64,000 nucleotides of DNA. Source: an uncultured Poribacteria bacterium (GTDB taxonomy: Bacteria; Poribacteria; WGA-4E; PCPOR2b). Shown here piece by piece: positions 1-64,000 of the stretch. Below the pieces are notes generated by a model. It searched no databases and was not told where the DNA came from. It saw only the letters and a program-made list of their open reading frames with translations. The stretch lies in NCBI GenBank assembly GCA_958296125.1, contig OY282444.1, forward strand, positions 124,001 to 188,000, written 5' to 3'. The translations under genes were made by a program, and so were the position numbers. The stretch's first letter is position 1. Each line of letters opens with the position of its first letter.

Positions 1-2826
1 GAAAGCGGTGAATACATGATATTTCCAACGCGGCAGCCTTGAAGGCAAATCTGGCTCCAATACCGTTCCGCCCACGACAAACTCAGGAATGCCATCCCCG
101 GTGAGGTCGCCTGCCGCAAGCTGATGGGCATCCTTGATATCAAGTTTCATGCGCCATGTTTCAACTAGCAGATTGTCTCCAACGGATTCGTAGATGAAGA
201 GTTCGCCCTCACTGTCTCCCACCATTAACTCCGGGCTCCCATTTCCATCGAAATCGCCGATTGCGAATTGTTCTCCGAAAACGTTGGAGCCTTCCGTCTC
301 ATTCTTGATGACGAGCACCTCCTCATAGCTATCGTTCCCGCGGTTTTCAAAAATACGGATATTGTCGTTAAAATTGTCTGCCCCGACAATCTCTTTTCGG
401 CCGTCGTTGTCCAGATCCACAATCTGCCCTGATGAGAGAAAAGGCGTTTCCCAAATAACCTTTCCCGGATAGCCGTTTTGCGTCATACTTTCGACAAGGA
501 AGACCCGTTCTCTCGTGCCGGACAGAATCTCCAACAATCCATCACCGTCAGTATCGTCAACCGCCAACGGCTTAGAGTCAATAGTCCCAGTATGTTGAAG
601 CTGATAAATACCAGCCGCACTCCGTTCATGGACTTCGATTCCTGAAATAGAGTCGCCGGTGATCGGAAGTCCGACAATTTCGAGACGACTGTTCCGGTTG
701 AAATCTGCAGCGACGCTGCCCAAGTGCATGGGAGGGAGTGTGGTCAAGGTCTCAACAAATCCGTTTGGTGAGATAGATTCGCTGATAACCTCCGCACGAT
801 AGAATTTTCCACCATTGTCGTCGACTGTTTCCAATCCTACATCGTTACGAGAGGTGACGAATAAATCGTAACTCCCTGTATTAAGCGAGAGTGAAAAGAA
901 ATGTTCCCGGCTCGCGGAGTTTTCCTTAATTGGTGTGAACGGGGCAAGGGCTTCACGGGCCCGTTGACTCAATGTGTTGATTGTGAAATCATCCGTTGAC
1001 CAAGAGACGACGGTGGCAAAGTTGCCCTTTGTAATCTGATTGTGCACCTTGACATTTCGCACTTGAGGCGGCGTTCTGTCCACGGAGACGACCACTTCAT
1101 CACGCAAAACTTTTCCCTCTACGCTACTGACTTCGAGGCGAACGGTGTAAATGCCTTCTGCTACAACAGACGTTTCCCAAACGATTAGGGTTTCATTTGC
1201 CTTCTGTTGCCGAGAGGGCGCATTGATAGGTTGAAACGCTGTTGGGACTGCCGACTGCCCATAAAGTAACTGCCATGTGTCAAATTTAAATCCGCCAGCG
1301 GTGCCAACAATCTCGATCTGGTTTGAGCCGCCACTGTGAGTTTCTGGTGAAAGAATGTGTGCTTGTAAGGAACCGCTTGCCATCAAAGCTCGTGCTGCGT
1401 TCAGATTTCCTGCACCGACAAGTTCCGGGCTTTCCGTAATTGGGTCGGCGGTCGAGAGCAAAATCTGCCGGACCTCCTCATGCCTCAGGCTTGGACGCTT
1501 CGACATAATCAGAGCGGCAACTCCAGATACATGCGCCGTTGCCATTGATGTGCCAGAGAGGGGACGGTAGCGGTTATTGATATGTGTACTTAAAATGACA
1601 TTGCCCGGTGCACCGATGTCAATAGATGCGCCAAAGTTGGATTGATAAAACTTCTGCTTGTGTTGCTCGGTTGCAGCAACAGAGATGACCTTGCGATAAC
1701 CAGCGGGGAAAATGGACTCACCTTCCGACTCATTTCCTGATGCGGCGACCATCAGGACACCCCTCGCGTAGGCGTAATCCACAGCATCCCGAAGCACAAA
1801 GGAACGCCCGCGCCCGCCCCAACTCATGTTGATAACCCGTGCCCCGTTGTCCACGGCATAGACGATTGCGGCTGCCGAACGGTTGTCCCGTATTCCCGCG
1901 ACACCAGCACCTCGGATCGGCATCAATGTACAATTCCACGCGATACCAGCAATCCCCACATCGTTATCTACTGTCGCTCCCACTATTCCAGCGACATGGG
2001 TCCCGTGGCCCGATTCGTCAATTGGATCATTGTCGCCAGTCTGAGACGCTTCGTTTCCATCGCTATTTGATAGCTCCGAAAAATCCCAACCGTGCACATC
2101 GTCAATGTACCCATTATTGTCGTCGTCAACGCCATTGTCGGGGATTTCGCCAACGTTGACCCAGGTTTGTGAGGCAAGATCTTCGTGGGTATAATCGAAG
2201 CCTGTGTCCACAACTGCGATTATGACCTCCGGATCGCCCTTCTCAATTGCCCACGCCCCCGGCATATCGATTAGCGATAGACTCCACTGTTCCTCATAGC
2301 GTGGATCGTTAGGGATAATTTCGGAAGCCTGTGTTTGGCGAATGTAATTGAATTCGACTGCCTCAATCAACGGGTGTGCAGCGTAGTCCGCTTTGAGGGT
2401 GTGTAGCTCCGTGGGGATCTGAAAGCGCAGCAGATAGATGCGCTCAAGGTTTGGGTTGGATTCCGAGTGAGCGATGTGCGGAAAGAGACGGTAGACTGAC
2501 CGAGCCCCCATCTGATTGTGGAGTTTTTGTAACGGTGCTTCAGCATGAAGGCGTTCCAATTCAGCTTGCGCTTTGGGTGTCACGCGAATCAGAAGCTCCC
2601 CGGGCGTGAATTCCGAACTGTCGGAGATTGGGAGGGAAAACGCGTTCCGTGCGCCGATAGCTGGTGACTGGGAAAGGATTAATGATGTCAGTAGTAGGGT
2701 AAGGATTAACACTGGAGGTAGCGAGAAATTATTTAGATCTATTTGGTTTGAGTAACCATTGATCAGGATTATTTTCCATCGTGACAAGCTTGCCGATGCC
2801 GTTGTTGTATAGTTGGAAAAGTTCAC
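1..2826 (-). CDS. Secreted S8 (subtilisin-like) serine protease with C-terminal VCBS/FG-GAP repeats, partial at left edge
   Basis: Reading leftward the frame stays open to base 1, so the C-terminus is missing (about 942 codons seen). A hydrophobic stretch near residues 38-50 followed by a small-residue site looks like a signal or anchor. The subtilisin triad is clear: Asp in VVDTGFDYTHEDL (~residue 207), His in SGHGTHVAGIVGA (~277) and Ser in SGTSMATAHVSGVAAL (~425), with the oxyanion Asn in ASGNESEG. An inhibitor-like propeptide region lies before the Asp. Below base ~760 the protein becomes repeats with calcium-type loops (DTDGDGLLEI, DLDNDGRKEI, DFDGNGSPEL, DLTGDGIPEF), typical of FG-GAP/VCBS beta-propeller blades. 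Probable role is an exported protease or adhesin. The chosen GTG at 2826 has AGGAGG six bases upstream, but that stretch also lies inside a decayed gene, so TTG at 2787 is an alternative. Confidence 0.88.
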   Translation of the reverse strand, partial: MNFSNYTTTASASLSRWKIILINGYSNQIDLNNFSLPPVLILTLLLTSLILSQSPAIGARNAFSLPISDSSEFTPGELLIRVTPKAQAELERLHAEAPLQKLHNQMGARSVYRLFPHIAHSESNPNLERIYLLRFQIPTELHTLKADYAAHPLIEAVEFNYIRQTQASEIIPNDPRYEEQWSLSLIDMPGAWAIEKGDPEVIIAVVDTGFDYTHEDLASQTWVNVGEIPDNGVDDDNNGYIDDVHGWDFSELSNSDGNEASQTGDNDPIDESGHGTHVAGIVGATVDNDVGIAGIAWNCTLMPIRGAGVAGIRDNRSAAAIVYAVDNGARVINMSWGGRGRSFVLRDAVDYAYARGVLMVAASGNESEGESIFPAGYRKVISVAATEQHKQKFYQSNFGASIDIGAPGNVILSTHINNRYRPLSGTSMATAHVSGVAALIMSKRPSLRHEEVRQILLSTADPITESPELVGAGNLNAARALMASGSLQAHILSPETHSGGSNQIEIVGTAGGFKFDTWQLLYGQSAVPTAFQPINAPSRQQKANETLIVWETSVVAEGIYTVRLEVSSVEGKVLRDEVVVSVDRTPPQVRNVKVHNQITKGNFATVVSWSTDDFTINTLSQRAREALAPFTPIKENSASREHFFSLSLNTGSYDLFVTSRNDVGLETVDDNGGKFYRAEVISESISPNGFVETLTTLPPMHLGSVAADFNRNSRLEIVGLPITGDSISGIEVHERSAAGIYQLQHTGTIDSKPLAVDDTDGDGLLEILSGTRERVFLVESMTQNGYPGKVIWETPFLSSGQIVDLDNDGRKEIVGADNFNDNIRIFENRGNDSYEEVLVIKNETEGSNVFGEQFAIGDFDGNGSPELMVGDSEGELFIYESVGDNLLVETWRMKLDIKDAHQLAAGDLTGDGIPEFVVGGTVLEPDLPSRLPRWKYHVFTAF

Positions 2827-2981
2827 CACTAACCTCCTTCGTAAGGTATTCACACTCGACGGATGTGATCAATCAAGCTGTACATTTCTTCTTTCGGGAA
2901 ACGATGACTCAACCTAAAAATTCGCTGCTTTCCCTCCCTAGCAAGTTCATATACATCAAGCTCCCGATAGTTTGCTACCAT
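2729..2981 (-). pseudogene. Remnant of a four-helix-bundle (S23/23S rRNA IVP family, TIGR02436) protein
   Basis: An ATG at 2981 with a perfect AGGAGG seven bases upstream starts a 43-codon frame beginning MVANYRELDVYELAREG and containing FRLSHRFPKEEMYSLIDHIRR, the N-terminal pattern of this ~120-residue family. It stops at 2850. In another frame, from about 2857 to 2729, the family's C-terminal pattern follows (ECEYLTKEV, then IGKLVTMENNPDQW). The central ~45 residues are missing and the two halves are out of frame, so this is an internally deleted, frameshifted gene. Its 3' half overlaps the 5' end of the S8 protease gene. The family assignment is from recalled sequence pattern. Confidence 0.75.
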
Positions 2982-3088
2982 TCTCAATCCTCCTTTCGAC
3001 TCGCTCCCTCACCTCCTCGCTCTGGGGGTGAAAAATGCACTCTCATCTACAACAATTACCTTTGAAATTACCTTTGATCAAATCGGAA

Positions 3089-3117
3089 TTTACATTTGTT
3101 TAGCTAAGTGGTATAAT
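3089..3117 (+). promoter_or_regulatory. Sigma-70 type promoter of purB
   Basis: TTTACA (3089-3094) and TATAAT (3112-3117) are 17 bases apart. TG precedes the -10 (extended -10). It lies 45 bases upstream of the purB ATG. Confidence 0.8.
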
Positions 3118-3161
3118 TTAACATATCATAGCAAGAATTGGCAAAGGGAGATACACATATT

Positions 3162-4571
3162 ATGGAACTCTACGAAGCAGTTAGTCCACTCGATTTCAGA
3201 TACTACGGGGGCAGTGAAGCAGTTATGAGGAAACTCCTGCCCTACGTCTCGGAAGCCGCCTACGTCAAATATCAAGCCAAAGTTGAAGCTGCATTAGTGC
3301 GGACACTTGCCAAGCACGACATCTGCTCCCATGAGATTGCGGATGAAGTTGAACGGGCATCCGAAGCAGTGACGGCGGCGGCGGTTTACGAAGAACAATC
3401 ACGTATTCGACACAACATCCGTTCGCTCGTAAACGTGATTCGACGGAAGCTTTCTCCTGAGGCGCGTCCCTATGTTCACCTATTTGCAACGTCCGCGGAC
3501 ATCCTTGATACCGCAACGGCGCTGCGGTTCAAGGATTTGACGCGGAAGGTGATTCTTCCAGATCTCATTGAACTTGAGAATCGATTCATAGACCTTGCGC
3601 GGGAACACGCGGAAACGGTGCAGATTGGACGGACGCATGGCCAACATGCGGAGCCGATCACCTTTGGTTACGCCATCGCACTTTACGTCAGTCGAATCGG
3701 GAATCGGATTGAACTGATAGAGCGCACAAGCCGAAATCTACGCGGCCAATTCTCGGGCGCAGTGGGAGCGTTCAACGGGCTTTCGCTGGTGATGGAGCGG
3801 CCGGAGCAGATTGAGGCGGACCTACTCGCGGAACTCGGTTTGAAACCATCAGATACACACACTTCGACGCAGTGTGTTGAGCCTGAATTCATTACCGATC
3901 TCGCCTACGCTATTACCTCCACTTACACCATCCTCGCAAATTTTGCAGATGACATCCGCCACCTCTACCGCACAGAAATTGCTGAGATCAGCAAGCAATA
4001 TGATCCCCAATTAGTCGGTTCTTCCACGATGCCGCACAAGGTTAATCCGGAAACGTTTGAAACGGTGAAGGGGCTCTGGAAAGCGTTTGTGCCGCGTATG
4101 ACGACGGTGTTTATGGACCAGATTTTGGAGCATCAACGCGATCTAACCAACTCCGCATCGAGCCGTTTCCTGACAGAACTTTTCACGGCGTTTGACTATT
4201 CGATTTATCGTCTGATTCGCGCGTTAGGGGAGATGGATGTGAAAGTGGATAACATGGCGCGCAATCTTGAGGCGAGTGCCGGCAACACGGTGGCTGAACC
4301 AATCTATCTCTTGATGGCGTATTACGGATTTCCCGACGCTTATGACCACACCCGCAAACTGGTCGCTCAGGTACACCAGACGGGACAACCGTTGACAGAA
4401 CTGTTATGGGCGGATGAGACATTGCAACCGTTTCTTGAAAAGCTAACACCGATACAGCGAGAAGCCCTCCGTGATCCAAAGAAATACATTGGGGTATCTG
4501 TACAGCGGACCCATGTGACCTGTGATGAGTGGGAAAAACGAGTGGAGCATGTCTTAGCAACCTGCGGATAA
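3162..4571 (+). CDS. purB: Adenylosuccinate lyase
   Basis: This 469-residue protein of the fumarase/aspartase superfamily cleaves SAICAR and adenylosuccinate, releasing fumarate in purine synthesis. Visible markers are GRTHGQHAEPITFG (His159 region) and the flexible signature loop GSSTMPHKVNP (residues 286-296) holding the catalytic serine. The N-terminus MELYEAVSPLDFRYYG and total length fit cytosolic PurB. ATG at 3162 is preferred over an in-frame TTG at 3138 because GGGAG lies upstream of the ATG, although the spacing is long (about 11 bases). The gene stands alone behind a strong promoter and ends six bases from the convergent protease gene, with no room for a separate terminator. Argininosuccinate lyase is less likely given the HGQHAEP motif. 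Confidence 0.93.
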   Translation: MELYEAVSPLDFRYYGGSEAVMRKLLPYVSEAAYVKYQAKVEAALVRTLAKHDICSHEIADEVERASEAVTAAAVYEEQSRIRHNIRSLVNVIRRKLSPEARPYVHLFATSADILDTATALRFKDLTRKVILPDLIELENRFIDLAREHAETVQIGRTHGQHAEPITFGYAIALYVSRIGNRIELIERTSRNLRGQFSGAVGAFNGLSLVMERPEQIEADLLAELGLKPSDTHTSTQCVEPEFITDLAYAITSTYTILANFADDIRHLYRTEIAEISKQYDPQLVGSSTMPHKVNPETFETVKGLWKAFVPRMTTVFMDQILEHQRDLTNSASSRFLTELFTAFDYSIYRLIRALGEMDVKVDNMARNLEASAGNTVAEPIYLLMAYYGFPDAYDHTRKLVAQVHQTGQPLTELLWADETLQPFLEKLTPIQREALRDPKKYIGVSVQRTHVTCDEWEKRVEHVLATCG

Positions 4572-4577
4572 GGAAAT

Positions 4578-7361
4578 TCAGAAAGCAAATCCAAGCCCGA
4601 TCTGCATAGTAGTGACGTTTCGACTGCCTAAGTATAACTTGCCATATCCAACCCTCATATTCAATTTGCGAGTTATGTGAAAACGGGCTCCTATTTCGTA
4701 GTGATAGAGGTGTGTCGTATCAAAGTCCGATCGAAATTTAATCGAACTTGTCGCATCAATTGCAATTTTATCGCGCGGATATAACGTCAAACCTGCACCA
4801 AGGATGGGCGTAGTATGAGTTGACCTCGCCGCGGTGCCTCTAGCAAAAAAATTCTCGTATTCTGCAATGCCACCCAGCAACGTAAACCCAATATTGTTTT
4901 TTCCTAAAGCAGGTCCCCATTGAGCTATCGCGCTTGTATTCGTGCGATTTGGGGAGAAGTTCAGTTGTGCGCCCAGCGTTGGACGCGTTTTACCCTCACG
5001 TAGATAGGCGAGCCTGAATGCATTACCTCCATCCCAATCAGAGTTGGAAGAATTACCTACAGAAATACTTGCCCATATTCCTTGGTATATTGGATAGGTT
5101 CGAGACATTGGAGAGGACGGTTTGACTGTAGTAGAAGAGGGCGTGCTCTCTTGATGAGGCTTTTCAGGTGTACCCGGTTCAGTTGGAGCACCCCGCTTGT
5201 CAGGAAGTTCTACAATTGCTTGCGATTCTTCCTCTAATTCTTGTGGATCCGCTTCCAGTCTAATGTCTATATGTCTCGATTCCGATTGGCTTTCGTTTCC
5301 CGCTTCATCAGTTGCAGTTAGATAATACTCAATGGATCCGGATCGGCTGAATGTAATATCTATAGCGTACACACCCAAAGATCCTCCCCTGAACAGTTTT
5401 TGGCTTTGGTCAATGGGTGATAAAAAATAAATGCGGACCTCTTTGACAAAGCTGTTATCTATTACCTCTGCTCTAACGGTGGTTTGTTGATTAACTATGA
5501 ATTGGGCACTTTCAGGTGGGTTTAGTAGATCAATCGTTGGAGGCTTATTGTCAAAAATGGAGATTTGATAATGACGATATTGGATAGCCGGTTGCCTGAA
5601 CGTCAAACGATTGTCATATTCGACCTCAATGTAGTATTCAATCGAACCAATACGCTTTTGTGAGGGCAACCCCATCTTGTAGGCCCACGTTGATGACGCG
5701 GATTGCTGGTCCCACAAACGCATCTCCTGATCGTTCTGTTCTAATTCATTGCGGTCTCTGTCGTAGGTTTTGTAGTAGATTCTAATCTGTTGGGGACTTT
5801 TGGAGCTGATTAGATTCAATGTAAGTGGAATTATTTCGCCGACGGATATTCTTGAAGGAGAATCATGTTTCACGATGGGGGGTATCTCAAGATCTAATTC
5901 CTTATGACGATTAGGTTCAATCGTAACCGCTCTCCTTTTGAATCCTCCTGTATAAATTCCTTCTACAATGTAGGCACCCTCAAGTAGTCTGCGGCTGACG
6001 ATGCCAGTGCCTAACATTTTTTTGTCAATACCGTTTCCGTCAATCCAGATTTCGGTGTGTGGTAGTAGAGAGATTACGGTCAATTCGCCTGTTAATTCTT
6101 TGCGTCCCTCCTCAAGCCACTCAGCAAAAATTGGATGATCTTTCCCTATCCTTGTGGGTAATTTCTGATCTGGGTTGTGGCGAATTGCCTCTTGAAATTG
6201 CTCCTTCACTTTGTCATTGCCTTCTCCGGATCCCCTTTTTGAACCTCCTAAATAAATATAGGCTTCTGCCTGCTGTTCCGGATCTTCAAGCTCTCGCACG
6301 GCTGAGCTTAAGGCTTCGATTGCCTCATTGTACCTTGCCTGTTCGTATAGTTTAATCCCTTTTTCAAGCATGTCATGACGGGGCCGGGGTTTCGGTGGCT
6401 CTAGCTTTGGTGGGTCGACTTGAGGTTTGACAGGTTTCGGTTGGACAGATGATGGATCGACTTGAGGCTTGACGGGTTTTGGTTCGACAGGAGGGGGCTC
6501 GACTTGAGGCTTGGTTGGTTTTGGTTCGGCAGGTGGTGGGTCGACCTTGGGTTTGGCAGGTTTCGGTTGGACAGATGATGGATCAACTTGAGGCTTGACG
6601 GGTTTTGATTCGACAGGAGGGGGCTCGACTTGAGGCTTGGCTGGTTTTGGTTCGGCAGGTGGTGGGTCGACCTTGGGTTTGACAGGTTTCGGCTTAACGG
6701 GTGTTGGAGTGATTGGTATATTAGCCAGTCGCTTGAGATAATTTACAGGAATGGCAAAATTGAGATTCTGGCCCCCTACTCTATGCCCAACAGAGATTCC
6801 GATGACTTCGCCTCTATCGTTTAGTACAGGCCCCCCACTACTTCCTGGCGAAATTGAAGCATCCATCTGGAGTGTTTTGCCTCGCACTAAGGGAGTGCCC
6901 TCTGGTCGGATGGCACTTATAATGCCGGCTGAGAATGTACCTTCCAATCCCCGTGGATTGCCTGCAACGTAAACTTTATCACCAATCTGAACCGCATCAC
7001 TGTCACCAAGGGGGAGCGCGGGGGCATCGATCCCTGCGACTTTTATTACTGCCAGATCGCGATCTTTATCAACGGTAAGGACTTCAATATAATACTTATC
7101 TGACTTCCTAACCAACTTAGCGTATCCAATTAACATATTTTCGACAACGTGATAGTTGGTTGCAACCTTATCATCATAGATAACAAATCCGCTGCCTGTC
7201 CAACTATTGCTCTTGACATCTATGAAATCCAAGCGTACCGTAGAACCTAAAGCAATATCAGCAATCTCTTGGGAGGTTAGGTCAACCGCCGCAGTCATTC
7301 CGTAGAACAACACAAGTCCCCCAACCATAACACTCAGCAATAATTTTTGCTGACGTTGCAT
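4578..7361 (-). CDS. Trypsin-like (HtrA-type) protease fused to Pro-rich repeats, TPR, PEGA-like segments and an outer-membrane-type barrel
   Basis: The 927-residue protein starts at an ATG with AAAGGAGG seven bases upstream and has a signal peptide (residues 5-25). Residues 35-215 form a chymotrypsin-fold S1C domain with His71 (TNYHVVE), Asp102 (DRDLAVIKV) and Ser175 (SPGSSGGPVLN). No PDZ domain follows. Instead there are seven 14-residue Pro/Lys repeats (225-322), a TPR-like helical region (~330-410), a PEGA-like segment with a bound of beta strands (~430-500), an immunoglobulin-like stretch (~560-700), a low-complexity Thr/Ser/Pro linker, then from ~780 alternating amphipathic strands ending in GLGFAF, a terminal Phe typical of outer-membrane barrels. 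I infer a protease tethered to the outer membrane. It is the last gene of a leftward cluster with a second S1C protease. Domain calls beyond the protease are from pattern only. Confidence 0.85.
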   Translation of the reverse strand: MQRQQKLLLSVMVGGLVLFYGMTAAVDLTSQEIADIALGSTVRLDFIDVKSNSWTGSGFVIYDDKVATNYHVVENMLIGYAKLVRKSDKYYIEVLTVDKDRDLAVIKVAGIDAPALPLGDSDAVQIGDKVYVAGNPRGLEGTFSAGIISAIRPEGTPLVRGKTLQMDASISPGSSGGPVLNDRGEVIGISVGHRVGGQNLNFAIPVNYLKRLANIPITPTPVKPKPVKPKVDPPPAEPKPAKPQVEPPPVESKPVKPQVDPSSVQPKPAKPKVDPPPAEPKPTKPQVEPPPVEPKPVKPQVDPSSVQPKPVKPQVDPPKLEPPKPRPRHDMLEKGIKLYEQARYNEAIEALSSAVRELEDPEQQAEAYIYLGGSKRGSGEGNDKVKEQFQEAIRHNPDQKLPTRIGKDHPIFAEWLEEGRKELTGELTVISLLPHTEIWIDGNGIDKKMLGTGIVSRRLLEGAYIVEGIYTGGFKRRAVTIEPNRHKELDLEIPPIVKHDSPSRISVGEIIPLTLNLISSKSPQQIRIYYKTYDRDRNELEQNDQEMRLWDQQSASSTWAYKMGLPSQKRIGSIEYYIEVEYDNRLTFRQPAIQYRHYQISIFDNKPPTIDLLNPPESAQFIVNQQTTVRAEVIDNSFVKEVRIYFLSPIDQSQKLFRGGSLGVYAIDITFSRSGSIEYYLTATDEAGNESQSESRHIDIRLEADPQELEEESQAIVELPDKRGAPTEPGTPEKPHQESTPSSTTVKPSSPMSRTYPIYQGIWASISVGNSSNSDWDGGNAFRLAYLREGKTRPTLGAQLNFSPNRTNTSAIAQWGPALGKNNIGFTLLGGIAEYENFFARGTAARSTHTTPILGAGLTLYPRDKIAIDATSSIKFRSDFDTTHLYHYEIGARFHITRKLNMRVGYGKLYLGSRNVTTMQIGLGFAF
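6396..6689 (-). repeat. Seven tandem 42-bp units encoding a 14-residue Pro/Lys repeat
   Basis: Units follow KPxKPxVxPxxxxP. Three variants (VDPPPAEP, VEPPPVEP/S, VDPSSVQP) recur in the same order, giving a higher-order 126-bp period that suggests recent duplication of a three-unit block. The segment links the protease domain to the TPR region. Confidence 0.9.
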
Positions 7362-7401
7362 AAAATTGCCTCCTTTTGCAGAAGCACGCGCTTAAACGTC
7401 A

Positions 7402-7773
7402 TCATTGATTTAAAAAATCGTGTGAGATTAGCTTCCTATCCTTCCATGCTTCGTAGGGAAAGATTTTCTCTTTATTCTGATAAACCAACTTGATTGTTGT
7501 ACCAATTGGGACTTGCAGACCGCCTCGTATCGGAGTAACATTAGCATTTTTCCCGTTGGGTTCAGGGGGTATTGTAAAATCTTGTGGCCGTGGTTCTATG
7601 AAATCGTCGCCTTGGGGTAACCTTACGAACACTCTTGCCCATGGAATAGCATTAATGGAGACAGGAACAGGTTGTATCAGTGAGGGTTCACCCTTCCAAG
7701 ATATTATGAAAATAATTGAACCAGCGATGACAATGACGATAGCAATGGCAATAACTATAACCAATCTAACCAT
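7402..7773 (-). CDS. Membrane-anchored protein with PEGA-like domain
   Basis: This 123-residue protein has one strongly hydrophobic N-terminal segment (residues 2-26, almost all Ile/Val/Ala) that would anchor it in the inner membrane, then a small beta-rich domain. The domain pattern SINAIPWARVFV near its start and TPIRGGLQVPIGTTIKLVY further on resembles the PEGA surface-layer-associated fold, though the PEGA residues themselves are not present. The start has AGGAG eight bases upstream. The gene lies 40 bases before the large trypsin-barrel gene on the same strand, so both are probably one transcript. No enzymatic motif is visible. Function unknown; a cell-envelope role is inferred from the neighbours. 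Confidence 0.7.
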   Translation of the reverse strand: MVRLVIVIAIAIVIVIAGSIIFIISWKGEPSLIQPVPVSINAIPWARVFVRLPQGDDFIEPRPQDFTIPPEPNGKNANVTPIRGGLQVPIGTTIKLVYQNKEKIFPYEAWKDRKLISHDFLNQ

Positions 7774-7904
7774 ACCTAATTCTCCTTTGTTATGAAACTT
7801 GGTGTTATGGAGAAGCGGATAGCGCGTTTAGATAACACCTGTTAAAAAGGGTTATGCCAATCGCTAAAGGGTGTTAGTATTAAAAATTATTGGTAAAGTT
7901 ATAC

Positions 7905-7932
7905 CGTAAATCTACCGACAAGTTTACACTCT
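7905..7932. repeat. 28-bp dispersed repeat, copy 1
   Basis: CGTAAATC...GTTTACACTCT matches 10847-10874 at 26 of 28 positions, same orientation. The unit contains GTAAA/TTTAC as a short inverted repeat. It lies between two genes of the envelope cluster. Confidence 0.7.
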
Positions 7933-7935
7933 CAG

Positions 7936-8322
7936 CTATTTTTCAATGACCCAATGGTTAAGCATCATTTGGTCGCCGGGAGGATAAAAGACCAGCAGAT
8001 TCTTTTTGTATCGTTTGACGTATATGAATTTAGGATCTACCTTCGTGAAGTAGAGCCAAACCCGGCCGGTCCACGGTTGCCCAACATTTTTTCCAAAAGA
8101 AGCATCATAGATTTTGTCGGGGGAACCAAAAATTGCTCGAACTTCATCGGGACTCAGCCCGGTATATAGCCGATTTACGTTGTCCATAGTAAACGTGGTG
8201 CGGCCTGGATACGAGTAGGTATAGGGTGTCGTACAGCCTTGTTGGAATACTGTGAATCCAGCTGCGATTAATATCAGAATTAAATATCGATTGACCCGTA
8301 TAAATCTCGGAGGGCAAGTCAT
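7936..8322 (-). CDS. Putative lipoprotein, BamE/SmpA-like fold
   Basis: This 128-residue protein has an N-terminal hydrophobic segment (13-27) ending in FQQGC, a loose lipobox, so Cys30 is probably the lipidated residue. The mature part has LYTGLSPDEVRAIFGSPDKI, the helix-turn-helix pattern G-x-S-x-x-E-V-x-x-x-x-G-x-P seen in BamE/OmlA-like outer-membrane assembly lipoproteins, followed by strands rich in aromatic residues (RVWLYF, LLVFY). The start has GGGAG seven bases upstream. It follows the S1C protease gene by 33 bases and is probably cotranscribed. A role in outer-membrane protein assembly or quality control would fit the two proteases and barrel protein beside it, but this is inference. 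Confidence 0.72.
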   Translation of the reverse strand: MTCPPRFIRVNRYLILILIAAGFTVFQQGCTTPYTYSYPGRTTFTMDNVNRLYTGLSPDEVRAIFGSPDKIYDASFGKNVGQPWTGRVWLYFTKVDPKFIYVKRYKKNLLVFYPPGDQMMLNHWVIEK

Positions 8323-8355
8323 TCGAGATCTCCCTTTACGGTTTGAATTGCTACT

Positions 8356-9792
8356 CTACCATAATCGCAGCTTCGCTTCCGCAGCGTTTTGCATGTCCAT
8401 GTAGGGCTCAAAATCTGCTAAGATTTGCTCTCGACACGCTTGTGGAATTGGAACATTGATAATCTGTCCCGGCTTTTTTAAATCGTGGATACTGAGTCGG
8501 AGATTCGGCGATTTGAACACCTCTGGCCGAAATACGAATACGCCTTTTTGGGCAATGTCTTCCATTTCTACAGATCTTTCAGAGATAGAAATAGGCATCA
8601 TCCGCATTCCCCTGAACACCTCCGAAACGACATTACCTCCATCCATTAGTTCAACGTCTTGCAAATCTGATTTAAATTCGTAAGTATATGAACCGTAGTA
8701 ATAGGGGGTGCCGGAGTAACCTGCTGCTGCTGCTCCAAGTATATTAAAGAGTAGACTACCAGCAGTTTGACCAACGTCTGGCTCGACATAGATTTCCACA
8801 AGTGGACTATACTTTCCCACATACTCTTTCCATTCCTTTAGGAAATCTCCTAAAGGATCATACATCTCCGATTGGGGGATCCCTGCAGCAGCTTCCCTGC
8901 TCCTACGTTTCTCAGTAAGAGGGCCCGTTGAAATCTTTGTAAGAAAATACAGACGTGACGGAGTATAGATCTGTATATTGAAACCAGGTGCCTTTAGCGT
9001 ATAGTTGGAAACTTTCCCACACCGTTCGGCTGCCCATTTCATGCCTTCTATTGGAAAAGGGTCTTCAGGAACAACCGGCAAAAGGATGGGAGGAGGCAGC
9101 TGTTCATGGAGTCTGCCACGGGCTTGGTCAAGGAGGGGCAGGGCAAGAGATATTAGAATACTGCCGGAGACTCCGGGCCCTCTTGATGGAAAGTCGCCAA
9201 ACGTGTTGATACCAATGACTTCGGAATCCATGTTAATTAAAGGTCCCCCTGAATTTCCGGAGTTAATGTTTACATCTGAAATAATGGCGCGTTCCTCAAC
9301 TTTACTTACGATTCCAGAAGTGAGAATACGGATTTGATTTAAAGGACTGCCTATGGCGATAACTTTTTCGCCTTCAAATGCAAGATCGGCAGCCGGTCTG
9401 TCGGCGATTTTAAGGATTGACAGGTCCTTTACGACTTCTGGGGCAACCCGTAGAACGGCAATATCCTTTTGCTTGTCTTCAGCGATAAGCGTTGCTGGGA
9501 CACGGGTGTTGGGATTTAACTGCACTGAGATGCGGCTCGAAGAGACAATCACATGGGCATTGGTAAGAATAAGCCCAACCTTGTCAACCAAGAAGCCACT
9601 CCCAACTCCTCTGTCTCCGTAGATCGTAAAAACTGCGTCTCTTGTTTCATGAAATATAACGGCTTCTTCAGACACTTCCCTTGCTGCAGGAGCCTGACTA
9701 CATACAATACCGCAAAGGGCGAGGCTTACAACTAATGTTAGAATTTTGACCTTCATGATGAATGTATTTCCCCTAGCCCAAACTAATTTCAT
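8356..9792 (-). CDS. Secreted HtrA-like (S1C) trypsin-family serine protease
   Basis: The frame encodes 478 residues from an ATG at 9792; a second ATG at 9756 (residue 13) directly precedes a classical signal peptide (KILTLVVSLALCGIVCSQA) and is the likelier start. The catalytic triad is intact, numbered from the longer form: His80 (LTNAHVI), Asp110 (KDIAVLRV) and Ser181 (SGNSGGPLIN). As in its neighbour at 4578-7361 there is no recognisable PDZ domain. The C-terminal half (about 260-478) is not a family I recognise; it contains a Gly/Ala/Tyr-rich patch followed by beta-rich sequence. A periplasmic quality-control or processing protease is the family expectation. First gene of the leftward cluster protease, lipoprotein, PEGA-like, protease-barrel. 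Confidence 0.85.
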   Translation of the reverse strand: MKLVWARGNTFIMKVKILTLVVSLALCGIVCSQAPAAREVSEEAVIFHETRDAVFTIYGDRGVGSGFLVDKVGLILTNAHVIVSSSRISVQLNPNTRVPATLIAEDKQKDIAVLRVAPEVVKDLSILKIADRPAADLAFEGEKVIAIGSPLNQIRILTSGIVSKVEERAIISDVNINSGNSGGPLINMDSEVIGINTFGDFPSRGPGVSGSILISLALPLLDQARGRLHEQLPPPILLPVVPEDPFPIEGMKWAAERCGKVSNYTLKAPGFNIQIYTPSRLYFLTKISTGPLTEKRRSREAAAGIPQSEMYDPLGDFLKEWKEYVGKYSPLVEIYVEPDVGQTAGSLLFNILGAAAAGYSGTPYYYGSYTYEFKSDLQDVELMDGGNVVSEVFRGMRMMPISISERSVEMEDIAQKGVFVFRPEVFKSPNLRLSIHDLKKPGQIINVPIPQACREQILADFEPYMDMQNAAEAKLRLW

Positions 9793-9798
9793 TATCTG

Positions 9799-9980
9799 CT
9801 ATTTATGCTCTGTGAAATTGTAATCGCCTATACAATTTTTAACCGACTTGGAATAGGCATCAATATCTCTTTTATCCTCGTTCAAGACAACGACATCTGC
9901 CTTCCAATGTATTATCTGTAAGTAGCGATAGATGTGTGGCCCAAATAACCTCTGTGCCCCGTCAACAGTATGCGTTCCAT
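9799..9980 (-). pseudogene. Frameshifted, truncated NAD-dependent epimerase/dehydratase N-terminus
   Basis: ATG at 9980, with GGAG seven bases upstream, begins MERILLTGHRGYLG, the Rossmann glycine motif of extended SDR sugar epimerases. One base slip moves the homologous reading to another frame: PHIYRYLQ, then ADVVVLNEDKRDIDAYSKSVKNC, matching the next beta strand and the DIRD region of the family, before a stop at 9799. Only about 60 residues of ~300 remain. It directly follows the gmhA-like gene (11 bases), so a two-gene nucleotide-sugar unit probably existed here. Confidence 0.65.
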
Positions 9981-9990
9981 GCTGTTTCTC

Positions 9991-10539
9991 CTATCGATAT
10001 TTGTCTTTCATATATCCGCACATCAGGTGCATCAAACTGGTGTGGATATCCTCGACAATCCCGTAATCGTCGCTGTCTACGATGATGCCATTAAATGCCT
10101 GTGCAAAGTCATGGAGCGTTTTGGGTCCTATCTCCCCTGCGTTTCCTGTCAACACAAAGATATTTCCACCTCTATCCAGCGCCTCTTCCATCGCCCGAAT
10201 AATATTTGCAGACTGACCGCTAGCACTGACACCAATCACCAAGTCGTCTGGCCGACACAATTGATATAGTTGACCTGCAAAGACCTCGCTATATGCTATA
10301 TCGTTTGCCCACGCCGTAATCGTTGCTGTGTCTGTTAGACTGATGGCTCGCATATCTCTGGCAGATTTTGTGAGGCCAATCGCTATGTGCGAAGCCAGTG
10401 CTGCGCTTCCCCCATTACCGCAGATAAATATCTGTTTGCTACGGCTGTACGTCAACTCGACAGCATGGCAGAACATTTCAATATCGGACGATTCTAACTT
10501 TTCAATTGCGGTGTGTAGTTTTTCAAAATACTTATGCAT
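9991..10539 (-). CDS. SIS-domain phosphosugar isomerase, GmhA-like
   Basis: The 182-residue protein has the single SIS domain of sedoheptulose-7-phosphate isomerases: phosphate-binding loop ICGNGGSAALASH (residues 39-51) and the second loop SASGQSANI (105-113), then LTGNAGEIG. GmhA converts sedoheptulose 7-phosphate to D-glycero-D-manno-heptose 7-phosphate for LPS or S-layer heptose. Its start codon overlaps the stop of the upstream GNAT fragment (ATGCATAA), so translation is likely coupled. The downstream epimerase remnant strengthens a nucleotide-sugar context. DiaA-like and other SIS paralogues look similar, so I do not assign the gene symbol. Confidence 0.85.
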   Translation of the reverse strand: MHKYFEKLHTAIEKLESSDIEMFCHAVELTYSRSKQIFICGNGGSAALASHIAIGLTKSARDMRAISLTDTATITAWANDIAYSEVFAGQLYQLCRPDDLVIGVSASGQSANIIRAMEEALDRGGNIFVLTGNAGEIGPKTLHDFAQAFNGIIVDSDDYGIVEDIHTSLMHLMCGYMKDKYR

Positions 10540-10786
10540 GTTTATGGAAATCCTGCTCCGTCTTTATCTGTTTGAAGCCAAAGTTTTTGTAAAATCGGCG
10601 TGCGGTATAGTTATCGCCCTGCGTCCGAACCTTCACCCGTTTAAAGCCGTGGTCAACGCATGTATCGATGCATGCGTCAACCAGTCGGTGTCCGACACCC
10701 CGTTTTTGATAGTCTTTCAACACGACGATGTATTCAATCACGTAGAGATAGATTATACTACTAGCTGTAACATCTTCAGAGACCAA
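10532..10786 (-). pseudogene. GNAT acetyltransferase fragment (C-terminal half)
   Basis: About 84 codons open from a TTG at 10786 after a stop in the same frame. They contain the acetyl-CoA-binding motif of GNAT enzymes, EYIVVLKDYQKRGVGHRLV (Q/RxxGxG/A type), and the C-terminal YTARRFYKNFGFKQ element. Motifs A and B are intact, but the N-terminal strands and helices (~60 residues in a usual GNAT of ~145) are missing, so this is probably truncated. A strong leftward promoter lies only ~100 bases upstream, which leaves no room for the lost part. It may be transcribed as leader of the gmhA-like gene. Confidence 0.6.
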
Positions 10787-10846
10787 GCACAGCGGCTAAC
10801 AACTGGATTTAATCTGTCCACCTTCTTTCTATTAGTAGAATTATGA

Positions 10847-10874
10847 CGTAAATCTATCTACAAGTTTACACTCT
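10847..10874. repeat. 28-bp dispersed repeat, copy 2
   Basis: Second copy of the unit at 7905-7932 (two mismatches). It lies right after the -10 of the leftward promoter at 10880-10909, so it would be at the 5' end of that transcript. Confidence 0.7.
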
Positions 10875-10879
10875 TAGAA

Positions 10880-10909
10880 ATTATAGCACCCTTTCCAAAC
10901 AGGTGTCAA
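10880..10909 (-). promoter_or_regulatory. Sigma-70 promoter of the GNAT fragment-gmhA-like unit
   Basis: On the minus strand TTGACA (10909-10904) and TATAAT (10885-10880) are both perfect, spaced 18 bases, with TGC before the -10. Confidence 0.85.
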
Positions 10910-11044
10910 TAATGCTCCACGTGCTGATAGGGTCATTTGGCGGGGCAGGATGCGTTGTGTAACGGCATCCCACTGCATCTAACGCACCTGAAATCACTGA
11001 CAACGCTCGCGGACGCATTGGACAAGGTCTTCTGGCGGTAATAC

Positions 11045-12493
11045 CTACGGTTTATACCCCGATCGATCTGTATTCCCTCCATACTTCATCGTATAAATGA
11101 GCAGATTCGCCATAAAGCGATGGACATCTTTCGAGCGACGCATCCTTAACAGAGTTCGGCTTTGTATTTCCACCGTCTCCATCGCACATAAATAATCTTT
11201 GCGATTATAGACAACCCCAAGCCGATTGTTAATAGTAATGCCTTTTTGATATTTGAACTGTGACGGCTTCGGATGGTTCTCAGACCTCCAGAAAACATCA
11301 CCACCTGTCGGTGGGCGGGGGAGGTTGTAGTAGATACTATAGATTTTATGGGTGTGCATCAGGTTCTTCAGGGGATATTCGGGAAAGATTCTGTATAACT
11401 CATTAGCAACCGTTGCGGCTAACAAGCCGTTGAACCCACAGTCGTCGAAAAATAGCATTCCGCCTCGTTCAACGATATACTTCCGTAACGCTGCGCGTTC
11501 TTCTGAGGAAAAGTGTGATGCCAACGGTGCATTTTTGCGATCCGGTGTGGCGAGATTGCGTCCAACAGTCATATCCTTGTCGTGCCCCGTCATAATAACC
11601 ATCGGAGCATGAAGGATGCGCGGATCGGTCAGAGGCAGCGCACCTCCTGCATATTTCATATCGGCGCGGAGATCCGTATTCTCTTCGAGCCACTTTGCAA
11701 AACTCGGTATCGCGCTTGGATCTTGCCACCAGTCGGAAAGGGAGTGCTTAAGTCGAATCAGGCGAATATGTCCACGAATCTCCATACCTTCTCCCTCTAG
11801 GACCGCTCCCAAGCGATCTTCAGGGACTAGGTTTTCATCCGACAACTCAAGTGCCTCATCTGGAGCCAGTGCTAAATCTGAACGTGGAGAGGTGCCGTCG
11901 TCACTTCCCCCGTAGGCACCTCCAATAATCGAGGCCCTCGCATCTCTTCCACGAGTAGACCGGGTATAACTCCCTTTGTCGATTCTGCGCTCTTTGGGGG
12001 AATCAGGGGGGTGTCTTTCCGTGTCCCCACGTATCTGTGCCTCCAATTCTGCAACCTTCAAAGTTTGGGCAGCGTTGGCATCTAGCGTAGGCGGTTCTTG
12101 GCTATTAGTTGCTGACAGGACCGGTATCACTACCTTTGCTCGAGTAGGCACTGTTTTTGTGTCGTTACGAACTGTGCTCTGTTGAATCTGGCGAGTTTTT
12201 ATCAATGTCCGAGATGGTGGCGGCAATTCAACCCACTCTATTTGGATGACATCGTATTCTACGATGTGCTCTCGGATCGACTGCATCACAAAAAACGCCA
12301 CAACTAGATGCAATATGAGAGTGATAGTCAATGCCCGTGCGTTCTGTCGTCGATGTGCGGTTCGACGAACATTGTACCGCATATTGAATGCTGGTAAGTG
12401 TCTGATTTCTTGCTTTTGTACTCCTGTTTCTGAGAGACGGGAGCGGACGCGAATCCGTGGTAAGCCTTTGGTTACTTGCCTTTGTCTTTGCAA
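11045..12493 (-). CDS. DUF4159 protein with TonB-like membrane anchor
   Basis: The frame opens at TTG 12493 (AAGGA eight bases upstream), 482 residues; ATG at 12382 (residue 38) is an alternative. A single membrane helix (residues ~54-71, LTITLILHLVVAFFVM) is followed by IQIEWVELPPPSR, as in the N-terminus of TonB-type energy transducers. A long charged linker leads to a globular domain from ~240 to 475 with WLEENTDLRAD, HAPMVIMTGH and ERGGMLFFDDCGFNG, which is the DUF4159 pattern (a flavodoxin/GATase-like fold, often beside MoxR and TonB-like genes). Function is unknown; the topology suggests a periplasmic DUF4159 domain held by an inner-membrane anchor. No partner genes (MoxR, DUF58) are present here. 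Confidence 0.8.
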   Translation of the reverse strand: MQRQRQVTKGLPRIRVRSRLSETGVQKQEIRHLPAFNMRYNVRRTAHRRQNARALTITLILHLVVAFFVMQSIREHIVEYDVIQIEWVELPPPSRTLIKTRQIQQSTVRNDTKTVPTRAKVVIPVLSATNSQEPPTLDANAAQTLKVAELEAQIRGDTERHPPDSPKERRIDKGSYTRSTRGRDARASIIGGAYGGSDDGTSPRSDLALAPDEALELSDENLVPEDRLGAVLEGEGMEIRGHIRLIRLKHSLSDWWQDPSAIPSFAKWLEENTDLRADMKYAGGALPLTDPRILHAPMVIMTGHDKDMTVGRNLATPDRKNAPLASHFSSEERAALRKYIVERGGMLFFDDCGFNGLLAATVANELYRIFPEYPLKNLMHTHKIYSIYYNLPRPPTGGDVFWRSENHPKPSQFKYQKGITINNRLGVVYNRKDYLCAMETVEIQSRTLLRMRRSKDVHRFMANLLIYTMKYGGNTDRSGYKP

Positions 12494-13000
12494 TATGTAT
12501 CCTTTCCGACCGGGATTGGTTTCTGTAAATTATGACGATCTTATTCTAGATACTCTCGCCCAGTCATGGATATGAAGATGCAATCTCTCTTAATCCACCA
12601 ATAGTATAGGCGATTCTTTCTTCGCACAACAGTTGCTTACAACTGATTATGATTTAATTATGTACAATGATACCAACAACTATCAAATTTTGGCAATTAA
12701 AATTGTCGTTAATTTTTCAATATTACTATCGGAGTCTCCTTTCAATCTGATTGATATTGTATCATAATCTTGGTTTAGACAGTGGTCTAAATTCCCGAGG
12801 GCAGCACAAATACTCCACCATCAACCCCCGTGTCAACAGTAAAAATCAATTGACTCCTTCCAAACTAGTGTCAATTCATTCCTAGCTATTCTTTGATGGA
12901 TCGCAATAGCATCCTTTGATCAAATCATGCTATAATATTCCAGTATTGATAAAAAGGGAGACACATTCAAAAAGGAAATCTCCAAGAGAGGAAAACAACC
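12494..13000. other. 507-bp AT-rich intergenic region between divergent genes
   Basis: No coding sequence is convincing. It should hold divergent promoters: an extended -10 for the rightward gene (12928-12936), and leftward a weak candidate TTGATA...CATAAT around 12655-12690. CCTTCCAAAC at 12856-12865 matches a decamer near three other promoters. Confidence 0.5.
12928..12936 (+). promoter_or_regulatory. Extended -10 (TGCTATAAT) upstream of the MetE-like gene
   Basis: A perfect TATAAT with TG at the extended position, 65 bases before the GTG start; no good -35 is visible, as expected for this promoter class. Confidence 0.6.
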
Positions 13001-14065
13001 GTGTCAACTACACTATTTCCCACAACAGTCATCGGCAGTCTGCCGCGACCTGCATGGGTGCGGGAGCTTATCCTTGATCGAAAGGATGGAAAGATATCCG
13101 AGGAGGAAACGGATCGCCTGCTTGATCCAACCATCGAATCAGCACTGCGCCTCCAAGAACGAGCTGGATTGGATGAGGTCACCGATGGCGAATGGCGACG
13201 GGAAAGTTACGTCAAAGTCTTTGCTGACCGTGTGCGGGGGTTCCGTGCAGACCTCAATCCCAGCGGTGGATTGCCCTATCCGGCGGTGGTGGAACCGATC
13301 GAGTATTACCGGCCCTTAGTAGTTGATGAAATCCACTATATCCGAGGGCGCACCCAGCGACGCATCAAGGCAACCTTACCCGCCCCCTACATCATTGGGC
13401 GGCGGATGTGGCATCCCGAACACTCAAAAGCTGCCTATCCCACCTGCGAGCAGCTGATGACCGATTGTGTGCCAATTCTGCGACAGGAAATTGAGCTTCT
13501 CCGTGAAGCGGGTGCGGACACGGTGCAACTCGATGAGCCGTGGCTTAGCACCATGGTGGATCCCGACTTTCGAGAACGAGAGGGAGTTTCTGATGTTCAG
13601 TATGAAATGGACCGGTGTGTGGACCTGATTAACCAAACACTGGATGGAATTGAAGGTATTGACACCGGGATGCATCTATGCCACGCACACTTCGACCGTG
13701 CACACGGCACAGCAGGCCCCTACGACCTAATCATGCCCAAATTAGCAAAGGTTCGGGTCGGCACAATTTCGATGGAATATGCTACCCCAGTCGCGGGCGG
13801 TTTAGCCTCGCTGGCTCAATTTCCTGAGAATGTAAGATTGGGGCTTGGGTGCATTGACCATTGTGATCGGCAGGTGGAAACGGCGGAAGATGTGATAGCC
13901 CGTGTGGAGACAGCCATGCGCTATGTGGACAAGGAACGTATTACGCTGCATCCGGATTGCGGTTTTTCTCCATCGGTTCAGAACCCCATGGATCTGGACG
14001 AAGCGTACCTGAAGCTAAAAGCGATGTGTCAGGCAGCATCGTTGCTCCGTGAAAAATACGCCTGA
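13001..14065 (+). CDS. Cobalamin-independent methionine synthase (MetE C-terminal/core) family protein
   Basis: This 354-residue protein corresponds to the catalytic C-terminal barrel of MetE without the N-terminal half. It starts at GTG with GAGAGG nine bases upstream. The zinc site is conserved: His225-x-Cys227 (GMHLCHAH), Glu259 (SMEYATP) and Cys320 (HPDCGF); VTDGEWRRESY (61-70) and VQLDEPWLS (176-184) are also typical. Family members transfer methyl groups to homocysteine or act as related zinc alkyltransferases (coenzyme M and epoxyalkane enzymes). Short core forms may use a corrinoid protein rather than methyltetrahydrofolate, so the exact donor is open. The next gene follows by 24 bases, so the two are probably an operon. 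Confidence 0.85.
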   Translation: MSTTLFPTTVIGSLPRPAWVRELILDRKDGKISEEETDRLLDPTIESALRLQERAGLDEVTDGEWRRESYVKVFADRVRGFRADLNPSGGLPYPAVVEPIEYYRPLVVDEIHYIRGRTQRRIKATLPAPYIIGRRMWHPEHSKAAYPTCEQLMTDCVPILRQEIELLREAGADTVQLDEPWLSTMVDPDFREREGVSDVQYEMDRCVDLINQTLDGIEGIDTGMHLCHAHFDRAHGTAGPYDLIMPKLAKVRVGTISMEYATPVAGGLASLAQFPENVRLGLGCIDHCDRQVETAEDVIARVETAMRYVDKERITLHPDCGFSPSVQNPMDLDEAYLKLKAMCQAASLLREKYA

Positions 14066-14089
14066 TATCAACATTGGAAGGAAACCGAA

Positions 14090-15106
14090 ATGACAACGCC
14101 AGAGACTGCAAACCAACTTTACAGAGAAGCTGTCGTGATAGATTGCCTGAATGTGAGCAATTGGGAGAGTTCCGCCGTGTTCCAGAGTTTGCACGCTGGA
14201 GGTGTAACAGCCATCAACGCCACCGTTGCGACGTGGGAAAATTATCAGGAGACCTTGGACAATATCGCTGCTTGGTTTCGGCGGCTTAGGGAATACAACG
14301 ATATCCTTGTACAGGTAAAGACAGTGGACGAGCTGCTCCAAGCCAAGCAGGATGAGAGGGTCGGTATAATTTTTGGCTCTCAGAACGCCTCTCCCATTGA
14401 GAATGATCTCAACAGGCTCGCCCTGTTTCATGCGCTGGGAATGCGGGTGATTCAGTTGACCTACCACGAGCGGAATTTGTTGGGAAATGGCTGCTGGGAA
14501 CGTAGAGACGAAGGTTTAAGCAACTTCGGTATTGACGCGATCCGAGAGATGAATGCACTGGGTATCCTGATAGATCTTTCTCATGTCGGTGATCGCACCA
14601 CACTGGAGGCGATAGAGGTGTCGGACAAATCCGTCGCGATTACCCACGCGAACGCCCGTTCCTATTTCAATCATCCCCGAAACAAGACAGACGACGCGCT
14701 GAAATTGTTGGCAGAACGGAAGGGCGTAATCGGTGCAACTTCTATTACTTCCTTCTTACCGACCCAATTTGAATCTACGCTAGAAGACTATGTGGATGCA
14801 ATAGATGACATGGTGGATCGAGTGGGGATTGATTCTGTGGGCGTTGGGACCGACTTTACACAGGATCAACCAGTCTCTTTCTGGGAATATATTGGGGCGC
14901 AGCAGGGGACAAAATACCCGTCTACCTTTGTGAATCCAGCCGTGCGCTACGACCAGCTACCAATGTCTCCCAAGGGTTTTGAAACACCCGACAAATTCCC
15001 AGACCTAGGAGCCGCGCTCCTAAAACGAGGCTACAAACCGGACGAGGTTACCAAAATCTTGGGCGGAAATTGGGTGCGGCTCTTTCGGGAGGTTTGGGTA
15101 GAGTAA
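14090..15106 (+). CDS. M19 (membrane dipeptidase) family protein with altered metal site
   Basis: The 338-residue TIM-barrel protein starts at ATG with GGAAGGAAA upstream. It has the M19 core: SPIENDLNRLALFH (101-114), LTYHERNLLGNG (123-134), IDLSHVGDRTTLEA (161-174, His165) and AITHANARSYFNHPRNKTD (His186), and VGVGTDFT. The two histidines of the binuclear zinc site are kept, but the N-terminal HxD is D-C-L-N (residues 18-21) and the bridging Glu region reads GSQNAS, with Gln98 in the likely position. This is a consistent variant rather than random decay, because the rest is well conserved. Substrate is unknown; dipeptidase activity should not be assumed. Downstream of the MetE-like gene in one operon. 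Confidence 0.85.
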   Translation: MTTPETANQLYREAVVIDCLNVSNWESSAVFQSLHAGGVTAINATVATWENYQETLDNIAAWFRRLREYNDILVQVKTVDELLQAKQDERVGIIFGSQNASPIENDLNRLALFHALGMRVIQLTYHERNLLGNGCWERRDEGLSNFGIDAIREMNALGILIDLSHVGDRTTLEAIEVSDKSVAITHANARSYFNHPRNKTDDALKLLAERKGVIGATSITSFLPTQFESTLEDYVDAIDDMVDRVGIDSVGVGTDFTQDQPVSFWEYIGAQQGTKYPSTFVNPAVRYDQLPMSPKGFETPDKFPDLGAALLKRGYKPDEVTKILGGNWVRLFREVWVE

Positions 15107-15212
15107 CCCAAGTTGCCATTGCCTCAAGTTGCTTTGAATCCCAATTTTATCGGGAGCGCGTCATGACGCGTTCAATTTGTCAAATGGCAACAAAACCTAG
15201 CAACTTGGGTTA
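15104..15212. repeat. 109-bp element with 13-bp terminal inverted repeats (MITE-like, copy 1)
   Basis: Ends TAACCCAAGTTGC (15104-15116) and GCAACTTGGGTTA (15200-15212) are perfect inverted repeats. An internal block at 15127-15155 (AGTTGCTTTGAATCCCAATT and onward) recurs inverted in the element at 39944-40097. A palindrome GCGTCATGACGC lies near the middle. The left end provides the TAA stop of the preceding gene. Confidence 0.8.
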
Positions 15213-15324
15213 GAATAAGCGATTGAGGATGCCGGGTGGCAGTCACTTTGACAGACTCCCACACCTAAAGGATTTTTGATAAAGCAGATTATCGCGTGAG
15301 GCAAAAGCGGAGAAAGGAATACCG

Positions 15325-16260
15325 ATGGAATCAAATCGGGGAATATATCAGGATAGCGTCCGTGCCGAGACCAGGGTCCGTGCCGAGACCAGGGAAGGAA
15401 TTTCGTTTGCCGACATCACGCTGCGTCATCGAGATGGGCGGTCGTTGGCATCCATTCGAGTTCGGACAACCGGACATACCCACACAGGTGTTTCCAGTTT
15501 TGTCGTTGCGGACGAAGGACTTGAGTTAGTTTACGGTGGTGGGTCGTGGGACTGCCGGGAGTGGCAGTGGTGGAAGGACCACGGCCGCGGAGATGAAAAG
15601 TGGCCACGGCTCGCACCAGCAACTTCCGGTTACGAAGAACAAGGAACGGAAATCCGCGTCACAAGTCAATACAGATGCGACAGCATCCAGACCCACCAAG
15701 AGTGGTGCTTCCACCCTCAAGACCGTGATGATGTGCTCACATACGACTGTCGGCAAACAATCCAGAATTGCGGTTCTGTTGACTTAGTCGAGTATGCCCA
15801 ATTTTTTGCTTGCTATACCGAAACCAACAGAGAGAAAAGTCAATTCTATTGGTCAACGGATAAACAGTTCAAGGATTTTGAGAGTCTCAACGGGAAACAT
15901 CTGGACGCTTACATCGTTGCCCCTGGATCAACCTTTGAGCAACTCGGATTGATCCCGCACGCGCTTAGGGGTGGGGGCAAAGTCGCAGATACTTGGTATC
16001 GGCCGGTGTTGGTTGGCCATCCCAGTCCGAAAGGCTGGCGCCACATCATTTTCACCGAACCCGCTGTGACAACCGGGCTCGCTTCGGGAATGGGTGGCAT
16101 TGCGATGGACTACATAGCCTATCCGGGGACGGAGCTCTTTGAGCGTAACAAGTCCTTTTCGATTCGCATCCGGCATCATATCGTCAAAATGCCCGATCTC
16201 ATTCAGGTGAATTTTGTCGAGGCACTTTGGGAGGCATTTGCAGCAGATCTCATTGGCTAA
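15325..16260 (+). CDS. Hypothetical protein, beta-rich, no recognised family
   Basis: A single open frame of 311 residues with coding-like composition, many aromatic residues (WDCREWQWWKDHG near residue 75) and no signal peptide or membrane segment. I do not recognise the family. The pattern of alternating strands and the HHIV and TYDCRQTIQ segments suggest an all-beta sandwich such as those found in carbohydrate-related proteins of these genomes. Residues 12-23 are a duplicated VRAETR caused by an 18-bp tandem repeat that itself matches a dispersed intergenic motif, so the true start may be downstream of that, or the repeat was inserted into the 5' end. It follows the MITE-like element and precedes no close partner. 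Confidence 0.6.
   Translation: MESNRGIYQDSVRAETRVRAETREGISFADITLRHRDGRSLASIRVRTTGHTHTGVSSFVVADEGLELVYGGGSWDCREWQWWKDHGRGDEKWPRLAPATSGYEEQGTEIRVTSQYRCDSIQTHQEWCFHPQDRDDVLTYDCRQTIQNCGSVDLVEYAQFFACYTETNREKSQFYWSTDKQFKDFESLNGKHLDAYIVAPGSTFEQLGLIPHALRGGGKVADTWYRPVLVGHPSPKGWRHIIFTEPAVTTGLASGMGGIAMDYIAYPGTELFERNKSFSIRIRHHIVKMPDLIQVNFVEALWEAFAADLIG
15358..15393. repeat. 18-bp unit tandemly duplicated, member of a dispersed motif family
   Basis: Two perfect copies of GTCCGTGCCGAGACCAGG. The complement carries GTCTCGGCACGGAC, also found at 32666, 50722 and 55222. Confidence 0.85.
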
Positions 16261-16379
16261 AACTTTGTGCTTATGTATAGATCTGTCAATAGAAGCGTGC
16301 TATAATAGGGGCTGCTCTGATACGACGCATCTTCCTCTAAGAACCTCGCCTGCTGAAAGACGGTCTATGCATCCAACGC

Positions 16380-16568
16380 ATGGCAGACCGCTTTACTACA
16401 GACGAGTTGGAACAGCTCTGGCAGCGATTCGCGATCCTCGATCGCAAACTGCAATCGGATACAGAGCAGTATGAACCGCTGTTTCAAAGTGGTCCGATGA
16501 AGTACTTCTTTTGCGACATGCCTCAAGATTTTGGCGTTGACGACCTCATCGCTAGTTGGAATGGGTGA
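16380..16568 (+). CDS. Possible small protein, 62 residues
   Basis: A short acidic frame (MADRFTTDELEQLWQRF...) ends 71 bases before the aminotransferase gene. An extended -10-like TGCTATAAT lies near 16299-16307, upstream. No Shine-Dalgarno sequence is seen before the ATG and no family is recognised. The 380-bp gap it occupies otherwise holds nothing I can name. It could equally be a decayed gene fragment. Confidence 0.3.
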   Translation: MADRFTTDELEQLWQRFAILDRKLQSDTEQYEPLFQSGPMKYFFCDMPQDFGVDDLIASWNG

Positions 16569-16639
16569 GAGCTGTCAGCCAATTGGGAGGTTTAGTATAC
16601 TGTTTACGGCATCTGTAAAACTTAACAAAGGAGCCCATC

Positions 16640-17578
16640 ATGTCTCAACGTCTAGTTTACTTCAACGGGGAATTTATCCCCGAACTCGAAGCCCGCATCT
16701 CTATCTTCGACTCTGCGTTGATGTTCGGCGATATGGTTTTTGAGGTGACCCGTTCCTTTAATCAGAAGCCCTACCGCCTGCGTGAACATCTGGATCGGCT
16801 CTATGGATCGATCCGCTATGCGGAAATTGATTGCAGTCTCACCATAGACGAAATGGAAGCCGCTACCTATGAGACCATTGAGAGGAACTTGCCCGCTCTC
16901 GATGGCTTGGACTTCCAGATTATGCACGATGTGACCCGCGGCGGGCTGCCACTTTACGATAGTCTCATCAAAGAAGGTGCCGCCCCCATCGTGTCCATCA
17001 ATGTCATCCCACTCATCCGTCACATCGGTAACCAAGCTGACAAATATGAAACCGGATCCCACTTTGTCATTACACCGCAGCAATCGGTGCCCTCTCGCTA
17101 TATCGATCCCAAGGCGAAAAATCGAAGCCGCATCTTCTACAAAATCGCTGAACTGCACGCGAATCGGCTAGAGGAGGGCGCGATGGCACTGCTGACGGAT
17201 GAGCACGGCTTCATCACCGAGGGGACCGGCAACAACTTCTTTATGGCTCGGGATGGCGAGATTTTTACCCCGAAACCCAACGACATCCTGCGCGGGGTAT
17301 CCCGTCACGCCTGTATGGACCTTGCAGCCACACTGGGCATCCCTGTCCACGAAGCCGACATTGAACCCTACGACGTAAGGGAAGCGGATGAAGCTTGGTG
17401 GACCAGCACCACCACCTGCATGATGCCGGTCACCCGTTTCAACTTCCAGCCAATTGGCGACGGAAAACCCGGGGACATTTATCTGCGACTGCTTGACGCT
17501 TGGTCGAAGGAAGTCGGCGTGAACATCACCGCCCAAGCGCGCCAATATGCGGAACTTGCTAAAACATGGACCCCGTAA
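16640..17578 (+). CDS. Class IV PLP aminotransferase (branched-chain/D-amino-acid transaminase family)
   Basis: The 312-residue fold-type IV protein starts at ATG with AAAGGAG eight bases upstream. N-terminal YFNGEFIPELEARISIFDSALMFGD is the usual strand-turn pattern of this family; Lys160 in DPKAKNRSRIFYKI is the likely PLP Schiff-base residue, and EGTGNNFF (194-201) contributes the PLP ring Glu. These enzymes transaminate branched-chain or D-amino acids, or act as aminodeoxychorismate lyase. I cannot assign the substrate. The gene stands alone, between a small uncertain frame and an aldolase gene. Confidence 0.85.
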   Translation: MSQRLVYFNGEFIPELEARISIFDSALMFGDMVFEVTRSFNQKPYRLREHLDRLYGSIRYAEIDCSLTIDEMEAATYETIERNLPALDGLDFQIMHDVTRGGLPLYDSLIKEGAAPIVSINVIPLIRHIGNQADKYETGSHFVITPQQSVPSRYIDPKAKNRSRIFYKIAELHANRLEEGAMALLTDEHGFITEGTGNNFFMARDGEIFTPKPNDILRGVSRHACMDLAATLGIPVHEADIEPYDVREADEAWWTSTTTCMMPVTRFNFQPIGDGKPGDIYLRLLDAWSKEVGVNITAQARQYAELAKTWTP

Positions 17579-17671
17579 TCCCATTTTTTGAAATCTCCGC
17601 CGCTACGCACTTCAAGTTGTAGTTGCCCGATTCATCGAACATCGAAGGGTATGTTCACCAGCGATGAACCG

Positions 17672-17698
17672 CCCCCCCTGATAAAGAGGGCAGGGGGG
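17672..17698. repeat. C/G hairpin, CCCCCCTG...CAGGGGGG
   Basis: An 8-bp perfect stem with a 10-base loop in the gap between two rightward genes. There is no T-run, so it is more likely a REP-like palindrome than an intrinsic terminator. TTGCCCGATTCATCG at ~17619-17633 resembles the palindrome at 61651. Confidence 0.6.
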
Positions 17699-17752
17699 TT
17701 GGCTTTGAGCGTTTAACTGTGTAAGCCCTATGTCTTTAAGGAAAACGTAACC

Positions 17753-18577
17753 ATGGCAAAATTAAACAATCCGATGAACACATCCGGATCAACAGCAGGA
17801 CCGGGAAGGCTCTTAAGGCATCGATTGCGAAACGGTGATGTCCTCGTCGGCGGTATGGTTGCCGAGCATCTCCGTCCATCGCTGGTAAAATTGTACATAC
17901 AGGCGGGTTTCGATTTTATGTATATTGAGTACGAACACGGCTTCTTCGAGATGACCACATTTGCGGATTCGGTCCTATGTGCCCGCGACAACAATCTTCC
18001 CGTCATCGCCAAAACGCCACAGTTGGAACGGGCCGAGGTGGCAAAGCTGCTAGAGTGTGGAGTTGTCGGAATCCAACTTCCCCGCACCGAGACACGGGCG
18101 GAGGTCGAAACCCTTCGCAGCTACCTCAAGTTTCCGCCAGCCGGTACGCGGGCGGTCGCGCCCGGATATGGCAATAGCAGCTACCTTCAACCAGCTGACT
18201 GGAAAACGTGGATGGCTGATCAGGATGAAGAAACAACGCTGGTCATTCATATCGAAACTCGACGCGCTTACGAAAACGCCGAAGAAATTATCAGCACGCC
18301 GGGGGTAGATATGGTCTACGTCGGCCCCGGCGATTTCTCCATTGAGATGGGACATCCCGGTGACTATGATCATCCGGAAGTGGCGGGCCCGATGGGGGAA
18401 ATACTTCAAATCTGCAAAAAGCACCGTGTTCACTTTGGCACAACCGCATCCAACGCCAATGCGGCGCGGGAATGGGTAGGGCGCGGGGCACAGTTCTTCG
18501 AGACAGCAGATGAGCTTACCTTTATCCACGAGGCAGCATCGAACTTGGTCCGTGAGTATCGGCAGTTTTCGCAATAA
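17753..18577 (+). CDS. HpcH/HpaI family aldolase
   Basis: This 274-residue (beta/alpha)8 protein belongs to the class II pyruvate-dependent aldolases (HpaI, GarL, RhmA type), which cleave 2-keto-3-deoxy or 4-hydroxy-2-oxo acids to pyruvate and an aldehyde. Key elements are the EHG motif with His62 (YIEYEHGFFEM), metal ligands Glu168 (IHIETRRAY) and Asp194 (GPGDFSIEMG), and the LPRTET loop. Length and order fit the family. A second paralogue is at 42485-43267. The neighbours (dehalogenase-like hydrolase, aminotransferase) do not define a substrate. Confidence 0.88.
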   Translation: MAKLNNPMNTSGSTAGPGRLLRHRLRNGDVLVGGMVAEHLRPSLVKLYIQAGFDFMYIEYEHGFFEMTTFADSVLCARDNNLPVIAKTPQLERAEVAKLLECGVVGIQLPRTETRAEVETLRSYLKFPPAGTRAVAPGYGNSSYLQPADWKTWMADQDEETTLVIHIETRRAYENAEEIISTPGVDMVYVGPGDFSIEMGHPGDYDHPEVAGPMGEILQICKKHRVHFGTTASNANAAREWVGRGAQFFETADELTFIHEAASNLVREYRQFSQ

Positions 18578-18670
18578 GCCCAATCTACTGTGCTATCCCA
18601 ATTTTTAATCGAGACGGTTGAGAATCTGATATTTCAACGTTTTCTCTGAATTTCATGAAAGACGTGCCCC

Positions 18671-19564
18671 ATGTTTGACAACTTCACGAAAACCCGAATC
18701 ATAGCCAATGGTGTTTCTATCAACCTCGTGCACGGTGGGGTTGGACCGCCTCTATTGTTGCTGCACGGGTATCCTCAAACTCATGCTGAGTGGCACAAGA
18801 TTGCACCTAAACTCGCTGAGCACTATACTGTCGTTGCCCCAGATCTGCGCGGCTACGGCGACAGCGAAAAGCCGACTGCCCCGAAGGGGGACCTGAGCGT
18901 CTATTGCAAACGCACGACCGCGCAAGACCAGGTTGAAGTGATGATCGAACTCGGCTTTGAATCGTTCCATGTCGTTGGCCACGATCGCGGAGCCCGTGTC
19001 GGACATCGCATGGCACTTGACCATCCGAATCGGGTTAGAACCTTCACTTCGCTTGACGTGGTGCCCTCGCAAGCCGCCTTTGATCATATGGACAGCCAGC
19101 TTTCCTTCGCTTGGTTCCATTGGCACCTGATGCGCCAACCGTCGCCGCTGCCGGAAACCTTGATCGGTAACAGTGCCAAAGTCTATCTGGACTTCCTATT
19201 TGAGCGATGGACCGCAATTGACGGCTCAATTACAGACGAGGCCTACGCAGAATACCTCCGTTGTTTCAATAATCCTGAAACCGTCCGTGCCACCTGCTTG
19301 GACTACCGGGGCATTGAGCTTGACTTGATGCACGACGAAGTTGACCGTGACCGCAAACTCACCTGCCCGGTGCTGCTGCTCTGGGGCAGCGATATGGCGA
19401 AGCGTCCGGGTTGGCAGACCGGGGCAAGTTTGAAGATGATGGCTGTCTGGCAGGAGCGGGCTGTTGATGTGCGTGGAAAAGCCCTTGATTGCGGCCATTT
19501 TTTGCCGGAAGAACTGCCGGAAGAAACGACGGTTGAACTGCTAACGTTCCTATCCGCTCACTAA
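18671..19564 (+). CDS. Alpha/beta hydrolase, haloacetate dehalogenase-like
   Basis: The 297-residue protein carries [11 protein letters not shown] (oxyanion HG), [12 protein letters not shown], nucleophile Asp105 in [18 protein letters not shown], second Asp in SLDVVPSQ (129) and His276 ([11 protein letters not shown]). Asp rather than Ser in the nucleophile elbow, followed by RGARVGHR, is the pattern of fluoroacetate/haloacetate dehalogenases and close epoxide hydrolases. The RFG-type arginines that bind carboxylate (Arg106, Arg109) are in place, as is WFHWH in the cap. Dehalogenation of small halo-acids is therefore plausible but unproven. No signal peptide. Confidence 0.85.
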
Positions 19565-19583
19565 TATCCAATCCAAATTTGAA

Positions 19584-20330
19584 TTGACCAGAGTGCCCCC
19601 CAATCCCACATCTTCCGCAAATCCGCCCGCTCCACTAGTGCGATTAGATTGCTTGAGCAAAATCTACAGCGAAGCAGGGCAAAGCCGCGTTGTGCTGAAC
19701 CAACTGAGCCAAGAATTTTATGAGGGTGAGTTTGTCTGCTTGTTGGGCAAATCGGGTAGCGGAAAAAGCACACTACTCAATCTAATCTCCGGCATTGATG
19801 CCCCAAGCAGCGGTCATGTGTTCATTCGGGAAGGCAACCGGGAAATCGATCTGACTCGCCTAAGCGAACACCAGCGAACCCTCTTCCGCCGTCACCATAT
19901 CGGAATTATCTTCCAGTTTTTCAACCTTATTCCAACCTTAACAGTATTGGAGAATGTAACCCTTCCACTCGAACTCATACACTACTCTGAATCCCAAAGG
20001 GATGGGCGAACGCGTGCGAAGGTGCTTCTCGACCAAGTTGGGCTTGGCGATCGGTTCAATACCTATCCGGATAAACTGAGTGGAGGCGAACAACAGCGCG
20101 TTGCTATTGCCCGTGCGCTCATCCATAACCCCCTGATGCTGCTCGCTGATGAACCGACCGGCAATCTAGATACAGAAATCGGCGAAACTGTCCTGTTGCT
20201 GTTGTTGAAGATGCTTCGGGGCACAGGCAAAATGCTGTTGATGGCGACTCACGCCCCGGAGATTGCAAACCGCGCGGATCGGGTGCTGCACATCATTGAT
20301 GGGGCACTAGTCAACGATACCGGGACGTGA
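19584..20330 (+). CDS. ABC transporter ATP-binding protein, LolD/MacB type
   Basis: About 248 residues from TTG 19584; GTG 19593 is equally possible, and neither has a clear ribosome site. Walker [10 protein letters not shown] (55-63), Q-loop [15 protein letters not shown], signature [15 protein letters not shown] and Walker [14 protein letters not shown] are all intact and in the form typical of MacB/LolD ATPases, which power mechanotransmission rather than substrate passage through the membrane. The FtsX-like permease gene begins 101 bases downstream, so they form an ATPase-permease pair acting on lipoproteins, lipids or secreted products at the inner membrane. Confidence 0.92.
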
Positions 20331-20431
20331 TGCGTGAAACGTGAAAACCATTTGTTCATTGGTATCTGTTAGCGTCTCTGCGTTTAACATAAGCCCCCTA
20401 AATAGAATCCCAAAATCCTGGTTTAATCCTG

Positions 20432-22990
20432 ATGCAACTGTCAATCACTCTCGCTTGGCATCATGCATGGCATCGTCCCACCCAAAGCATTTTCTTCATC
20501 ATCGGAGTGGGGTTGGGCGTTGCGATGATTGTCGCAATAGACCTCGCCACCGGGGCCGCCAACCGTGCTTTCACGGCCAGCACAGAAGCCATAACAGGCA
20601 AAACCACTCACCAGATTGTTGGCGGTCCCAGTGGGTTAGATGAGCGGGTTTATGTCGCGTTGCGGCAACAGTTAGGTTATCGGCTTAGTGCGCCAATTGT
20701 CGAAGGCTATGTTGTCGCCGAAGAACTTGATATGCAGCCAATGCGTCTGTTGGGTGTGGATAGTTTCGCTGAATATCCCTTTCGGAATTATCTGGCCGAC
20801 GATAACACAGGCTTTGCAGATACCGATGGACTCACCGCGTTTATGGTCCAGCCGAATACCGTCTTGCTCAGTGCGGCTCTTGCCAATCAGTATAATCTCA
20901 ACGTGAGCGATTTTATCCACATACAGGTGGGGAGTCGCCATCAAACTTTGCGGATTGTGTCTGTGCTGAAATCAGACGAGATAAATAAACAGCGAGGGCT
21001 TGATGGGCTATTAATTACTGACATTGGGACTGCCCAAGAGGTATTGGGTAAAGTAGGCATCCTCGATCGGATCGATCTGATTATCCCTGAAGGCACACAA
21101 GGGAATACAACTCTCAAGCGGATTGCCGCCCTCCTGCCCCCCGGTGCTCGCATTGAACGGCCGACAGCCTCAACAGTGGAAGAGATGACAGCTGCATTCC
21201 GATTAAACTTGACCGCCCTCAGCACGCTTGCGTTGTTAGTCGGGATGTTCCTGATTTATAACACAGTCGTCTTCAGCGTGGTGCAGCGGCGACCGGTCCT
21301 CGGCAGCCTGCGTGCGTTAGGGGTGACACGGGGCGAAATTTTCTCGATAATTCTGGTCGAGGCGGGATTGCTAGGTGTCATCGGTACCGCCATCGGACTG
21401 GGACTAGGGTATCTGTTAGGGCGTGGCGCAGTGCAAATGGTTACGACCAGCATCAACGACCTCTTTTTTGTTGTCACTGTGCGCCGGATCGACTTTCCAT
21501 CTTTAACGCTGATCAAAGGGGCTGTCAGCGGTATGGTCGCAGCATTGACCGCCGCCGCACTCCCAGCTTATGAAGCAGCCAATGTCCCACCTGCCTCCGC
21601 ACTCCAACGTAGCAATATTGAAGAACGGGCGCGGGCTGCGCTAAATTGGGTGAGTGGGGTTGGGGTGGGGATACTGCTGTTGGGCATCACCCTCCTAATT
21701 CCCGAATGGCATCTGGGCATCACGTTTGTCGGCATCTTCGCCATTATCATCGGTATCAGTCTGCTCACGCCCGCTCTGACTTTAGGGCTAATGTCCATTC
21801 TATCAGGATTGGCAATAGTTTTAGGAAAATCCTTTAGCCCTTTAATTCGGCTTGCGATTCGTGACATCACGCGTTCGTTGAGTCGAACCTCCGTTGCCAT
21901 CGCTGCGCTGATGGTTGCCGTTAGCGTGATTATCGGTGTCGGCTTGATGATCGGCAGTTTCCGCCTGACCGTTGAACGGTGGCTGACAGATCTTTTGCAG
22001 GCGGATATCTTTGTTTCGGCACCAAGTCTAATCTCTGATCAGGCGACCTTCCCGCTGCCGCGCGGGGTCGTAGAGAAGTTGGCAACATTTCCCGGACTTG
22101 CCCAAATCGCAACGAGCCGGGTGGTAGATGTCAGTGCCGATGACATGGGGATCATCCAACTGGTTGCTGTCAGCATGGACATCGCCGGTAACAAGCGTCA
22201 CTACAAGACATCAGTAGGGGACCATGCTACAACTTGGGAGGCATTGGAGACAGGTGGACTCATTATCAACGAGCCGATGTCGAATCGATTCAAAATTGGG
22301 GTCGGTGATGAAGTGACACTGCTTACCGACCGGGGTGAGCAGCGATTTCCGATTGTAGCTGTCGCTTATGATTTCGATGTGCAACCCGGTGCACTTATCG
22401 GTAACGCTGTCTACCGCACATTTTGGAACGATGCCAATCTGTCGTCTGCCGCGCTCTTTGTAGAAACCGGTGTGGATGTGGATGCCAAAATCAACGAATT
22501 GCGAGCAGCATTCGCCGGCGAGGCTGAATTGGTCATTCGTTCTAGCCGCGGCATTCGGGAACACTCTCTCGCTATTTTCGATCGCAGTTTTAGCATAACC
22601 GTTGCGCTACAAATGCTCGCTACATTCGTCGCGTTCATCGGTATACTGAGCGCACTGATGAGTCTACAACTGGAGCACCGTCGAGAAGTCGGGACGTTGC
22701 GGGCTGTCGGCATGACACGCCGACAGTTGTGGAAGCTGACACTAGTGGAAACGGGGTTAATGGGGACGACTGCGGGCATCATCGCCATGCCAACTGGCTT
22801 TGTCCTCGCTCTCATCCTCATTTATATCATCAATCTTCGCTCTTTCGGTTGGACGCTACAGATGCACCTGCAACCGGTCTATTTCCTGCAAGCCCTCATC
22901 GTTGCACTAGTCGCAGCGTTGTTAGCGGGAGTTTACCCGGCATGGCATGTGGGCAGAATGCAGCCGGCAGATGCGTTGAGGGAGGAATGA
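20432..22990 (+). CDS. FtsX-like ABC permease (long, duplicated form)
   Basis: The 852-residue protein has an N-terminal membrane helix (~19-40), a periplasmic MacB_PCD-like domain (~50-240), three helices (~255-375), a central pair (~405-460), another helix followed by a second periplasmic domain (~485-720) and three C-terminal helices (~730-840). The two FtsX blocks share LRALGVTRGEIF and LRAVGMTRRQLW, the conserved coupling motif, showing internal duplication. This layout fits LolC/E-like or DevC-type permeases partnered with LolD ATPases. Export of lipoproteins or other hydrophobic cargo is inferred. Works with the ATPase just upstream; the PAP2 gene follows by 15 bases. Confidence 0.9.
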   Translation: MQLSITLAWHHAWHRPTQSIFFIIGVGLGVAMIVAIDLATGAANRAFTASTEAITGKTTHQIVGGPSGLDERVYVALRQQLGYRLSAPIVEGYVVAEELDMQPMRLLGVDSFAEYPFRNYLADDNTGFADTDGLTAFMVQPNTVLLSAALANQYNLNVSDFIHIQVGSRHQTLRIVSVLKSDEINKQRGLDGLLITDIGTAQEVLGKVGILDRIDLIIPEGTQGNTTLKRIAALLPPGARIERPTASTVEEMTAAFRLNLTALSTLALLVGMFLIYNTVVFSVVQRRPVLGSLRALGVTRGEIFSIILVEAGLLGVIGTAIGLGLGYLLGRGAVQMVTTSINDLFFVVTVRRIDFPSLTLIKGAVSGMVAALTAAALPAYEAANVPPASALQRSNIEERARAALNWVSGVGVGILLLGITLLIPEWHLGITFVGIFAIIIGISLLTPALTLGLMSILSGLAIVLGKSFSPLIRLAIRDITRSLSRTSVAIAALMVAVSVIIGVGLMIGSFRLTVERWLTDLLQADIFVSAPSLISDQATFPLPRGVVEKLATFPGLAQIATSRVVDVSADDMGIIQLVAVSMDIAGNKRHYKTSVGDHATTWEALETGGLIINEPMSNRFKIGVGDEVTLLTDRGEQRFPIVAVAYDFDVQPGALIGNAVYRTFWNDANLSSAALFVETGVDVDAKINELRAAFAGEAELVIRSSRGIREHSLAIFDRSFSITVALQMLATFVAFIGILSALMSLQLEHRREVGTLRAVGMTRRQLWKLTLVETGLMGTTAGIIAMPTGFVLALILIYIINLRSFGWTLQMHLQPVYFLQALIVALVAALLAGVYPAWHVGRMQPADALREE

Positions 22991-23005
22991 TATATCAATC
23001 TACCT

Positions 23006-23872
23006 ATGTCCGATCCTAACATTGTCAACCTCCTCCTCCCATCCGACTGGATTACAATCGTTTATCTCGCAATCACCGGCGTGTTTGCCTGCATCTTTCG
23101 CAAAAACTTGCGATGGTGGGGCATTTATGTAATAGGTCATACGGGTGTTATATGCAGTCTGCTCTCCCTGACTTTCATCCCCGAAAATTCTTTGCCGCCC
23201 CCGTTGCAAATATTACGCGACTGGTATCCCATTACGACGATTCCCATTTTCTATTTGGAGATACCCCCGCTGACCCAGATGGTGCTGCGAACGTATTTCG
23301 ATGATAAAATTATAGAATGGGAGGGACGATTATTCAACGGGCAACCGAGTATGTATCTGAGCGCACGCTTCTCGGCGAGGTGGTTTTCGGAATTGGCACA
23401 TCTGTGCTATTTTAGCTACTACCTCATTGTTTTCGGACTTGCCGGGGTGCTTTACTTCCAAGGTAGGCACGAAGCATTTCATGAAGTCGTTTTTGCGGAG
23501 ATACTGACCTTCAATTTATGTCTTATCTGGTATATCTTTATGCCGGTCATGGGCCCGCGCTACAAGTTTGAGAAAATTAGCGGACCGCTCGCCCACGGCT
23601 TTTTCTTCAAACTGACACACATAATCCTTTCTGGTGCATCATCCAAAGGCACGGCGTTCCCAAGCTCTCACTGCGCGATTGGTGTGATTGTAGTCCTCTA
23701 CGCTGCCCGTTATCATCCGATGGCTTTTACAGTCCTGTGTCCATTCGGCGTAGGATTGGTTGTCGGGACGGTCTACGGGCGGTTTCATTACGCCCTTGAC
23801 ACCATTGTCGGGACGATTCTGGCAGTAGTTGTCTTTGGGGTTGCACCACACCTCTATCGCTTGCTGTTATAG
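23006..23872 (+). CDS. PAP2-superfamily membrane phosphatase
   Basis: This 288-residue polytopic protein has about six membrane helices. PAP2 motif C2 is AFPSSHCAIG (~218-227) and C3 is YGRFHYALD (~257-265), giving the two catalytic histidines; motif C1 is degenerate around GPRYKFEK. Proteins of this type dephosphorylate lipid phosphates or transfer phospho-head groups (the Aur1/Ipt1-like branch has a similar topology). The gene begins 15 bases after the FtsX-type permease, so it may share its transcript, which suggests a lipid-related task for the group. Confidence 0.82.
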   Translation: MSDPNIVNLLLPSDWITIVYLAITGVFACIFRKNLRWWGIYVIGHTGVICSLLSLTFIPENSLPPPLQILRDWYPITTIPIFYLEIPPLTQMVLRTYFDDKIIEWEGRLFNGQPSMYLSARFSARWFSELAHLCYFSYYLIVFGLAGVLYFQGRHEAFHEVVFAEILTFNLCLIWYIFMPVMGPRYKFEKISGPLAHGFFFKLTHIILSGASSKGTAFPSSHCAIGVIVVLYAARYHPMAFTVLCPFGVGLVVGTVYGRFHYALDTIVGTILAVVVFGVAPHLYRLLL

Positions 23873-23969
23873 CTTTAAGGCGTGAAACGTGATAGATGGG
23901 ATTGTTTGCATTTCAAACGTAGCGGTAGTTATAGCGCGACCCCGAATGTAATAACACTACAAAAAGTGC

Positions 23970-23998
23970 TTGCTTTCCAAACTAAAGTGGTGTATGCT
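23970..23998 (+). promoter_or_regulatory. Promoter of the FAH-family gene
   Basis: TTGCTT (23970-23975) and TATGCT (23993-23998), 17 bases apart. The spacer contains CTTTCCAAAC, a decamer repeated near other promoters. Confidence 0.6.
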
Positions 23999-24056
23999 AA
24001 AAAAATTCACAGTCTAGATTTATAAATTATTTTATTTTCGCAGAGGGAGAAAAAGC

Positions 24057-25058
24057 GTGAAACTTATACAATTTTATCAACCGGGTCAAGGCAAGCGTGT
24101 CGGTGTTGTGACACGGAGCGATGTTGTTACCGATATAACCAGCGACGGAAATCGCGGCTTGCTTAGCCGATCCGTTGAACCGGACGATATCGTGATTGAT
24201 GTCACTAGCGATGAGTCACCGGGGGTGTTAGAATTAATCCAACTCTCCTACGAAGAGGGGGTCAGTATGGGAATTCTACTGGCCGATATCCAAGAGGGTG
24301 TCTCCAGCGCGACAGGTCAGACACCCCTACCGGGGTCAGCGGATGAAGACAAACTCAAATTTGCCACGCTTGATGTGCCGCCAGACCCAAAAGTGCCCCA
24401 CCTCCTGTCGCCCATTGACCCGCCAGAGGTGTGGGGCTGTGGCGTGACCTACAAACGCAGCGCGGCTATGCGGGATGACGATAGCGATCAGGATATATAC
24501 AGCCGCGTCTACAACGCAGACCGTCCTGAGATTTTCTTCAAAGCGACACCCGCCCGGTGTGTTGGGCCCAACGGCTTCATCGGTATCCGAAGTGATTCTA
24601 CACTTACAGCAACCGAACCGGAGCTAGCATATATCCTCGGTGAAGACGGAGAAATTGCCGGTTACACTATCTGCAACGATGTATCCGCATGGGACATTGA
24701 GCGCGACAACCCCCTTTACCTGCCGCAGTCGAAAGTTTTTTACGGATGTTGTGCTCTCGGTCCGATGGTCGTGACTGCCTCCGAAGTTGATAATCCCTAT
24801 AACCTAAACATCAAATGCACGGTTATCCGAAACGAGAAGTCAATCTATGAAGGCACCGTGAACACCTCCCAAATTAATTGGAAGTTTGAGGAACTCACCG
24901 AATTCCTTTGCCGAGATAACCCGGTCCCAGTTGGAACGGTTGTATCCACCGGCACCGGCATCATCGTGCCGAATGACCTGCCGTTGGCACCCGGCGATGT
25001 TGTGGAGATCGAAGCTGATGGTCTTGGCAAGCTCTCCAACCCTGTTAAACAGCTTTAG
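24057..25058 (+). CDS. Fumarylacetoacetate hydrolase (FAH) family protein
   Basis: The 333-residue protein starts at GTG with GGGAG upstream. It shows the FAH C-terminal fold: WGCGVTYKRSAAMR (catalytic-loop region), PEIFFKATPARCVGPNG, TATEPELAYILGEDGEIAGYTICNDVSAWDIE (metal ligands Glu, Glu and Asp), and STGTGIIVPND near the end. The N-terminal ~120 residues form the usual small domain. Such enzymes hydrolyse or decarboxylate acylpyruvates and related keto acids; related forms include 2,4-diketo-3-deoxyfuconate hydrolases. It could act with the HpcH aldolases or dehydratases in this region, but it is not in an operon with them. Confidence 0.87.
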   Translation: MKLIQFYQPGQGKRVGVVTRSDVVTDITSDGNRGLLSRSVEPDDIVIDVTSDESPGVLELIQLSYEEGVSMGILLADIQEGVSSATGQTPLPGSADEDKLKFATLDVPPDPKVPHLLSPIDPPEVWGCGVTYKRSAAMRDDDSDQDIYSRVYNADRPEIFFKATPARCVGPNGFIGIRSDSTLTATEPELAYILGEDGEIAGYTICNDVSAWDIERDNPLYLPQSKVFYGCCALGPMVVTASEVDNPYNLNIKCTVIRNEKSIYEGTVNTSQINWKFEELTEFLCRDNPVPVGTVVSTGTGIIVPNDLPLAPGDVVEIEADGLGKLSNPVKQL

Positions 25059-25144
25059 GGATTTTTCCCTTCCTTAGATACGACGCACCTAAAACCTCCC
25101 AAAGATTTGATATCTTTCAAAGGGTGTTATCTTCTCCATTCTGA

Positions 25145-26014
25145 CTATTGCCAGTGTGCGGGAATAATGATCTCCTCAAAGCTAAATTGATCAGCAATCC
25201 ACCGTTCCTGAAAAAGTCCGTCTTTGTATGAGGAACGCTCACTCTGCTGGACATCAGTTTCGCCGACTAACGCTTCTGCCAATGGTGCAACCATTTCCGG
25301 GTTTCCCCAAAGCAGGGTCCGGGCACGTGCGTTGGGTGCAAAGAAAAGTGGGTCAAAATAGGAGAGCGTCCGCTTGACCTGTGCTTCCTTCTCTGGATAT
25401 AAACGGAGATAATCTTCAACCTCACCCGGCACATGGTCGCCGGTGTTGTAAAAGTCCCCAGGCGAAGCGACAACATGGGTCACTTCAGGTCGAAGTGCCG
25501 CTGTCAATATCGGCATACCTTCCTGCTTAATCGCTGCAAGGCGGGAGCGATCTACTTCGGGGCGTGTTAGCAGATAGTCGACAGCCCGTAACCAATCCGC
25601 AGCAAACCCACGAAAGATAGAGGTCTCAGGGGAATCAATTCCCTCGGTCATCATACCGGGAAATAAGCCCGCATACGGTTTGTCAGCATTGCGCTGTCCG
25701 CGTCCTGCGGTTGAAAAAACAAGGAAGCGTCCCCGTTTTTCGTTGGCATCTCCCTGTGGCAGCGGATCCACGACGCTGCGATATGCTGGCCCAAGCAGCA
25801 GGGTCGGGAACGGCCCGTCCCCGTGTGGAATACTTAAATAGCCAAACAATCGATAGGGGCCGATACCGGTGAAACGCACCGCATAACATTCGCAGAATTC
25901 CGTGGATCGAATCGGTAGATGCTCCTCTTCGGCAGCGATTGGTGTCGCTTCCAGTTCACGACAGACCTGCTGCCAATACGCGTCAAAATCTTCTGGTCGA
26001 GATGTATTAGCCAT
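25145..26014 (-). CDS. AXE1-like alpha/beta hydrolase paralogue lacking the catalytic serine
   Basis: The 289-residue protein aligns throughout with its neighbour at 26052-26990 (RPxDFDAYW start, STAGRGQRNADKPYxGL, FRGFAADWLRAVDYLLTRPEVD, VEDYLRLYPEKEAQVKRTLSYFDP). Where the neighbour has the nucleophile elbow VTGSSQGGG, this protein reads AAIKQEGMP (residues 160-168), so the GxSxG serine is gone, and the C-terminal GHGHDAG histidine motif is also absent. The frame is intact and well conserved elsewhere, so it is a maintained non-hydrolase rather than a pseudogene. A binding or regulatory role is inferred. Last gene of the leftward hemE-phyH run. Confidence 0.8.
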   Translation of the reverse strand: MANTSRPEDFDAYWQQVCRELEATPIAAEEEHLPIRSTEFCECYAVRFTGIGPYRLFGYLSIPHGDGPFPTLLLGPAYRSVVDPLPQGDANEKRGRFLVFSTAGRGQRNADKPYAGLFPGMMTEGIDSPETSIFRGFAADWLRAVDYLLTRPEVDRSRLAAIKQEGMPILTAALRPEVTHVVASPGDFYNTGDHVPGEVEDYLRLYPEKEAQVKRTLSYFDPLFFAPNARARTLLWGNPEMVAPLAEALVGETDVQQSERSSYKDGLFQERWIADQFSFEEIIIPAHWQ

Positions 26015-26051
26015 GATTGACTCCTTTGGGATAGAACTGATGAAGGATGAA

Positions 26052-26990
26052 TCAGCAGTCTTGTAGATGATTTTTGAAGAAATCCTTTAAGATTGCTCCA
26101 TGATGGACAGCACCGGCATCGTGTCCATGTCCGTCGTAGGAATAGATCTGCTTATTTTCGGAGGCGATAGTATTAAAGACCGCGTAGCCTGTTTCTGGGG
26201 GGCAAACGTTGTCCTGCAAACCGATGTAGACCATGATGGGACAGGTAATCCGAGGGCCGAAATTGATACCGTCGAAGTAGGCTAGCGTGTCGCGCACCGC
26301 CTCTCTCCGATCAGGATAGAGCCGTAGGTAATCACGGATTTCTTGGTATGGATAGGTGTGTGTCAGTTCAACTGAATCCATATATCCGCAAAGATACGGC
26401 GCGCCTGCTGCTGCGACACGGATTTCGGGACGCAATGCTGCCGTGGAAATCGTTAATCCACCACCTTGACTGCTGCCGGTAACACCGATTCGTTCACCAT
26501 CAATCTCATCGCGCGAAAGCAAGAAATCAATCGTCCGGGCTGCATCAATATAAAAGCCACGATAGGTATAGGTGTTGCGGTCAACCATGTTATGCGTCAG
26601 CAAGCCCGGGTAACCGGGGTTAAACTGTTGGTTGCTGCGAATCTTCCCACGTGGAGCGGTGGAGAAGGCAGCGTAACCATCCTGTGCCCACGCCCGCGGG
26701 ATGGGGGGGTCCTGAAGGTAGCCCGGCATCTGTATGATGGTGGGTAGTTTCCCGGAGCGCTCACGCGGCAGGGCATACCAACCGGAGATGCGCACACCGT
26801 CGAGACTATCGTAGTGCACATCATAAACTTCTATCTCTGGCGTACAGCGTAGCGGCACCAACTCGACCGTCGCGTTCAACGGGATCTCCGCAGACTGTGC
26901 CAGTAGGTCGTCCCAGAACGCATCGAAGTCAGCAGGTCGCGTGACTACCGTGCGATATTGGTCGGAAGGTATTCTCTCGGTTTGACTCAT
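26052..26990 (-). CDS. Acetylxylan esterase / cephalosporin-C deacetylase (AXE1) family
   Basis: Start chosen at ATG 26990 because GGAG lies six bases upstream; the frame is open 34 codons further. The 312-residue protein has the AXE1 pattern: FSTAPRGKIRSNQ, YRGFYIDAARTIDFLLSRDEID, nucleophile Ser174 in VTGSSQGGG, Asp in MVYIGLQDNVCPPET and His in YDGHGHDAG, a full Ser-Asp-His triad. The family removes acetyl groups from xylo-oligosaccharides and other small esters in the cytoplasm. The tandem paralogue downstream has lost the serine. Upstream are two PhyH genes on the same strand. Confidence 0.88.
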   Translation of the reverse strand: MSQTERIPSDQYRTVVTRPADFDAFWDDLLAQSAEIPLNATVELVPLRCTPEIEVYDVHYDSLDGVRISGWYALPRERSGKLPTIIQMPGYLQDPPIPRAWAQDGYAAFSTAPRGKIRSNQQFNPGYPGLLTHNMVDRNTYTYRGFYIDAARTIDFLLSRDEIDGERIGVTGSSQGGGLTISTAALRPEIRVAAAGAPYLCGYMDSVELTHTYPYQEIRDYLRLYPDRREAVRDTLAYFDGINFGPRITCPIMVYIGLQDNVCPPETGYAVFNTIASENKQIYSYDGHGHDAGAVHHGAILKDFFKNHLQDC

Positions 26991-27145
26991 CCTATTCTCC
27001 TTGTCTAAGATGTCGTTGGTTACTTTTCCAAAATAGAGATGCGAATCTTGACCAACGGGGTTCATGTTATATCCTTTTTGGGGTGAACGCATCTAAACTG
27101 GTTTCCCTAGCGAGCCCCTACCAAAGCAAGCATCCAGAAAGAGAG

Positions 27146-27970
27146 CTAATATTCGCCGTTTGCATTCCAGCCGGGGTACTGCTCCTCTAAAGCCGCCACG
27201 GTTTGCGGTGTGTAATATGGATGCCCCGCCGGTGGAAACCGGAAAACTTCACGCTCTTTCGCTGTCAACGTTCCGATGAACTGACTAAATATCGGGTGTC
27301 TTCCTTTGTCGGTATAATGTTTAAACCCTTCCCAATAGTTGTCGGCTCTACCTATCCCAAATCCCCATGTGAAGCGTTGGCCGTCCGCACGGAGATAATC
27401 GCTCGCGGAGTGCAACGTGTAATTGGTGAACATACACAGCGTTCCACCCTTGCAGATTAACGGCTCATACTTGGTCGTGTCGCGCCCATGTTCCTTGGCA
27501 AGCAGCCGCAGTGGGGCTTGGTCTTCATCGACATCTTCGAGGTGCACCCAGAAGCCAAGTTGACCAAACTCTCGCAGTGTATCGGATGGCGGCAGCAAGG
27601 AGTTATTTCCATTGTCGATATGTAAACCGGCGGCATCGCTGCCTACGCCCCCTCCTTTGAAACCGGGATAACGGGCAATCATGCAACCGACACGCAAATG
27701 GATGTGTTCTGTTTTGAGCCACTTTCGAGCGAACGCCCACGCCTCATGGTCAACAGTGCCTCGCAGCAGTGTTATCTCTGACGGTGGGAAATCGGTAAGA
27801 ATTGCACGGTTCGGCGGTGGATCATCTTTCACCGCGTCCCATGTGGGGAGTGCCCTTCGTTGGGCCGCTTGCATTTCGCTCAACGTTTCGCCTGTATAGT
27901 AATCCGGAACGATAACGTAGCCTTTCGTGTCCAACGCTTCAAGATGTGCATCGGTCAGTTTTGTAGACAT
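27146..27970 (-). CDS. Phytanoyl-CoA dioxygenase (PhyH) family protein
   Basis: The 274-residue Fe(II)/2-oxoglutarate oxygenase-like protein has an N-terminal helix pattern (YVIVPDYYTGETLSEMQ), the facial-triad HxD in GLHIDNGNNS, and the distal His followed by an Arg in YTLHSASDYLRADGQRFTW, which would bind 2-oxoglutarate. Jelly-roll length fits. Substrates of the many bacterial PhyH paralogues are mostly unknown. It lies 18 bases after another PhyH gene and is probably translated from the same message. The two are not close copies of each other. Confidence 0.85.
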   Translation of the reverse strand: MSTKLTDAHLEALDTKGYVIVPDYYTGETLSEMQAAQRRALPTWDAVKDDPPPNRAILTDFPPSEITLLRGTVDHEAWAFARKWLKTEHIHLRVGCMIARYPGFKGGGVGSDAAGLHIDNGNNSLLPPSDTLREFGQLGFWVHLEDVDEDQAPLRLLAKEHGRDTTKYEPLICKGGTLCMFTNYTLHSASDYLRADGQRFTWGFGIGRADNYWEGFKHYTDKGRHPIFSQFIGTLTAKEREVFRFPPAGHPYYTPQTVAALEEQYPGWNANGEY

Positions 27971-27988
27971 CTATTCACCTCATAATCA

Positions 27989-28801
27989 TCAGCACTCCAT
28001 CACCCACGGGGTAGGCTCTGGGAAAATATCGTGCTGTTTTGCCCAAGTGATTAAACCATCGTTTGGCTCTCCTAGCAACTGTTTGCCAATGTCATCAACC
28101 TGCTCCAAGACCATCCCCTCATCGGGTTGGACAAGGCTCATTGCTCTGTGTGCCCCGCCCATCCAGCGGTAAGCGTAGCCAAAAATCACCACCTTTGAAA
28201 CGCGGTCAATCAGATTTGGGGCAGAAGTATGGAAAAGACGATTTTCAAAAAGAAAAGCATCGCCAGCATTAAGGCAGAGCTCGACCGTTCCGACGGGATC
28301 TACCTCCCCTTTCGGGATAGGTAACGGGGTATCCAGTAGATGCGAGCTCGATGCGAAAAGCGTGAACCCGGAACGCGGTTGCTTAAAATCTGTCAAACAG
28401 TATCCTACCTTGATGCTGACGCGCGGCAGGTTTCTGTGACCCAAATCTTCGGCGAGGCCGCTATCACGATGCCAGCCTCGTTGGTTAACGACTTCTTCGT
28501 CCGCTGGCTCCGGAAACTTATAAATGATTGCTGTTGTATGAAGCTGAATATTAGGGGAAAGGAGTTGGACGACTAAGGGGACCGTCGGCGACTGGGTCAG
28601 CAGGGGATGAAAATCCGGCTCTTGGACGATACCGGGGCGCCTTTGAACATAAGCCCCGTCTCGATCAAACGATTCAATTAACCGGTCGCTGACCTGAGTG
28701 AGTCTGTCAATCATCTTCGGCGATAGCACATCTGGAACGGCCAGATAGCCGTTTTCATCGAAAAATTGGCGTTGCGCCGCTGTGAGTTTCACAAAATCCA
28801 T
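27989..28801 (-). CDS. Phytanoyl-CoA dioxygenase (PhyH) family protein
   Basis: The 270-residue protein opens with TAAQRQFFDENGYLAVPDVLS, the typical PhyH start. The metal-binding HxD is GWHRDSGLAEDLGH and the distal His with 2-oxoglutarate Arg is LFHTSAPNLIDRVSKVV. The ATG starts one base after the ferrochelatase stop, so it is translationally coupled to hemH. Coupling of a non-heme iron oxygenase with haem genes is unusual but probably reflects operon drift rather than a haem function; that is inference. Confidence 0.87.
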   Translation of the reverse strand: MDFVKLTAAQRQFFDENGYLAVPDVLSPKMIDRLTQVSDRLIESFDRDGAYVQRRPGIVQEPDFHPLLTQSPTVPLVVQLLSPNIQLHTTAIIYKFPEPADEEVVNQRGWHRDSGLAEDLGHRNLPRVSIKVGYCLTDFKQPRSGFTLFASSSHLLDTPLPIPKGEVDPVGTVELCLNAGDAFLFENRLFHTSAPNLIDRVSKVVIFGYAYRWMGGAHRAMSLVQPDEGMVLEQVDDIGKQLLGEPNDGLITWAKQHDIFPEPTPWVMEC

Positions 28802-28802
28802 G

Positions 28803-29840
28803 TCAATGTTCCTTTTGTCCTGCTATAGATCTGCAAAGCAACGAGGGAGTCAGCGTTTGAAATTCCTCACACACGAGGTTTGCCAACATATCAATAAATT
28901 CAGGGTAATCGCCAACGGTGCCAGCGCGGATAAACTTTATACCACACGCCTCGGCGGTTGCTTTGGCTTCCAAATCAAGGTCGTAAAGCACTTCGACATG
29001 ATCGCAGAGGAAACCGATTGGTGATACAATGACCTCTTGAACGCCCGTCTCCCTTTTCTCCAAGATTAGGTCATTAATATCAGGACCCGTCCACGGCACG
29101 GTTGGATTATCAGGCGCGCTTTGGTAAGCAACATCGAAATCTGTCCCAAGAACCTCCGCTACGGCTGAAGCGGTTTGACAAAACTGTTCGGAGTAAGGGG
29201 CGGTCTTTGCGGCGACTTGAGGGATAGCGTGAGCGGTAAAAATCAATGCTGCCTTAGCAAAGCGCGATTCAGAAATGCCGTTGCAGGCGATACGGATACG
29301 ATTGGCAATGGCGTTGACGAAGCCAGGGTGTAGATGCCACAAATCTTCTAAATAACGAATACTTAGCGTTGGGTCGCCTACCGTTTCGACCCCAGCGATA
29401 ACATCGTTTTGATAACGTTCCCAACTGGCTTTAGACCGATAGGCGGACATGATAATAGCCAGAATGTTGCGATGTCCTTGTTCGGACATCCTCGCTATCG
29501 TTTCATGTAGGTATGGTGTCCAATTGCGCATCCCCACATAGATAGGCGCATCAACGCCTCGTTTTCTGAGGGCCTCTCCAAGCGCATCTGCCTGCTTAAA
29601 TGTCAGTTCGTTAAAGGGCGAAAATCCGCCGAGTTTGACATAGTGGCTTGTAACTTCTTTCACACGAGCGGCATTTGATGGCGCATTCCCGACGATGCCC
29701 TCCACAAAACAGTGTGCCTCCCCGGGGCATGGATCGGACTGCCGACAGCAACCGGGGGTTGGTCCCCCGAACCCAACAAGTAGGATGCTGTCGTATGTGC
29801 TTGTCCCTGAATCCCATTCAGGATTCGTGTGCTTCTGCAA
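28803..29840 (-). CDS. hemH: Ferrochelatase with N-terminal cysteine-rich insertion
   Basis: This 345-residue protein inserts ferrous iron into a porphyrin at the end of haem synthesis. The core is typical: LLVGFGGP near the N-terminus, GMRNWTPYLHE, catalytic His in IFTAHAIP (~204) and Glu in CDHVEVLYDLD (~282), a YQSAPDNPTVPWTGP segment like the usual YQSRVGPxxWLxP. Start TTG at 29840 is supported by GGTGAG five bases upstream. Right after GFGGP there is a run containing Cys31, Cys32, Cys38 and Cys44 where most ferrochelatases have none, possibly a metal or Fe-S site. Lies 20 bases after hemE. Confidence 0.88.
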   Translation of the reverse strand: MQKHTNPEWDSGTSTYDSILLVGFGGPTPGCCRQSDPCPGEAHCFVEGIVGNAPSNAARVKEVTSHYVKLGGFSPFNELTFKQADALGEALRKRGVDAPIYVGMRNWTPYLHETIARMSEQGHRNILAIIMSAYRSKASWERYQNDVIAGVETVGDPTLSIRYLEDLWHLHPGFVNAIANRIRIACNGISESRFAKAALIFTAHAIPQVAAKTAPYSEQFCQTASAVAEVLGTDFDVAYQSAPDNPTVPWTGPDINDLILEKRETGVQEVIVSPIGFLCDHVEVLYDLDLEAKATAEACGIKFIRAGTVGDYPEFIDMLANLVCEEFQTLTPSLLCRSIAGQKEH

Positions 29841-29859
29841 CGGTTCTCACCCCCTAATT

Positions 29860-30930
29860 TTATGCTTCTTTCGCGACTCTCACAAAGTGTTTCACATTTT
29901 CAAACGGTGTATCCCGGTGGAGCCCGTGACTGAGGTTGAGGATATGTCCAACCCTTCCCCCACTCTGTAAGCAGCGGTGGACAGCGGCGGTAATATCATT
30001 ACAAGTCCCATCTCGCAGGATTGCATTGTCGACGTTTCCCTGAAAGGCGACTTTGCCCTTTGCTTCTTTCTGTGCGACCTCCAGATCGACACACTTTCCG
30101 ACGCTCAAAACATCAGCACCACTTTCCAACATCAGCGCGAGGTAGGGGCACTCTTTGGCAAATAGGATGGAAGGTGTGCCCGGATCTAATGCCGCAAAGA
30201 TTTGTTCGTGATAGGGTTGGACAAAGGTTTGATATGTCGGCAGATCAATCTGATCCGCGATGGATTCAAACAGCTGCACAACCTGCGCGCCCTCCGAAAT
30301 TTGGTAATTGAGATAATTAATCGTCATCTGCGTCAAAAGTTGCAGCAGTTCGTGAAAGAGATGCGGTTCTTCGTGCATCATTTGGAAAACAGTCCGTGCC
30401 GCATTTGAAATCCCTCCACCGGCTGCCATCGGACTGGCCCCTGCGACCATAAAAAAAGCTAAGGTCAACGGGGCTCCAGCAAAACCGATTAGCGGCAATT
30501 CTCCCTCCAATGCCTGACGCAGCCCCCTGATAATCTTTCCGGTAAACGCCACCTGCGAAGCGGGGTTATCAAGGGGGTGTAGTGCCTCGATCTGGCTTCG
30601 GGTCCGAAGGGGCGAGTCTAAAACGGGCCCGGGGGCAAATCGGAAGTGCACCCCCATCGGACAGAGCGGTGTGAGAATGTCCTTGTACACAATGATTGCG
30701 TCAACCCCAATGCGTTTGGGTAAGAGCGAAATTTCAATCGCCCATTCAATCTCTTGGACACTGACTGAGCTTGGCATCGTCCGAAATAACCGTTCTAATG
30801 GAAGATTGATTTTTTCTTTGAGCGCACGATACGCCGGATCCGACCGACCCGCTTGGCGCATCAGCCACACCGGAATCCGCTCTACCGGCAGTCGCCGAGC
30901 GGCACGGAGGAGGAGATCATTTTTAAGCAT
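29860..30930 (-). CDS. hemE: Uroporphyrinogen decarboxylase
   Basis: The 356-residue TIM-barrel enzyme decarboxylates uroporphyrinogen III to coproporphyrinogen III. Family signatures are PVWLMRQAGRSDPAYR (residues 21-36), the catalytic Asp in IIVYKDILTPL, GFAGAPLTLAFF, GAQVVQLFES, FQGNVDNAILRDG and LSHGLHRDTPFENVK at the end. The usual RQAGRYLPEY reads RQAGRSDPAY, a Tyr to Ser change next to the substrate-binding Arg. It leads the haem pair with hemH and follows a small membrane protein by 22 bases; all probably share the promoter at 31309-31337. Confidence 0.93.
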   Translation of the reverse strand: MLKNDLLLRAARRLPVERIPVWLMRQAGRSDPAYRALKEKINLPLERLFRTMPSSVSVQEIEWAIEISLLPKRIGVDAIIVYKDILTPLCPMGVHFRFAPGPVLDSPLRTRSQIEALHPLDNPASQVAFTGKIIRGLRQALEGELPLIGFAGAPLTLAFFMVAGASPMAAGGGISNAARTVFQMMHEEPHLFHELLQLLTQMTINYLNYQISEGAQVVQLFESIADQIDLPTYQTFVQPYHEQIFAALDPGTPSILFAKECPYLALMLESGADVLSVGKCVDLEVAQKEAKGKVAFQGNVDNAILRDGTCNDITAAVHRCLQSGGRVGHILNLSHGLHRDTPFENVKHFVRVAKEA

Positions 30931-30952
30931 AGCGTTCTCTACCCTTTCGGGG

Positions 30953-31261
30953 CTAATTTGACTTATCCTCGCGGCCCCTCAATTCAAGACATTCCCTCAG
31001 TTTTACGAAACTTTTGATATTTTTCATGATCCGACCACTTTCTCGTTCTTCGAGATAGAGAAAAAAACCCATCAGATACAAGCTGATCAGAAACAGTAGA
31101 AAGCTAACGAAACATTGGAAGATGGCGAAGTAGTTCGCTTTAAAATCTAACTTAGGCATCCCGTCCCCCCACGAAACCGAAACAAAGCCTTGCCATCCTG
31201 TGACACCCATTGATAAAAAAGCGATTGAAAGTATGAAAACAACGAAAAACTGTATGCCCAT
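30953..31261 (-). CDS. Small membrane protein of unknown function
   Basis: The 102-residue protein starts at ATG with AAAGG six bases upstream. It has two hydrophobic helices (~3-22 and ~48-70) separated by a short polar loop, and a basic C-terminal tail of ~30 residues (LEERESGRIMKNIKSFVKL), so both ends are probably cytoplasmic. No family is recognised. It lies between a good leftward promoter and hemE, so it is the first gene of the hemE-hemH transcript. A role in haem synthesis is possible only by position. Confidence 0.65.
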   Translation of the reverse strand: MGIQFFVVFILSIAFLSMGVTGWQGFVSVSWGDGMPKLDFKANYFAIFQCFVSFLLFLISLYLMGFFLYLEERESGRIMKNIKSFVKLRECLELRGREDKSN

Positions 31262-31308
31262 GGCTGACCTTTCGATCGGGGATTTCGGGATTAATAGTTG
31301 ATTGCCGT

Positions 31309-31337
31309 ATTATAGCATATTGGTCATCCGTGGTAAA
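31309..31337 (-). promoter_or_regulatory. Promoter of the hemE-hemH-phyH run
   Basis: Minus strand TTTACC (31337-31332), 17-base spacer, TATAAT (31314-31309) with TGC before it (extended -10), 48 bases before the first gene. Confidence 0.78.
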
Positions 31338-31472
31338 CTGTTTTTCAACCCTAAAATTTCTAATGTTTTTCGTTGCACAAATAGCCAACCTGTGATAAAG
31401 TGTTATCGGGTTAAAGATGACTCTTTAGTAATCGATCCGGAAGAAAGTAAACGCCAAGGGGAGCTCAGATCC

Positions 31473-32210
31473 GTGAAAATCGTAGGAATTATCCCTGCTC
31501 GCTACGCGTCGAGTCGATTTCAGGGGAAGGCGTTGGTAGACATCCTCGGCAAGCCGATGGTGCAGCACGTCTATGAGCGAGCTGCCCGTGCCAAAACGCT
31601 AGATGCTGTCATCGTTGCAACCGATGACCGGCGAATCTACGATGTGGTTGTCGGCTTCGGTGGGCAGGTGGTCATGACATCCCCGGATTGTCCCACAGGC
31701 ACCGAAAGGGTTGCAACTGTTGCCGAAACACTTGATTGCAATGTTGTGGCGAATATTCAGGGCGATGAACCGTTGCTGGAGCCGGTGGTTATTGATCAGA
31801 TGATTCAACCGTTTCTCGATGACCCGAGTGTGGAAGTCAGCACATTGAAACAGCCGGTCGAAAATGAAGCGGATTATCGAGACCCCAACGTCGTTAAGGT
31901 TGTGACCGACCTCCAAGGCTTCGCGTTATATTTTTCCAGAGCTTCAATCCCCGGCAATCTCTCGAATCACTGGCTGCACTCCCACCCAAACTATCGGCAT
32001 GTGGGGTTGTATGCTTATCGCCGAGAGCAGCTCCTTGAGTTTACCCAATGGGAGAAAACGCCGTGCGAGAGCTCTGAAGGACTTGAACAGTTGCGCTTCC
32101 TCGAACACGGTATCCGTATCTGTGTCGTTGAAACAGAACATTCGTTGATTGGGGTTGATGTGCCGGCCGATTTGGAGCGGGTGCTTAAAATCTTGAAATC
32201 ACGCAGGTAA
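31473..32210 (+). CDS. kdsB: 3-deoxy-manno-octulosonate cytidylyltransferase
   Basis: The 245-residue enzyme activates Kdo with CTP to CMP-Kdo for lipid A core synthesis, which implies a Gram-negative envelope with LPS. Motifs: VGIIPARYASSRFQGKAL (nucleotide-binding N-terminus), VIVATDDRRIYD, PTGTERVAT, NIQGDEPLLEP, YFSRASIPG, HVGLYAYRREQLLEF and the C-terminal GVDVPADLERV. Start GTG at 31473 has GGGGAG nine bases upstream and gives the normal length; the frame is open further upstream without homology. No other LPS genes are adjacent. Confidence 0.93.
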   Translation: MKIVGIIPARYASSRFQGKALVDILGKPMVQHVYERAARAKTLDAVIVATDDRRIYDVVVGFGGQVVMTSPDCPTGTERVATVAETLDCNVVANIQGDEPLLEPVVIDQMIQPFLDDPSVEVSTLKQPVENEADYRDPNVVKVVTDLQGFALYFSRASIPGNLSNHWLHSHPNYRHVGLYAYRREQLLEFTQWEKTPCESSEGLEQLRFLEHGIRICVVETEHSLIGVDVPADLERVLKILKSRR

Positions 32211-32301
32211 CACAAGTGGGGGGCTACCTTGTGCAAACCCTGTCCCAAGTCATCAAATACCTGCCCATTTTCAGAGGAGGCTTCAAAATTACGGCAAACT
32301 T

Positions 32302-32617
32302 ATGGTAAGATCTATAGACTGGCTCAAACAGTCCGAAGCTGAATTTGAGGCCGCAACAGACCTTCTTAACACCAATAACTTTGCGTGGTGCTGCTTCACC
32401 GCACAACAATCAGCCGAAAAGTCGATCAAGGCCATTCTGAACCACCTCCAATGTGAAGCGTTGGGGCCCAACTTAAACACGCTAATTCAAGAGATTGAAC
32501 AACATTGTTCTGTATGGCTCGATGGCGAAAGGCAACTGGTCAGTCGGTAGCGATTATGACGTTCTGATCGGACTGTGCATTGATGATGGGAAACGCTTGC
32601 TAGATCGACTCTATGAC
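32302..32617 (+). pseudogene. HEPN-MNT toxin-antitoxin relic, 5' part (HEPN N-terminus joined to MNT core)
   Basis: From ATG 32302 the frame encodes a HEPN-domain N-terminus (DWLKQSEAEFEAATDLLN, then WCCFTAQQSAEKSIKAILNHL) up to about base 32500, where the C-terminal ~60 residues of the usual ~130 are missing. Overlapping in another frame from ~32495 is the core of an MNT nucleotidyltransferase: NNIVLYGSMAKGNWSVGSDYDVLI, with the GSx10DxD metal motif, then KRLLDRLYD. MNT's own N-terminus is missing, so a deletion fused the two genes. At 32617 the MNT homology is cut by an insertion and resumes at 33591. Confidence 0.78.
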
Positions 32618-32694
32618 AGTAATTCGCACAAGCCCAATGCTTGCCTGCCTGTCCCGTTCGCGGGGGTCTCGGAACGGACAGCATTGGGTCAAAC
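32612..32694. repeat. Dispersed hairpin element, copy A
   Basis: TATGACAGTAATTC...CCCAATGCT and AGCATTGGGTCAAA form an interrupted inverted repeat. It is about 80% alike to copy B at 50679-50753. It marks the left end of the insertion in the MNT gene and contains GTCTCGGAACGGACAG. Confidence 0.8.
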
Positions 32695-32707
32695 CATGTT
32701 ATTTACC

Positions 32708-32736
32708 TTGCACACACCTTAGAAAGGTGTTATAAT
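32708..32736 (+). promoter_or_regulatory. Promoter with palindromic operator in the spacer
   Basis: TTGCAC (32708-32713) and TATAAT (32731-32736) enclose a 17-base spacer that is itself a perfect inverted repeat, ACACCTT-AGA-AAGGTGT. A repressor bound there would block RNA polymerase. It lies 24 bases before the ATG of the membrane-protein gene. Confidence 0.82.
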
Positions 32737-32759
32737 TGTCTCATACTCCGAGGTATAAA

Positions 32760-33338
32760 ATGGCTATCTTCTACGATTGGCGTGATAGGACAGGAAAGGG
32801 CTGGAAGCCGTTGCGAGAGCAAATAAAAGAACTTCGTTCTCCGCTTTTTATCGGAATTGGAATTCTCCTGTTAATTGCCATCGTTTTTTCGGTGTTGGAG
32901 TATCTCGCCTATCGGCATCTGTCCCCTCAGTCTGAAAAGGTGTATTTACTTCCGGATCCACCGGAACAGAGGGCGGTTATACCTGAAACTGGCTCTCGCA
33001 CCATGCAAAACGTCAAAGCTGACGATAGGCTTGATTTGGATTCAACTCGTGAAGCACAGACGAAAACGCCAGATGACACAGAAGATGTTTTGAGTTATGG
33101 TTCAATTCCATTTGCTGACGAAGTCGAAACAGATGATTCAATGCCTTCGGTGACAAATCAAGATAATACTGTGACTGAACCAACGATAGCTAAGTTAGAG
33201 GCACTAGCTGCAGAAACAGGATTCTTGATGACAGAAGGGGATATGATACAACAACAAGCCATAGAGACGATGAATCAGGCATTCTCCATGGTTGCGGATC
33301 ATCTGAATACCCTGTCTAAGGGTATGAACTCTTTTTAG
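32760..33338 (+). CDS. Single-pass membrane protein of unknown function
   Basis: The 192-residue protein starts at ATG 32760 (GAGG seven bases upstream; the frame is open eight codons further). After a basic N-terminus (REQIKELRSP) there is one membrane helix (~30-50, LFIGIGILLLIAIVFSVLEYLAY), then a long acidic, low-complexity region and a Met/Gln-rich C-terminal helix (~145-190, EGDMIQQQAIETMNQAFSMV). No family is recognised. It is the only gene of the insertion in the MNT gene and has its own promoter and terminator, so it is an autonomous transcription unit. Confidence 0.72.
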   Translation: MAIFYDWRDRTGKGWKPLREQIKELRSPLFIGIGILLLIAIVFSVLEYLAYRHLSPQSEKVYLLPDPPEQRAVIPETGSRTMQNVKADDRLDLDSTREAQTKTPDDTEDVLSYGSIPFADEVETDDSMPSVTNQDNTVTEPTIAKLEALAAETGFLMTEGDMIQQQAIETMNQAFSMVADHLNTLSKGMNSF

Positions 33339-33445
33339 AGATGCTGAGAGAAAATGGTTTTGAGCATCTTAAGTAAACAAAGTTTCAGAACCATATCGAA
33401 CACCTGAATCGGCATCACGGATGAGGTCACGAGTGATCGGTCAGG

Positions 33446-33485
33446 GGCAACGGCTTTACCAGTTAAACCGTTGCCTCTTTTTTTT
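33446..33485 (+). terminator. Intrinsic terminator of the membrane-protein gene
   Basis: GGCAACGG (33446-33453) and CCGTTGCC (33468-33475) form an 8-bp perfect stem, followed at once by TCTTTTTTTT. It lies 108 bases after the stop codon. Confidence 0.9.
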
Positions 33486-33586
33486 GCCCGTCCCGACGCA
33501 ACCACCACAGACGGAGCCCCTGCTTTTACCGGCCGATATGCCAACTTGCAGAAACTAACAGGTGAATTCCCCGACAATGGCCAACC

Positions 33587-33896
33587 TGACTATTCCCTAT
33601 TCACCTCTGGCCCGATTGATATTTTTGCCTACAGCCAATCCGAACTCGATTTGATGTTCAAGAATTTTCATCTGACCTTATTGGAATCCCTGAACCACGG
33701 GGTTGTCCTATTTGACCGAGGACGATGGGCGGCAATGCGAGAGCAATTCAAGGACTGGAAGACATCGGGCGTGATTGAACAGATGCCGTTGGGTTGGCGA
33801 GTTAAGACAGAACAAGGAAATATCAGAGATAATCGACACCAACGTATCGTTGATGGCTGCGAAAACGAGCGTTTTCCTAAGTCGTCGAGCGACTAA
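33587..33896 (+). pseudogene. MNT nucleotidyltransferase, 3' part after the insertion
   Basis: About 102 codons from TGACTATTCC continue the protein broken at 32617: YSLFTSGPIDIFAYSQSELD, LLESLNHGVVLFDRGRW and SGVIEQMPLGWRV are the C-terminal elements expected of a stand-alone MNT antitoxin-type nucleotidyltransferase. The frame is intact and matches that of the 5' part. An open frame extends upstream to 33471 through inserted DNA but has no start signal there. Stop at 33894-33896, 71 bases before pyrG. Confidence 0.75.
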
Positions 33897-33967
33897 ATAG
33901 TCAGCAGCTCGTTAACACATTTTTCGTCAGAAAAAAAGCGAAAAGAGACTAAAGCAGGAGTTTTTTG

Positions 33968-35590
33968 ATGACAAAGTACATCTTCGTAACCGGCGGTGTA
34001 ATCTCTGGTATCGGAAAGGGAATAACGACAGCATCACTTGGTCGCTTGCTTATCAATCGTGGGTTCAAGGTTATAGTGGTGAAAATCGATCCATACCTCA
34101 ACTCGGACGCTGGCACGATGAACCCATTTCAACACGGTGAAGTGTTTGTGACGCGGGATGGCGCGGAAACCGATCTCGATCTCGGCAATTACGAGCGATT
34201 CTTGGGGATTGACCTCAATCAATACTCAAACTTCACAACAGGTTCAGTTTACAATACGGTCATCGCCAAAGAGCGGCGCGGGGATTATTTGGGAGGGACC
34301 GTGCAACTTATCCCGCACATCACCGATGAGATCAAGGAGCGCATCTACCAACTGGGGCGCGACAGCGACGCGGAAGTGGTTATTACGGAGATCGGAGGGA
34401 CCATTGGAGATTTTGAGACACCCCCGTTTGTAGAGGCAATTCGACAGATGGCGGTGGAGATGGGCCGCGAAAATACGCTCTTTATTCACGTTTCGCTAAT
34501 CTATACCCTCCCCAACGGAGAAAGCAAGAGCAAACCGACCCAACATAGCATCCGGACGCTACAAGAGTATGGTATCCAGCCCGATCTTCTGATTTGCCGC
34601 ACAAGTCAACCAATGGGGGAAGGAATACGTCAGAAGATCTCACTCCTCTGTGGGCTTCAGGAGGAGTATATCGTTGAAGGGCTTGATACCGATCGGGTTG
34701 ATGAGATTCCACTGAATTTCGAGCGGCAAGGCATGGGGCGTCTAGTGATAAAGCGACTTGGGTTGGAAGAGCGCCCGCCGAATGATGTTGAGTGGGCAAA
34801 GATGGTTGATAAACTGAAGCACCCCCAACACCGGACCCAGATAGCGATTGTTGGTAAATATGTTCAAGGTTCTGATACCTATCTCAGCGTGAAGGAAGCC
34901 CTCAAGCATGGTGGCATTGCCAATGACTCAGCCGTAGATGTCAAATGGATTGAATCTGACATGCTGGCTGATGACCCAAACTTGGATGAGCAGTTCGGGG
35001 AAGTTGACGGAATTCTCGTTCCCGGCGGTTTTGGCTACCGTGGCATTGAAGGGATGATTATTGCGTCACGCTATGCGCGGGAGCAGAAGATTCCATATTT
35101 TGGGCTATGTCTCGGTATGCAGTGCATGGTCATCGACGTTGCACGGCACATCGCAAATTTGAGAGGCGCAAATAGTTCCGAATTTGACGAGAAAACACCC
35201 CATCCCGTCATTGATTTGATGCGAGATCAACGAAAAAAGACCGAGCTCGGTGGCACGATGCGCCTTGGACTCTACCCGTGCGTTCTCAAGGAAAACACAA
35301 AAAGCTATGAAGCCTATCAGCAACCGATCATCTTAGAACGACACCGCCATCGATATGAGTTGAACAACTGTTATCGGGAAGCTCTTGAATCTGAAGGATT
35401 GTGTTTTAGCGGGGTATCACCTGACGAGAGTTTGGTCGAGATCACTGAAGTTGCTAATCATCCGTGGATGGTTGGTTCGCAATTCCACCCCGAATTTCAA
35501 TCCAAGCCGCTTGAACCGCATCCACTGTTCCGCGACTTTATCCGAGCTGCCTTACACTATCAACAGCAGCGAAGAAAGTCTGTTGACTAA
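33968..35590 (+). CDS. pyrG: CTP synthase
   Basis: The 540-residue enzyme makes CTP from UTP using glutamine. ATG 33968 has AGGAG seven bases upstream. The N-terminal synthetase domain shows KYIFVTGGVISGIGKGITTASLG, KIDPYLNSDAGTMNPFQHGEVFV, and ITEIGGTIGDFE. The C-terminal class I glutamine amidotransferase has GGFGYRGIEGM, nucleophile Cys in FGLCLGMQCMVID (~residue 381), and the His-Glu pair in GSQFHPEFQSKP. Length and all active-site motifs are standard. It is an isolated housekeeping gene after the broken MNT locus. Confidence 0.96.
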   Translation: MTKYIFVTGGVISGIGKGITTASLGRLLINRGFKVIVVKIDPYLNSDAGTMNPFQHGEVFVTRDGAETDLDLGNYERFLGIDLNQYSNFTTGSVYNTVIAKERRGDYLGGTVQLIPHITDEIKERIYQLGRDSDAEVVITEIGGTIGDFETPPFVEAIRQMAVEMGRENTLFIHVSLIYTLPNGESKSKPTQHSIRTLQEYGIQPDLLICRTSQPMGEGIRQKISLLCGLQEEYIVEGLDTDRVDEIPLNFERQGMGRLVIKRLGLEERPPNDVEWAKMVDKLKHPQHRTQIAIVGKYVQGSDTYLSVKEALKHGGIANDSAVDVKWIESDMLADDPNLDEQFGEVDGILVPGGFGYRGIEGMIIASRYAREQKIPYFGLCLGMQCMVIDVARHIANLRGANSSEFDEKTPHPVIDLMRDQRKKTELGGTMRLGLYPCVLKENTKSYEAYQQPIILERHRHRYELNNCYREALESEGLCFSGVSPDESLVEITEVANHPWMVGSQFHPEFQSKPLEPHPLFRDFIRAALHYQQQRRKSVD

Positions 35591-35815
35591 CCCAATACCA
35601 TCCAACCCTATCCTCTTCCGTGAGTGGGATATACTTGTCAATATGCTTGCGGAAAAGTTGCGTTGGAGGAGCAGCTAAGACATAGCACCCAGCGCGTCTG
35701 ATGCCTCACGTCCCCCTCCCAAGATTTATCGAGTCAGATGTGGAGGGATTACTATGACCGGGAATCCATCACAGATTCCGCAACTGTGGAATGTCCGAAG
35801 CAGGAGATAGCCGAA

Positions 35816-36847
35816 ATGACAGGAAACCACGCCGGGATAGGGAATCCGCTGCGCATGATTGTCGTGGGCAGTGGCCGAGGGAAGTCACACGCACGCAGCT
35901 TTCTGGCGCGACCCGACAGGTTTGAATTGGTCGGCTTAGTCGATATTGATGCACAACGCCTCAAAGCCGCCATTCACGATCTCGAACTACCGGACCATCT
36001 CGCCTACACTTCATACCCGGAGGCGTTGGAACAATCCGACTGTGACGGTGTTGTTATCGCCACTTGGGCGCGCACGCATGATGAATTAGTTGAGGCTGCA
36101 ATCGAAGCGGGCAAGCACATCATGGTGGAGAAGCCGTTTACCCTGGAACTGGCACCCGCCAAACGATTGACAGAGATGGCGGAGGCTCGCGGGCTAAAAA
36201 TCGTTGTAACACAGCAGTGGCGATACCTGCCCGGACAGCGCACGGTGCGACGTTTGATGACCGAGGCGGCTTATGGCGAGCCGCAGGCCGGACACATGTT
36301 TACCTACAAAGCCCGTGGTGGGGAATATCCCGACTCCGAGCACTCGCAACTTTGGCAGATGACCGTCCACGAAATTGATTCGCTGATTGCGATGGTGAAC
36401 CGGCGCGTGGTGGAGGTGTTTGGTCATTCTTACCGACCCCCGGCAACAACATGGAATCGCGAATCCACTGCCACCGCTGAAATTACCTTCGATAATGGTG
36501 CCCGTTTCGTGATCGTATCCACTTCTGATGCCCGTGTGAACACCGGTGAATTTCGAGCGGAGTGCCAGCATGGCACAGTTGTCTTACACAGTCCACGAGG
36601 CTTCGGTGGTCCGGAAACTTTGCTTATTGGGACAGACCGGGAGGCCGGACTGAGTGAGGTAGAGCTCGATCCGGACTTCACTGGCTCACGCCAACTTGAC
36701 CAGCACGTTGCTGCCACGTTTGCCGCCTGGGTGAACGGCGGCCCCGAGCCTGAAACTAGTGGACGCAACAACCTGTCAATCCTCGCAACCTTGAACGCTG
36801 TCATCGAGTCAGGGGAATCTGGTCGGGCGGTGAGGGTAGAGGTTTAG
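35816..36847 (+). CDS. Gfo/Idh/MocA family NAD(P)-dependent oxidoreductase
   Basis: ATG 35816 (GGAG nine bases upstream) gives 343 residues; the frame is open a further 26 codons upstream. The Rossmann start is RMIVVGSGRGKSHARSF, then LVGLVDIDAQRL; the family's EKP motif is MVEKPFTLELAPA with the catalytic Lys, followed by VTQQWRYLPGQRTVR and a C-terminal beta-sheet domain containing MTVHEIDSLIAM. These enzymes oxidise or reduce sugars and cyclitols. The ThDP enzyme gene starts 39 bases downstream and may be cotranscribed; no substrate can be assigned. Confidence 0.88.
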   Translation: MTGNHAGIGNPLRMIVVGSGRGKSHARSFLARPDRFELVGLVDIDAQRLKAAIHDLELPDHLAYTSYPEALEQSDCDGVVIATWARTHDELVEAAIEAGKHIMVEKPFTLELAPAKRLTEMAEARGLKIVVTQQWRYLPGQRTVRRLMTEAAYGEPQAGHMFTYKARGGEYPDSEHSQLWQMTVHEIDSLIAMVNRRVVEVFGHSYRPPATTWNRESTATAEITFDNGARFVIVSTSDARVNTGEFRAECQHGTVVLHSPRGFGGPETLLIGTDREAGLSEVELDPDFTGSRQLDQHVAATFAAWVNGGPEPETSGRNNLSILATLNAVIESGESGRAVRVEV

Positions 36848-36886
36848 TGGCTTTCCAAAGTCAGGTTGGACAAGGAGAAATTTGTT

Positions 36887-38563
36887 ATGAAGGTAACAGG
36901 TTCACACCTTATCGTCCAAGCATTGCGGATGGAAGGGATAGACCAAATCTTTACCCTAGCAGGTGACCACACCCTGCATCTGATGGACGTTATGGCGGAG
37001 GAGGGGTTCAAGTTCATTGATACCCGCCACGAACAGGCTGCGGTGGACATGGCAAATGCGTGGGGACGGATCACTGGCTCCCCCGGAATCTCAATGTTTA
37101 CCTCACCGGGGCATGTGAACGCTATTCCGGGCCTGGCGTTGGCGTATCACATGGAATCGCCGGTCATCAACATCACAGGTTCCGCAGCACAAAACCAACT
37201 GGGACAGGGCATCGCGCAGCAAGAGATTGATCAGGTTGGAATGGCGAAACCCATCACGAAAGGCTCATGGCTCATCTCGGACCCGTCCCGTATTCCAGAG
37301 TTTTTTGCGCGCGCTTTTCGCACCGCCTTAGCGGGTAGACGCGGGCCCATTCACCTGACTATCCCTGTAGATGTCCAAAATGCTGAAGTGGATAGGAGCC
37401 AAGTACATTTCGACCCACCCGAAGTGTACCGCCGCTCCGGTCAAGTCATGGGCGATCCAGTCCTTGTCAGAGAGGCAATAGAATTGCTCCAAGGCGCGAA
37501 ACGGCCGATGGTGCTAGCGGGAAATGCAACTGACTCCGTAAATTGGGAGGATTTGCAGCGGTTCTTGGAAATAGCGCAGCTTCCACTGTTCACCGAGGAG
37601 ATAGCTCGTGGCCTTGTTCCCGATACCCACCCCTACTGCTTCGGATTCGCGGACGGAAGGGTCAACCGTGTCTCACGCCGCTTGGAAGAAGCAGACGTTG
37701 TGCTGCTGCTCGGTAAAAAATTGGACTTTACGGTTTCCTTCGGCGGGCCGCCGACACTCGCCGCTGACGTAGGCATCATCCAAGTAGATCCATCAGTCGA
37801 CCAGATTGGCCTCTCACGCGGCGTGGATGTCGGCATTTTAGGAGATGTCGGCGCGGTAGTCAAGCAGTTGGCGCAGGAGGCCGAGGGATATCGGTGGACA
37901 GAACATCCAATCGTTGAAGAGCTAAGGTCTACCCGCGATGCTCAAGAGCAAGATTTGGACAGCCGAGCAGTAACATCCACCCCGTTACACGCGATGTCCG
38001 TTCACAAGCCGTTGCGCTCCCTTCTGGACGAGAATGACTGTTTAATCTTCGAGGGCAGTGACTTTTCTTTCTATGGAACTCCCTACTATCCCAGCCTCTG
38101 TCCTAGACGCTGGTTTACCAATAGCACGCTCGGAATGATAGGGTGGGGTGTATCCTATGGCATCGGTGCTCAAGCCGCGCTACCTCAATCCAAGGTGGTG
38201 GTCCTCACCGGAGATGGTGCCTTCGGATTCAGCGGCATGGAATTGGACACCGCCGTGCGGCACAACTTGCCGGTAGTCATCGTGATTGGGAACGATAGCG
38301 TGTGGGGAATAGACTACCATCAGCAAGTGCAGCTGTTCGGAAAAAGTGTGGCGACCGAGCTACTTCCCTCACGTTACGACAAGGTGGCGGAGGCCCTCGG
38401 TGCCCACGGCGAATATGTCGAGGAGTCACATCAACTACGCGGTGCGCTGGAACGCGCTCTTGCCTCGGACAAACCAGCGTTAGTCAACGTGCGGATTCAG
38501 GCATCTCCCAGTCCGTTGACGGAATACATCATTGAGCGGAAAAGTGCCTTTACCGGAAGTTAG
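36887..38563 (+). CDS. Thiamine-diphosphate enzyme, acetolactate synthase-like
   Basis: ATG 36887 has AAGGAG nine bases upstream and gives 558 residues. The three ThDP-enzyme domains are present: N-terminal Pyr domain with catalytic Glu in DTRHEQAAVDMANAW, central domain (MVLAGNATDSVNW), and PP domain with the ThDP-binding GDGAFGFSGMELDTAVRHNL...GNDSVWG (GDG...N). The large-subunit acetolactate synthase and oxalyl-CoA decarboxylase/glyoxylate carboligase groups share this build. There is no small regulatory subunit gene nearby, which argues against true IlvB. Paired with the Gfo/Idh/MocA gene. Confidence 0.85.
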   Translation: MKVTGSHLIVQALRMEGIDQIFTLAGDHTLHLMDVMAEEGFKFIDTRHEQAAVDMANAWGRITGSPGISMFTSPGHVNAIPGLALAYHMESPVINITGSAAQNQLGQGIAQQEIDQVGMAKPITKGSWLISDPSRIPEFFARAFRTALAGRRGPIHLTIPVDVQNAEVDRSQVHFDPPEVYRRSGQVMGDPVLVREAIELLQGAKRPMVLAGNATDSVNWEDLQRFLEIAQLPLFTEEIARGLVPDTHPYCFGFADGRVNRVSRRLEEADVVLLLGKKLDFTVSFGGPPTLAADVGIIQVDPSVDQIGLSRGVDVGILGDVGAVVKQLAQEAEGYRWTEHPIVEELRSTRDAQEQDLDSRAVTSTPLHAMSVHKPLRSLLDENDCLIFEGSDFSFYGTPYYPSLCPRRWFTNSTLGMIGWGVSYGIGAQAALPQSKVVVLTGDGAFGFSGMELDTAVRHNLPVVIVIGNDSVWGIDYHQQVQLFGKSVATELLPSRYDKVAEALGAHGEYVEESHQLRGALERALASDKPALVNVRIQASPSPLTEYIIERKSAFTGS

Positions 38564-38607
38564 GTTCAGGAGTGTGAGATCTGATCCTACATACAAAGTT
38601 TGCTTCG

Positions 38608-38643
38608 GGATTCGCTAGGTAAACCTGTTTACCTAGCAAATCC
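38608..38643. terminator. Long hairpin between convergent genes, likely bidirectional terminator
   Basis: GCTAGGTAAAC and GTTTACCTAGC (38614-38637) pair perfectly over 11 bp with a 2-base centre, flanked by GGATT/AATCC with one mismatch. No T-run adjoins, so a palindromic binding site or repeat is possible. Confidence 0.55.
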
Positions 38644-38696
38644 TCATCACTGCTCGGCGACAGTCGCCTTTTTAACAAGGAGATCGCTTGATACAC

Positions 38697-39896
38697 TTAC
38701 GCTGTCGCATAATACTCCTGCCAATCCAGGCCAGCGCGCCCGTTCAGATCCCACTCGACCTGTCCATCAATCAAGGTCAACTCACACTCTAGCTTCTGAT
38801 TCCCTACGAAGAGTGCCCTTCTGACATCTAGAAACCCAAATTCCCCCTTATTTAGTTTGAGCACGGCGACATCCGCTGTCGCACCGATACTTAAGTGACC
38901 ATATTCCGGACGATTAATCATCAGTGCCGGGTCAATCGTTGACATTTTGATGACATCAAACAGAGAAATACCTTGATTCAAAATTTTTGACATCGTCGTC
39001 GCCATATCTTTCATCCCGGCATTCATGCTACCGGTGTGGATGTCTGTCGAAATCGAGTCCGGTATCCATCCCTGTTCAATAGCAGGTATTGCCTGGTTCC
39101 ACACGAAGCTCCCAGCACCGTGGCCCACGTCAAACTTAATCCCGCGCTTGCGAGCTTCAGCGAAGTAAGGCTGCAACCTCCCCTTCTCATCGAACATCGG
39201 TATCGCGGCCTGGTACATGTGGGTGCTGATGTCGCCGGGGCGCAGATGTTCAAGTATCATTTCTGGATAGGGACGTTCTGGACGAAATGAGCCGAAATCA
39301 ATCATGGCTGGCAAGTTCACCAGTCGTCCAGCTTCTACGGCGCGGTCAACACCGAGCCACTCAGGCCCTGCGTAGTGCGCGGTCTTAATTCCCACCACAA
39401 TATCGGGATAGCGTTCGGCGACTTTCGCCGTTGCTTCGGGCTCCATATCCGCTATATTCTGCTCGATGGCACCGCCACCCATACCGTGTCCCACAATATT
39501 GAGGAGTGCAAACACGCGGGTCTTCGCTCTATCAATGACACGGTCTTTGAAATCAGGGAAGTTTCGCCACCCTGAACTCCCGACATCAAGAACTGTGGTC
39601 ACACCTGTGCGAAAATTGAATCCATCAGGATACAAGGAATTGTCTCCGCAGTAGGCGTTTCGCTGACCGGTGCCGGCGTAGGCGTGGACATGTATATCCA
39701 GTAAGCCGGGCGTGACGTAGAGTCCATCGACATGAACAACCTTTTCTGCCTCCGCGTCCGGAATGTTCTCCGCCACGCGTGCAATCTTCCCTTCTGCAAT
39801 CGCAACATCCATGGCTCGATCGATGTTGTTTTTGGGGTCAATGACGTGACCACCTTTGAGTAGCAGATTGAAACGGGTTTGCATCGTTTCCAACAT
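38697..39896 (-). CDS. Amidohydrolase, dihydroorotase/deacetylase-like
   Basis: The 399-residue protein starts at ATG 39896 with GGAG seven bases upstream. It belongs to the metal-dependent amidohydrolases: N-terminal beta-sandwich (LLLKGGHVIDPKNNID), HxH in GLLDIHVHAYAG, a probable metal-bridging Lys in VVGIKTAHYAG, His in ISTHMYQ and FDVGHGAGSF, Asp in STDIHTGSMN, and a C-terminal NRPEYGHLSIGATADVAVL. This pattern fits the Ef0837-like/AtzC subgroup annotated as dihydroorotase or acetyl-hydroxyproline deacetylase; it is not PyrC-type. An extended -10 lies in front (40097-40105). Confidence 0.85.
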   Translation of the reverse strand: MLETMQTRFNLLLKGGHVIDPKNNIDRAMDVAIAEGKIARVAENIPDAEAEKVVHVDGLYVTPGLLDIHVHAYAGTGQRNAYCGDNSLYPDGFNFRTGVTTVLDVGSSGWRNFPDFKDRVIDRAKTRVFALLNIVGHGMGGGAIEQNIADMEPEATAKVAERYPDIVVGIKTAHYAGPEWLGVDRAVEAGRLVNLPAMIDFGSFRPERPYPEMILEHLRPGDISTHMYQAAIPMFDEKGRLQPYFAEARKRGIKFDVGHGAGSFVWNQAIPAIEQGWIPDSISTDIHTGSMNAGMKDMATTMSKILNQGISLFDVIKMSTIDPALMINRPEYGHLSIGATADVAVLKLNKGEFGFLDVRRALFVGNQKLECELTLIDGQVEWDLNGRAGLDWQEYYATA

Positions 39897-39943
39897 TATA
39901 TTTCTCCATTTCTGAATGTCGAATTTTTGGGATTTTGTGCTAC

Positions 39944-40097
39944 TAACTCAAGTTGCTAGTAGTAGGCATACTCTGTCCCGATGGATTGGGATTCAAGGCA
40001 ACTGGATCGGAAGCAAGCAGCGACATTTTTCTATAGACATATCGCTCCATCTTTAATAGAAAACTGATGGACTTTCAACGACTAGCAACTTGGGTTA
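39944..40097. repeat. 154-bp element with 17-bp terminal inverted repeats (MITE-like, copy 2)
   Basis: TAACTCAAGTTGCTAGT (39944-39960) and ACTAGCAACTTGGGTTA (40081-40097) are inverted repeats with one mismatch. Positions 39975-40002 inverted match the core of the element at 15104-15212 with about four mismatches. It occupies about half of the 317-bp gap upstream of the amidohydrolase gene; the rest shows only the promoter at its right edge. Confidence 0.8.
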
Positions 40098-40105
40098 TTA
40101 TAGCA
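40097..40105 (-). promoter_or_regulatory. Extended -10 reading leftward through the MITE-like element
   Basis: TGCTATAAT on the minus strand, its last base shared with the element's right end, would transcribe the element and the amidohydrolase gene. No good -35. Confidence 0.5.
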
Positions 40106-40213
40106 CGTCGACAAGCAGAAATGTTGAACAAAAACAATCCGTAAGGGTATTGTGCATCCAGCTTTGCAACTTGCGGGCTAATAGTTCAATGCGCTTTCAA
40201 AATGAAAGTATAA

Positions 40214-41377
40214 CTATCCCTCATCGATAGCAGTTGCATCTTCCGACGGACTAAAGATCCGCTTTTCTACCAAGTATTGGAGTAAATCCGGGAGCTCTTT
40301 TTTGGGTATGTCCTTGATTGTGGTTGCCCCTATTTTCGTTGGCAGCACAAATCGTAAAGTGTTGCCCCGACGCTTTTTGTCATGTAACATCGGTTGAAGC
40401 AGCGGATCTATCAAAACGCCTAACGCATCGGTCGGCAATCCAATTCTGGATAATAACTTTGATTGTCTCTCAGCATCTGTGGGAGCGAGAAGCTCCGTTT
40501 TGATTGCAAGGTATGAAGCAGCAACCATGCCTACCGAAACCGCTTCGCCATGTAAATATCTGTGATAAAGTGATTCCAAGGCGTGTCCAATTGTGTGTCC
40601 ATAATTTAGAATAGCCCGTCGGTCTGTCCGTTCTTCCGGATCCGCTTCCACAACTGCAATTTTATGTTCACAACAGCTTCTAACCAGCTTTTCTAAAACA
40701 TCAGGATCTTTCGCTATTATGTTCTCTACGTTGGTCTCTATGTAGTCAAATAACTCCTCGTCCATAATTACAGCATACTTAACCACTTCGGCAAGCCCCG
40801 CTCTTAACTCTCTCGCGTTGAGTGTTTGCAGAAAGCTAGCATCAGTGTAGATCATTTCGGGATGGTAAAACCCGCCGACTATATTTTTAAGTCGCGCCAG
40901 ATTGATGGCAACCTTTCCGCCAAGGCTACTATCAGCCTGAGCGATGAGGGTAGTGGGAATATGAACTAATGAAAGCCCGCGCAAAAACGTGCTCGCAGCA
41001 AATCCAGCCAGATCGCCGATGACACCGCCTCCCATTGCGATAATTACGGATTGCCTATCCAACTGATGCTCCGCGAAAAAGTCATACAACATCCCAAGGC
41101 CCCAATAGGATTTTGTTCTTTCCCCTTCTGGGATTGCTTCGACGATTAGGTCTACTCCTAAATTGGCGAGGCTCTCAGAAATCTGGGAGATTTTAGAGGC
41201 ATGAACCTCTTCAACAGTTTGATTGGTCACTAATAATGCTCGAGAGCAACGCGGCATGCGCTCCTTAAAGAGAGCCCCAAATTCAGGAATAATATCAGTT
41301 CCGATATAGATAGGATATCTAGTTTTCTCATCTATCGTTGTCCAGATAGGTTCAATTCTATTTTCTGTTGAGTCCAT
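40214..41377 (-). CDS. aroB: 3-dehydroquinate synthase
   Basis: The 387-residue enzyme converts DAHP to 3-dehydroquinate, the second step of the shikimate pathway. It shows the NAD and metal motifs of the family: PEGERTKSYWGLG, MGGGVIGDLAGFAASTFLRG, HIPTTLIAQADSSLGGKVAIN, AGLAEVVKYAVIMDE, and RAILNYGHTIGHALE with the zinc His; later LHGEAVSVGMVAA carries another. GGAG lies close before the ATG. About 20 extra N-terminal residues precede the core. It is isolated from other aro genes. The 2-deoxy-scyllo-inosose and EVS relatives are less likely given the standard motifs. Confidence 0.93.
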   Translation of the reverse strand: MDSTENRIEPIWTTIDEKTRYPIYIGTDIIPEFGALFKERMPRCSRALLVTNQTVEEVHASKISQISESLANLGVDLIVEAIPEGERTKSYWGLGMLYDFFAEHQLDRQSVIIAMGGGVIGDLAGFAASTFLRGLSLVHIPTTLIAQADSSLGGKVAINLARLKNIVGGFYHPEMIYTDASFLQTLNARELRAGLAEVVKYAVIMDEELFDYIETNVENIIAKDPDVLEKLVRSCCEHKIAVVEADPEERTDRRAILNYGHTIGHALESLYHRYLHGEAVSVGMVAASYLAIKTELLAPTDAERQSKLLSRIGLPTDALGVLIDPLLQPMLHDKKRRGNTLRFVLPTKIGATTIKDIPKKELPDLLQYLVEKRIFSPSEDATAIDEG

Positions 41378-41491
41378 AATCTCCAGTCACATGGAATTGA
41401 AATGGAAGTTATCGGGAAGATTTTGCTTGAATTAATTGTGGATCTGTGACTACGCACATACGACGGGCTAACACCGAATCTTCTCAAAGTC

Positions 41492-42469
41492 CTATCCACC
41501 CATGAACCTAAACGATTCTGAAACCGCGTCGAGGGTCTCCCGCACTGAGTCGTCAAGTGTCCAACCGACTGCACCGATATTATCGTTCAGGTGCTCGATT
41601 GTGTCGCCACCGGTGATCGCGACGGTGATTTCTGGGTGAGATAGTGCCCAAGCCAGTGCCAACTGTGCAGGTGTTACCCCCAATTCTGCCGACAATTTAA
41701 TCACGGTCGATATAACCTGACTGGCAGCCCCCTGTATTGCTGCTGGAAATGCTTCCCGCAGCCGCGTTCCCCAGAGAGATTCTGCCGGTGCGGGACAGTC
41801 TGGTGTATAGATACCGCTTAAAAGTCCCACCGCCAACGGACTGTATACCATGACCCCCAATCCCTGGTCCCGCACAAGCGCGAACATTTCGCCCTCAAGC
41901 TGCCGGTTCAGCAGATTGTATTGATTCTGGACGCACATATACGGTGTTGCATTGTATCGATCTGCGACCCACAGGCCCTTGCAGACCTGCCATGCCGCAT
42001 AGTTACAACAACCGACGTAGCGAACTTTACCCGAACGAACGAGGTCGTCCAATGCCCGAATCGTCTCTTCCAGGGGAGTCGATTCATCGAACAGATGGAC
42101 GAGGTAGACATCGATGTGGTCTGTATCCAAGCGAGTCAGCGATCTTTCGACTTCGCGCATGATGTGGTATCTAGACAACCCTTGGTCGTTTGGTCCATCG
42201 CCTATTTGACTAGCAACCTTCGAGGTAATCACAACATCGTCACGCTTGCCTTTGAGTGCTTTCCCCAAAATAACTTCTGAACGACCGATGTTGGCACGGT
42301 CGTCCATTGTCCCGTATACGTTGGCGCAGTCAATCAGGTTAATTCCCTGATCGATTGTGTGTTCGATGACTCGCTGTGCCTCGGCTTCATCCCCCTGTCC
42401 CCTGAATCCTAAACCAAGTGCCAGTCGACTCACTTGAACGCCAGCTTTTCCGAAGTTCACATATTCCAT
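41492..42469 (-). CDS. Aldo/keto reductase
   Basis: The 325-residue NADPH-type TIM barrel shows the AKR tetrad: Asp in NLIDCANVYG, Tyr in the same motif (~53), Lys in VVITSKVA, and His in YLVHLFDEST, in the KCH-like branch with the order used by L-glyceraldehyde 3-phosphate reductase and Tas-type enzymes. The C-terminal cofactor part includes QYNLLNRQLE, VMVYSPLAVGLLSG and ITGGDTIEHLNDN. The aldolase gene lies 15 bases upstream and a dehydratase before that, so a sugar-acid pathway is plausible. Confidence 0.88.
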   Translation of the reverse strand: MEYVNFGKAGVQVSRLALGLGFRGQGDEAEAQRVIEHTIDQGINLIDCANVYGTMDDRANIGRSEVILGKALKGKRDDVVITSKVASQIGDGPNDQGLSRYHIMREVERSLTRLDTDHIDVYLVHLFDESTPLEETIRALDDLVRSGKVRYVGCCNYAAWQVCKGLWVADRYNATPYMCVQNQYNLLNRQLEGEMFALVRDQGLGVMVYSPLAVGLLSGIYTPDCPAPAESLWGTRLREAFPAAIQGAASQVISTVIKLSAELGVTPAQLALAWALSHPEITVAITGGDTIEHLNDNIGAVGWTLDDSVRETLDAVSESFRFMGG

Positions 42470-42484
42470 GACTTTTTTGCCTTT

Positions 42485-43267
42485 CTAGCCGAGCTGCTCT
42501 GTGCCTCGCAGGACCTCTAACTTTTGCTGGACAGCTTCAAACAGTAGCGGTGCTGCGTTACCGCAAGACAGCACGCGGAACCCGCGTTTAATCGCTTGAA
42601 CCCCATCTTCCAAGCTGCGGGTCGGATAGCCAACAGCAATACCTTTCCGTGCTGCAGCAGCAAGCACCTTCTCAGAGGCTTCGGCGACTTTGGCGTGCAA
42701 AGGCTGCCCCGGTACACCCAATGAAGCCGCCAAGTCACTTGTCCCTACATTCAGGACATCAATGCCTCTGACCTCCACGATTTCATCAATATTGTCAATT
42801 GCTTCGGCATCTTCGATCATCAATGAAACCGAAACTTCATTGTTGATGTTCGCATAATAATCTGCCGCCGGTATCCCTCCAAACTTGATGCCTCGACTTG
42901 GGCCAACACCGCGTTTGCCTTGGGGCGGGTAGAATGCACCCTCTACTACCTGTCGCGCCTCGTCAGCGGTGCGGATGTGCGGGACAAGCACCCCCATTGC
43001 GCCAAGATCGAGCGCACGCATAATCCTCGCTTCATCGTTCTCGTGGACGCGAACAATCGGTGTGGTGTCCGCGGCGTAGGCAGCCAGAACCATCCGCTCT
43101 ATCTCCGTCCAACCCATAGAACCGTGTTCTGCATCAATTAGAACATAATCGACACCAGCATATCCCATCACCTCAACAAGCCCCGGTTCGGGAAGGCGCA
43201 CACCGCCACTTAACACTAACCCGCCGGTTGCCAACTTTTGCTTCAACTTATTCGTTCTGATACTCAT
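42485..43267 (-). CDS. HpcH/HpaI family aldolase
   Basis: The 260-residue class II aldolase has YVLIDAEHGSMGW (catalytic His in the AEHG motif), the metal ligands Glu in VSLMIEDAEAI and Asp in VLNVGTSDLAASLG, and VPHIRTADEARQ. AAAGGAAA precedes the ATG. It would cleave 2-keto-3-deoxy sugar acids to pyruvate plus an aldehyde. Just upstream is an enolase-superfamily dehydratase whose product could be its substrate, and just downstream is an aldo/keto reductase that could reduce the aldehyde. The three-gene order on one strand supports this, though the sugar is unknown. Only distantly similar to the paralogue at 17753. Confidence 0.88.
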   Translation of the reverse strand: MSIRTNKLKQKLATGGLVLSGGVRLPEPGLVEVMGYAGVDYVLIDAEHGSMGWTEIERMVLAAYAADTTPIVRVHENDEARIMRALDLGAMGVLVPHIRTADEARQVVEGAFYPPQGKRGVGPSRGIKFGGIPAADYYANINNEVSVSLMIEDAEAIDNIDEIVEVRGIDVLNVGTSDLAASLGVPGQPLHAKVAEASEKVLAAAARKGIAVGYPTRSLEDGVQAIKRGFRVLSCGNAAPLLFEAVQQKLEVLRGTEQLG

Positions 43268-43314
43268 GATTCGGTTTCCTTTGTGTAAAACATGATAAAT
43301 AGCTTAACATGAAC

Positions 43315-44532
43315 TCACGGTTTGGACTCTGGGAGGCGTTCCACTCGTAGCCGTTGAACTTCAGCCTCTGTCTCTTCGCTACGCACCGGCGTTGGTCCCC
43401 AATGGTCGACGGTACTCTCGCCCGGCTCGTCGCTCATGGCCACAACGGCATCCGATCTATCTCGGACTTCAGGCTTCAGCCGCGTGCCGATTCCCGGTCG
43501 TTGCGGGGCGTGGAGAAAGCCATCACGGATGTCTAGGCTCGGCTCAACGAAATCGTTATACCAACCTTTGTAGAAACTCGGCACATGCTCCTGCATCATG
43601 GCATTTGGAGAACTCATGCAGATGTGAGCACAAGCGAAGATATTCACGGGGCCCGTGGCATCATGCGGGGCAAATGGCACCTGATGCGCCGAGGCAAGAA
43701 TGGCGACCTTGTGCGTTTCCGAAACGCCGCCGGTCCAGATTAAATCCGGCATAACGATCCGAGCGGAGCCATTCTCAATGAACTGCCGAAGCTGCCATCG
43801 GCTGAGTAGACGTTCGGAAATGCAAACTGGCGTTTTCGTAGCTTCTTGGAGTCGTAGAAGGGCTTTCGGGTTGAGCAGCGGCATCAGGTCCTCCTGCCAC
43901 ATCATTTCGTACGGCTCCATTGCCTGCGAGATCCGAATCGCTATGGGCAGCGTCCACTTACCGTGACCATCGTTGGCCATCTGCATTTCCATGCCAACCG
44001 TATCCCGGATCTCGCGGATTGGCTTGAGCGCGCGGTCAAGGTCTTTCGGCGAGAGAAACTGACCGTCGCTCGCAATGGCTAGCGGGATCGTGGGGCCTCC
44101 CTTAATCGCGGTGATGCCCTCATCAAGCAGCTGTTTTGCTGCCTCGCCCGCGCCTTCGTAGGGCATCGCGGTGGCATAGACACGGATGCGTTTGCGAACT
44201 GCACCGCCGAGGAGCTCGTAAACCGGCAAGCCAACCGCTTGACCCTTTATGTCCCAGAGAGCAATGTCGAGTGCTGAAATTGCTCGCATCTCTGCCCCGC
44301 CGTACCCGGCATGATCAGACAGGCGGAACATCGCCTCCCAGTGACGCTCAATCTCGAATGGGTCACGGCCAATGAGGAGCGGTCCGAAAAAATCGTGAAT
44401 CGCCGCCTTAACTACTGATGGAGCATAGAAGGTCTCTCCCAAACCGACGATACCAGAATCCGTGTGGACATGGACCCAGATGTTGTGTGGCTGGGCTTTG
44501 ACGCTGATGGTTTCGATTTGTGTAATCTTCAC
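43315..44532 (-). CDS. Enolase-superfamily dehydratase (mandelate racemase/galactonate dehydratase type)
   Basis: The 405-residue protein begins at GTG 44532 with AAGGAGG upstream. Capping domain ITQIETISVKAQPHNIWVHV is followed by the barrel with metal ligands Asp in MQMANDGHGKW, Glu in YEMMWQEDLMP and Glu in TPVCISERLLSR, and the catalytic His in VPFAPHDATGP. This arrangement, with DGHGKW and a late His, is that of the D-galactonate/mannonate dehydratase branch. Likely reaction is dehydration of a sugar acid to a 2-keto-3-deoxy acid, the substrate class for the adjacent aldolase. Confidence 0.87.
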   Translation of the reverse strand: MKITQIETISVKAQPHNIWVHVHTDSGIVGLGETFYAPSVVKAAIHDFFGPLLIGRDPFEIERHWEAMFRLSDHAGYGGAEMRAISALDIALWDIKGQAVGLPVYELLGGAVRKRIRVYATAMPYEGAGEAAKQLLDEGITAIKGGPTIPLAIASDGQFLSPKDLDRALKPIREIRDTVGMEMQMANDGHGKWTLPIAIRISQAMEPYEMMWQEDLMPLLNPKALLRLQEATKTPVCISERLLSRWQLRQFIENGSARIVMPDLIWTGGVSETHKVAILASAHQVPFAPHDATGPVNIFACAHICMSSPNAMMQEHVPSFYKGWYNDFVEPSLDIRDGFLHAPQRPGIGTRLKPEVRDRSDAVVAMSDEPGESTVDHWGPTPVRSEETEAEVQRLRVERLPESKP

Positions 44533-44574
44533 TGTTCCTCCTTGACGAATTTTTCCTTTAGAGTGGGACTTACG

Positions 44575-45465
44575 TCAACGTTTGGCTTCGTGATATTTTC
44601 TGGTGAAAGGCACACTCTTCAGATCCAAATCTTTCCAGTAGTATTGGTACTTTTCCGATTTCCAGCCCTTATAGATTTCTTCCCATGACATGCGGTTGAA
44701 GTGCGGCAGGAGCGAGCCTTCCGTAATCGGTTGAGATTGGCCTTGATAGCGATAATCGACGGAAAGACGGAGGCGGTCTTTTGTTTGATTGGGGAGTGCC
44801 TTATGAACGGTGAGGCTTTGGAAAAGCAAAAAGTCGCCAATTTGATAATCCACCGAGACCCATGTGAGGTTCAAGTGGTCGGTTTCCACGCCCAAACCGC
44901 CTGCACCATCAGCCCGTTTTGTCGGTAGCACGCTAAATTTGTGGGACCCCGCGAGCACCGCTAGTCCTCCGAAATACTGTGAACAATCGCCCAAAGGAAT
45001 CCAAGCGGTATAGGTCTCCTCCGTGCCTTGAATATGGATATAGTCTTGGTGGGCAGGTGTTGTATACCTTACGTTTTCAGGAAACATGATTCGTCCGATA
45101 TTGCGTGGATGGGGGAGTGTCGGTTCGCCAAACAGTTTGTCGCAAGCATCAAGGATTGATGGATAGTGGGCGAAGGCGTGGAAAGATTCCAAGCTTTGAA
45201 AGTCGTTGAGGATGGGCCAGTATTCTTCCTGTCCTTCCATGTACGGACCTCCGTTTCGGATGCCGTCCATCAAATCCGTCCCCTCTTTAATCCATCCGTG
45301 CTTATCACAGATTTCGAGAAAATCTCGGCGGAGCTGGAGGATCGTATCGGTGTCAATCAGATTCCGAAAGAAAAGATATCCGTCTCGTTTCGCACGGGCC
45401 CGTAGCATATCGGGTTGATCGAGTAGGTCATTCGATTCGACAAAGGGTTTAATCTCAGTTGGCAT
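44575..45465 (-). CDS. Phytanoyl-CoA dioxygenase (PhyH) family protein
   Basis: ATG 45465 has GAGG six bases upstream and gives 296 residues; the frame opens five codons earlier at a TTG. The Fe(II) site is HQDYIHIQG (HxD with Asp), and the distal His with Arg is LTVHKALPNQTKDRLRLSVDYRYQ, which keeps the 2-oxoglutarate-binding Arg. DGYLFFRNLIDTDTILQLRRDF is a typical N-terminal helix. It precedes the dehydratase gene on the same strand by 42 bases and may belong to that sugar-acid cluster. Third complete PhyH of the window. Confidence 0.87.
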   Translation of the reverse strand: MPTEIKPFVESNDLLDQPDMLRARAKRDGYLFFRNLIDTDTILQLRRDFLEICDKHGWIKEGTDLMDGIRNGGPYMEGQEEYWPILNDFQSLESFHAFAHYPSILDACDKLFGEPTLPHPRNIGRIMFPENVRYTTPAHQDYIHIQGTEETYTAWIPLGDCSQYFGGLAVLAGSHKFSVLPTKRADGAGGLGVETDHLNLTWVSVDYQIGDFLLFQSLTVHKALPNQTKDRLRLSVDYRYQGQSQPITEGSLLPHFNRMSWEEIYKGWKSEKYQYYWKDLDLKSVPFTRKYHEAKR

Positions 45466-45922
45466 AGGGTGCCTCGTCAATTGGAATTGTTACAAGTTGA
45501 GCGCAGCGAAATCCCGATTCAGTCGGGGGGGTGGATAAAACGCACATATTATACAGCCTAGCCCAAACCCTGTCAATCGGTAAGTCGCAAGAATTAGAGG
45601 CATTTAGTTCTCCTGTAGGTCGAAGACTCTCGGAACGGAGAGGGATCTCCGAATCCCGACACATCGCTCAGACAGGGAGAAAACCGAAAACTATGATGAA
45701 TAATAGAAATAAATTGACATTTTGTTATCCATCTGTTAAACTCTTAATGTTATGAGATATTCAACAGGTCGTTCAATCCAAACTCCCAAAGTCCGGGGCG
45801 ATAGGCTCCGAGCAAGTGAAAAGGTCGGGTATGGATGTGCATCGGGGAATGGCCGGCATCCGCGCTTATTTTGAAGAGCTGCATAGGTTGATTTAGTACC
45901 TATTACGCGGCATCGGATTAAA
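45466..45922. other. 457-bp intergenic region between divergent genes
   Basis: No convincing gene. It contains CTCTC-GGAACG-GAGAG (45627-45642), a small hairpin resembling the dispersed TCTCGGAACGGA motif, and the rightward promoter at 45714-45742. Confidence 0.5.
45714..45742 (+). promoter_or_regulatory. Promoter upstream of the P1 peptidase gene
   Basis: Perfect TTGACA (45714-45719), 17-base spacer, TAAACT (45737-45742). Confidence 0.65.
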
Positions 45923-46876
45923 ATGACGACTCCATTAAAAAAGGATACAATCACCGCCATCAACGGCCTCAAGGTCGGCCATGCGACGGATGAAAAGGCA
46001 CGAACAGGCTGTACGGTGATTCTTTGTGAGTCCGGAGCCGTCGCCGGTGTTGATGTCCGAGGATCCGCGCCCGGCACTAGAGAGACCGATGCGATTCGTC
46101 CGGGAGGATTGGTGGAGGAAGTCCATGCGGTTTTACTCACGGGCGGCAGCGCGTTTGGATTGGATGCAGCGGGTGGGGTGATGCAGTTTCTTGAGGAGCG
46201 GGGCGTTGGATTCCCGGCGGGACAGGTGCGTGTGCCAATTGTGCCGGGGGCTGTCATCTTCGATCTAGGTGTCGGAAACCCGAAAGTGCGTCCGGACCGG
46301 GAGATGGGTTATAATGCCTGCGTGAACGCCACAAGTGCTCCGGTCCAGATGGGACAGGTGGGTGCCGGGACAGGCGCAACGGTTGGAAAGGGGCCAGGCC
46401 TTCAGCCATCGAATGGCGGCATCGGGTCGGCGTGTCGCGTGTTGGAATCGGGACTGATGGTCGGGGCGATTGTCGTCGTCAATGCAGTTGGAAACATCGT
46501 TGATCCGACGACGGGAGAGATCTCGACAGGTGCAAGGCATCCAGAGACGGGAGAATTTGTGGATATTGTGGAGCGGTTATCTGAACGGGCGGCAGGGGAT
46601 CTATTTCAAGGACCGAGCACAAATACGACCATCGGTGTCGTCGGGACAAACGCGGGCCTCTCCCCGACGGAAGTTACGAAAGTCGCGCAGATAGCGCATG
46701 ACGGCTTGGCGCGAACGATTCGCCCGGTGCATACCATGTTCGATGGCGACACGATTTTCGCGCTTTCGATCGGAACGCAGGACGCACCTGTCAATACCGT
46801 TGGCATTATCGCAGCGGAGGTTATGGCAGAGGCGGTCTGTCGTGTTGCAAAACATGGGAGGGTATGCAATCGCTAA
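45923..46876 (+). CDS. P1 family (DmpA/S58) L-aminopeptidase/D-esterase-like protein
   Basis: The 317-residue Ntn-type self-cleaving peptidase pattern is clear: INGLKVGHATDEKARTGCTVI near the N-terminus, VRGSAPGTRETD, VHAVLLTGGSAFGLDAAGGV, GQVGAGTGATVGK, and NTTIGVVGTNAGLSPTEV, where cleavage would expose the N-terminal nucleophile (Thr in the usual S/T position), then HTMFDGDTIFALS. These cytosolic enzymes release N-terminal L-residues from small peptides or hydrolyse D-esters. Physiological substrates are unknown. The gene converges with the small coiled-coil gene, nine bases apart. Confidence 0.9.
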   Translation: MTTPLKKDTITAINGLKVGHATDEKARTGCTVILCESGAVAGVDVRGSAPGTRETDAIRPGGLVEEVHAVLLTGGSAFGLDAAGGVMQFLEERGVGFPAGQVRVPIVPGAVIFDLGVGNPKVRPDREMGYNACVNATSAPVQMGQVGAGTGATVGKGPGLQPSNGGIGSACRVLESGLMVGAIVVVNAVGNIVDPTTGEISTGARHPETGEFVDIVERLSERAAGDLFQGPSTNTTIGVVGTNAGLSPTEVTKVAQIAHDGLARTIRPVHTMFDGDTIFALSIGTQDAPVNTVGIIAAEVMAEAVCRVAKHGRVCNR

Positions 46877-46885
46877 ACTTCTATT

Positions 46886-47326
46886 CTACCCTACGGCGAG
46901 TCGTTCGCGCAGAATATGGGACTTCAGTTGCCTGACGGTTTGGCGAATTGTGCCGCTCAAGCCCTGCAATTCCTGCAAAATCTCAATCTGTTCGGTTTGC
47001 CGCTCAACCTGTTGGCTCAAGTGCATAATGATCGCCTGAGCGCGTTTGCTTGATTCGTCAGAGGCAGCTTGCATCTGCTCAATCATGGCATCTGATCGCT
47101 TGATTTCCGATTCCATGCGTTCCTCCAGCCGTTCGATTTGGGCGTGGAGGTACTTATTTTCGTCCGTCAATTTTTCAATCAGCGCAGCTTTTTCGCGGAC
47201 CAGCCCCTGCAAATAGGCGAGTTCGGTGTCCCCCTCCCCCAATGGAGGTTGATGGGCCGAATCGTCTAGGCTTGATATTGGTGTGATTTGTAGAGCTTTT
47301 GTTGATTGAATCAATGTTTCATCCAT
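46886..47326 (-). CDS. Coiled-coil protein of unknown function
   Basis: From ATG 47326 the frame gives 146 residues (GTG 47350 is an alternative with eight more; AAGGAG lies between them, 12 bases from the ATG). Residues ~45-130 show regular heptads rich in Glu, Lys, Gln and Leu (LVREKAALIEKLTDENKYL, QIERLEERMESEIKRSD), a long coiled coil with no membrane segment. No family is recognised. It lies between P1 peptidase (convergent) and glnE (divergent). Structural or scaffold role only by inference. Confidence 0.65.
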   Translation of the reverse strand: MDETLIQSTKALQITPISSLDDSAHQPPLGEGDTELAYLQGLVREKAALIEKLTDENKYLHAQIERLEERMESEIKRSDAMIEQMQAASDESSKRAQAIIMHLSQQVERQTEQIEILQELQGLSGTIRQTVRQLKSHILRERLAVG

Positions 47327-47461
47327 TGCTATCGTGGACTCCTTTTCCACAATTCTTATCTTGGTTCCCAGTTCTGTACCACCGAACCTCTATCGTATAT
47401 GCGATGATAACGTGCTTGTCGAAGAATCTGTTTCAATTCTTGACAAGCAGGAGGGAGCAAT

Positions 47462-50400
47462 ATGACTTCAAATCTCACTCCGAAAGATCTCATTCTTTCG
47501 CCCGAGGACCTCTCGACAGAAGTAGTTAATCAAATCTTAGGGACGTATGGATTTCAAGATGTTAGCAGCGTAAATCGCCGACTACACAACTTAGCGGATA
47601 TACCCCCATATCGCGAGGCGTTTGCCGAAATTGTCAGCCACCTCTTGAGCGCGGCGGCGGATTCACCGGATCCGGATGCAGCACTGAACAATTTTGAGCG
47701 TTTTGTCGACGCGACTTTTGATCGACTTTGGCTTTATCGCTTGCTGCATGATGCCCCCTTCCTGCTGAGAATATTGTCGACCTGCTTTGGATCTAGCACC
47801 TATTTCTCAGATGTTTTGGTGCGGAATCCTGAGTACTTTTACGAACTCTTTGATGCCGGGGTGATGAACAACCCAAAAGACCGTGAAACGATGTATCGTG
47901 AGCTGTCCCAAGGGGTAGCCCCGTTTGATTTGGCAGAACAAAAGTTGGACGCGATTCGTAGTTATAAGCGGAAGGAGAGTCTACGCCTCGGTCTGCGTGA
48001 TCTGCTAGGCGATGCCGATCTTGAGACGACCACCCAAGAGTTGACAAACCTCGCGGAGGCGGCTCTACAGGTTTGCTATGAAATTGGCACGGCTGAACTG
48101 ACCCCAAAAATGGGGACACCTTGGGGCGAACTCCCGAACGGTGAAAAGGTTCCGAGCACACTCACTGTGATAGCGATGGGCAAGTTTGGGGGATATGAGC
48201 TCAACTTCAGTTCGGATATCGATGTGATGTTCGTTTACTCACACGATGGGGTAACAGATCAAGGCATCGAGAACGGGGAATACTTTGCCAAACTCTGCGA
48301 GTTCATCATCAACGGGATGAGCAAAGTCACCAAGGCGGGCTATGTCTTCCGGGTTGATGTCCGGCTGCGCCCTGAGAGCCGGGCGGGGGTGATTGCCCGA
48401 TCCATTGACAGCTACGAGGCTTATTACGAGGGATGGGGCGAGATTTGGGAACGTCAGGCGTTGATCAAAGCCCGTCCTGTTGCCGGTGACCCCAAGTTAG
48501 GCGCGCAGTTTATTCGCACCATTCAACCGTTTGTCTATCGCCGATACCTCGATGAACCATCCATTACGGAGATAAAGCTGGACGTTCGCCAGACGAAAGC
48601 GCAGATTGAAAGCAGTCTCCGGGAGCAGGGCGATGACGTAGTAACGCATGTTAAGCTCGGCATCGGCGGCATTCGTGATATCGAGTTTACCATCCAGTGC
48701 ATCCAACTGATTCACGGGGGCTCTACCCCAGCGTTGCGGAATAACAACTCGCTGCAAACGATTGACCTGCTCCATCGCCATGGGGTGCTAGATCAGATGG
48801 ATCGGGATATCCTCGCCGATGCCTACCGTTTCCTGCGGACGGTTGAGCACCGGATCCAGATGCAAGCTGATCTGCAGCGCTACTCCCTCCCTTCAAAGAA
48901 ATCGGAAATGATGAAACTCGCCAAGCGGATTGGGTATCGAGATAGTGAGGCGAGTTCCACTTTAGAAGCGTTTGAGATGGACTACACGCTCCATACAAAT
49001 GCAGTTCGATCGATTTTTGGGAAGGTCCTGGCAACGCCGCTTTCAGAGGGTGAGATAGACATAGAAGCGGTGCTCATAGCCACCGAGCCAAGCGCAATAC
49101 GCGACCTCCTGGGGCCTGTTGAGTTCGCTGATGTACGTGAAGCCCATCGGCGATTGAAGTTAATGGCGGACGGCCCCGATGGCGTGCGATTTTCTCCGCA
49201 TGTCCGTCGACTGTTTGTCGATCTCGCATCAACGCTGCTGCGTCTGTTGGGTGAATCCCCGGACCCTGACATGGCACTTCATTATATTGAAACCTTCGCA
49301 AGCAAGGTAGGAGCGCGGGGTGCCCACTACGCGCTGTTCAATGAACATCCCGCCACTCTAGAGTTATTGACCAAGCTATGTGGAACTAGCCGTTTCTTAG
49401 CTGAATTACTAACCGAGCAGCCGGAATCCTTTGATGTGTTGACCGCCCCGTCGGTGATGGACCATCCCAAGACAGCGTCCGAAATCTATGTGGAGGCACT
49501 CAAGGAAACCGCGGATGGAACACCTGATCAAGTGTTTGAGGCATTAAGGCGATACAAAAACGGCGAAGTCCTGCGAATCGGTATGCGAAACATTTTGGGA
49601 CAGGCAACTCTGTGGGCAACGACGACTGAACTTTCCGATCTCGCGGAGGGGATCTTGCAGGCGATGTATTCCCACATCAATACAGAATTGCAAATCGAAT
49701 GCGGGCAACCGCTGGAGAAAGGTGGAAGTCAGAGTCAAACTGCTTCTACAGACGAAAAGATAGACGTAGATTTGCCTTTGGCGAGGTTCGCTGTGATTGG
49801 CATGGGGAAATTCGGCGGGCGGGAACTCAACTTCAGCGCAGATCTCGATCTGCTGCTCGTCTATTCTGCCAAAGGCGAAACGACACAAGGCATGTCTAAC
49901 GCGGATTACTTTAGCAAGCTTGGATTAGAACTGGTCAATCGGCTAAAGGGGAATATAGGTAGCGGCGGAATCTACGACATTGACCTGCGGCTCCGTCCAT
50001 TTGGTTCAAGCGGAGCACTTGCCTTGTCGCTAGCGGGCTATCAGAATTACTACGCAAAAGACGCAGAAACGTGGGAGCGTCAGATGTTAGTCCGCGCCCG
50101 GCCCGTTGCTGGCGATGTTGAGCTCGGGCAGAAGTTTGTTGAACAGGCACACGCCTTTGCTTACAGTCAACCCCTGACCGCTGAGCAGACAGCACATATT
50201 ATCCATAATCGGCAGCGCATGGAAGCGCAAGCGACGCGCTCAACCCTCACTTCATCCACCCGCCGCCGCCGGAGACGTAGAAGAAAACAACAGATTGACG
50301 TGAAATCTGGATATGGGGGGCTCATCGATATCGAATTTGTCGCCCAGACACTCCAGTTAATCCATGGGGCGGCCCACCCGCAAGTGCGGGTAGAGAACAC

Positions 50401-50677
50401 CACTGAGGCGATTCACCGGCTGCATGAAGTAGGAGCTTTGAACCGAAATCAACGAGAGCAGCTCCTCCTTGCGTATGAATTTCTGAGGAATGTGGAAAAT
50501 AGCTTGCGAATCGTTCATGACCGACCGTTAGATGCGCTGCCGGATAAAGCCCCCGCTTTGGAGCAGCTCGCTAAACGACTCGGCTACGAAGACGGAACAC
50601 AACGGTTTTTGAACGACTACCATTGGTGCACGGAAACCACACGGACGCTGTTTAATCAGTTGTTGAACGCACAGTAA
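47462..50677 (+). CDS. glnE: Bifunctional glutamine synthetase adenylyltransferase/adenylyl-removing enzyme
   Basis: The 1071-residue protein starts at ATG with GGAGG seven bases upstream. It has two nucleotidyltransferase domains, the AR domain with AMGKFGGYELNFSSDIDVMF (~238-256) and the AT domain with GMGKFGGRELNFSADLDLLL (~779-797), each followed by the PII-uridylyltransferase-like helical segment (IGGIRDIEFTIQCIQLIHG; YGGLIDIEFVAQTLQLIHG). It adds AMP to and removes it from glutamine synthetase in response to nitrogen status. A basic stretch STRRRRRRRRKQQ (~936) lies in the AT half and is unusual. No glnA or glnB is adjacent. Confidence 0.95.
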   Translation: MTSNLTPKDLILSPEDLSTEVVNQILGTYGFQDVSSVNRRLHNLADIPPYREAFAEIVSHLLSAAADSPDPDAALNNFERFVDATFDRLWLYRLLHDAPFLLRILSTCFGSSTYFSDVLVRNPEYFYELFDAGVMNNPKDRETMYRELSQGVAPFDLAEQKLDAIRSYKRKESLRLGLRDLLGDADLETTTQELTNLAEAALQVCYEIGTAELTPKMGTPWGELPNGEKVPSTLTVIAMGKFGGYELNFSSDIDVMFVYSHDGVTDQGIENGEYFAKLCEFIINGMSKVTKAGYVFRVDVRLRPESRAGVIARSIDSYEAYYEGWGEIWERQALIKARPVAGDPKLGAQFIRTIQPFVYRRYLDEPSITEIKLDVRQTKAQIESSLREQGDDVVTHVKLGIGGIRDIEFTIQCIQLIHGGSTPALRNNNSLQTIDLLHRHGVLDQMDRDILADAYRFLRTVEHRIQMQADLQRYSLPSKKSEMMKLAKRIGYRDSEASSTLEAFEMDYTLHTNAVRSIFGKVLATPLSEGEIDIEAVLIATEPSAIRDLLGPVEFADVREAHRRLKLMADGPDGVRFSPHVRRLFVDLASTLLRLLGESPDPDMALHYIETFASKVGARGAHYALFNEHPATLELLTKLCGTSRFLAELLTEQPESFDVLTAPSVMDHPKTASEIYVEALKETADGTPDQVFEALRRYKNGEVLRIGMRNILGQATLWATTTELSDLAEGILQAMYSHINTELQIECGQPLEKGGSQSQTASTDEKIDVDLPLARFAVIGMGKFGGRELNFSADLDLLLVYSAKGETTQGMSNADYFSKLGLELVNRLKGNIGSGGIYDIDLRLRPFGSSGALALSLAGYQNYYAKDAETWERQMLVRARPVAGDVELGQKFVEQAHAFAYSQPLTAEQTAHIIHNRQRMEAQATRSTLTSSTRRRRRRRRKQQIDVKSGYGGLIDIEFVAQTLQLIHGAAHPQVRVENTTEAIHRLHEVGALNRNQREQLLLAYEFLRNVENSLRIVHDRPLDALPDKAPALEQLAKRLGYEDGTQRFLNDYHWCTETTRTLFNQLLNAQ

Positions 50678-50678
50678 T

Positions 50679-50753
50679 TTGACAGTAATTCTCACAAGCC
50701 CAATGCTTGCCTGCCTGCCCTGTCTCGGCACGGACAGCATTGGGAACAGTCAA
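50679..50753. repeat. Dispersed hairpin element, copy B
   Basis: TTGACAGTAATTC...CCCAATGCT and AGCATTGGGAACAGTCAA form an inverted repeat (outer TTGACwGT, inner CCCAATGCT). Homologous to copy A at 32612. It lies one base after the glnE stop and contains GTCTCGGCACGGACAG. Could serve as glnE 3' hairpin. Confidence 0.8.
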
Positions 50754-50767
50754 TCAATATCGGTCTC

Positions 50768-51559
50768 TCAAAATAACCCACGTGCCGTGCCTCCATCCGC
50801 TGACATCACTTGTCCTGTAATGTTCGCAGCGTGGTCGCTGCATAAAAAGGCGACAAGCGCAGCTAGCTCCTCCGCCTCGCCCATCCGACCGATAATGGAG
50901 GCTTGAGCCGTTTCTGATTCGATTTCTGCATAGGTTCTATTCTGTGTCACCGCTGCCCGCCGTATCAATTCTTCGCCAAGCGGTGTCCGAAACGGTCCAG
51001 GACACACGGTGTTGACCAGAATCCCTGCGTGCCCCAGTTCGTTGGCGAGCGACTTGCTCAACGCCGCCACCCCCGCCCGAAAAACGCTGGAGATGAGGTA
51101 AGGTGTACCGGGTTCTCTGACAGCAATGCTGGTGATATGCACGATGCGTCCCCAATTCGCCTGCTGCATATAAGGGATGACCCAGCGGCAGAGCCGGATA
51201 ACCGGGAGTAAAACGCCTTCATAGCCATGCTGCCAGTCCGCATCCGCTAGGTCCGAGAATGCGCCCATCTGTGGGTGTCCAACGTTGGTAACGAGAATAT
51301 CAACAGTTCCAAATTCTTCCACGCCTTTTTCTACCAATTGCTCAATGTCTTCCTCTCTTGTGAGATCGCAAACGATAGGCAATACCTGTGAGCCGCTTTC
51401 AGCGCGTATTGCTGCCGCTGCCTCATTGAGCGTTTGATCGTTGCGTGCACAGACAACCACGTTCGTGCCTTCGCGAGCCAGCACCGTTGCACACGCCCTT
51501 CCCAAACCCTTGCTCGCCGCGCAGACAATGGCAACTTTTTGATTTAATCCTAAGTTCAT
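50768..51559 (-). CDS. Short-chain dehydrogenase/reductase without the YxxxK lysine
   Basis: ATG 51559 has GGAGGGG six bases upstream and gives 263 residues; the frame is open 21 codons further. The cofactor motif is CAASKGLGRACATVLA (TGxxxGxG variant) followed by VVCARNDQTL (Arg suggests NADPH), NVGHPQMG replaces the usual NNAG, and HITSIAVREPGTPYLISSVFRAGVAAL carries the active-site Ser and Tyr but has Ser where YxxxK has Lys. Other regions, such as NTVCPGPFRTPLG and TGQVMSADGGTARGLF, are typical. It belongs to an SDR subgroup with an altered catalytic site; activity is uncertain. Confidence 0.83.
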   Translation of the reverse strand: MNLGLNQKVAIVCAASKGLGRACATVLAREGTNVVVCARNDQTLNEAAAAIRAESGSQVLPIVCDLTREEDIEQLVEKGVEEFGTVDILVTNVGHPQMGAFSDLADADWQHGYEGVLLPVIRLCRWVIPYMQQANWGRIVHITSIAVREPGTPYLISSVFRAGVAALSKSLANELGHAGILVNTVCPGPFRTPLGEELIRRAAVTQNRTYAEIESETAQASIIGRMGEAEELAALVAFLCSDHAANITGQVMSADGGTARGLF

Positions 51560-51726
51560 TGATGTCCCCTCCTTTTGTGTTCCTTCACTTTTGAGTATAG
51601 CGCAAAATGCGGCATGAATCAAGATCTAAAAACATTCGCTCATATCAAGAGTAAGTGCAAACCGCAAAGCGCGTGAAATGTGATGCGTGAAATGCCGTTC
51701 CGCAAAGTAATCGTTCACTTTGATGG

Positions 51727-51756
51727 TTGTCCGAATGATGAGGAAAGTGATATAAT
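51727..51756 (+). promoter_or_regulatory. Promoter of the PmoA-like gene
   Basis: TTGTCC (51727-51732), 18-base spacer, perfect TATAAT (51751-51756), 39 bases before the ATG. Confidence 0.65.
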
Positions 51757-51794
51757 GGGAAAGCGCATTAATCACAAATTCTAAGGAGTTATGT

Positions 51795-52946
51795 ATGGCA
51801 GAGAAAAATTGTATTACTGTTACAGTCAATGCAGGTGAACACAATCGGGACGGTTGTCCTGTCAATGTTGATGTGGATAACCGTGAAACCGAAGCACTCG
51901 CGGGTGGGTCAGTTACCCTTACGGATCAGGCGAGCGGCGCAGTCATCCCCGCCGACCTCAACGGCGATGGCAAAACTGCAACGCTCTTATGGATTCTGGA
52001 TGGGCTCACAGCTCATCAGGAGCGTTCATATATCCTCTCATCAGAAAGTGTTGAAAGCAGTGGTGGTGTTGCGTTCAATGAACGTGACAATGCCATTGAT
52101 GTGACAATCGGTGGCAGGGCATTTACAACCTTCCGCTATGGAACGGAGGGGGTTCGTCCTTATTTCTTCCCAGTCTTAGGTCCGGGCGGACATCTAGTGA
52201 CCCGTGGCGAAACCAGTGACAACTCCAGCGACCACGTTCATCACCGATCGCTATACGTCGCCTACGGTGAGGTCAACGATGTGGATGTGTGGGCAGAGGG
52301 AAAAAATTCTGGCAGAGTGGTGCATCAATCCTTTACGAATAAAAGTGGAGGGGCGGCGGTTGGCAAAATCTATACCGAAAACGATTGGGTCAACAAGGCG
52401 GGCAAAAAGCTGATGTCAGACCGACAGAACTTCCGTATCTACAACACCCCTGAGACGGGAACCATTATCGACCTGGATTTGACCTTCATCGCTTCTGCAG
52501 GAGATGTTCACTTCGGAGACACCAAAGAGGGCGGGATTATATCGGTTCGTGTCAATCCATTGATGAACGCATCTGATGGCGGAAAGATTGAAAACGCTTA
52601 CGGTGGGATTAACGAAGGCGAAACATGGGGGAGGCGTGCACAGTGGTGCGATTACTCAGGGAGTGTCGAAGGGACGCATGTTGGGATTGCTGTATTTGAT
52701 CACACTTCCAATCCGCGCTATCCGACATATTGGCATGTCCGCAACTACGGCTTAATGACGACAAACATTTTCGGGACCGGCACATTTGAGGGCGACCAAA
52801 GCAAAGATGGGGCTTACACGCTGAAAAGTGGTGAGGAGATGAATTTCCGTTTCCGTGTACTCATCCACGCTGGCGACGTTGCGACAGGGCAGGTTGCACA
52901 GAAATATCACGATTTCATCAATCCACCAGCGGTATCGGTTTCATAA
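51795..52946 (+). CDS. PmoA-like (DUF6807) family protein
   Basis: The 383-residue protein starts at ATG with AAGGAG six bases upstream. It shows the DUF6807 or methane-oxygenase-PmoA-like pattern: TTFRYGTEGVRPYFFPVLGPGGHLVTR, DHVHHRSLYVAYGEVNDVDVW with the conserved HHRS, and WCDYSGSVEGTHVGIAVFDH, then YWHVRNYGLM. Despite the name there is no membrane segment and no relation to particulate methane monooxygenase; such proteins are soluble beta-sandwich proteins common in planctomycetes and relatives, often in sugar-related gene sets. Function is not known. Its own promoter precedes it. Confidence 0.85.
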   Translation: MAEKNCITVTVNAGEHNRDGCPVNVDVDNRETEALAGGSVTLTDQASGAVIPADLNGDGKTATLLWILDGLTAHQERSYILSSESVESSGGVAFNERDNAIDVTIGGRAFTTFRYGTEGVRPYFFPVLGPGGHLVTRGETSDNSSDHVHHRSLYVAYGEVNDVDVWAEGKNSGRVVHQSFTNKSGGAAVGKIYTENDWVNKAGKKLMSDRQNFRIYNTPETGTIIDLDLTFIASAGDVHFGDTKEGGIISVRVNPLMNASDGGKIENAYGGINEGETWGRRAQWCDYSGSVEGTHVGIAVFDHTSNPRYPTYWHVRNYGLMTTNIFGTGTFEGDQSKDGAYTLKSGEEMNFRFRVLIHAGDVATGQVAQKYHDFINPPAVSVS

Positions 52947-52995
52947 TCGCATCGCGCAAATGTAAATCAGATCGGTTTGCATCACGTTTCACGTT

Positions 52996-53223
52996 TTACT
53001 GGTCTGCCCATGAATTATGCCAGATGAGTTCGTTTTGCTGCGGGGTGTCTAGTAAATCACCAATCGTCAAAAACCCCACGGCACCCCCCAGACGCTCCGC
53101 AACGGATTCCTCGGTACATCGGTGCCATTCTTCCAGCTCATCGGCATCGAGAAAATCCTCGATGACCAAAAAGCCGTTGGTTTGGTAGAATTCGATCTGT
53201 TTTTCTGTGAGCTCATCACGCAT
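52996..53223 (-). pseudogene. Truncated PhyH-family gene (N-terminal ~65 residues)
   Basis: 75 codons begin with LTEKQIEFYQTNGFLVIEDFLDADELEEW, the standard PhyH opening, and continue to DTPQQNELIWHNSWADQ, then stop with TAA. The jelly roll, the HxD and the distal His are absent, and no homologous sequence follows in the gap to 52946. A truncated copy. Confidence 0.7.
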
Positions 53224-53274
53224 TGCCGCTTGTTCCTCCTGATGTTAGGGATTGTTAATCCCCCCGATCCATCA

Positions 53275-54030
53275 CTACCCTGTTCCACCCTTCACACTCC
53301 AGACAGCACCGGTGACATAAGTATTGCGCTCCGAGCAAAGAAACTCAATGACTTCCGCCAACTCCTCGGAGTCTGAGTATCGTCCGATCGGCGTTCCCGG
53401 ATCAGCGAGATGTTCAGCGGAAAAGCGCGGAACAACCATCTCCGTAAGCGCGCGGCCCGGTTCCACACCGTTCACGAGCACCCCCTGTTTGGGATACGCA
53501 TTGCCAAGCGCACCGATAAACGAGAAGACCGCTCCCTTAGAAACACCATACGGAACTAGGTTGGTCGCGCCATGACGTGCTGCGGAAGAGATTGTCACAC
53601 ACCGTCCCCAGCTTCGCGCCAACATGTGAGGGATAGCTGCCTGATGTGCGTGGTAAACGCCGTAGATATTGGTCCGCATGACTTTATCGAACTGCTCGAC
53701 GGATTGTTCATGGAACGGTGCTTCTAGACCTAAAATCCCAGCGCAGCAGACGAGAATGTCCAAACGCCCGAAAGTTTCGACCGTTTGATCGACCATTGAT
53801 TGAACGGCAGCAAAATCAGTCATGTCTGTTTTTATAAACAGCGCACGCTGCCCAATCTGTTCAATCTCTTTGACCACATTGGCGGCTTCTTCTTCGAGAA
53901 TATCCGCGATGACAATATCCCGCCCTTCTTCCGCAATCCGAATGGCAGAGGCACCGCCGATTCCTCGAGCCCCGCCAGTAATTATTGCTACCCGTTGTTC
54001 CTTGGGTGCTGCAAAACGCAGATTCGGCAT
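53275..54030 (-). CDS. Short-chain dehydrogenase/reductase
   Basis: ATG 54030 has GGAGG six bases upstream and gives 251 residues. Cofactor motif TGGARGIGGASAI, then ADILEEEA (Asp suggests NAD), CCAGILG as NNAG equivalent, TISSAARHGATNLVPYGVSKGAVFSF with catalytic Ser, Tyr and Lys (YGVSK) intact, and NGVEPGRALTEM. A classical SDR with normal length. Substrate is unknown. It is 52 bases upstream of the truncated PhyH gene on the same strand. Confidence 0.87.
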   Translation of the reverse strand: MPNLRFAAPKEQRVAIITGGARGIGGASAIRIAEEGRDIVIADILEEEAANVVKEIEQIGQRALFIKTDMTDFAAVQSMVDQTVETFGRLDILVCCAGILGLEAPFHEQSVEQFDKVMRTNIYGVYHAHQAAIPHMLARSWGRCVTISSAARHGATNLVPYGVSKGAVFSFIGALGNAYPKQGVLVNGVEPGRALTEMVVPRFSAEHLADPGTPIGRYSDSEELAEVIEFLCSERNTYVTGAVWSVKGGTG

Positions 54031-54125
54031 AGTCATCCTCCTAAATCGGCTTTAACTTTCCCAAGCTGCCTAGTCTTCGGAAGATTTTATCGTCCGAAAG
54101 TGACAAGTTGCCATGATAAGTGTAA

Positions 54126-55004
54126 CTAGAGCGAATCGAGATAGTTCACAATCTCGGCGCAAAAATCGACAATATCCCCGAGATCGTTCTGGATTACGCT
54201 GTAAACTGTATACAGATTAACTCCAGGGTAGTGATGAACAATGACATTCCGCATCCTGACAGCTTGGCTAATTTTTTCTGCAAGTTCCTGTGGTATAATC
54301 CCATTCTTGGCGAGCATCTCGATCGCTTCGGGACGGCTATTAGGCGATCCCATATTAGCACCGGCGACAACGTGCATTGCAATGTCGCTGATTACCTCCA
54401 ACATTGTTTGGAGCTCGTATAACGACGCATCCACCGCCTGAAAATCTTCGGCGAATTCCTCGAAACCCTTTCCACCCTGACTCCGTAAACGATTCAGCAT
54501 TTCTTGGACATAGTTCACTAAATGCTCGACGCGCCCCCGATTTATCATGTCCTTCTCTCTCTTTAACATCTGTCTCGTTTTCACCCGCCTCATCAAGTAA
54601 CGACGACCAATCCGTCGCCACGGTTCTTCATCCGTATATTTTTCAAAGACACCCATCTCAAACCGAGTGCGTTCGTATGAATTGGCACAAAAGGCAAGTT
54701 TTCCGGTCCGTAGGATCTCATTGGCAAAATGAGTTGGCACTCCATCTAGGTTCACGATGTCAACTTCAACGTCTCCCAAGGTTTGACATAGGCATTCCGA
54801 GAGCCTCCCGATAATCTCTAGCTGGTTCGACGCATCCATCGGACCAAATAGGAGTGCTACATCGACATCGCTCTCTACCCAAACTTTCCCTGTTGCGTGT
54901 GATCCGAAAAGGTATGCCGCAACGATTGGTGGACTCGCGTTGACAACGACGGTTTTGATTGCCTGTTCAATAGAAGCCTGTGAAATTTGCATGACACCAA
55001 TCAT
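54126..55004 (-). CDS. Fused MntA-HepT (MNT nucleotidyltransferase antitoxin and HEPN toxin in one polypeptide)
   Basis: The 292-residue protein joins two domains that are usually separate genes. Residues ~1-130 are an MNT domain with the exact GSx10DxD motif (Gly34-Ser35, Asp46, Asp48; YLFGSHATGKVWVESDVDV). Residues ~150-292 are a HepT/DUF86 HEPN domain with Arg252-x4-His257-x-Tyr259 (RNVIVHHY), the RNase signature. In known MntA/HepT pairs the MNT enzyme AMPylates HepT tyrosines next to that motif and so blocks its RNase activity. The fused form would act in cis. GGAAGG lies close before the first ATG; a second ATG at 54992 is possible. The join region is long and helical, with no frame break. 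Confidence 0.87.
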   Translation of the reverse strand: MIGVMQISQASIEQAIKTVVVNASPPIVAAYLFGSHATGKVWVESDVDVALLFGPMDASNQLEIIGRLSECLCQTLGDVEVDIVNLDGVPTHFANEILRTGKLAFCANSYERTRFEMGVFEKYTDEEPWRRIGRRYLMRRVKTRQMLKREKDMINRGRVEHLVNYVQEMLNRLRSQGGKGFEEFAEDFQAVDASLYELQTMLEVISDIAMHVVAGANMGSPNSRPEAIEMLAKNGIIPQELAEKISQAVRMRNVIVHHYPGVNLYTVYSVIQNDLGDIVDFCAEIVNYLDSL

Positions 55005-55395
55005 AACCTTCCAAAGAATGAGATAGCTATAGGATATTCTACGCCACTAAAAATGTCAAGTTCACTTTCAGCAACACCAGGGCAATCGCATGTAAATGAT
55101 TTTGGCACACGACTTTGACGGGTAGGATGACCCCCCTTACCCCCCGCAGGCGGGGGGAGGGGGACCTACCTCGGAGGTGGGGCATCTTGTCCCGACCCTG
55201 GTCTCCCCGCAGGCGGGCCTGGTCTCGGAACGGACACAGGCCCGCACACGGAACGGTGCGGAACGGACCGAAGAATTAAATGACCCTACGGTCAAAAACA
55301 ACCATTGACGGAGATCGTGCGCTGTGATATAGTTTTCAAACCTCAATCGAGGGTGGACAACACATATCAAAAAATGAATGCTTGGGAGGAAAAAA
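55005..55395. other. 391-bp intergenic region with palindromic repeats
   Basis: Between divergent genes. It contains CCCCCGCAGGCGGGGG-type and CCCGCAGGCGGG hairpins (about 55140-55157 and 55206-55217), CCTACCTCGGAGGTGG (near 55165-55180), and a copy of GTCTCGGAACGGACA (55222-55236), followed by the promoter at 55305. No gene is seen. Confidence 0.7.
55305..55333 (+). promoter_or_regulatory. Promoter of the DegT-family gene
   Basis: TTGACG (55305-55310), 17-base spacer, TATAGT (55328-55333), 63 bases upstream of the ATG. Confidence 0.72.
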
Positions 55396-56652
55396 ATGGC
55401 AGATCGATTGGCAATTGATGGTGGGACCCCGGTTATTACGGAGCCTATTCCTAGCGGTGTACATGGTCCAAGTGCTATCGATGAACGGGAGATTAACGCA
55501 GTTACTGAAGTGCTGCGGAGCGGCAGGCTGTTCCGGTTTGTTGAGGATTCTCACGTGGCTGCATTTGAAACGGAAGCCGCGGCACTAATCGGCGTAAATC
55601 ACGCACTGATGGTCAATTCTGGGACGAGTGCGATAATCTGTGCGCTGACAGGAATTGGCGTGGGGCCCGGCGACGAGGTGATCGTTCCGGGCTATACCTT
55701 TATTGCGACGGCGGCGGCGGTTGTTGGCGTGGGTGCCATCCCGGTAATCGTTGAGATCGACGAATCACTCGGTATGGACCCCGCCGATGTTGAACGGAAG
55801 ATTACTCCACACACAAAGGCAATCCTTCCCGTCCACATGCAAGGGGTGCCGTGTCGCCTTGATGACCTCATCGCGGTTGCCCAGCGACATGACCTCAAGG
55901 TGGTTGAAGATTGTTGTCAGTGCGTCGGTGGGCGGTATAAAGGCGCGTATACCGGAACGTGGGGAGAGGCTGGCGCGTGGAGTCTAAACTACTTCAAGGT
56001 AATTAGCTGCGGCGAGGGAGGCATGGTGTTTACGGATGACTACGATATATATGAACGCACCGCCTTCGCCAGCGATGCTGCAATGCCGATGTGGATGAGT
56101 GATAAGGAGTGGCAAAATCCGCCATTTTCACGTCAGGGCTATCGTCCGAGCGAAATTATGGGGTCAATTGCGCGGGTGCAACTTTCCAAACTTGAGGACA
56201 TCTTGAGCCATACCCGTCGCCTGAAAAAGGCGTTCATCGCAGCGTTGGAGGAGCCAAAAGGGTATATCCGACAGCATGTCGATGATCCCGAAGGCGAATG
56301 CGGCATCAGCGGAGCCATCATTGTTAAAGATCCGGAACTCGTCCCCAAATACGTCGAAGCACTCAAGGCAGAAGGGCTGGGGGCAGGCACAGCGTACAAC
56401 GAGGGATTTCCAGATCGTCACATCTACTATTACTGGGATTCAATCCTGTTTAAGCATTCGCATCACCCGTCGGGCTATCCGTGGAAGGATCCAGCCTACA
56501 AGGGGAACGTTGAGTATTCACGGGATATGTGCCCACAGACCCTTTCAATTCTGGGTAGAGCCTTGCGGTTTGGGTTTAATGTCAACATGCAGGAAGCCCA
56601 TGCCCGATTGATGGCTGCGGCAATTAATAAAGTGGATGCGGTGTTAGGATAG
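55396..56652 (+). CDS. DegT/DnrJ/EryC1/StrS family PLP aminotransferase
   Basis: ATG 55396 has GGGAGG six bases upstream and gives 418 residues. Typical elements: LAIDGGTPVI at the start (as in many StrS-like enzymes), VNSGTSAIICALTGIGVGPGDEVIVPGYTF, ILPVHMQGVPC, VVEDCCQCVG with the PLP Asp, and Lys201 in SLNYFKVISCGEGGMV. The family aminates nucleotide-linked keto sugars or forms dehydratases of that type, and related branches act on scyllo-inosose. Here there are no nucleotide-sugar genes around, so the substrate is open. The gene precedes two other PLP enzymes on the same strand. Confidence 0.9.
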   Translation: MADRLAIDGGTPVITEPIPSGVHGPSAIDEREINAVTEVLRSGRLFRFVEDSHVAAFETEAAALIGVNHALMVNSGTSAIICALTGIGVGPGDEVIVPGYTFIATAAAVVGVGAIPVIVEIDESLGMDPADVERKITPHTKAILPVHMQGVPCRLDDLIAVAQRHDLKVVEDCCQCVGGRYKGAYTGTWGEAGAWSLNYFKVISCGEGGMVFTDDYDIYERTAFASDAAMPMWMSDKEWQNPPFSRQGYRPSEIMGSIARVQLSKLEDILSHTRRLKKAFIAALEEPKGYIRQHVDDPEGECGISGAIIVKDPELVPKYVEALKAEGLGAGTAYNEGFPDRHIYYYWDSILFKHSHHPSGYPWKDPAYKGNVEYSRDMCPQTLSILGRALRFGFNVNMQEAHARLMAAAINKVDAVLG

Positions 56653-56655
56653 AGA

Positions 56656-56757
56656 GTGAAACGGAAACAGATTGCCGAAGCACTACAAGCGTTGGGTTTG
56701 CAGCCCAGCCATATTGTCTTTGTGCACAGTTCGGGGAGGGGGATACCGAATCCATAA
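56656..56757 (+). pseudogene. Aminoglycoside N3-acetyltransferase (AAC(3)) family remnant
   Basis: 33 codons from GTG 56656 begin RKQIAEALQALGLQPSHIVFVHSS, the conserved opening of the AAC(3)/YokD fold (usual form: R-x-x-I-x-x-x-L-x-x-L-G-L-x-x-G-D-x-V-x-V-H-S-S). The match breaks off at a hairpin at 56745 and a stop follows. The remaining ~230 residues are absent. It starts three bases after the DegT-family stop, so it was probably the next gene of that operon. Confidence 0.6.
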
Positions 56758-56776
56758 CAATTATGGACAATTCGGT
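56745..56776. repeat. Interrupted hairpin, ACCGAAT/CCATAA with TTATGG/ATTCGGT
   Basis: Two stacked stems, 7 bp and 6 bp, around a CAA loop, at the break of the AAC(3) remnant. Confidence 0.65.
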
Positions 56777-56863
56777 CCCTACTCCACCAGAGCTAGAGCC
56801 CCAGCGGGGCATCAGGTGTATAGAGTCGCAACTTAGGTTAATATATCCAAGAAAGAAAAGACG

Positions 56864-58186
56864 ATGACACAGAAAGACACAGCAGCGGCAGTCTGGGAAC
56901 AGCACAAAAAAGTGATCCCCGGCGGTGTCGTTTCATTGAATCGGGTGATAGATCCGATGCGCGTTTTTGTAAAAGCAAAGGGTGCCTATCTCTGGGATAG
57001 CGATGGGAGGCAATACATCGATTATCACGCCGCCTTCTCACCGTATCTGCTTGGTCACAGCGATCCAGATGTCGATGGAGCGGTGATCCAAGCCATAAAG
57101 GCAGGCAAATCCCTGATGGGTGCGGGGACAACCCCTTGGGAGGGGGAGTTGGCGAATCTGTTGGTGGAATGTATCCCCACGCTAGACCAAGTGCAGGTCA
57201 CTAATACGGGGTCAGAAGCGACCTTTTTCGCCGTGCGGGTTGCTAGGGCGGTAACCGAGCGCGACGAAGTGATTATCATGCAGGGCGGTTACAATGGTTG
57301 GCATAATGATGTGGCTTTTAATTTGATGGACCCCCATGAAAGAATCGCAGGCTATCCGCCGGGTGAGGAATTGCCGCTCTATCCGATTACAGCCGGTATG
57401 CCAGCCTCCGCTTCTCAACATGTCCACGTAGTACAGTTCAATGACTTGGATGCCGTAGAAAACCTGATAAAAACAGAGAAGATCGCGTGTCTCATTCTTG
57501 AGCCGATTCTACAAAATATCGGGGTGGTTAAACCTAACTCTGGATACCTAGAGGGACTTCGAGGCCTGTGTGATCAATACGGTTGCCTGCTAATTTTTGA
57601 CGAGGTAAAAACAGGATTCCGTCATGCCTTGGGTGGTTATCAGTCGATATGTGGGGTGCAGCCAGATTTGTCGGTATTCGGAAAGGCAGTCGCCAACGGC
57701 TACCCGCTAGGTGTCGTCGGGGGAAAACGGGAGTATATGGAGTATTTCAATCATCCGCAGCCGGAAAAGAAGGTGTTAATCGCAGGCACCTATAGTGCCC
57801 ATCCTGTCCCGACAGCAGCGGCAATTGCAACCTTGAGGAAATTGAAGGCGCAAGAAAGCGAGATTTATGGTTATCTGGAACACCTCGGTCAGATGATGGA
57901 GGACGGCTTAAAGGCCCTTCTGTCTAAGAAGGGTTTTCCCTCAATCGTCGCTCGACAGGGGTCCGCCTTTGTTGTTTATTTCATGGAAAAGGTGCCGACC
58001 AATTGGCTGCAAATTGCACAGTCTCACGATATGGATCTCGATAAAAAGTACAGAATGCTCTTAATTGAAAAGGGCATTTTCCATTTCCCCCTTCCCACCA
58101 AACAGGGCAGCATCTCCTTTGCCCATGTAGAAGCGGATATCGAACGCACCATAGAAATTACGGAACAGGTTTTGGAGAAGTTATAG
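56864..58186 (+). CDS. Class III PLP aminotransferase, glutamate-1-semialdehyde aminomutase-like
   Basis: The 440-residue fold-type I enzyme has the class III layout: VKAKGAYLWDSDGRQYIDYHAAFSP, NTGSEATFFAVRVARAVTERDE, ILEPILQNIGV, LIFDEVKTGFRHALGGYQ with the PLP Asp, and Lys274 in VFGKAVANGYPLGV, then LIAGTYSAHPVPTAAAIATL. The order and the GGYQ and GKxxxNGYPL forms are nearest to glutamate-1-semialdehyde 2,1-aminomutase, but true HemL has different active-site details and no hemA is nearby, so I leave out the symbol. Catalytic role may be an amino-transfer to small aldehydes. Weak ribosome site. Confidence 0.85.
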   Translation: MTQKDTAAAVWEQHKKVIPGGVVSLNRVIDPMRVFVKAKGAYLWDSDGRQYIDYHAAFSPYLLGHSDPDVDGAVIQAIKAGKSLMGAGTTPWEGELANLLVECIPTLDQVQVTNTGSEATFFAVRVARAVTERDEVIIMQGGYNGWHNDVAFNLMDPHERIAGYPPGEELPLYPITAGMPASASQHVHVVQFNDLDAVENLIKTEKIACLILEPILQNIGVVKPNSGYLEGLRGLCDQYGCLLIFDEVKTGFRHALGGYQSICGVQPDLSVFGKAVANGYPLGVVGGKREYMEYFNHPQPEKKVLIAGTYSAHPVPTAAAIATLRKLKAQESEIYGYLEHLGQMMEDGLKALLSKKGFPSIVARQGSAFVVYFMEKVPTNWLQIAQSHDMDLDKKYRMLLIEKGIFHFPLPTKQGSISFAHVEADIERTIEITEQVLEKL

Positions 58187-58188
58187 TC

Positions 58189-58218
58189 TTGACTTCCCCC
58201 GATTTGTCATGCTACGAT
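58189..58218 (+). promoter_or_regulatory. Promoter of the trans-sulfuration gene
   Basis: TTGACT (58189-58194), 18-base spacer, TACGAT (58213-58218). CTTTCCAAAC follows at 58226-58235. Confidence 0.55.
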
Positions 58219-58368
58219 AATCAACCTTTCCAAACCGTATTTGTTCTTTATTTTACTAGATTGAGCGGCGGGCTTCAACGCGGAGTTCTTCCATCTTGAG
58301 AAAACTCTGGCTAGACAGTCGGTCGATATTCACATCTCGATCAACCACTGCACGTCAATTGGTGCCGC

Positions 58369-59553
58369 ATGACAACGAAATCCAAATCTACCGGATGGTC
58401 AACCAAAGCCATCCATGCCGGCGAAGAATCCCTTCCCAAAACAGGGCCCCTCATTCCGCCCATCTACCAGAACAGCACCTTTCAGTTTGAGACAGCGGAG
58501 GAGTGCGTCACTGCGTTCACGGACGAAGATTCGGGCTATGTCTATACACGGTGGGGCAATCCGACACAATCTGTGCTCGAAAACAAGATTGCTGTGCTAG
58601 AATGCGGTGAAGCGGCACTCGCAACAGCGTCAGGAATGGCAGCCGTGAGCACGGCGTTGCTGACGCTGTTGGCTCACGGAGATCATGTCGTGGCGATGGA
58701 TTCTCTCTATTCTGGCTCATACAATATCCTGAACGAAGATTTCCGTCGCATGGGTGTTGAGACCACATTTGTGGATGCAACCGATGTCGGCGCAGTCGAG
58801 CGGGCGATCCAACCGAACACGAAAACCATCTATCTTGAGAGCCCTGTCAATCCAACACTGAAACTGGTTGACATCGCTGCTTGTGCGGAAATTGCAAGCG
58901 CGCACGAGGTCATATCAATTTTCGATAACACCTTCGCCACGCCGTGTGGACAGCAGCCAATCTCCCTCGGTATTGATGTCGTCGTCCACAGTATGACCAA
59001 GTATCTCAGCGGAAATGGTGCCGTGGTGGCCGGTGTGATCGTTGGATCAAAAGAGTTTATTGATTGCGCGAAGAAAAGCGCGTTACGCCACTTTGGAGGC
59101 GTAATCAGTCCGTTCAACGCTTGGCTGACGTTGCACGGGGTTGCTACGTTGCCGCTACGTTTCGAGCGTCACTGTGCCAACGCCCGCGCGCTTGCAGAAT
59201 TTCTGGAAAATCATTCGGCGATCTCGAAGGTCCATTACCCCGGTCTGCCAAGCCACCCCCAACATGCGCTTGCCAAACGGCAGATGAACGACTTCAGCGG
59301 GATGATCTCTTTTGAACTCAAAAGCGGTGTAGCGGCGGGAGAGACACTGGTGAATCGGGTTGAACTCTGTGCGCTCGCAGTCAGCTTGGGTGACGTAAGG
59401 ACCCTAATCTGTCACCCCGCTTCGACGACGCACTCGCAGGTTTCGCCTGACGCTCGGAGACATGCCGGGATCACCGATGGTTTGGTCAGGGTTTCCGTTG
59501 GTTTAGAGGAAGTGGAAGATATTATCGCAGATCTGGATCAGGCGTTAGCGTAA
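58369..59553 (+). CDS. Cys/Met metabolism PLP enzyme (cystathionine gamma-synthase/lyase or methionine gamma-lyase)
   Basis: The 394-residue fold-type I enzyme begins near GWSTKAIHAGEES and PPIYQNSTFQF, the standard opening of the trans-sulfuration family. YTRWGNPTQSVLENKIAVLE binds PLP phosphate with Tyr and Arg, ATASGMAAVSTALLTLL follows, ESPVNPTLKLVD, DNTFATP holds the PLP Asp, and Lys211 in VHSMTKYLSGNGAVVAG is the Schiff base. C-terminal HPASTTHSQVSPDARRHAGI is typical. The reaction (gamma-synthase, gamma-lyase or O-acetylhomoserine sulfhydrylase) cannot be told apart here. It converges with the rhodanese gene; both handle reduced sulfur. Confidence 0.9.
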   Translation: MTTKSKSTGWSTKAIHAGEESLPKTGPLIPPIYQNSTFQFETAEECVTAFTDEDSGYVYTRWGNPTQSVLENKIAVLECGEAALATASGMAAVSTALLTLLAHGDHVVAMDSLYSGSYNILNEDFRRMGVETTFVDATDVGAVERAIQPNTKTIYLESPVNPTLKLVDIAACAEIASAHEVISIFDNTFATPCGQQPISLGIDVVVHSMTKYLSGNGAVVAGVIVGSKEFIDCAKKSALRHFGGVISPFNAWLTLHGVATLPLRFERHCANARALAEFLENHSAISKVHYPGLPSHPQHALAKRQMNDFSGMISFELKSGVAAGETLVNRVELCALAVSLGDVRTLICHPASTTHSQVSPDARRHAGITDGLVRVSVGLEEVEDIIADLDQALA

Positions 59554-59579
59554 GAAAGGCCTGTCCCTTGTTTCCCATT

Positions 59580-60413
59580 TCACGCGTCTGGTATCTCGAT
59601 CGGCAGATCCAGCCGATCTCCCCACTCTTTCCACGAGCCGATGTAGTTGCTGACTTTCTGGTAGCCCAAAAGCCGCAACGCCAGGTAGCTGTGGGAAGAG
59701 CGGTATCCGCCCTGTCAGTAGGACATGACGCGCTTTTCTGGCGTGATGCCTGCAGATTCATAGAGTGCACGCAGTTCGGCAGCGGGCCTGAACATACCGT
59801 TCTCATCCAGATTGTTAAGCCATTCGATATGAACGGAGCCGGGGATGGCACCACCCCGCGCAGAGCGAGCGACATCTCCGTAATGTTCGGCAGCGGCGCG
59901 CGTGTCGAGGACAGCAAAATCGCCGGCATTAAGTAACCCGTGGATGGTCTCCACATCCATGTGGGCATCCGGTTTTGAGTCGCTTGAGAACGCTGGCACC
60001 TCCTCTGGTGCTACGGCTTCGATGCTCACCTCTCCGCCTGCGGCGGACCAAGCACTGAGTCCGCCATCTAACACCCGAACATCTTCATGTCCTAGATATT
60101 CGCAGAACCAGAATCCGCGTGCTGCCTTAACGCCAGATTCGTTTTCGTACCATACAATTGTCTTGGTCGGGTCAATCCCACGGTCCTTAAAGAGATAAGC
60201 AATCGTCCACATAAACGCGTTGAACGCCTGTTCGCTCGTATCGTTGAGGCTGATTGCGAATAGATCGAGATGGATAGCACCGGGGATATGTCCCTCGACA
60301 TATTCATGCGTCGGTCGGACATCCACAAGGCAGATTGAACCGTCGTCGAGTCTACTCATCAGCTCTTCGGCGGAAATCAGCAACTGTGGATTGGCATAGC
60401 CTTTGTCATTCAT
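59580..60413 (-). CDS. Two-domain rhodanese (thiosulfate/3-mercaptopyruvate sulfurtransferase), probable selenoprotein with UGA at the catalytic cysteine
   Basis: ATG 60413 has GAAGGA seven bases upstream. The N-terminal rhodanese domain ([70 protein letters not shown]) and most of the C-terminal domain ([25 protein letters not shown]) are typical. At 59717-59715 an in-frame UGA stands in [19 protein letters not shown], exactly the active-site loop position of the catalytic Cys (normal form CQGGYRS or CxxGxRA). The frame then runs 44 more codons of standard rhodanese C-terminus ([30 protein letters not shown]) to a UGA at 59580. Read through, it is 277 residues with residue 233 as selenocysteine. 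An imperfect stem-loop can be drawn at 59694-59666, but this is untested. Alternatives: a recent nonsense mutation or sequence error. Confidence 0.75.
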
Positions 60414-60531
60414 TGTGTTTTCCTTCTGTTTTGGGGTTTCACGCACTTCCGAAATAAAGTGTTAGGCTTTTCACAACATGTAACCCGCTGAAGTAAATAG
60501 AAAACCAACTCCCATATAGAGCAACTTCTCT

Positions 60532-61623
60532 TTAGAAAAATATTTGCTTTTGCTTGAGTGCTTGAATTCGTGGTTTGAACACCTTGCAAAAGGTTTCAAG
60601 TTGTTCACAGAGCCACTCGTGCTGTTGGTTCCAATCGTGGCGGGTTTCGGGATCTGTGTCAGGTAGAGTGACCTTTATATTACTTTCCTTATTATTGGGG
60701 TTTTCACTCCATTCTAATTCGGCATCAATGTCTTTTTCAACATCAATTTCTTTTTCAATATCTATCCGGTCTTGCTTTAAGCGGTGGTAGTGAGGTTTTG
60801 CGTCTTTCCCCTTAAATATGAGCTTAACACGGATAAATTTGCCTTTCACGCTGGCGGAAGCATTGAGACCGAAGCCTCCATGGCGAAAAGGAGAAAAGGA
60901 AATCCAATGTCCTGCGTTGGGCTTTACGGGTTTGATTACGCCCTCGCCTTGTTCGAGGCGGGTGCATAGTGCTGTCCAGTATTCGAGATACAATTGCTTT
61001 GTAGAAGTTAAGTGCTTTGTAGGAGTTAAGTCGCTATCTACTGATGGGTCGTGAGGTAATGACTGTGGTTCATTAGACGGACTACTAGGTGGATCTACTA
61101 CCGTTTGTGGCAACTCAATGACCGGCTTCATTGCCTCAGTTGGACTACCAGAACCAAGATTCGGCTTCCATATTCGCAACGCTTGCAACGTATTTTCATG
61201 AGCCAGCTGTTGAGACAACTGAAACTTCATTAACTGACGCTCTGCCAACGGGGCCTGCTTGAAGACCTCGTACATTTCCCACCTATCCCCGTCAGTGGCG
61301 ATCATATAGGGAATGCCATTCTGATTAGCATAGGCGTGAACTTGAGTCGTCTCATTATCTTCTATACTACTTCCCAGTCGTTTCGCTTCAATCACGGCAA
61401 TAGGTTTGCCATTCCACATCAGCACATAATCCGCCCGCTTCTGCTTCACCTTATATTCAAGTTGAACTATATCCGGATCCGATACGTCCCAGCCCAACGC
61501 CTGCAACAATGGATCGATCAGCACTTGTCGAGTACGTGTTTCATTTTCAGATAGATAATCACGATGCCTGCCAATCATCTCCTGCAACTTCTCAATGACC
61601 TGTTGTAAATCATCTAACGCCAT
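60532..61623 (-). CDS. HSDR_N-type nuclease with C-terminal DUF4268 domain
   Basis: The 363-residue protein starts at ATG with AAGGAG six bases upstream. N-terminal part: helical RDYLSENETRTRQVLIDPLL, then a PD-(D/E)xK nuclease core with RADYVLMWNGKPIAVIEAKR (Asp, then E-x-K), as in the N-terminus of type I restriction R subunits and related stand-alone nucleases. After a Pro/Ser/Thr linker (~165-205) a second domain (~208-345, YLEYWTALCTRLEQGEGV, KPHYHRLKQDRIDIEKEI) fits DUF4268. The first 40 residues are nearly identical to those of the paralogue at 62176, after which they diverge. Confidence 0.83.
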   Translation of the reverse strand: MALDDLQQVIEKLQEMIGRHRDYLSENETRTRQVLIDPLLQALGWDVSDPDIVQLEYKVKQKRADYVLMWNGKPIAVIEAKRLGSSIEDNETTQVHAYANQNGIPYMIATDGDRWEMYEVFKQAPLAERQLMKFQLSQQLAHENTLQALRIWKPNLGSGSPTEAMKPVIELPQTVVDPPSSPSNEPQSLPHDPSVDSDLTPTKHLTSTKQLYLEYWTALCTRLEQGEGVIKPVKPNAGHWISFSPFRHGGFGLNASASVKGKFIRVKLIFKGKDAKPHYHRLKQDRIDIEKEIDVEKDIDAELEWSENPNNKESNIKVTLPDTDPETRHDWNQQHEWLCEQLETFCKVFKPRIQALKQKQIFF

Positions 61624-61683
61624 ATCTCACTCCTTTCCTCACTTTCCTGTTGCCCGATTCATCGGGCATCAAGATGAATCGCT
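61503..61683 (-). repeat. 181-bp duplicated module R1, copy 1 (5' end of HSDR_N gene and leader)
   Basis: Matches 63039-63219 with a single mismatch. Spans a palindrome, the ribosome site and the first 40 codons of the nuclease gene. Divergence is abrupt at both ends. Confidence 0.93.
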
Positions 61684-61750
61684 CGCCAAATTCCCGACAA
61701 AAAGCTTCGATATCTGAAAAAGTGATCTCGTCTGCAACCTTTGTGAACAT
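61610..61750 (-). pseudogene. AlbA_2/Schlafen-type domain fragment, copy 1
   Basis: 46 codons from ATG 61750: MFTKVADEITFSDIEAFCREFGE match the other copy's start, then the frame runs into repeat R1 (ERFILMPDESGN...) and stops at 61610, overlapping the next start codon. Only about 22 family residues remain. Confidence 0.7.
61651..61668. repeat. Palindrome TGCCCGAT-TC-ATCGGGCA, copy 1
   Basis: An 8-bp perfect inverted repeat in front of the HSDR_N gene. Second copy at 63187-63204; a decayed one near 17620. Confidence 0.85.
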
Positions 61751-61968
61751 AACTTTTAACTGTTTTCTAACTTCGCCCGCAGCTCCGCAACCGTCCCTGT
61801 CCCCTTCGCAGAATTGCAAGCCCCACACAATAGCCACAGGTTTTCAAAGTGATCTGTTCCTCCCTTACTGCGAGGGATTTTGTGATCAATCGTCAAATTC
61901 CGAAACGGGAAGAAAATCCCACAGCCCCCACACAACCCCTCCTGCAATCCAAACAGCGTGTGCTTATG
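61740..61968 (-). repeat. 229-bp duplicated module R2, copy 1 (HNH 3' region)
   Basis: Matches 63398-63626 with few mismatches. Carries the HNH-coding 3' end of the methylase gene and the start of the AlbA_2 gene. Confidence 0.93.
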
Positions 61969-62131
61969 CGTCCGTACCGGCGGCACCGGTGGCTTGGCTG
62001 CCAGTGGGGTCAGCGTAGTCACGGTTGGAATTGAACGACGAATCAAAGTAGATCAGATTAACGATCTTGCTATTTATTCCGTACATAGTGGGCAAGTTAT
62101 CCTCAATGAAGATTTTGTTTTTCCAGTTCAT
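61756..62131 (-). pseudogene. Internally deleted DNA methylase-HNH gene
   Basis: ATG 62131 opens MNWKNKIFIEDNLPTMYGIN and FDSSFNSNRDYADPTGSQATG, the N-terminus of beta-class N4/N6 DNA methylases, where motif IV DPPF/Y reads DSSF. After ~55 codons the frame is lost near 61968, and the C-terminal HNH part resumes in another frame: TLFGLQEGLCGGCGIFFPF, NLTIDHKIPRSKGGTDHFEN, CGACNSAKG. The methylase core between them is deleted. The intact counterpart of the 3' part is at 63414-64000. Confidence 0.8.
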
Positions 62132-62175
62132 GGCTCTCATAGCCTTTCAGTCTGCGCTTAATCGAGGCAATATAA

Positions 62176-63159
62176 TTACTCGATTGTTGCCTTACATCCG
62201 AAGCGTGAGGCAACGCTCTCTACCATCCTTTTTATCGCCTTGCTGCTGAAGTAGTTATAAACATAAATATCTGTTCCTCCTATCTTACGAGATATAAGAT
62301 TGTCAGAGACTTTTGAAAAGTAATTGCGCCCATTTTTTCTCAACTTAAAATCTAATAACACCCTTTCAAACTGATCTCTCCGAATTTCTAACAAGATTTC
62401 CAAGCATTTGTCAAGACATGCCATATAGTTCTTGCACTTACGTTTGTAGGTCTTGTGTTTATCGTCTTCCAATATAAGTGTTTTTTCATCTTCTGGCTCT
62501 TCGTCGTCGGTCGACTGTTCGGAGGAATTATCTTGACCAGCAGACGGTTTCGGGGTGCGGGAGGGCTGCGGGTGTTGTTCTTTCATGAACTCGTTGCTCT
62601 GCCTGCTAGGTGCATCTGATGCAGATTTTGGTGGTACGAAGACTGGTTCCGTTGCTTTAGATGGACTACCAGAGGAAAGATTTGGGTTCCACATTGAGAG
62701 AGAAGCCAATGCACAATGATGAGGCTCATCACAAACAATATCAAAACGAACGATTGGCTCAAGTGACTCAAGGCTCGTCGTCAGAGTCCGCTCGTACAAT
62801 AGCCAAGTAACACCATTGGTTAGTACGAAAAACTGTACCCCTGCATAGCGAGCGTAGTTGTCAGTCTGTTCAAGATGCTCCAAATCATCAATTTTCTTGT
62901 CTATATTCTTGGCTTCCACAACGGCAACATTTTTCCCACTGTTCTTTAGGATATAATCCGCAGATTCCCGTTTACTTGTGGCTGGTTGATCTTCCAGCGC
63001 CACAAGATCTGGATTCTCAACATCCCAACCTAACTCTCGCAACAATGGATCGATCAGCACTTGTCGAGTACGTGTTTCATTTTCAGATAGATAATCACGA
63101 TGCCTGCCAATCATCTCCTGCAACTTCTCAATAACCTGTTGTAAATCATCTAACGCCAT
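62176..63159 (-). CDS. HSDR_N-type nuclease with distinct C-terminal domain
   Basis: The 327-residue protein shares its first 40 residues (through VLIDPLL) with the gene at 60532, then differs. Nuclease core: ESADYILKNSGKNVAVVEAKNID (PD-(D/E)xK, Asp and E-x-K), FVLTNGVTWLLYERTL, typical of HSDR_N. An acidic Ser/Pro linker (~180-230) leads to a C-terminal ~100-residue domain (KNYMACLDKCLEILLEIRR, FERVLLDFKL) that is not DUF4268 and that I do not recognise. It ends 44 bases before the deleted methylase gene. Restriction or defence function is inferred from methylase and HNH company. Confidence 0.8.
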   Translation of the reverse strand: MALDDLQQVIEKLQEMIGRHRDYLSENETRTRQVLIDPLLRELGWDVENPDLVALEDQPATSKRESADYILKNSGKNVAVVEAKNIDKKIDDLEHLEQTDNYARYAGVQFFVLTNGVTWLLYERTLTTSLESLEPIVRFDIVCDEPHHCALASLSMWNPNLSSGSPSKATEPVFVPPKSASDAPSRQSNEFMKEQHPQPSRTPKPSAGQDNSSEQSTDDEEPEDEKTLILEDDKHKTYKRKCKNYMACLDKCLEILLEIRRDQFERVLLDFKLRKNGRNYFSKVSDNLISRKIGGTDIYVYNYFSSKAIKRMVESVASRFGCKATIE

Positions 63160-63219
63160 ATCTCACTCCTTTCCTCACTTTCCTGTTGCCCGATTCATCG
63201 GGCATCAAGATGAATCGCT
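63039..63219 (-). repeat. 181-bp duplicated module R1, copy 2
   Basis: See copy 1 at 61503-61683. Ends exactly where the AlbA_2 fragment's family match ceases. Confidence 0.93.
63187..63204. repeat. Palindrome TGCCCGAT-TC-ATCGGGCA, copy 2
   Basis: Identical to 61651-61668, within module R1. Confidence 0.85.
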
Positions 63220-63222
63220 GAA

Positions 63223-63408
63223 CTACGGAACTACGGGTTCTACCCCTATGATAAAAATTCCGCCTTGTGTATTAGCAAAAGATGAAATGATTTTAGGAAT
63301 ATCCTTAGTCATCTGTTGCTTATACTCTACCCTCACACCTTCACTATACCCATCACAAAACTCTTTAATATCCGAAAATGTGATGTCCGAGGCTAATTTT
63401 GTGAACAT
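63223..63408 (-). pseudogene. AlbA_2/Schlafen-type domain fragment, copy 2
   Basis: 61 codons from ATG 63408, five bases after the methylase-HNH stop: MFTKLASDITFSDIKEFC, then VRVEYKQQMTKDIPKIISSFANTQGG and IFIIGVEP, the conserved start of AlbA_2 (Schlafen-like) DNA/RNA-binding domains (E-x-K...I...I-x-A-F-A-N-T-x-G-G-x-I-x-I-G-V). It stops at 63223 beside module R1; the usual domain has another ~60 residues. Longer than copy 1 but still truncated. Confidence 0.75.
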
Positions 63409-63626
63409 AACTTTTAACTGCTTTCTAACTTCGCCCGCAGCTCCGCAACCGTCCCTGTCCCCTTCGCAGAATTGCAAGCCCCACACAATAGCCACAGGTT
63501 TTCAAAGTGATCTGTTCCCCCCTTACTGCGAGGGATTTTGTGATCAATCGTCAAATTCCGAAACGGGAAGAAAATCCCACAGCCCCCACACAACCCCTCC
63601 TGCAATCCAAACAGCGTGTGCTTATG
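63398..63626 (-). repeat. 229-bp duplicated module R2, copy 2
   Basis: See copy 1 at 61740-61968. Confidence 0.93.
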
Positions 63627-64000
63627 AGTTCGAGCGGGCGGTATCTCCCCCATATCCGTCCGTTTTGGGTAGTCGTCGCGGTGGACAATCTCCGGGAATA
63701 AGCCTTGATCCGCTTTGATCCGCTTCACCACCAACTCCGCCGCCTTCGGTGAAATGTCAATCCCTACCCATGACCGCTGTAACCGGTCCGCCGCCACCAA
63801 TGTCGTAGCACACCCACAGAAAGGGTCAAACACGACATCGCCGGGGTTGCTACTCGCTTTGATGATACGTTCCAGAAGCGCGATAGGCTTCTGTGTGGGG
63901 TAGCCGGTGCGTTCCTTAGCATGTGCTCCAAGCTGATTAATGTCAACGATTATATCCTGTAGCAGACGACCCGGGCTGGCAGCCAAATATCGCTTGAGTC
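63414..64000 (-). CDS. DNA methyltransferase fused to C-terminal HNH nuclease, partial at right edge
   Basis: The frame is open to the right edge, so the N-terminus is missing (about 195 codons seen). TGYPTQKPIALLERIIKASSNPGDVVFDPFCGCATTLVAADRLQRSWVGIDISPKA is split over motif regions typical of beta-class N4/N6 DNA methylases (TQKP, then DPFCGCATT as AdoMet motif I, GIDIS). After a short linker an HNH domain follows: CGGCGIFFPFRNLTIDHK, PRSKGGTDHFENLWLLC, GACNSAKG, with two Cys pairs for zinc and the catalytic His in IDHK. One protein could thus both modify and cut DNA, or the HNH may aid target recognition. A decayed copy is at 61756. Confidence 0.85.
   Translation of the reverse strand, partial: LKRYLAASPGRLLQDIIVDINQLGAHAKERTGYPTQKPIALLERIIKASSNPGDVVFDPFCGCATTLVAADRLQRSWVGIDISPKAAELVVKRIKADQGLFPEIVHRDDYPKRTDMGEIPPARTHKHTLFGLQEGLCGGCGIFFPFRNLTIDHKIPRSKGGTDHFENLWLLCGACNSAKGTGTVAELRAKLESS

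Follow-up and report, generated by a model that had tools for sequence, protein, structure and literature searches.

A selenocysteine (Sec)-containing "rhodanese-related sulfurtransferase" of the COG2897 type was predicted by Zhang and colleagues in 2005 from three Sargasso Sea genes (PMC1088965), and the GOS survey of 2008 added eight such genes (cd01449) and one more under COG2897 (PMC2398784). A 2026 review includes a "Rhodanese-like form 4" with the motif UxxG (PMC13188914). Our literature search found neither an experimental test of the UxxG rhodanese nor a paper joining Poribacteria with selenoproteins. SelA and SelB have been reported as commoner in the genomes of sponge symbionts than in those of their relatives (PMC5649159).

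The gene described here lies on the minus strand of the window (the whole stretch of poribacterial DNA that was analysed, 64,000 nucleotides). It encodes a two-domain rhodanese of 277 residues when TGA is translated as U, with 232 codons before the in-frame UGA at position 233 and 44 after it. The features discussed below are as follows (window positions, all on the minus strand).

60421-60427, minus strand: Shine-Dalgarno-like AGAAGGA, 7 nt before the ATG
59580-60413, minus strand: rhodanese (sulfurtransferase) gene, with its final stop UGA at 59582-59580; PF00581 at 131.5 bits, matched by 1e0c over residues 6-274
59715-59717, minus strand: in-frame UGA, predicted Sec codon 233, where the catalytic Cys would stand; opposite the Cys of HCQTHHRS in the 1e0c alignment; TGA in 72/80 relatives, TGC/TGT in 8/80
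59700-59717, minus strand: predicted active-site loop U-Q-G-G-Y-R, codons 233-238; invariant among the relatives as UQGGYR (UGA forms) or CQGGYR (Cys forms)
59583-59714, minus strand: the 44 codons past the UGA, with the signature of purifying selection (mean dN 0.012, dS 0.303, ratio 0.041, 125 pairs)
59697-59713, minus strand: conserved 7-bp hairpin just 3' of the UGA, +5..+11 paired with +15..+21, triloop; top of the unbiased helix scan
59663-59690, minus strand: candidate SECIS hairpin fitting the bacterial SECIS rules; loop GUUGCG at +39..+44, spacing 35 nt, -8.1 kcal/mol

The AGAAGGA at 60427-60421 is a plausible ribosome-binding site for the gene. The read-through protein matches the Pfam Rhodanese family (PF00581) in two stretches, with an E-value of 1.8e-38, and its best match among solved structures, at an E-value of 6.5e-46, is the Azotobacter rhodanese 1e0c. 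In that alignment the UGA takes the place of the Cys in the HCQTHHRS loop, the established catalytic residue of this enzyme. The N-terminal rhodanese domain has no Cys at the equivalent loop, and position 233 is therefore the sole catalytic position. The preliminary description of this DNA, made from its letters, had recognised a two-domain rhodanese frame with a UGA at 59717-59715, exactly where the nucleophilic Cys should be, and both the translation and the two matches agree with it.

The gene resembles the COG2897/cd01449 selenoproteins in its two rhodanese domains, in having Sec as the first residue of UxxG (UQGG in all UGA relatives), in its widespread Cys homologues and in being a prediction from sequence. 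Assigned by domain type (PF00581 and 1e0c) and motif rather than by sequence-to-sequence comparison with the earlier reports (AACY01016424, MCY3690685.1), the window rhodanese appears to be a real member of an already predicted kind of selenoprotein and not a new kind. Unlike the marine reports, it is found in a sponge-associated phylum, in genomes that are complete or nearly so and in which both the Sec machinery and the relatives can be seen. Among characterised enzymes, RhdA of Azotobacter vinelandii (1e0c) and other thiosulfate sulfurtransferases share the full-length two-domain fold, the single active site in the C-terminal domain and a loop of the form C-Q-x-x-x-R; RhdA differs in carrying Cys instead of Sec and CQTHHR instead of UQGGYR, and its identity to the window protein is moderate. 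The 3-mercaptopyruvate sulfurtransferase SseA (NF008557) belongs to the same superfamily and has the same domain plan, but the window protein scores 120 bits against a cut-off of 250 and its loop is not of the CG(S/T)G type, so this assignment was rejected. The form 3 rhodanese-related selenoprotein (NF041203, CxU) and TsoB (NF045694) have a rhodanese domain with Sec in common with it; both were rejected on score (36.3 against a cut-off of 115 bits and 21 against 805 bits, respectively) as well as on size and motif.

Conservation of codon 233 and of the sequence past it

A scan of bacterial genomes with the rhodanese protein returned 110 relatives, of which the nearest 80 (52-94% identical to the window protein) were kept. 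The codon aligned with position 233 is TGA in 72 of them and TGC or TGT in the other 8, Cys being the only residue that replaces UGA in this column. None of the TGA-bearing sequences (73 with that of the window) has a further in-frame stop, and the column holds nothing but UGA or Cys, with no frameshifts or other stops past it in the sister genomes. The UGA forms come from records labelled Poribacteria, Latescibacterota, Gemmatimonadota and Nitrospinota, and the Cys forms from Poribacteria, Acidobacteriota, one deltaproteobacterium and one unplaced bacterium.

Selection on either side of the codon was compared over 125 pairs of UGA sequences of moderate synonymous divergence. The mean dN/dS is 0.075 for the codons before the UGA and 0.041 for those after it, from which we conclude that the latter are translated and subject to strong purifying selection; dS itself is about half as high downstream (0.30) as upstream (0.63). 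The 44 codons had been described as keeping rhodanese sequence up to the UGA at 59580, and a random nonsense mutation had been considered less likely than Sec. Both views hold, and on these comparisons we regard a sequencing error or nonsense mutation at 59717-59715 as excluded.

Selenocysteine machinery and candidate SECIS elements

The window genome, a single contig of 5.16 Mb, contains selB (370 bits in a profile search, cut-off 242), a tRNA-Sec (76.6 bits, cut-off 47) about 110-130 bases from selB, and a SelA-like ORF of 482 residues which lies directly upstream of selB and abuts it. The three are side by side, and the ORF is by inspection SelA. The genome also has selD (370 bits; G000:C1:1302552-1303472, about 1470-2529 of locus L098), with an in-frame UGA of its own in a TCG-U-AAK motif, and one in-frame TGA is found in all 76 of the selD genes over threshold in the phylum. 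A hairpin, CAGUCC-AGUU-GGACUG, stands 17 nt after the UGA of the selD of the window genome.

In the phylum, selB is over the cut-off in 76 of 85 genomes, and in 63 of the 67 that carry the UGA-form rhodanese. Completeness is 73-83% in the four exceptions, of which G032 (73% complete) is the only one to lack selD too; every genome with the UGA form that is at least 84% complete has selB. Among 23 genomes reached via their loci, mostly from other groups (the Latescibacterota genomes were assessed in this way), selB exceeds the cut-off in 21; of the 15 genomes outside this phylum that have the UGA form, it does so in 14. The corresponding count for well-known control genomes is 2 of 14.

Both selD (...FV-TGA) and the methionine-synthase-like gene beside it end normally in TGA, so UGA is not reassigned genome-wide; the preliminary description had argued the same from other genes ending in UGA. 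Given the UGA/Cys column, the selection on the downstream codons and the Sec machinery in the genome, UGA codon 233 is almost certainly read as Sec, as first proposed. Decoding as Sec is the only explanation that covers the conservation, the machinery and the normal TGA stops together.

Several hairpins can be drawn after the UGA (positions counted from its U). The preliminary description had placed a possible SECIS stem at 59694-59666 (+24..+52); the stem is drawable but shows no covariation among the relatives, and it overlaps the region of the rule-fitting hairpin at 59663-59690 and is not independently supported. In a constraint scan using the bacterial SECIS rules of PMC13188914, with a pass threshold of -7.5 kcal/mol, 55% of the UGA relatives pass against 36% of synonymous-codon-shuffled nulls, a weak difference; for selD as a positive control the values are 60% (real) and 45% (null). 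A helix scan unbiased by those rules, again set against synonymous nulls, puts the expected SECIS first for selD (+15..19 with +25..29, five-base loop), and for the rhodanese it ranks the 7-bp hairpin at +5..+21 first. All 37 UGA representatives keep at least 6 of the 7 pairs of this hairpin or of its one-step alternative (+6..+25), against 26% of the synonymous-codon nulls, a comparison whose significance is overstated because such nulls ignore shared ancestry. Codon choice within it is far from that in the rest of the gene, Tyr237 being TAC in 37/37 against 42% elsewhere. The hairpin can also form in 5 of the 8 Cys relatives, and it lies outside the published bacterial SECIS model (window of 16-37 nt), since its loop is only 8-9 nt away from the UGA and lacks an early G. 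Column-pair covariation around the UGA is not above background for any candidate hairpin among the relatives, RNAalifold on the 37 UGA representatives gave no meaningful consensus structure, and an Rfam scan of the gene region returned chance matches only. A hairpin starting 1 nt past the UGA codon is expected to be in the mRNA channel of the ribosome when the UGA is in the A site. The +5..+21 hairpin may therefore be accessory and not the site of SelB, and it is possibly part of a SECIS or an element of the UGA context.

Proposed sulfur transfer and alternative readings

The gene very probably encodes a two-domain rhodanese-type sulfurtransferase in which UGA 233 is decoded as Sec and this residue serves as nucleophile and carrier of sulfane sulfur. 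In the proposed mechanism, SelB and Sec-tRNA would insert Sec at codon 233. Within the C-terminal loop UQGGYR this residue would act as nucleophile; the N-terminal domain has no catalytic Cys. The selenolate would then most likely accept sulfane sulfur from a donor such as thiosulfate or a persulfide, hold it as Enz-Se-S- and pass it to an acceptor thiol or a thioredoxin-like protein. In this scheme the enzyme would most likely follow the ordinary rhodanese cycle, a selenolate standing in for the thiolate. The fold, the loop and the domain plan match those of thiosulfate-type sulfurtransferases. The sequence shows the recoded codon, how it is conserved, translation past it and the Sec machinery; from homology we infer how sulfur is transferred, on which substrate, and whether selenium brings an advantage over sulfur, as well as which hairpin is the SECIS. 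Residue 231 is Cys in most relatives (CYU) but Ser in the genus of the window genome, and some Latescibacterota have Pro there; the enzyme therefore does not depend on a Cys-Sec pair. The window genome has a second rhodanese of the Cys type (loop AYCRIGERSS), with 35% identity to the Sec copy.

A selenoprotein in which Sec serves mainly redox chemistry (reduction of persulfides or peroxides) or the carriage of selenium, for example towards SelD, is a rather improbable alternative, though the most serious one. Most characterised selenoproteins are redox enzymes and rhodanese folds can bind selenium, and the presence of a separate Cys rhodanese of such low identity in the same genome suggests that the Sec copy may be specialised. 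Against this, the catalytic loop and the fold are those of sulfurtransferases, the Cys relatives keep CQGGYR, and a conserved second Cys that could act as resolving residue is missing, as the variation at 231 illustrates.

Readings in which position 233 is not Sec at all are much less probable. If the UGA were a true stop, whether by nonsense mutation or as a regulated truncation, the codons after it would be untranslated and the protein would lose its active-site loop together with its last 44 residues. UGA is an ordinary stop elsewhere in this genome and the SECIS is putative, but such a stop is very hard to reconcile with its recurrence at one codon in 72 deeply diverged relatives, with the low dN/dS downstream and with the loss of the catalytic loop. 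Hardly more credible is read-through of the UGA as Cys, Trp or Gly by a suppressor or a change of code: a sequence formally cannot name the residue at 233, yet the Sec machinery of the genome is complete, Cys is the only alternative in the column and UGA ends selD, and none of the computed results favours this reading.

Read as a Sec rhodanese, the gene extends a rarely seen kind of selenoprotein to most of an uncultivated sponge-associated phylum and to some of its neighbours, and gives one concrete use for the SelA and SelB reported in sponge symbionts (PMC5649159). Gene finders that take UGA as a stop only would cut these rhodanese genes before the active site. The many natural Sec and Cys versions of an enzyme with a single nucleophile make the value of selenium over sulfur in sulfur transfer measurable.

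Distribution, history and genomic surroundings

Of the 85 genomes of the phylum, 70 gave a rhodanese match; 67 of these genes carry one in-frame TGA, and the other 3, all from one family, carry none; the Sec form would thus be the rule and not the exception in the rhodanese of this phylum. Two genomes of the genus of the window genome (G018 and G019) gave no rhodanese match at an E-value of 1e-60, and the lineage may thus be able to do without the gene. On a maximum-likelihood tree of 82 rhodanese proteins, Sec and Cys must have been exchanged three times. The poribacterial Cys proteins L086 and L090 are nested in the poribacterial clade with support of 99/98, which makes a replacement of Sec by Cys the most likely course there. 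The single outgroup joins the tree by a very long branch, so the direction of change is read within Poribacteria rather than for the whole set. The view that a Cys version is the mark of a genome lacking selB was rejected, as most Cys-form genomes also carry selB; the change from Sec to Cys is thus not simply a consequence of losing the machinery. A combined reading in which the SECIS is non-canonical (a conserved hairpin that begins 1 nt past the UGA codon, within the sequence encoding the active site and outside the 16-37 nt window), and in which Sec is ancestral with Cys derived at least within Poribacteria, is speculative and on balance unlikely.

None of the neighbour families that are frequent in the 80 rhodanese loci was found beside the window gene, and no conserved neighbourhood ties it to sulfur or selenium metabolism; the neighbours vary by lineage and give no functional clue. 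In 47 loci of other genera, a MATE-like transporter (by inspection) lies upstream of the rhodanese. In the window, the convergent neighbour at 58369-59553 (plus strand, opposite to the rhodanese) resembles by inspection a PLP enzyme of the cystathionine gamma-synthase / methionine gamma-lyase type, and would be another sulfur amino-acid gene. On the other side, the ORFs at 60532-61623 and 62176-63159 (minus strand) share a near-identical N-terminus, MALDDLQQVIEKLQEMIGRHRDYLSENETRTRQVLIDPLL, followed by different C-termini, and repeated HNH-like ORFs lie near them at 61756-62046 and 63414-63998; this appears to be a local duplication adjoining the rhodanese.

Other selenoproteins in the window genome were sought by family. 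Three long TGA-interrupted frames in the window itself (+14063, +22988 and -44577) were rejected, as they look like adjacent genes ending in TGA. Outside the window, just upstream of selD, the methionine-synthase-like gene (cobalamin-independent; PF01717, PRK06520-like; L098:57-1163, plus strand, equal to G000:C1:1301108-1302214) is interrupted in frame by a TGA at codon 243 (FHL-U-RGNQG), which corresponds to the Cys of HICRGN in 1ypx. By analogy with MetE this position should be a zinc ligand. Exactly one TGA, at the conserved HxC cysteine, is present in 7 of 7 homologues in the phylum, from two genera. Methionine synthase is absent from the text of the 2026 selenoprotein review (PMC13188914), and the gene possibly represents an undescribed selenoprotein family.
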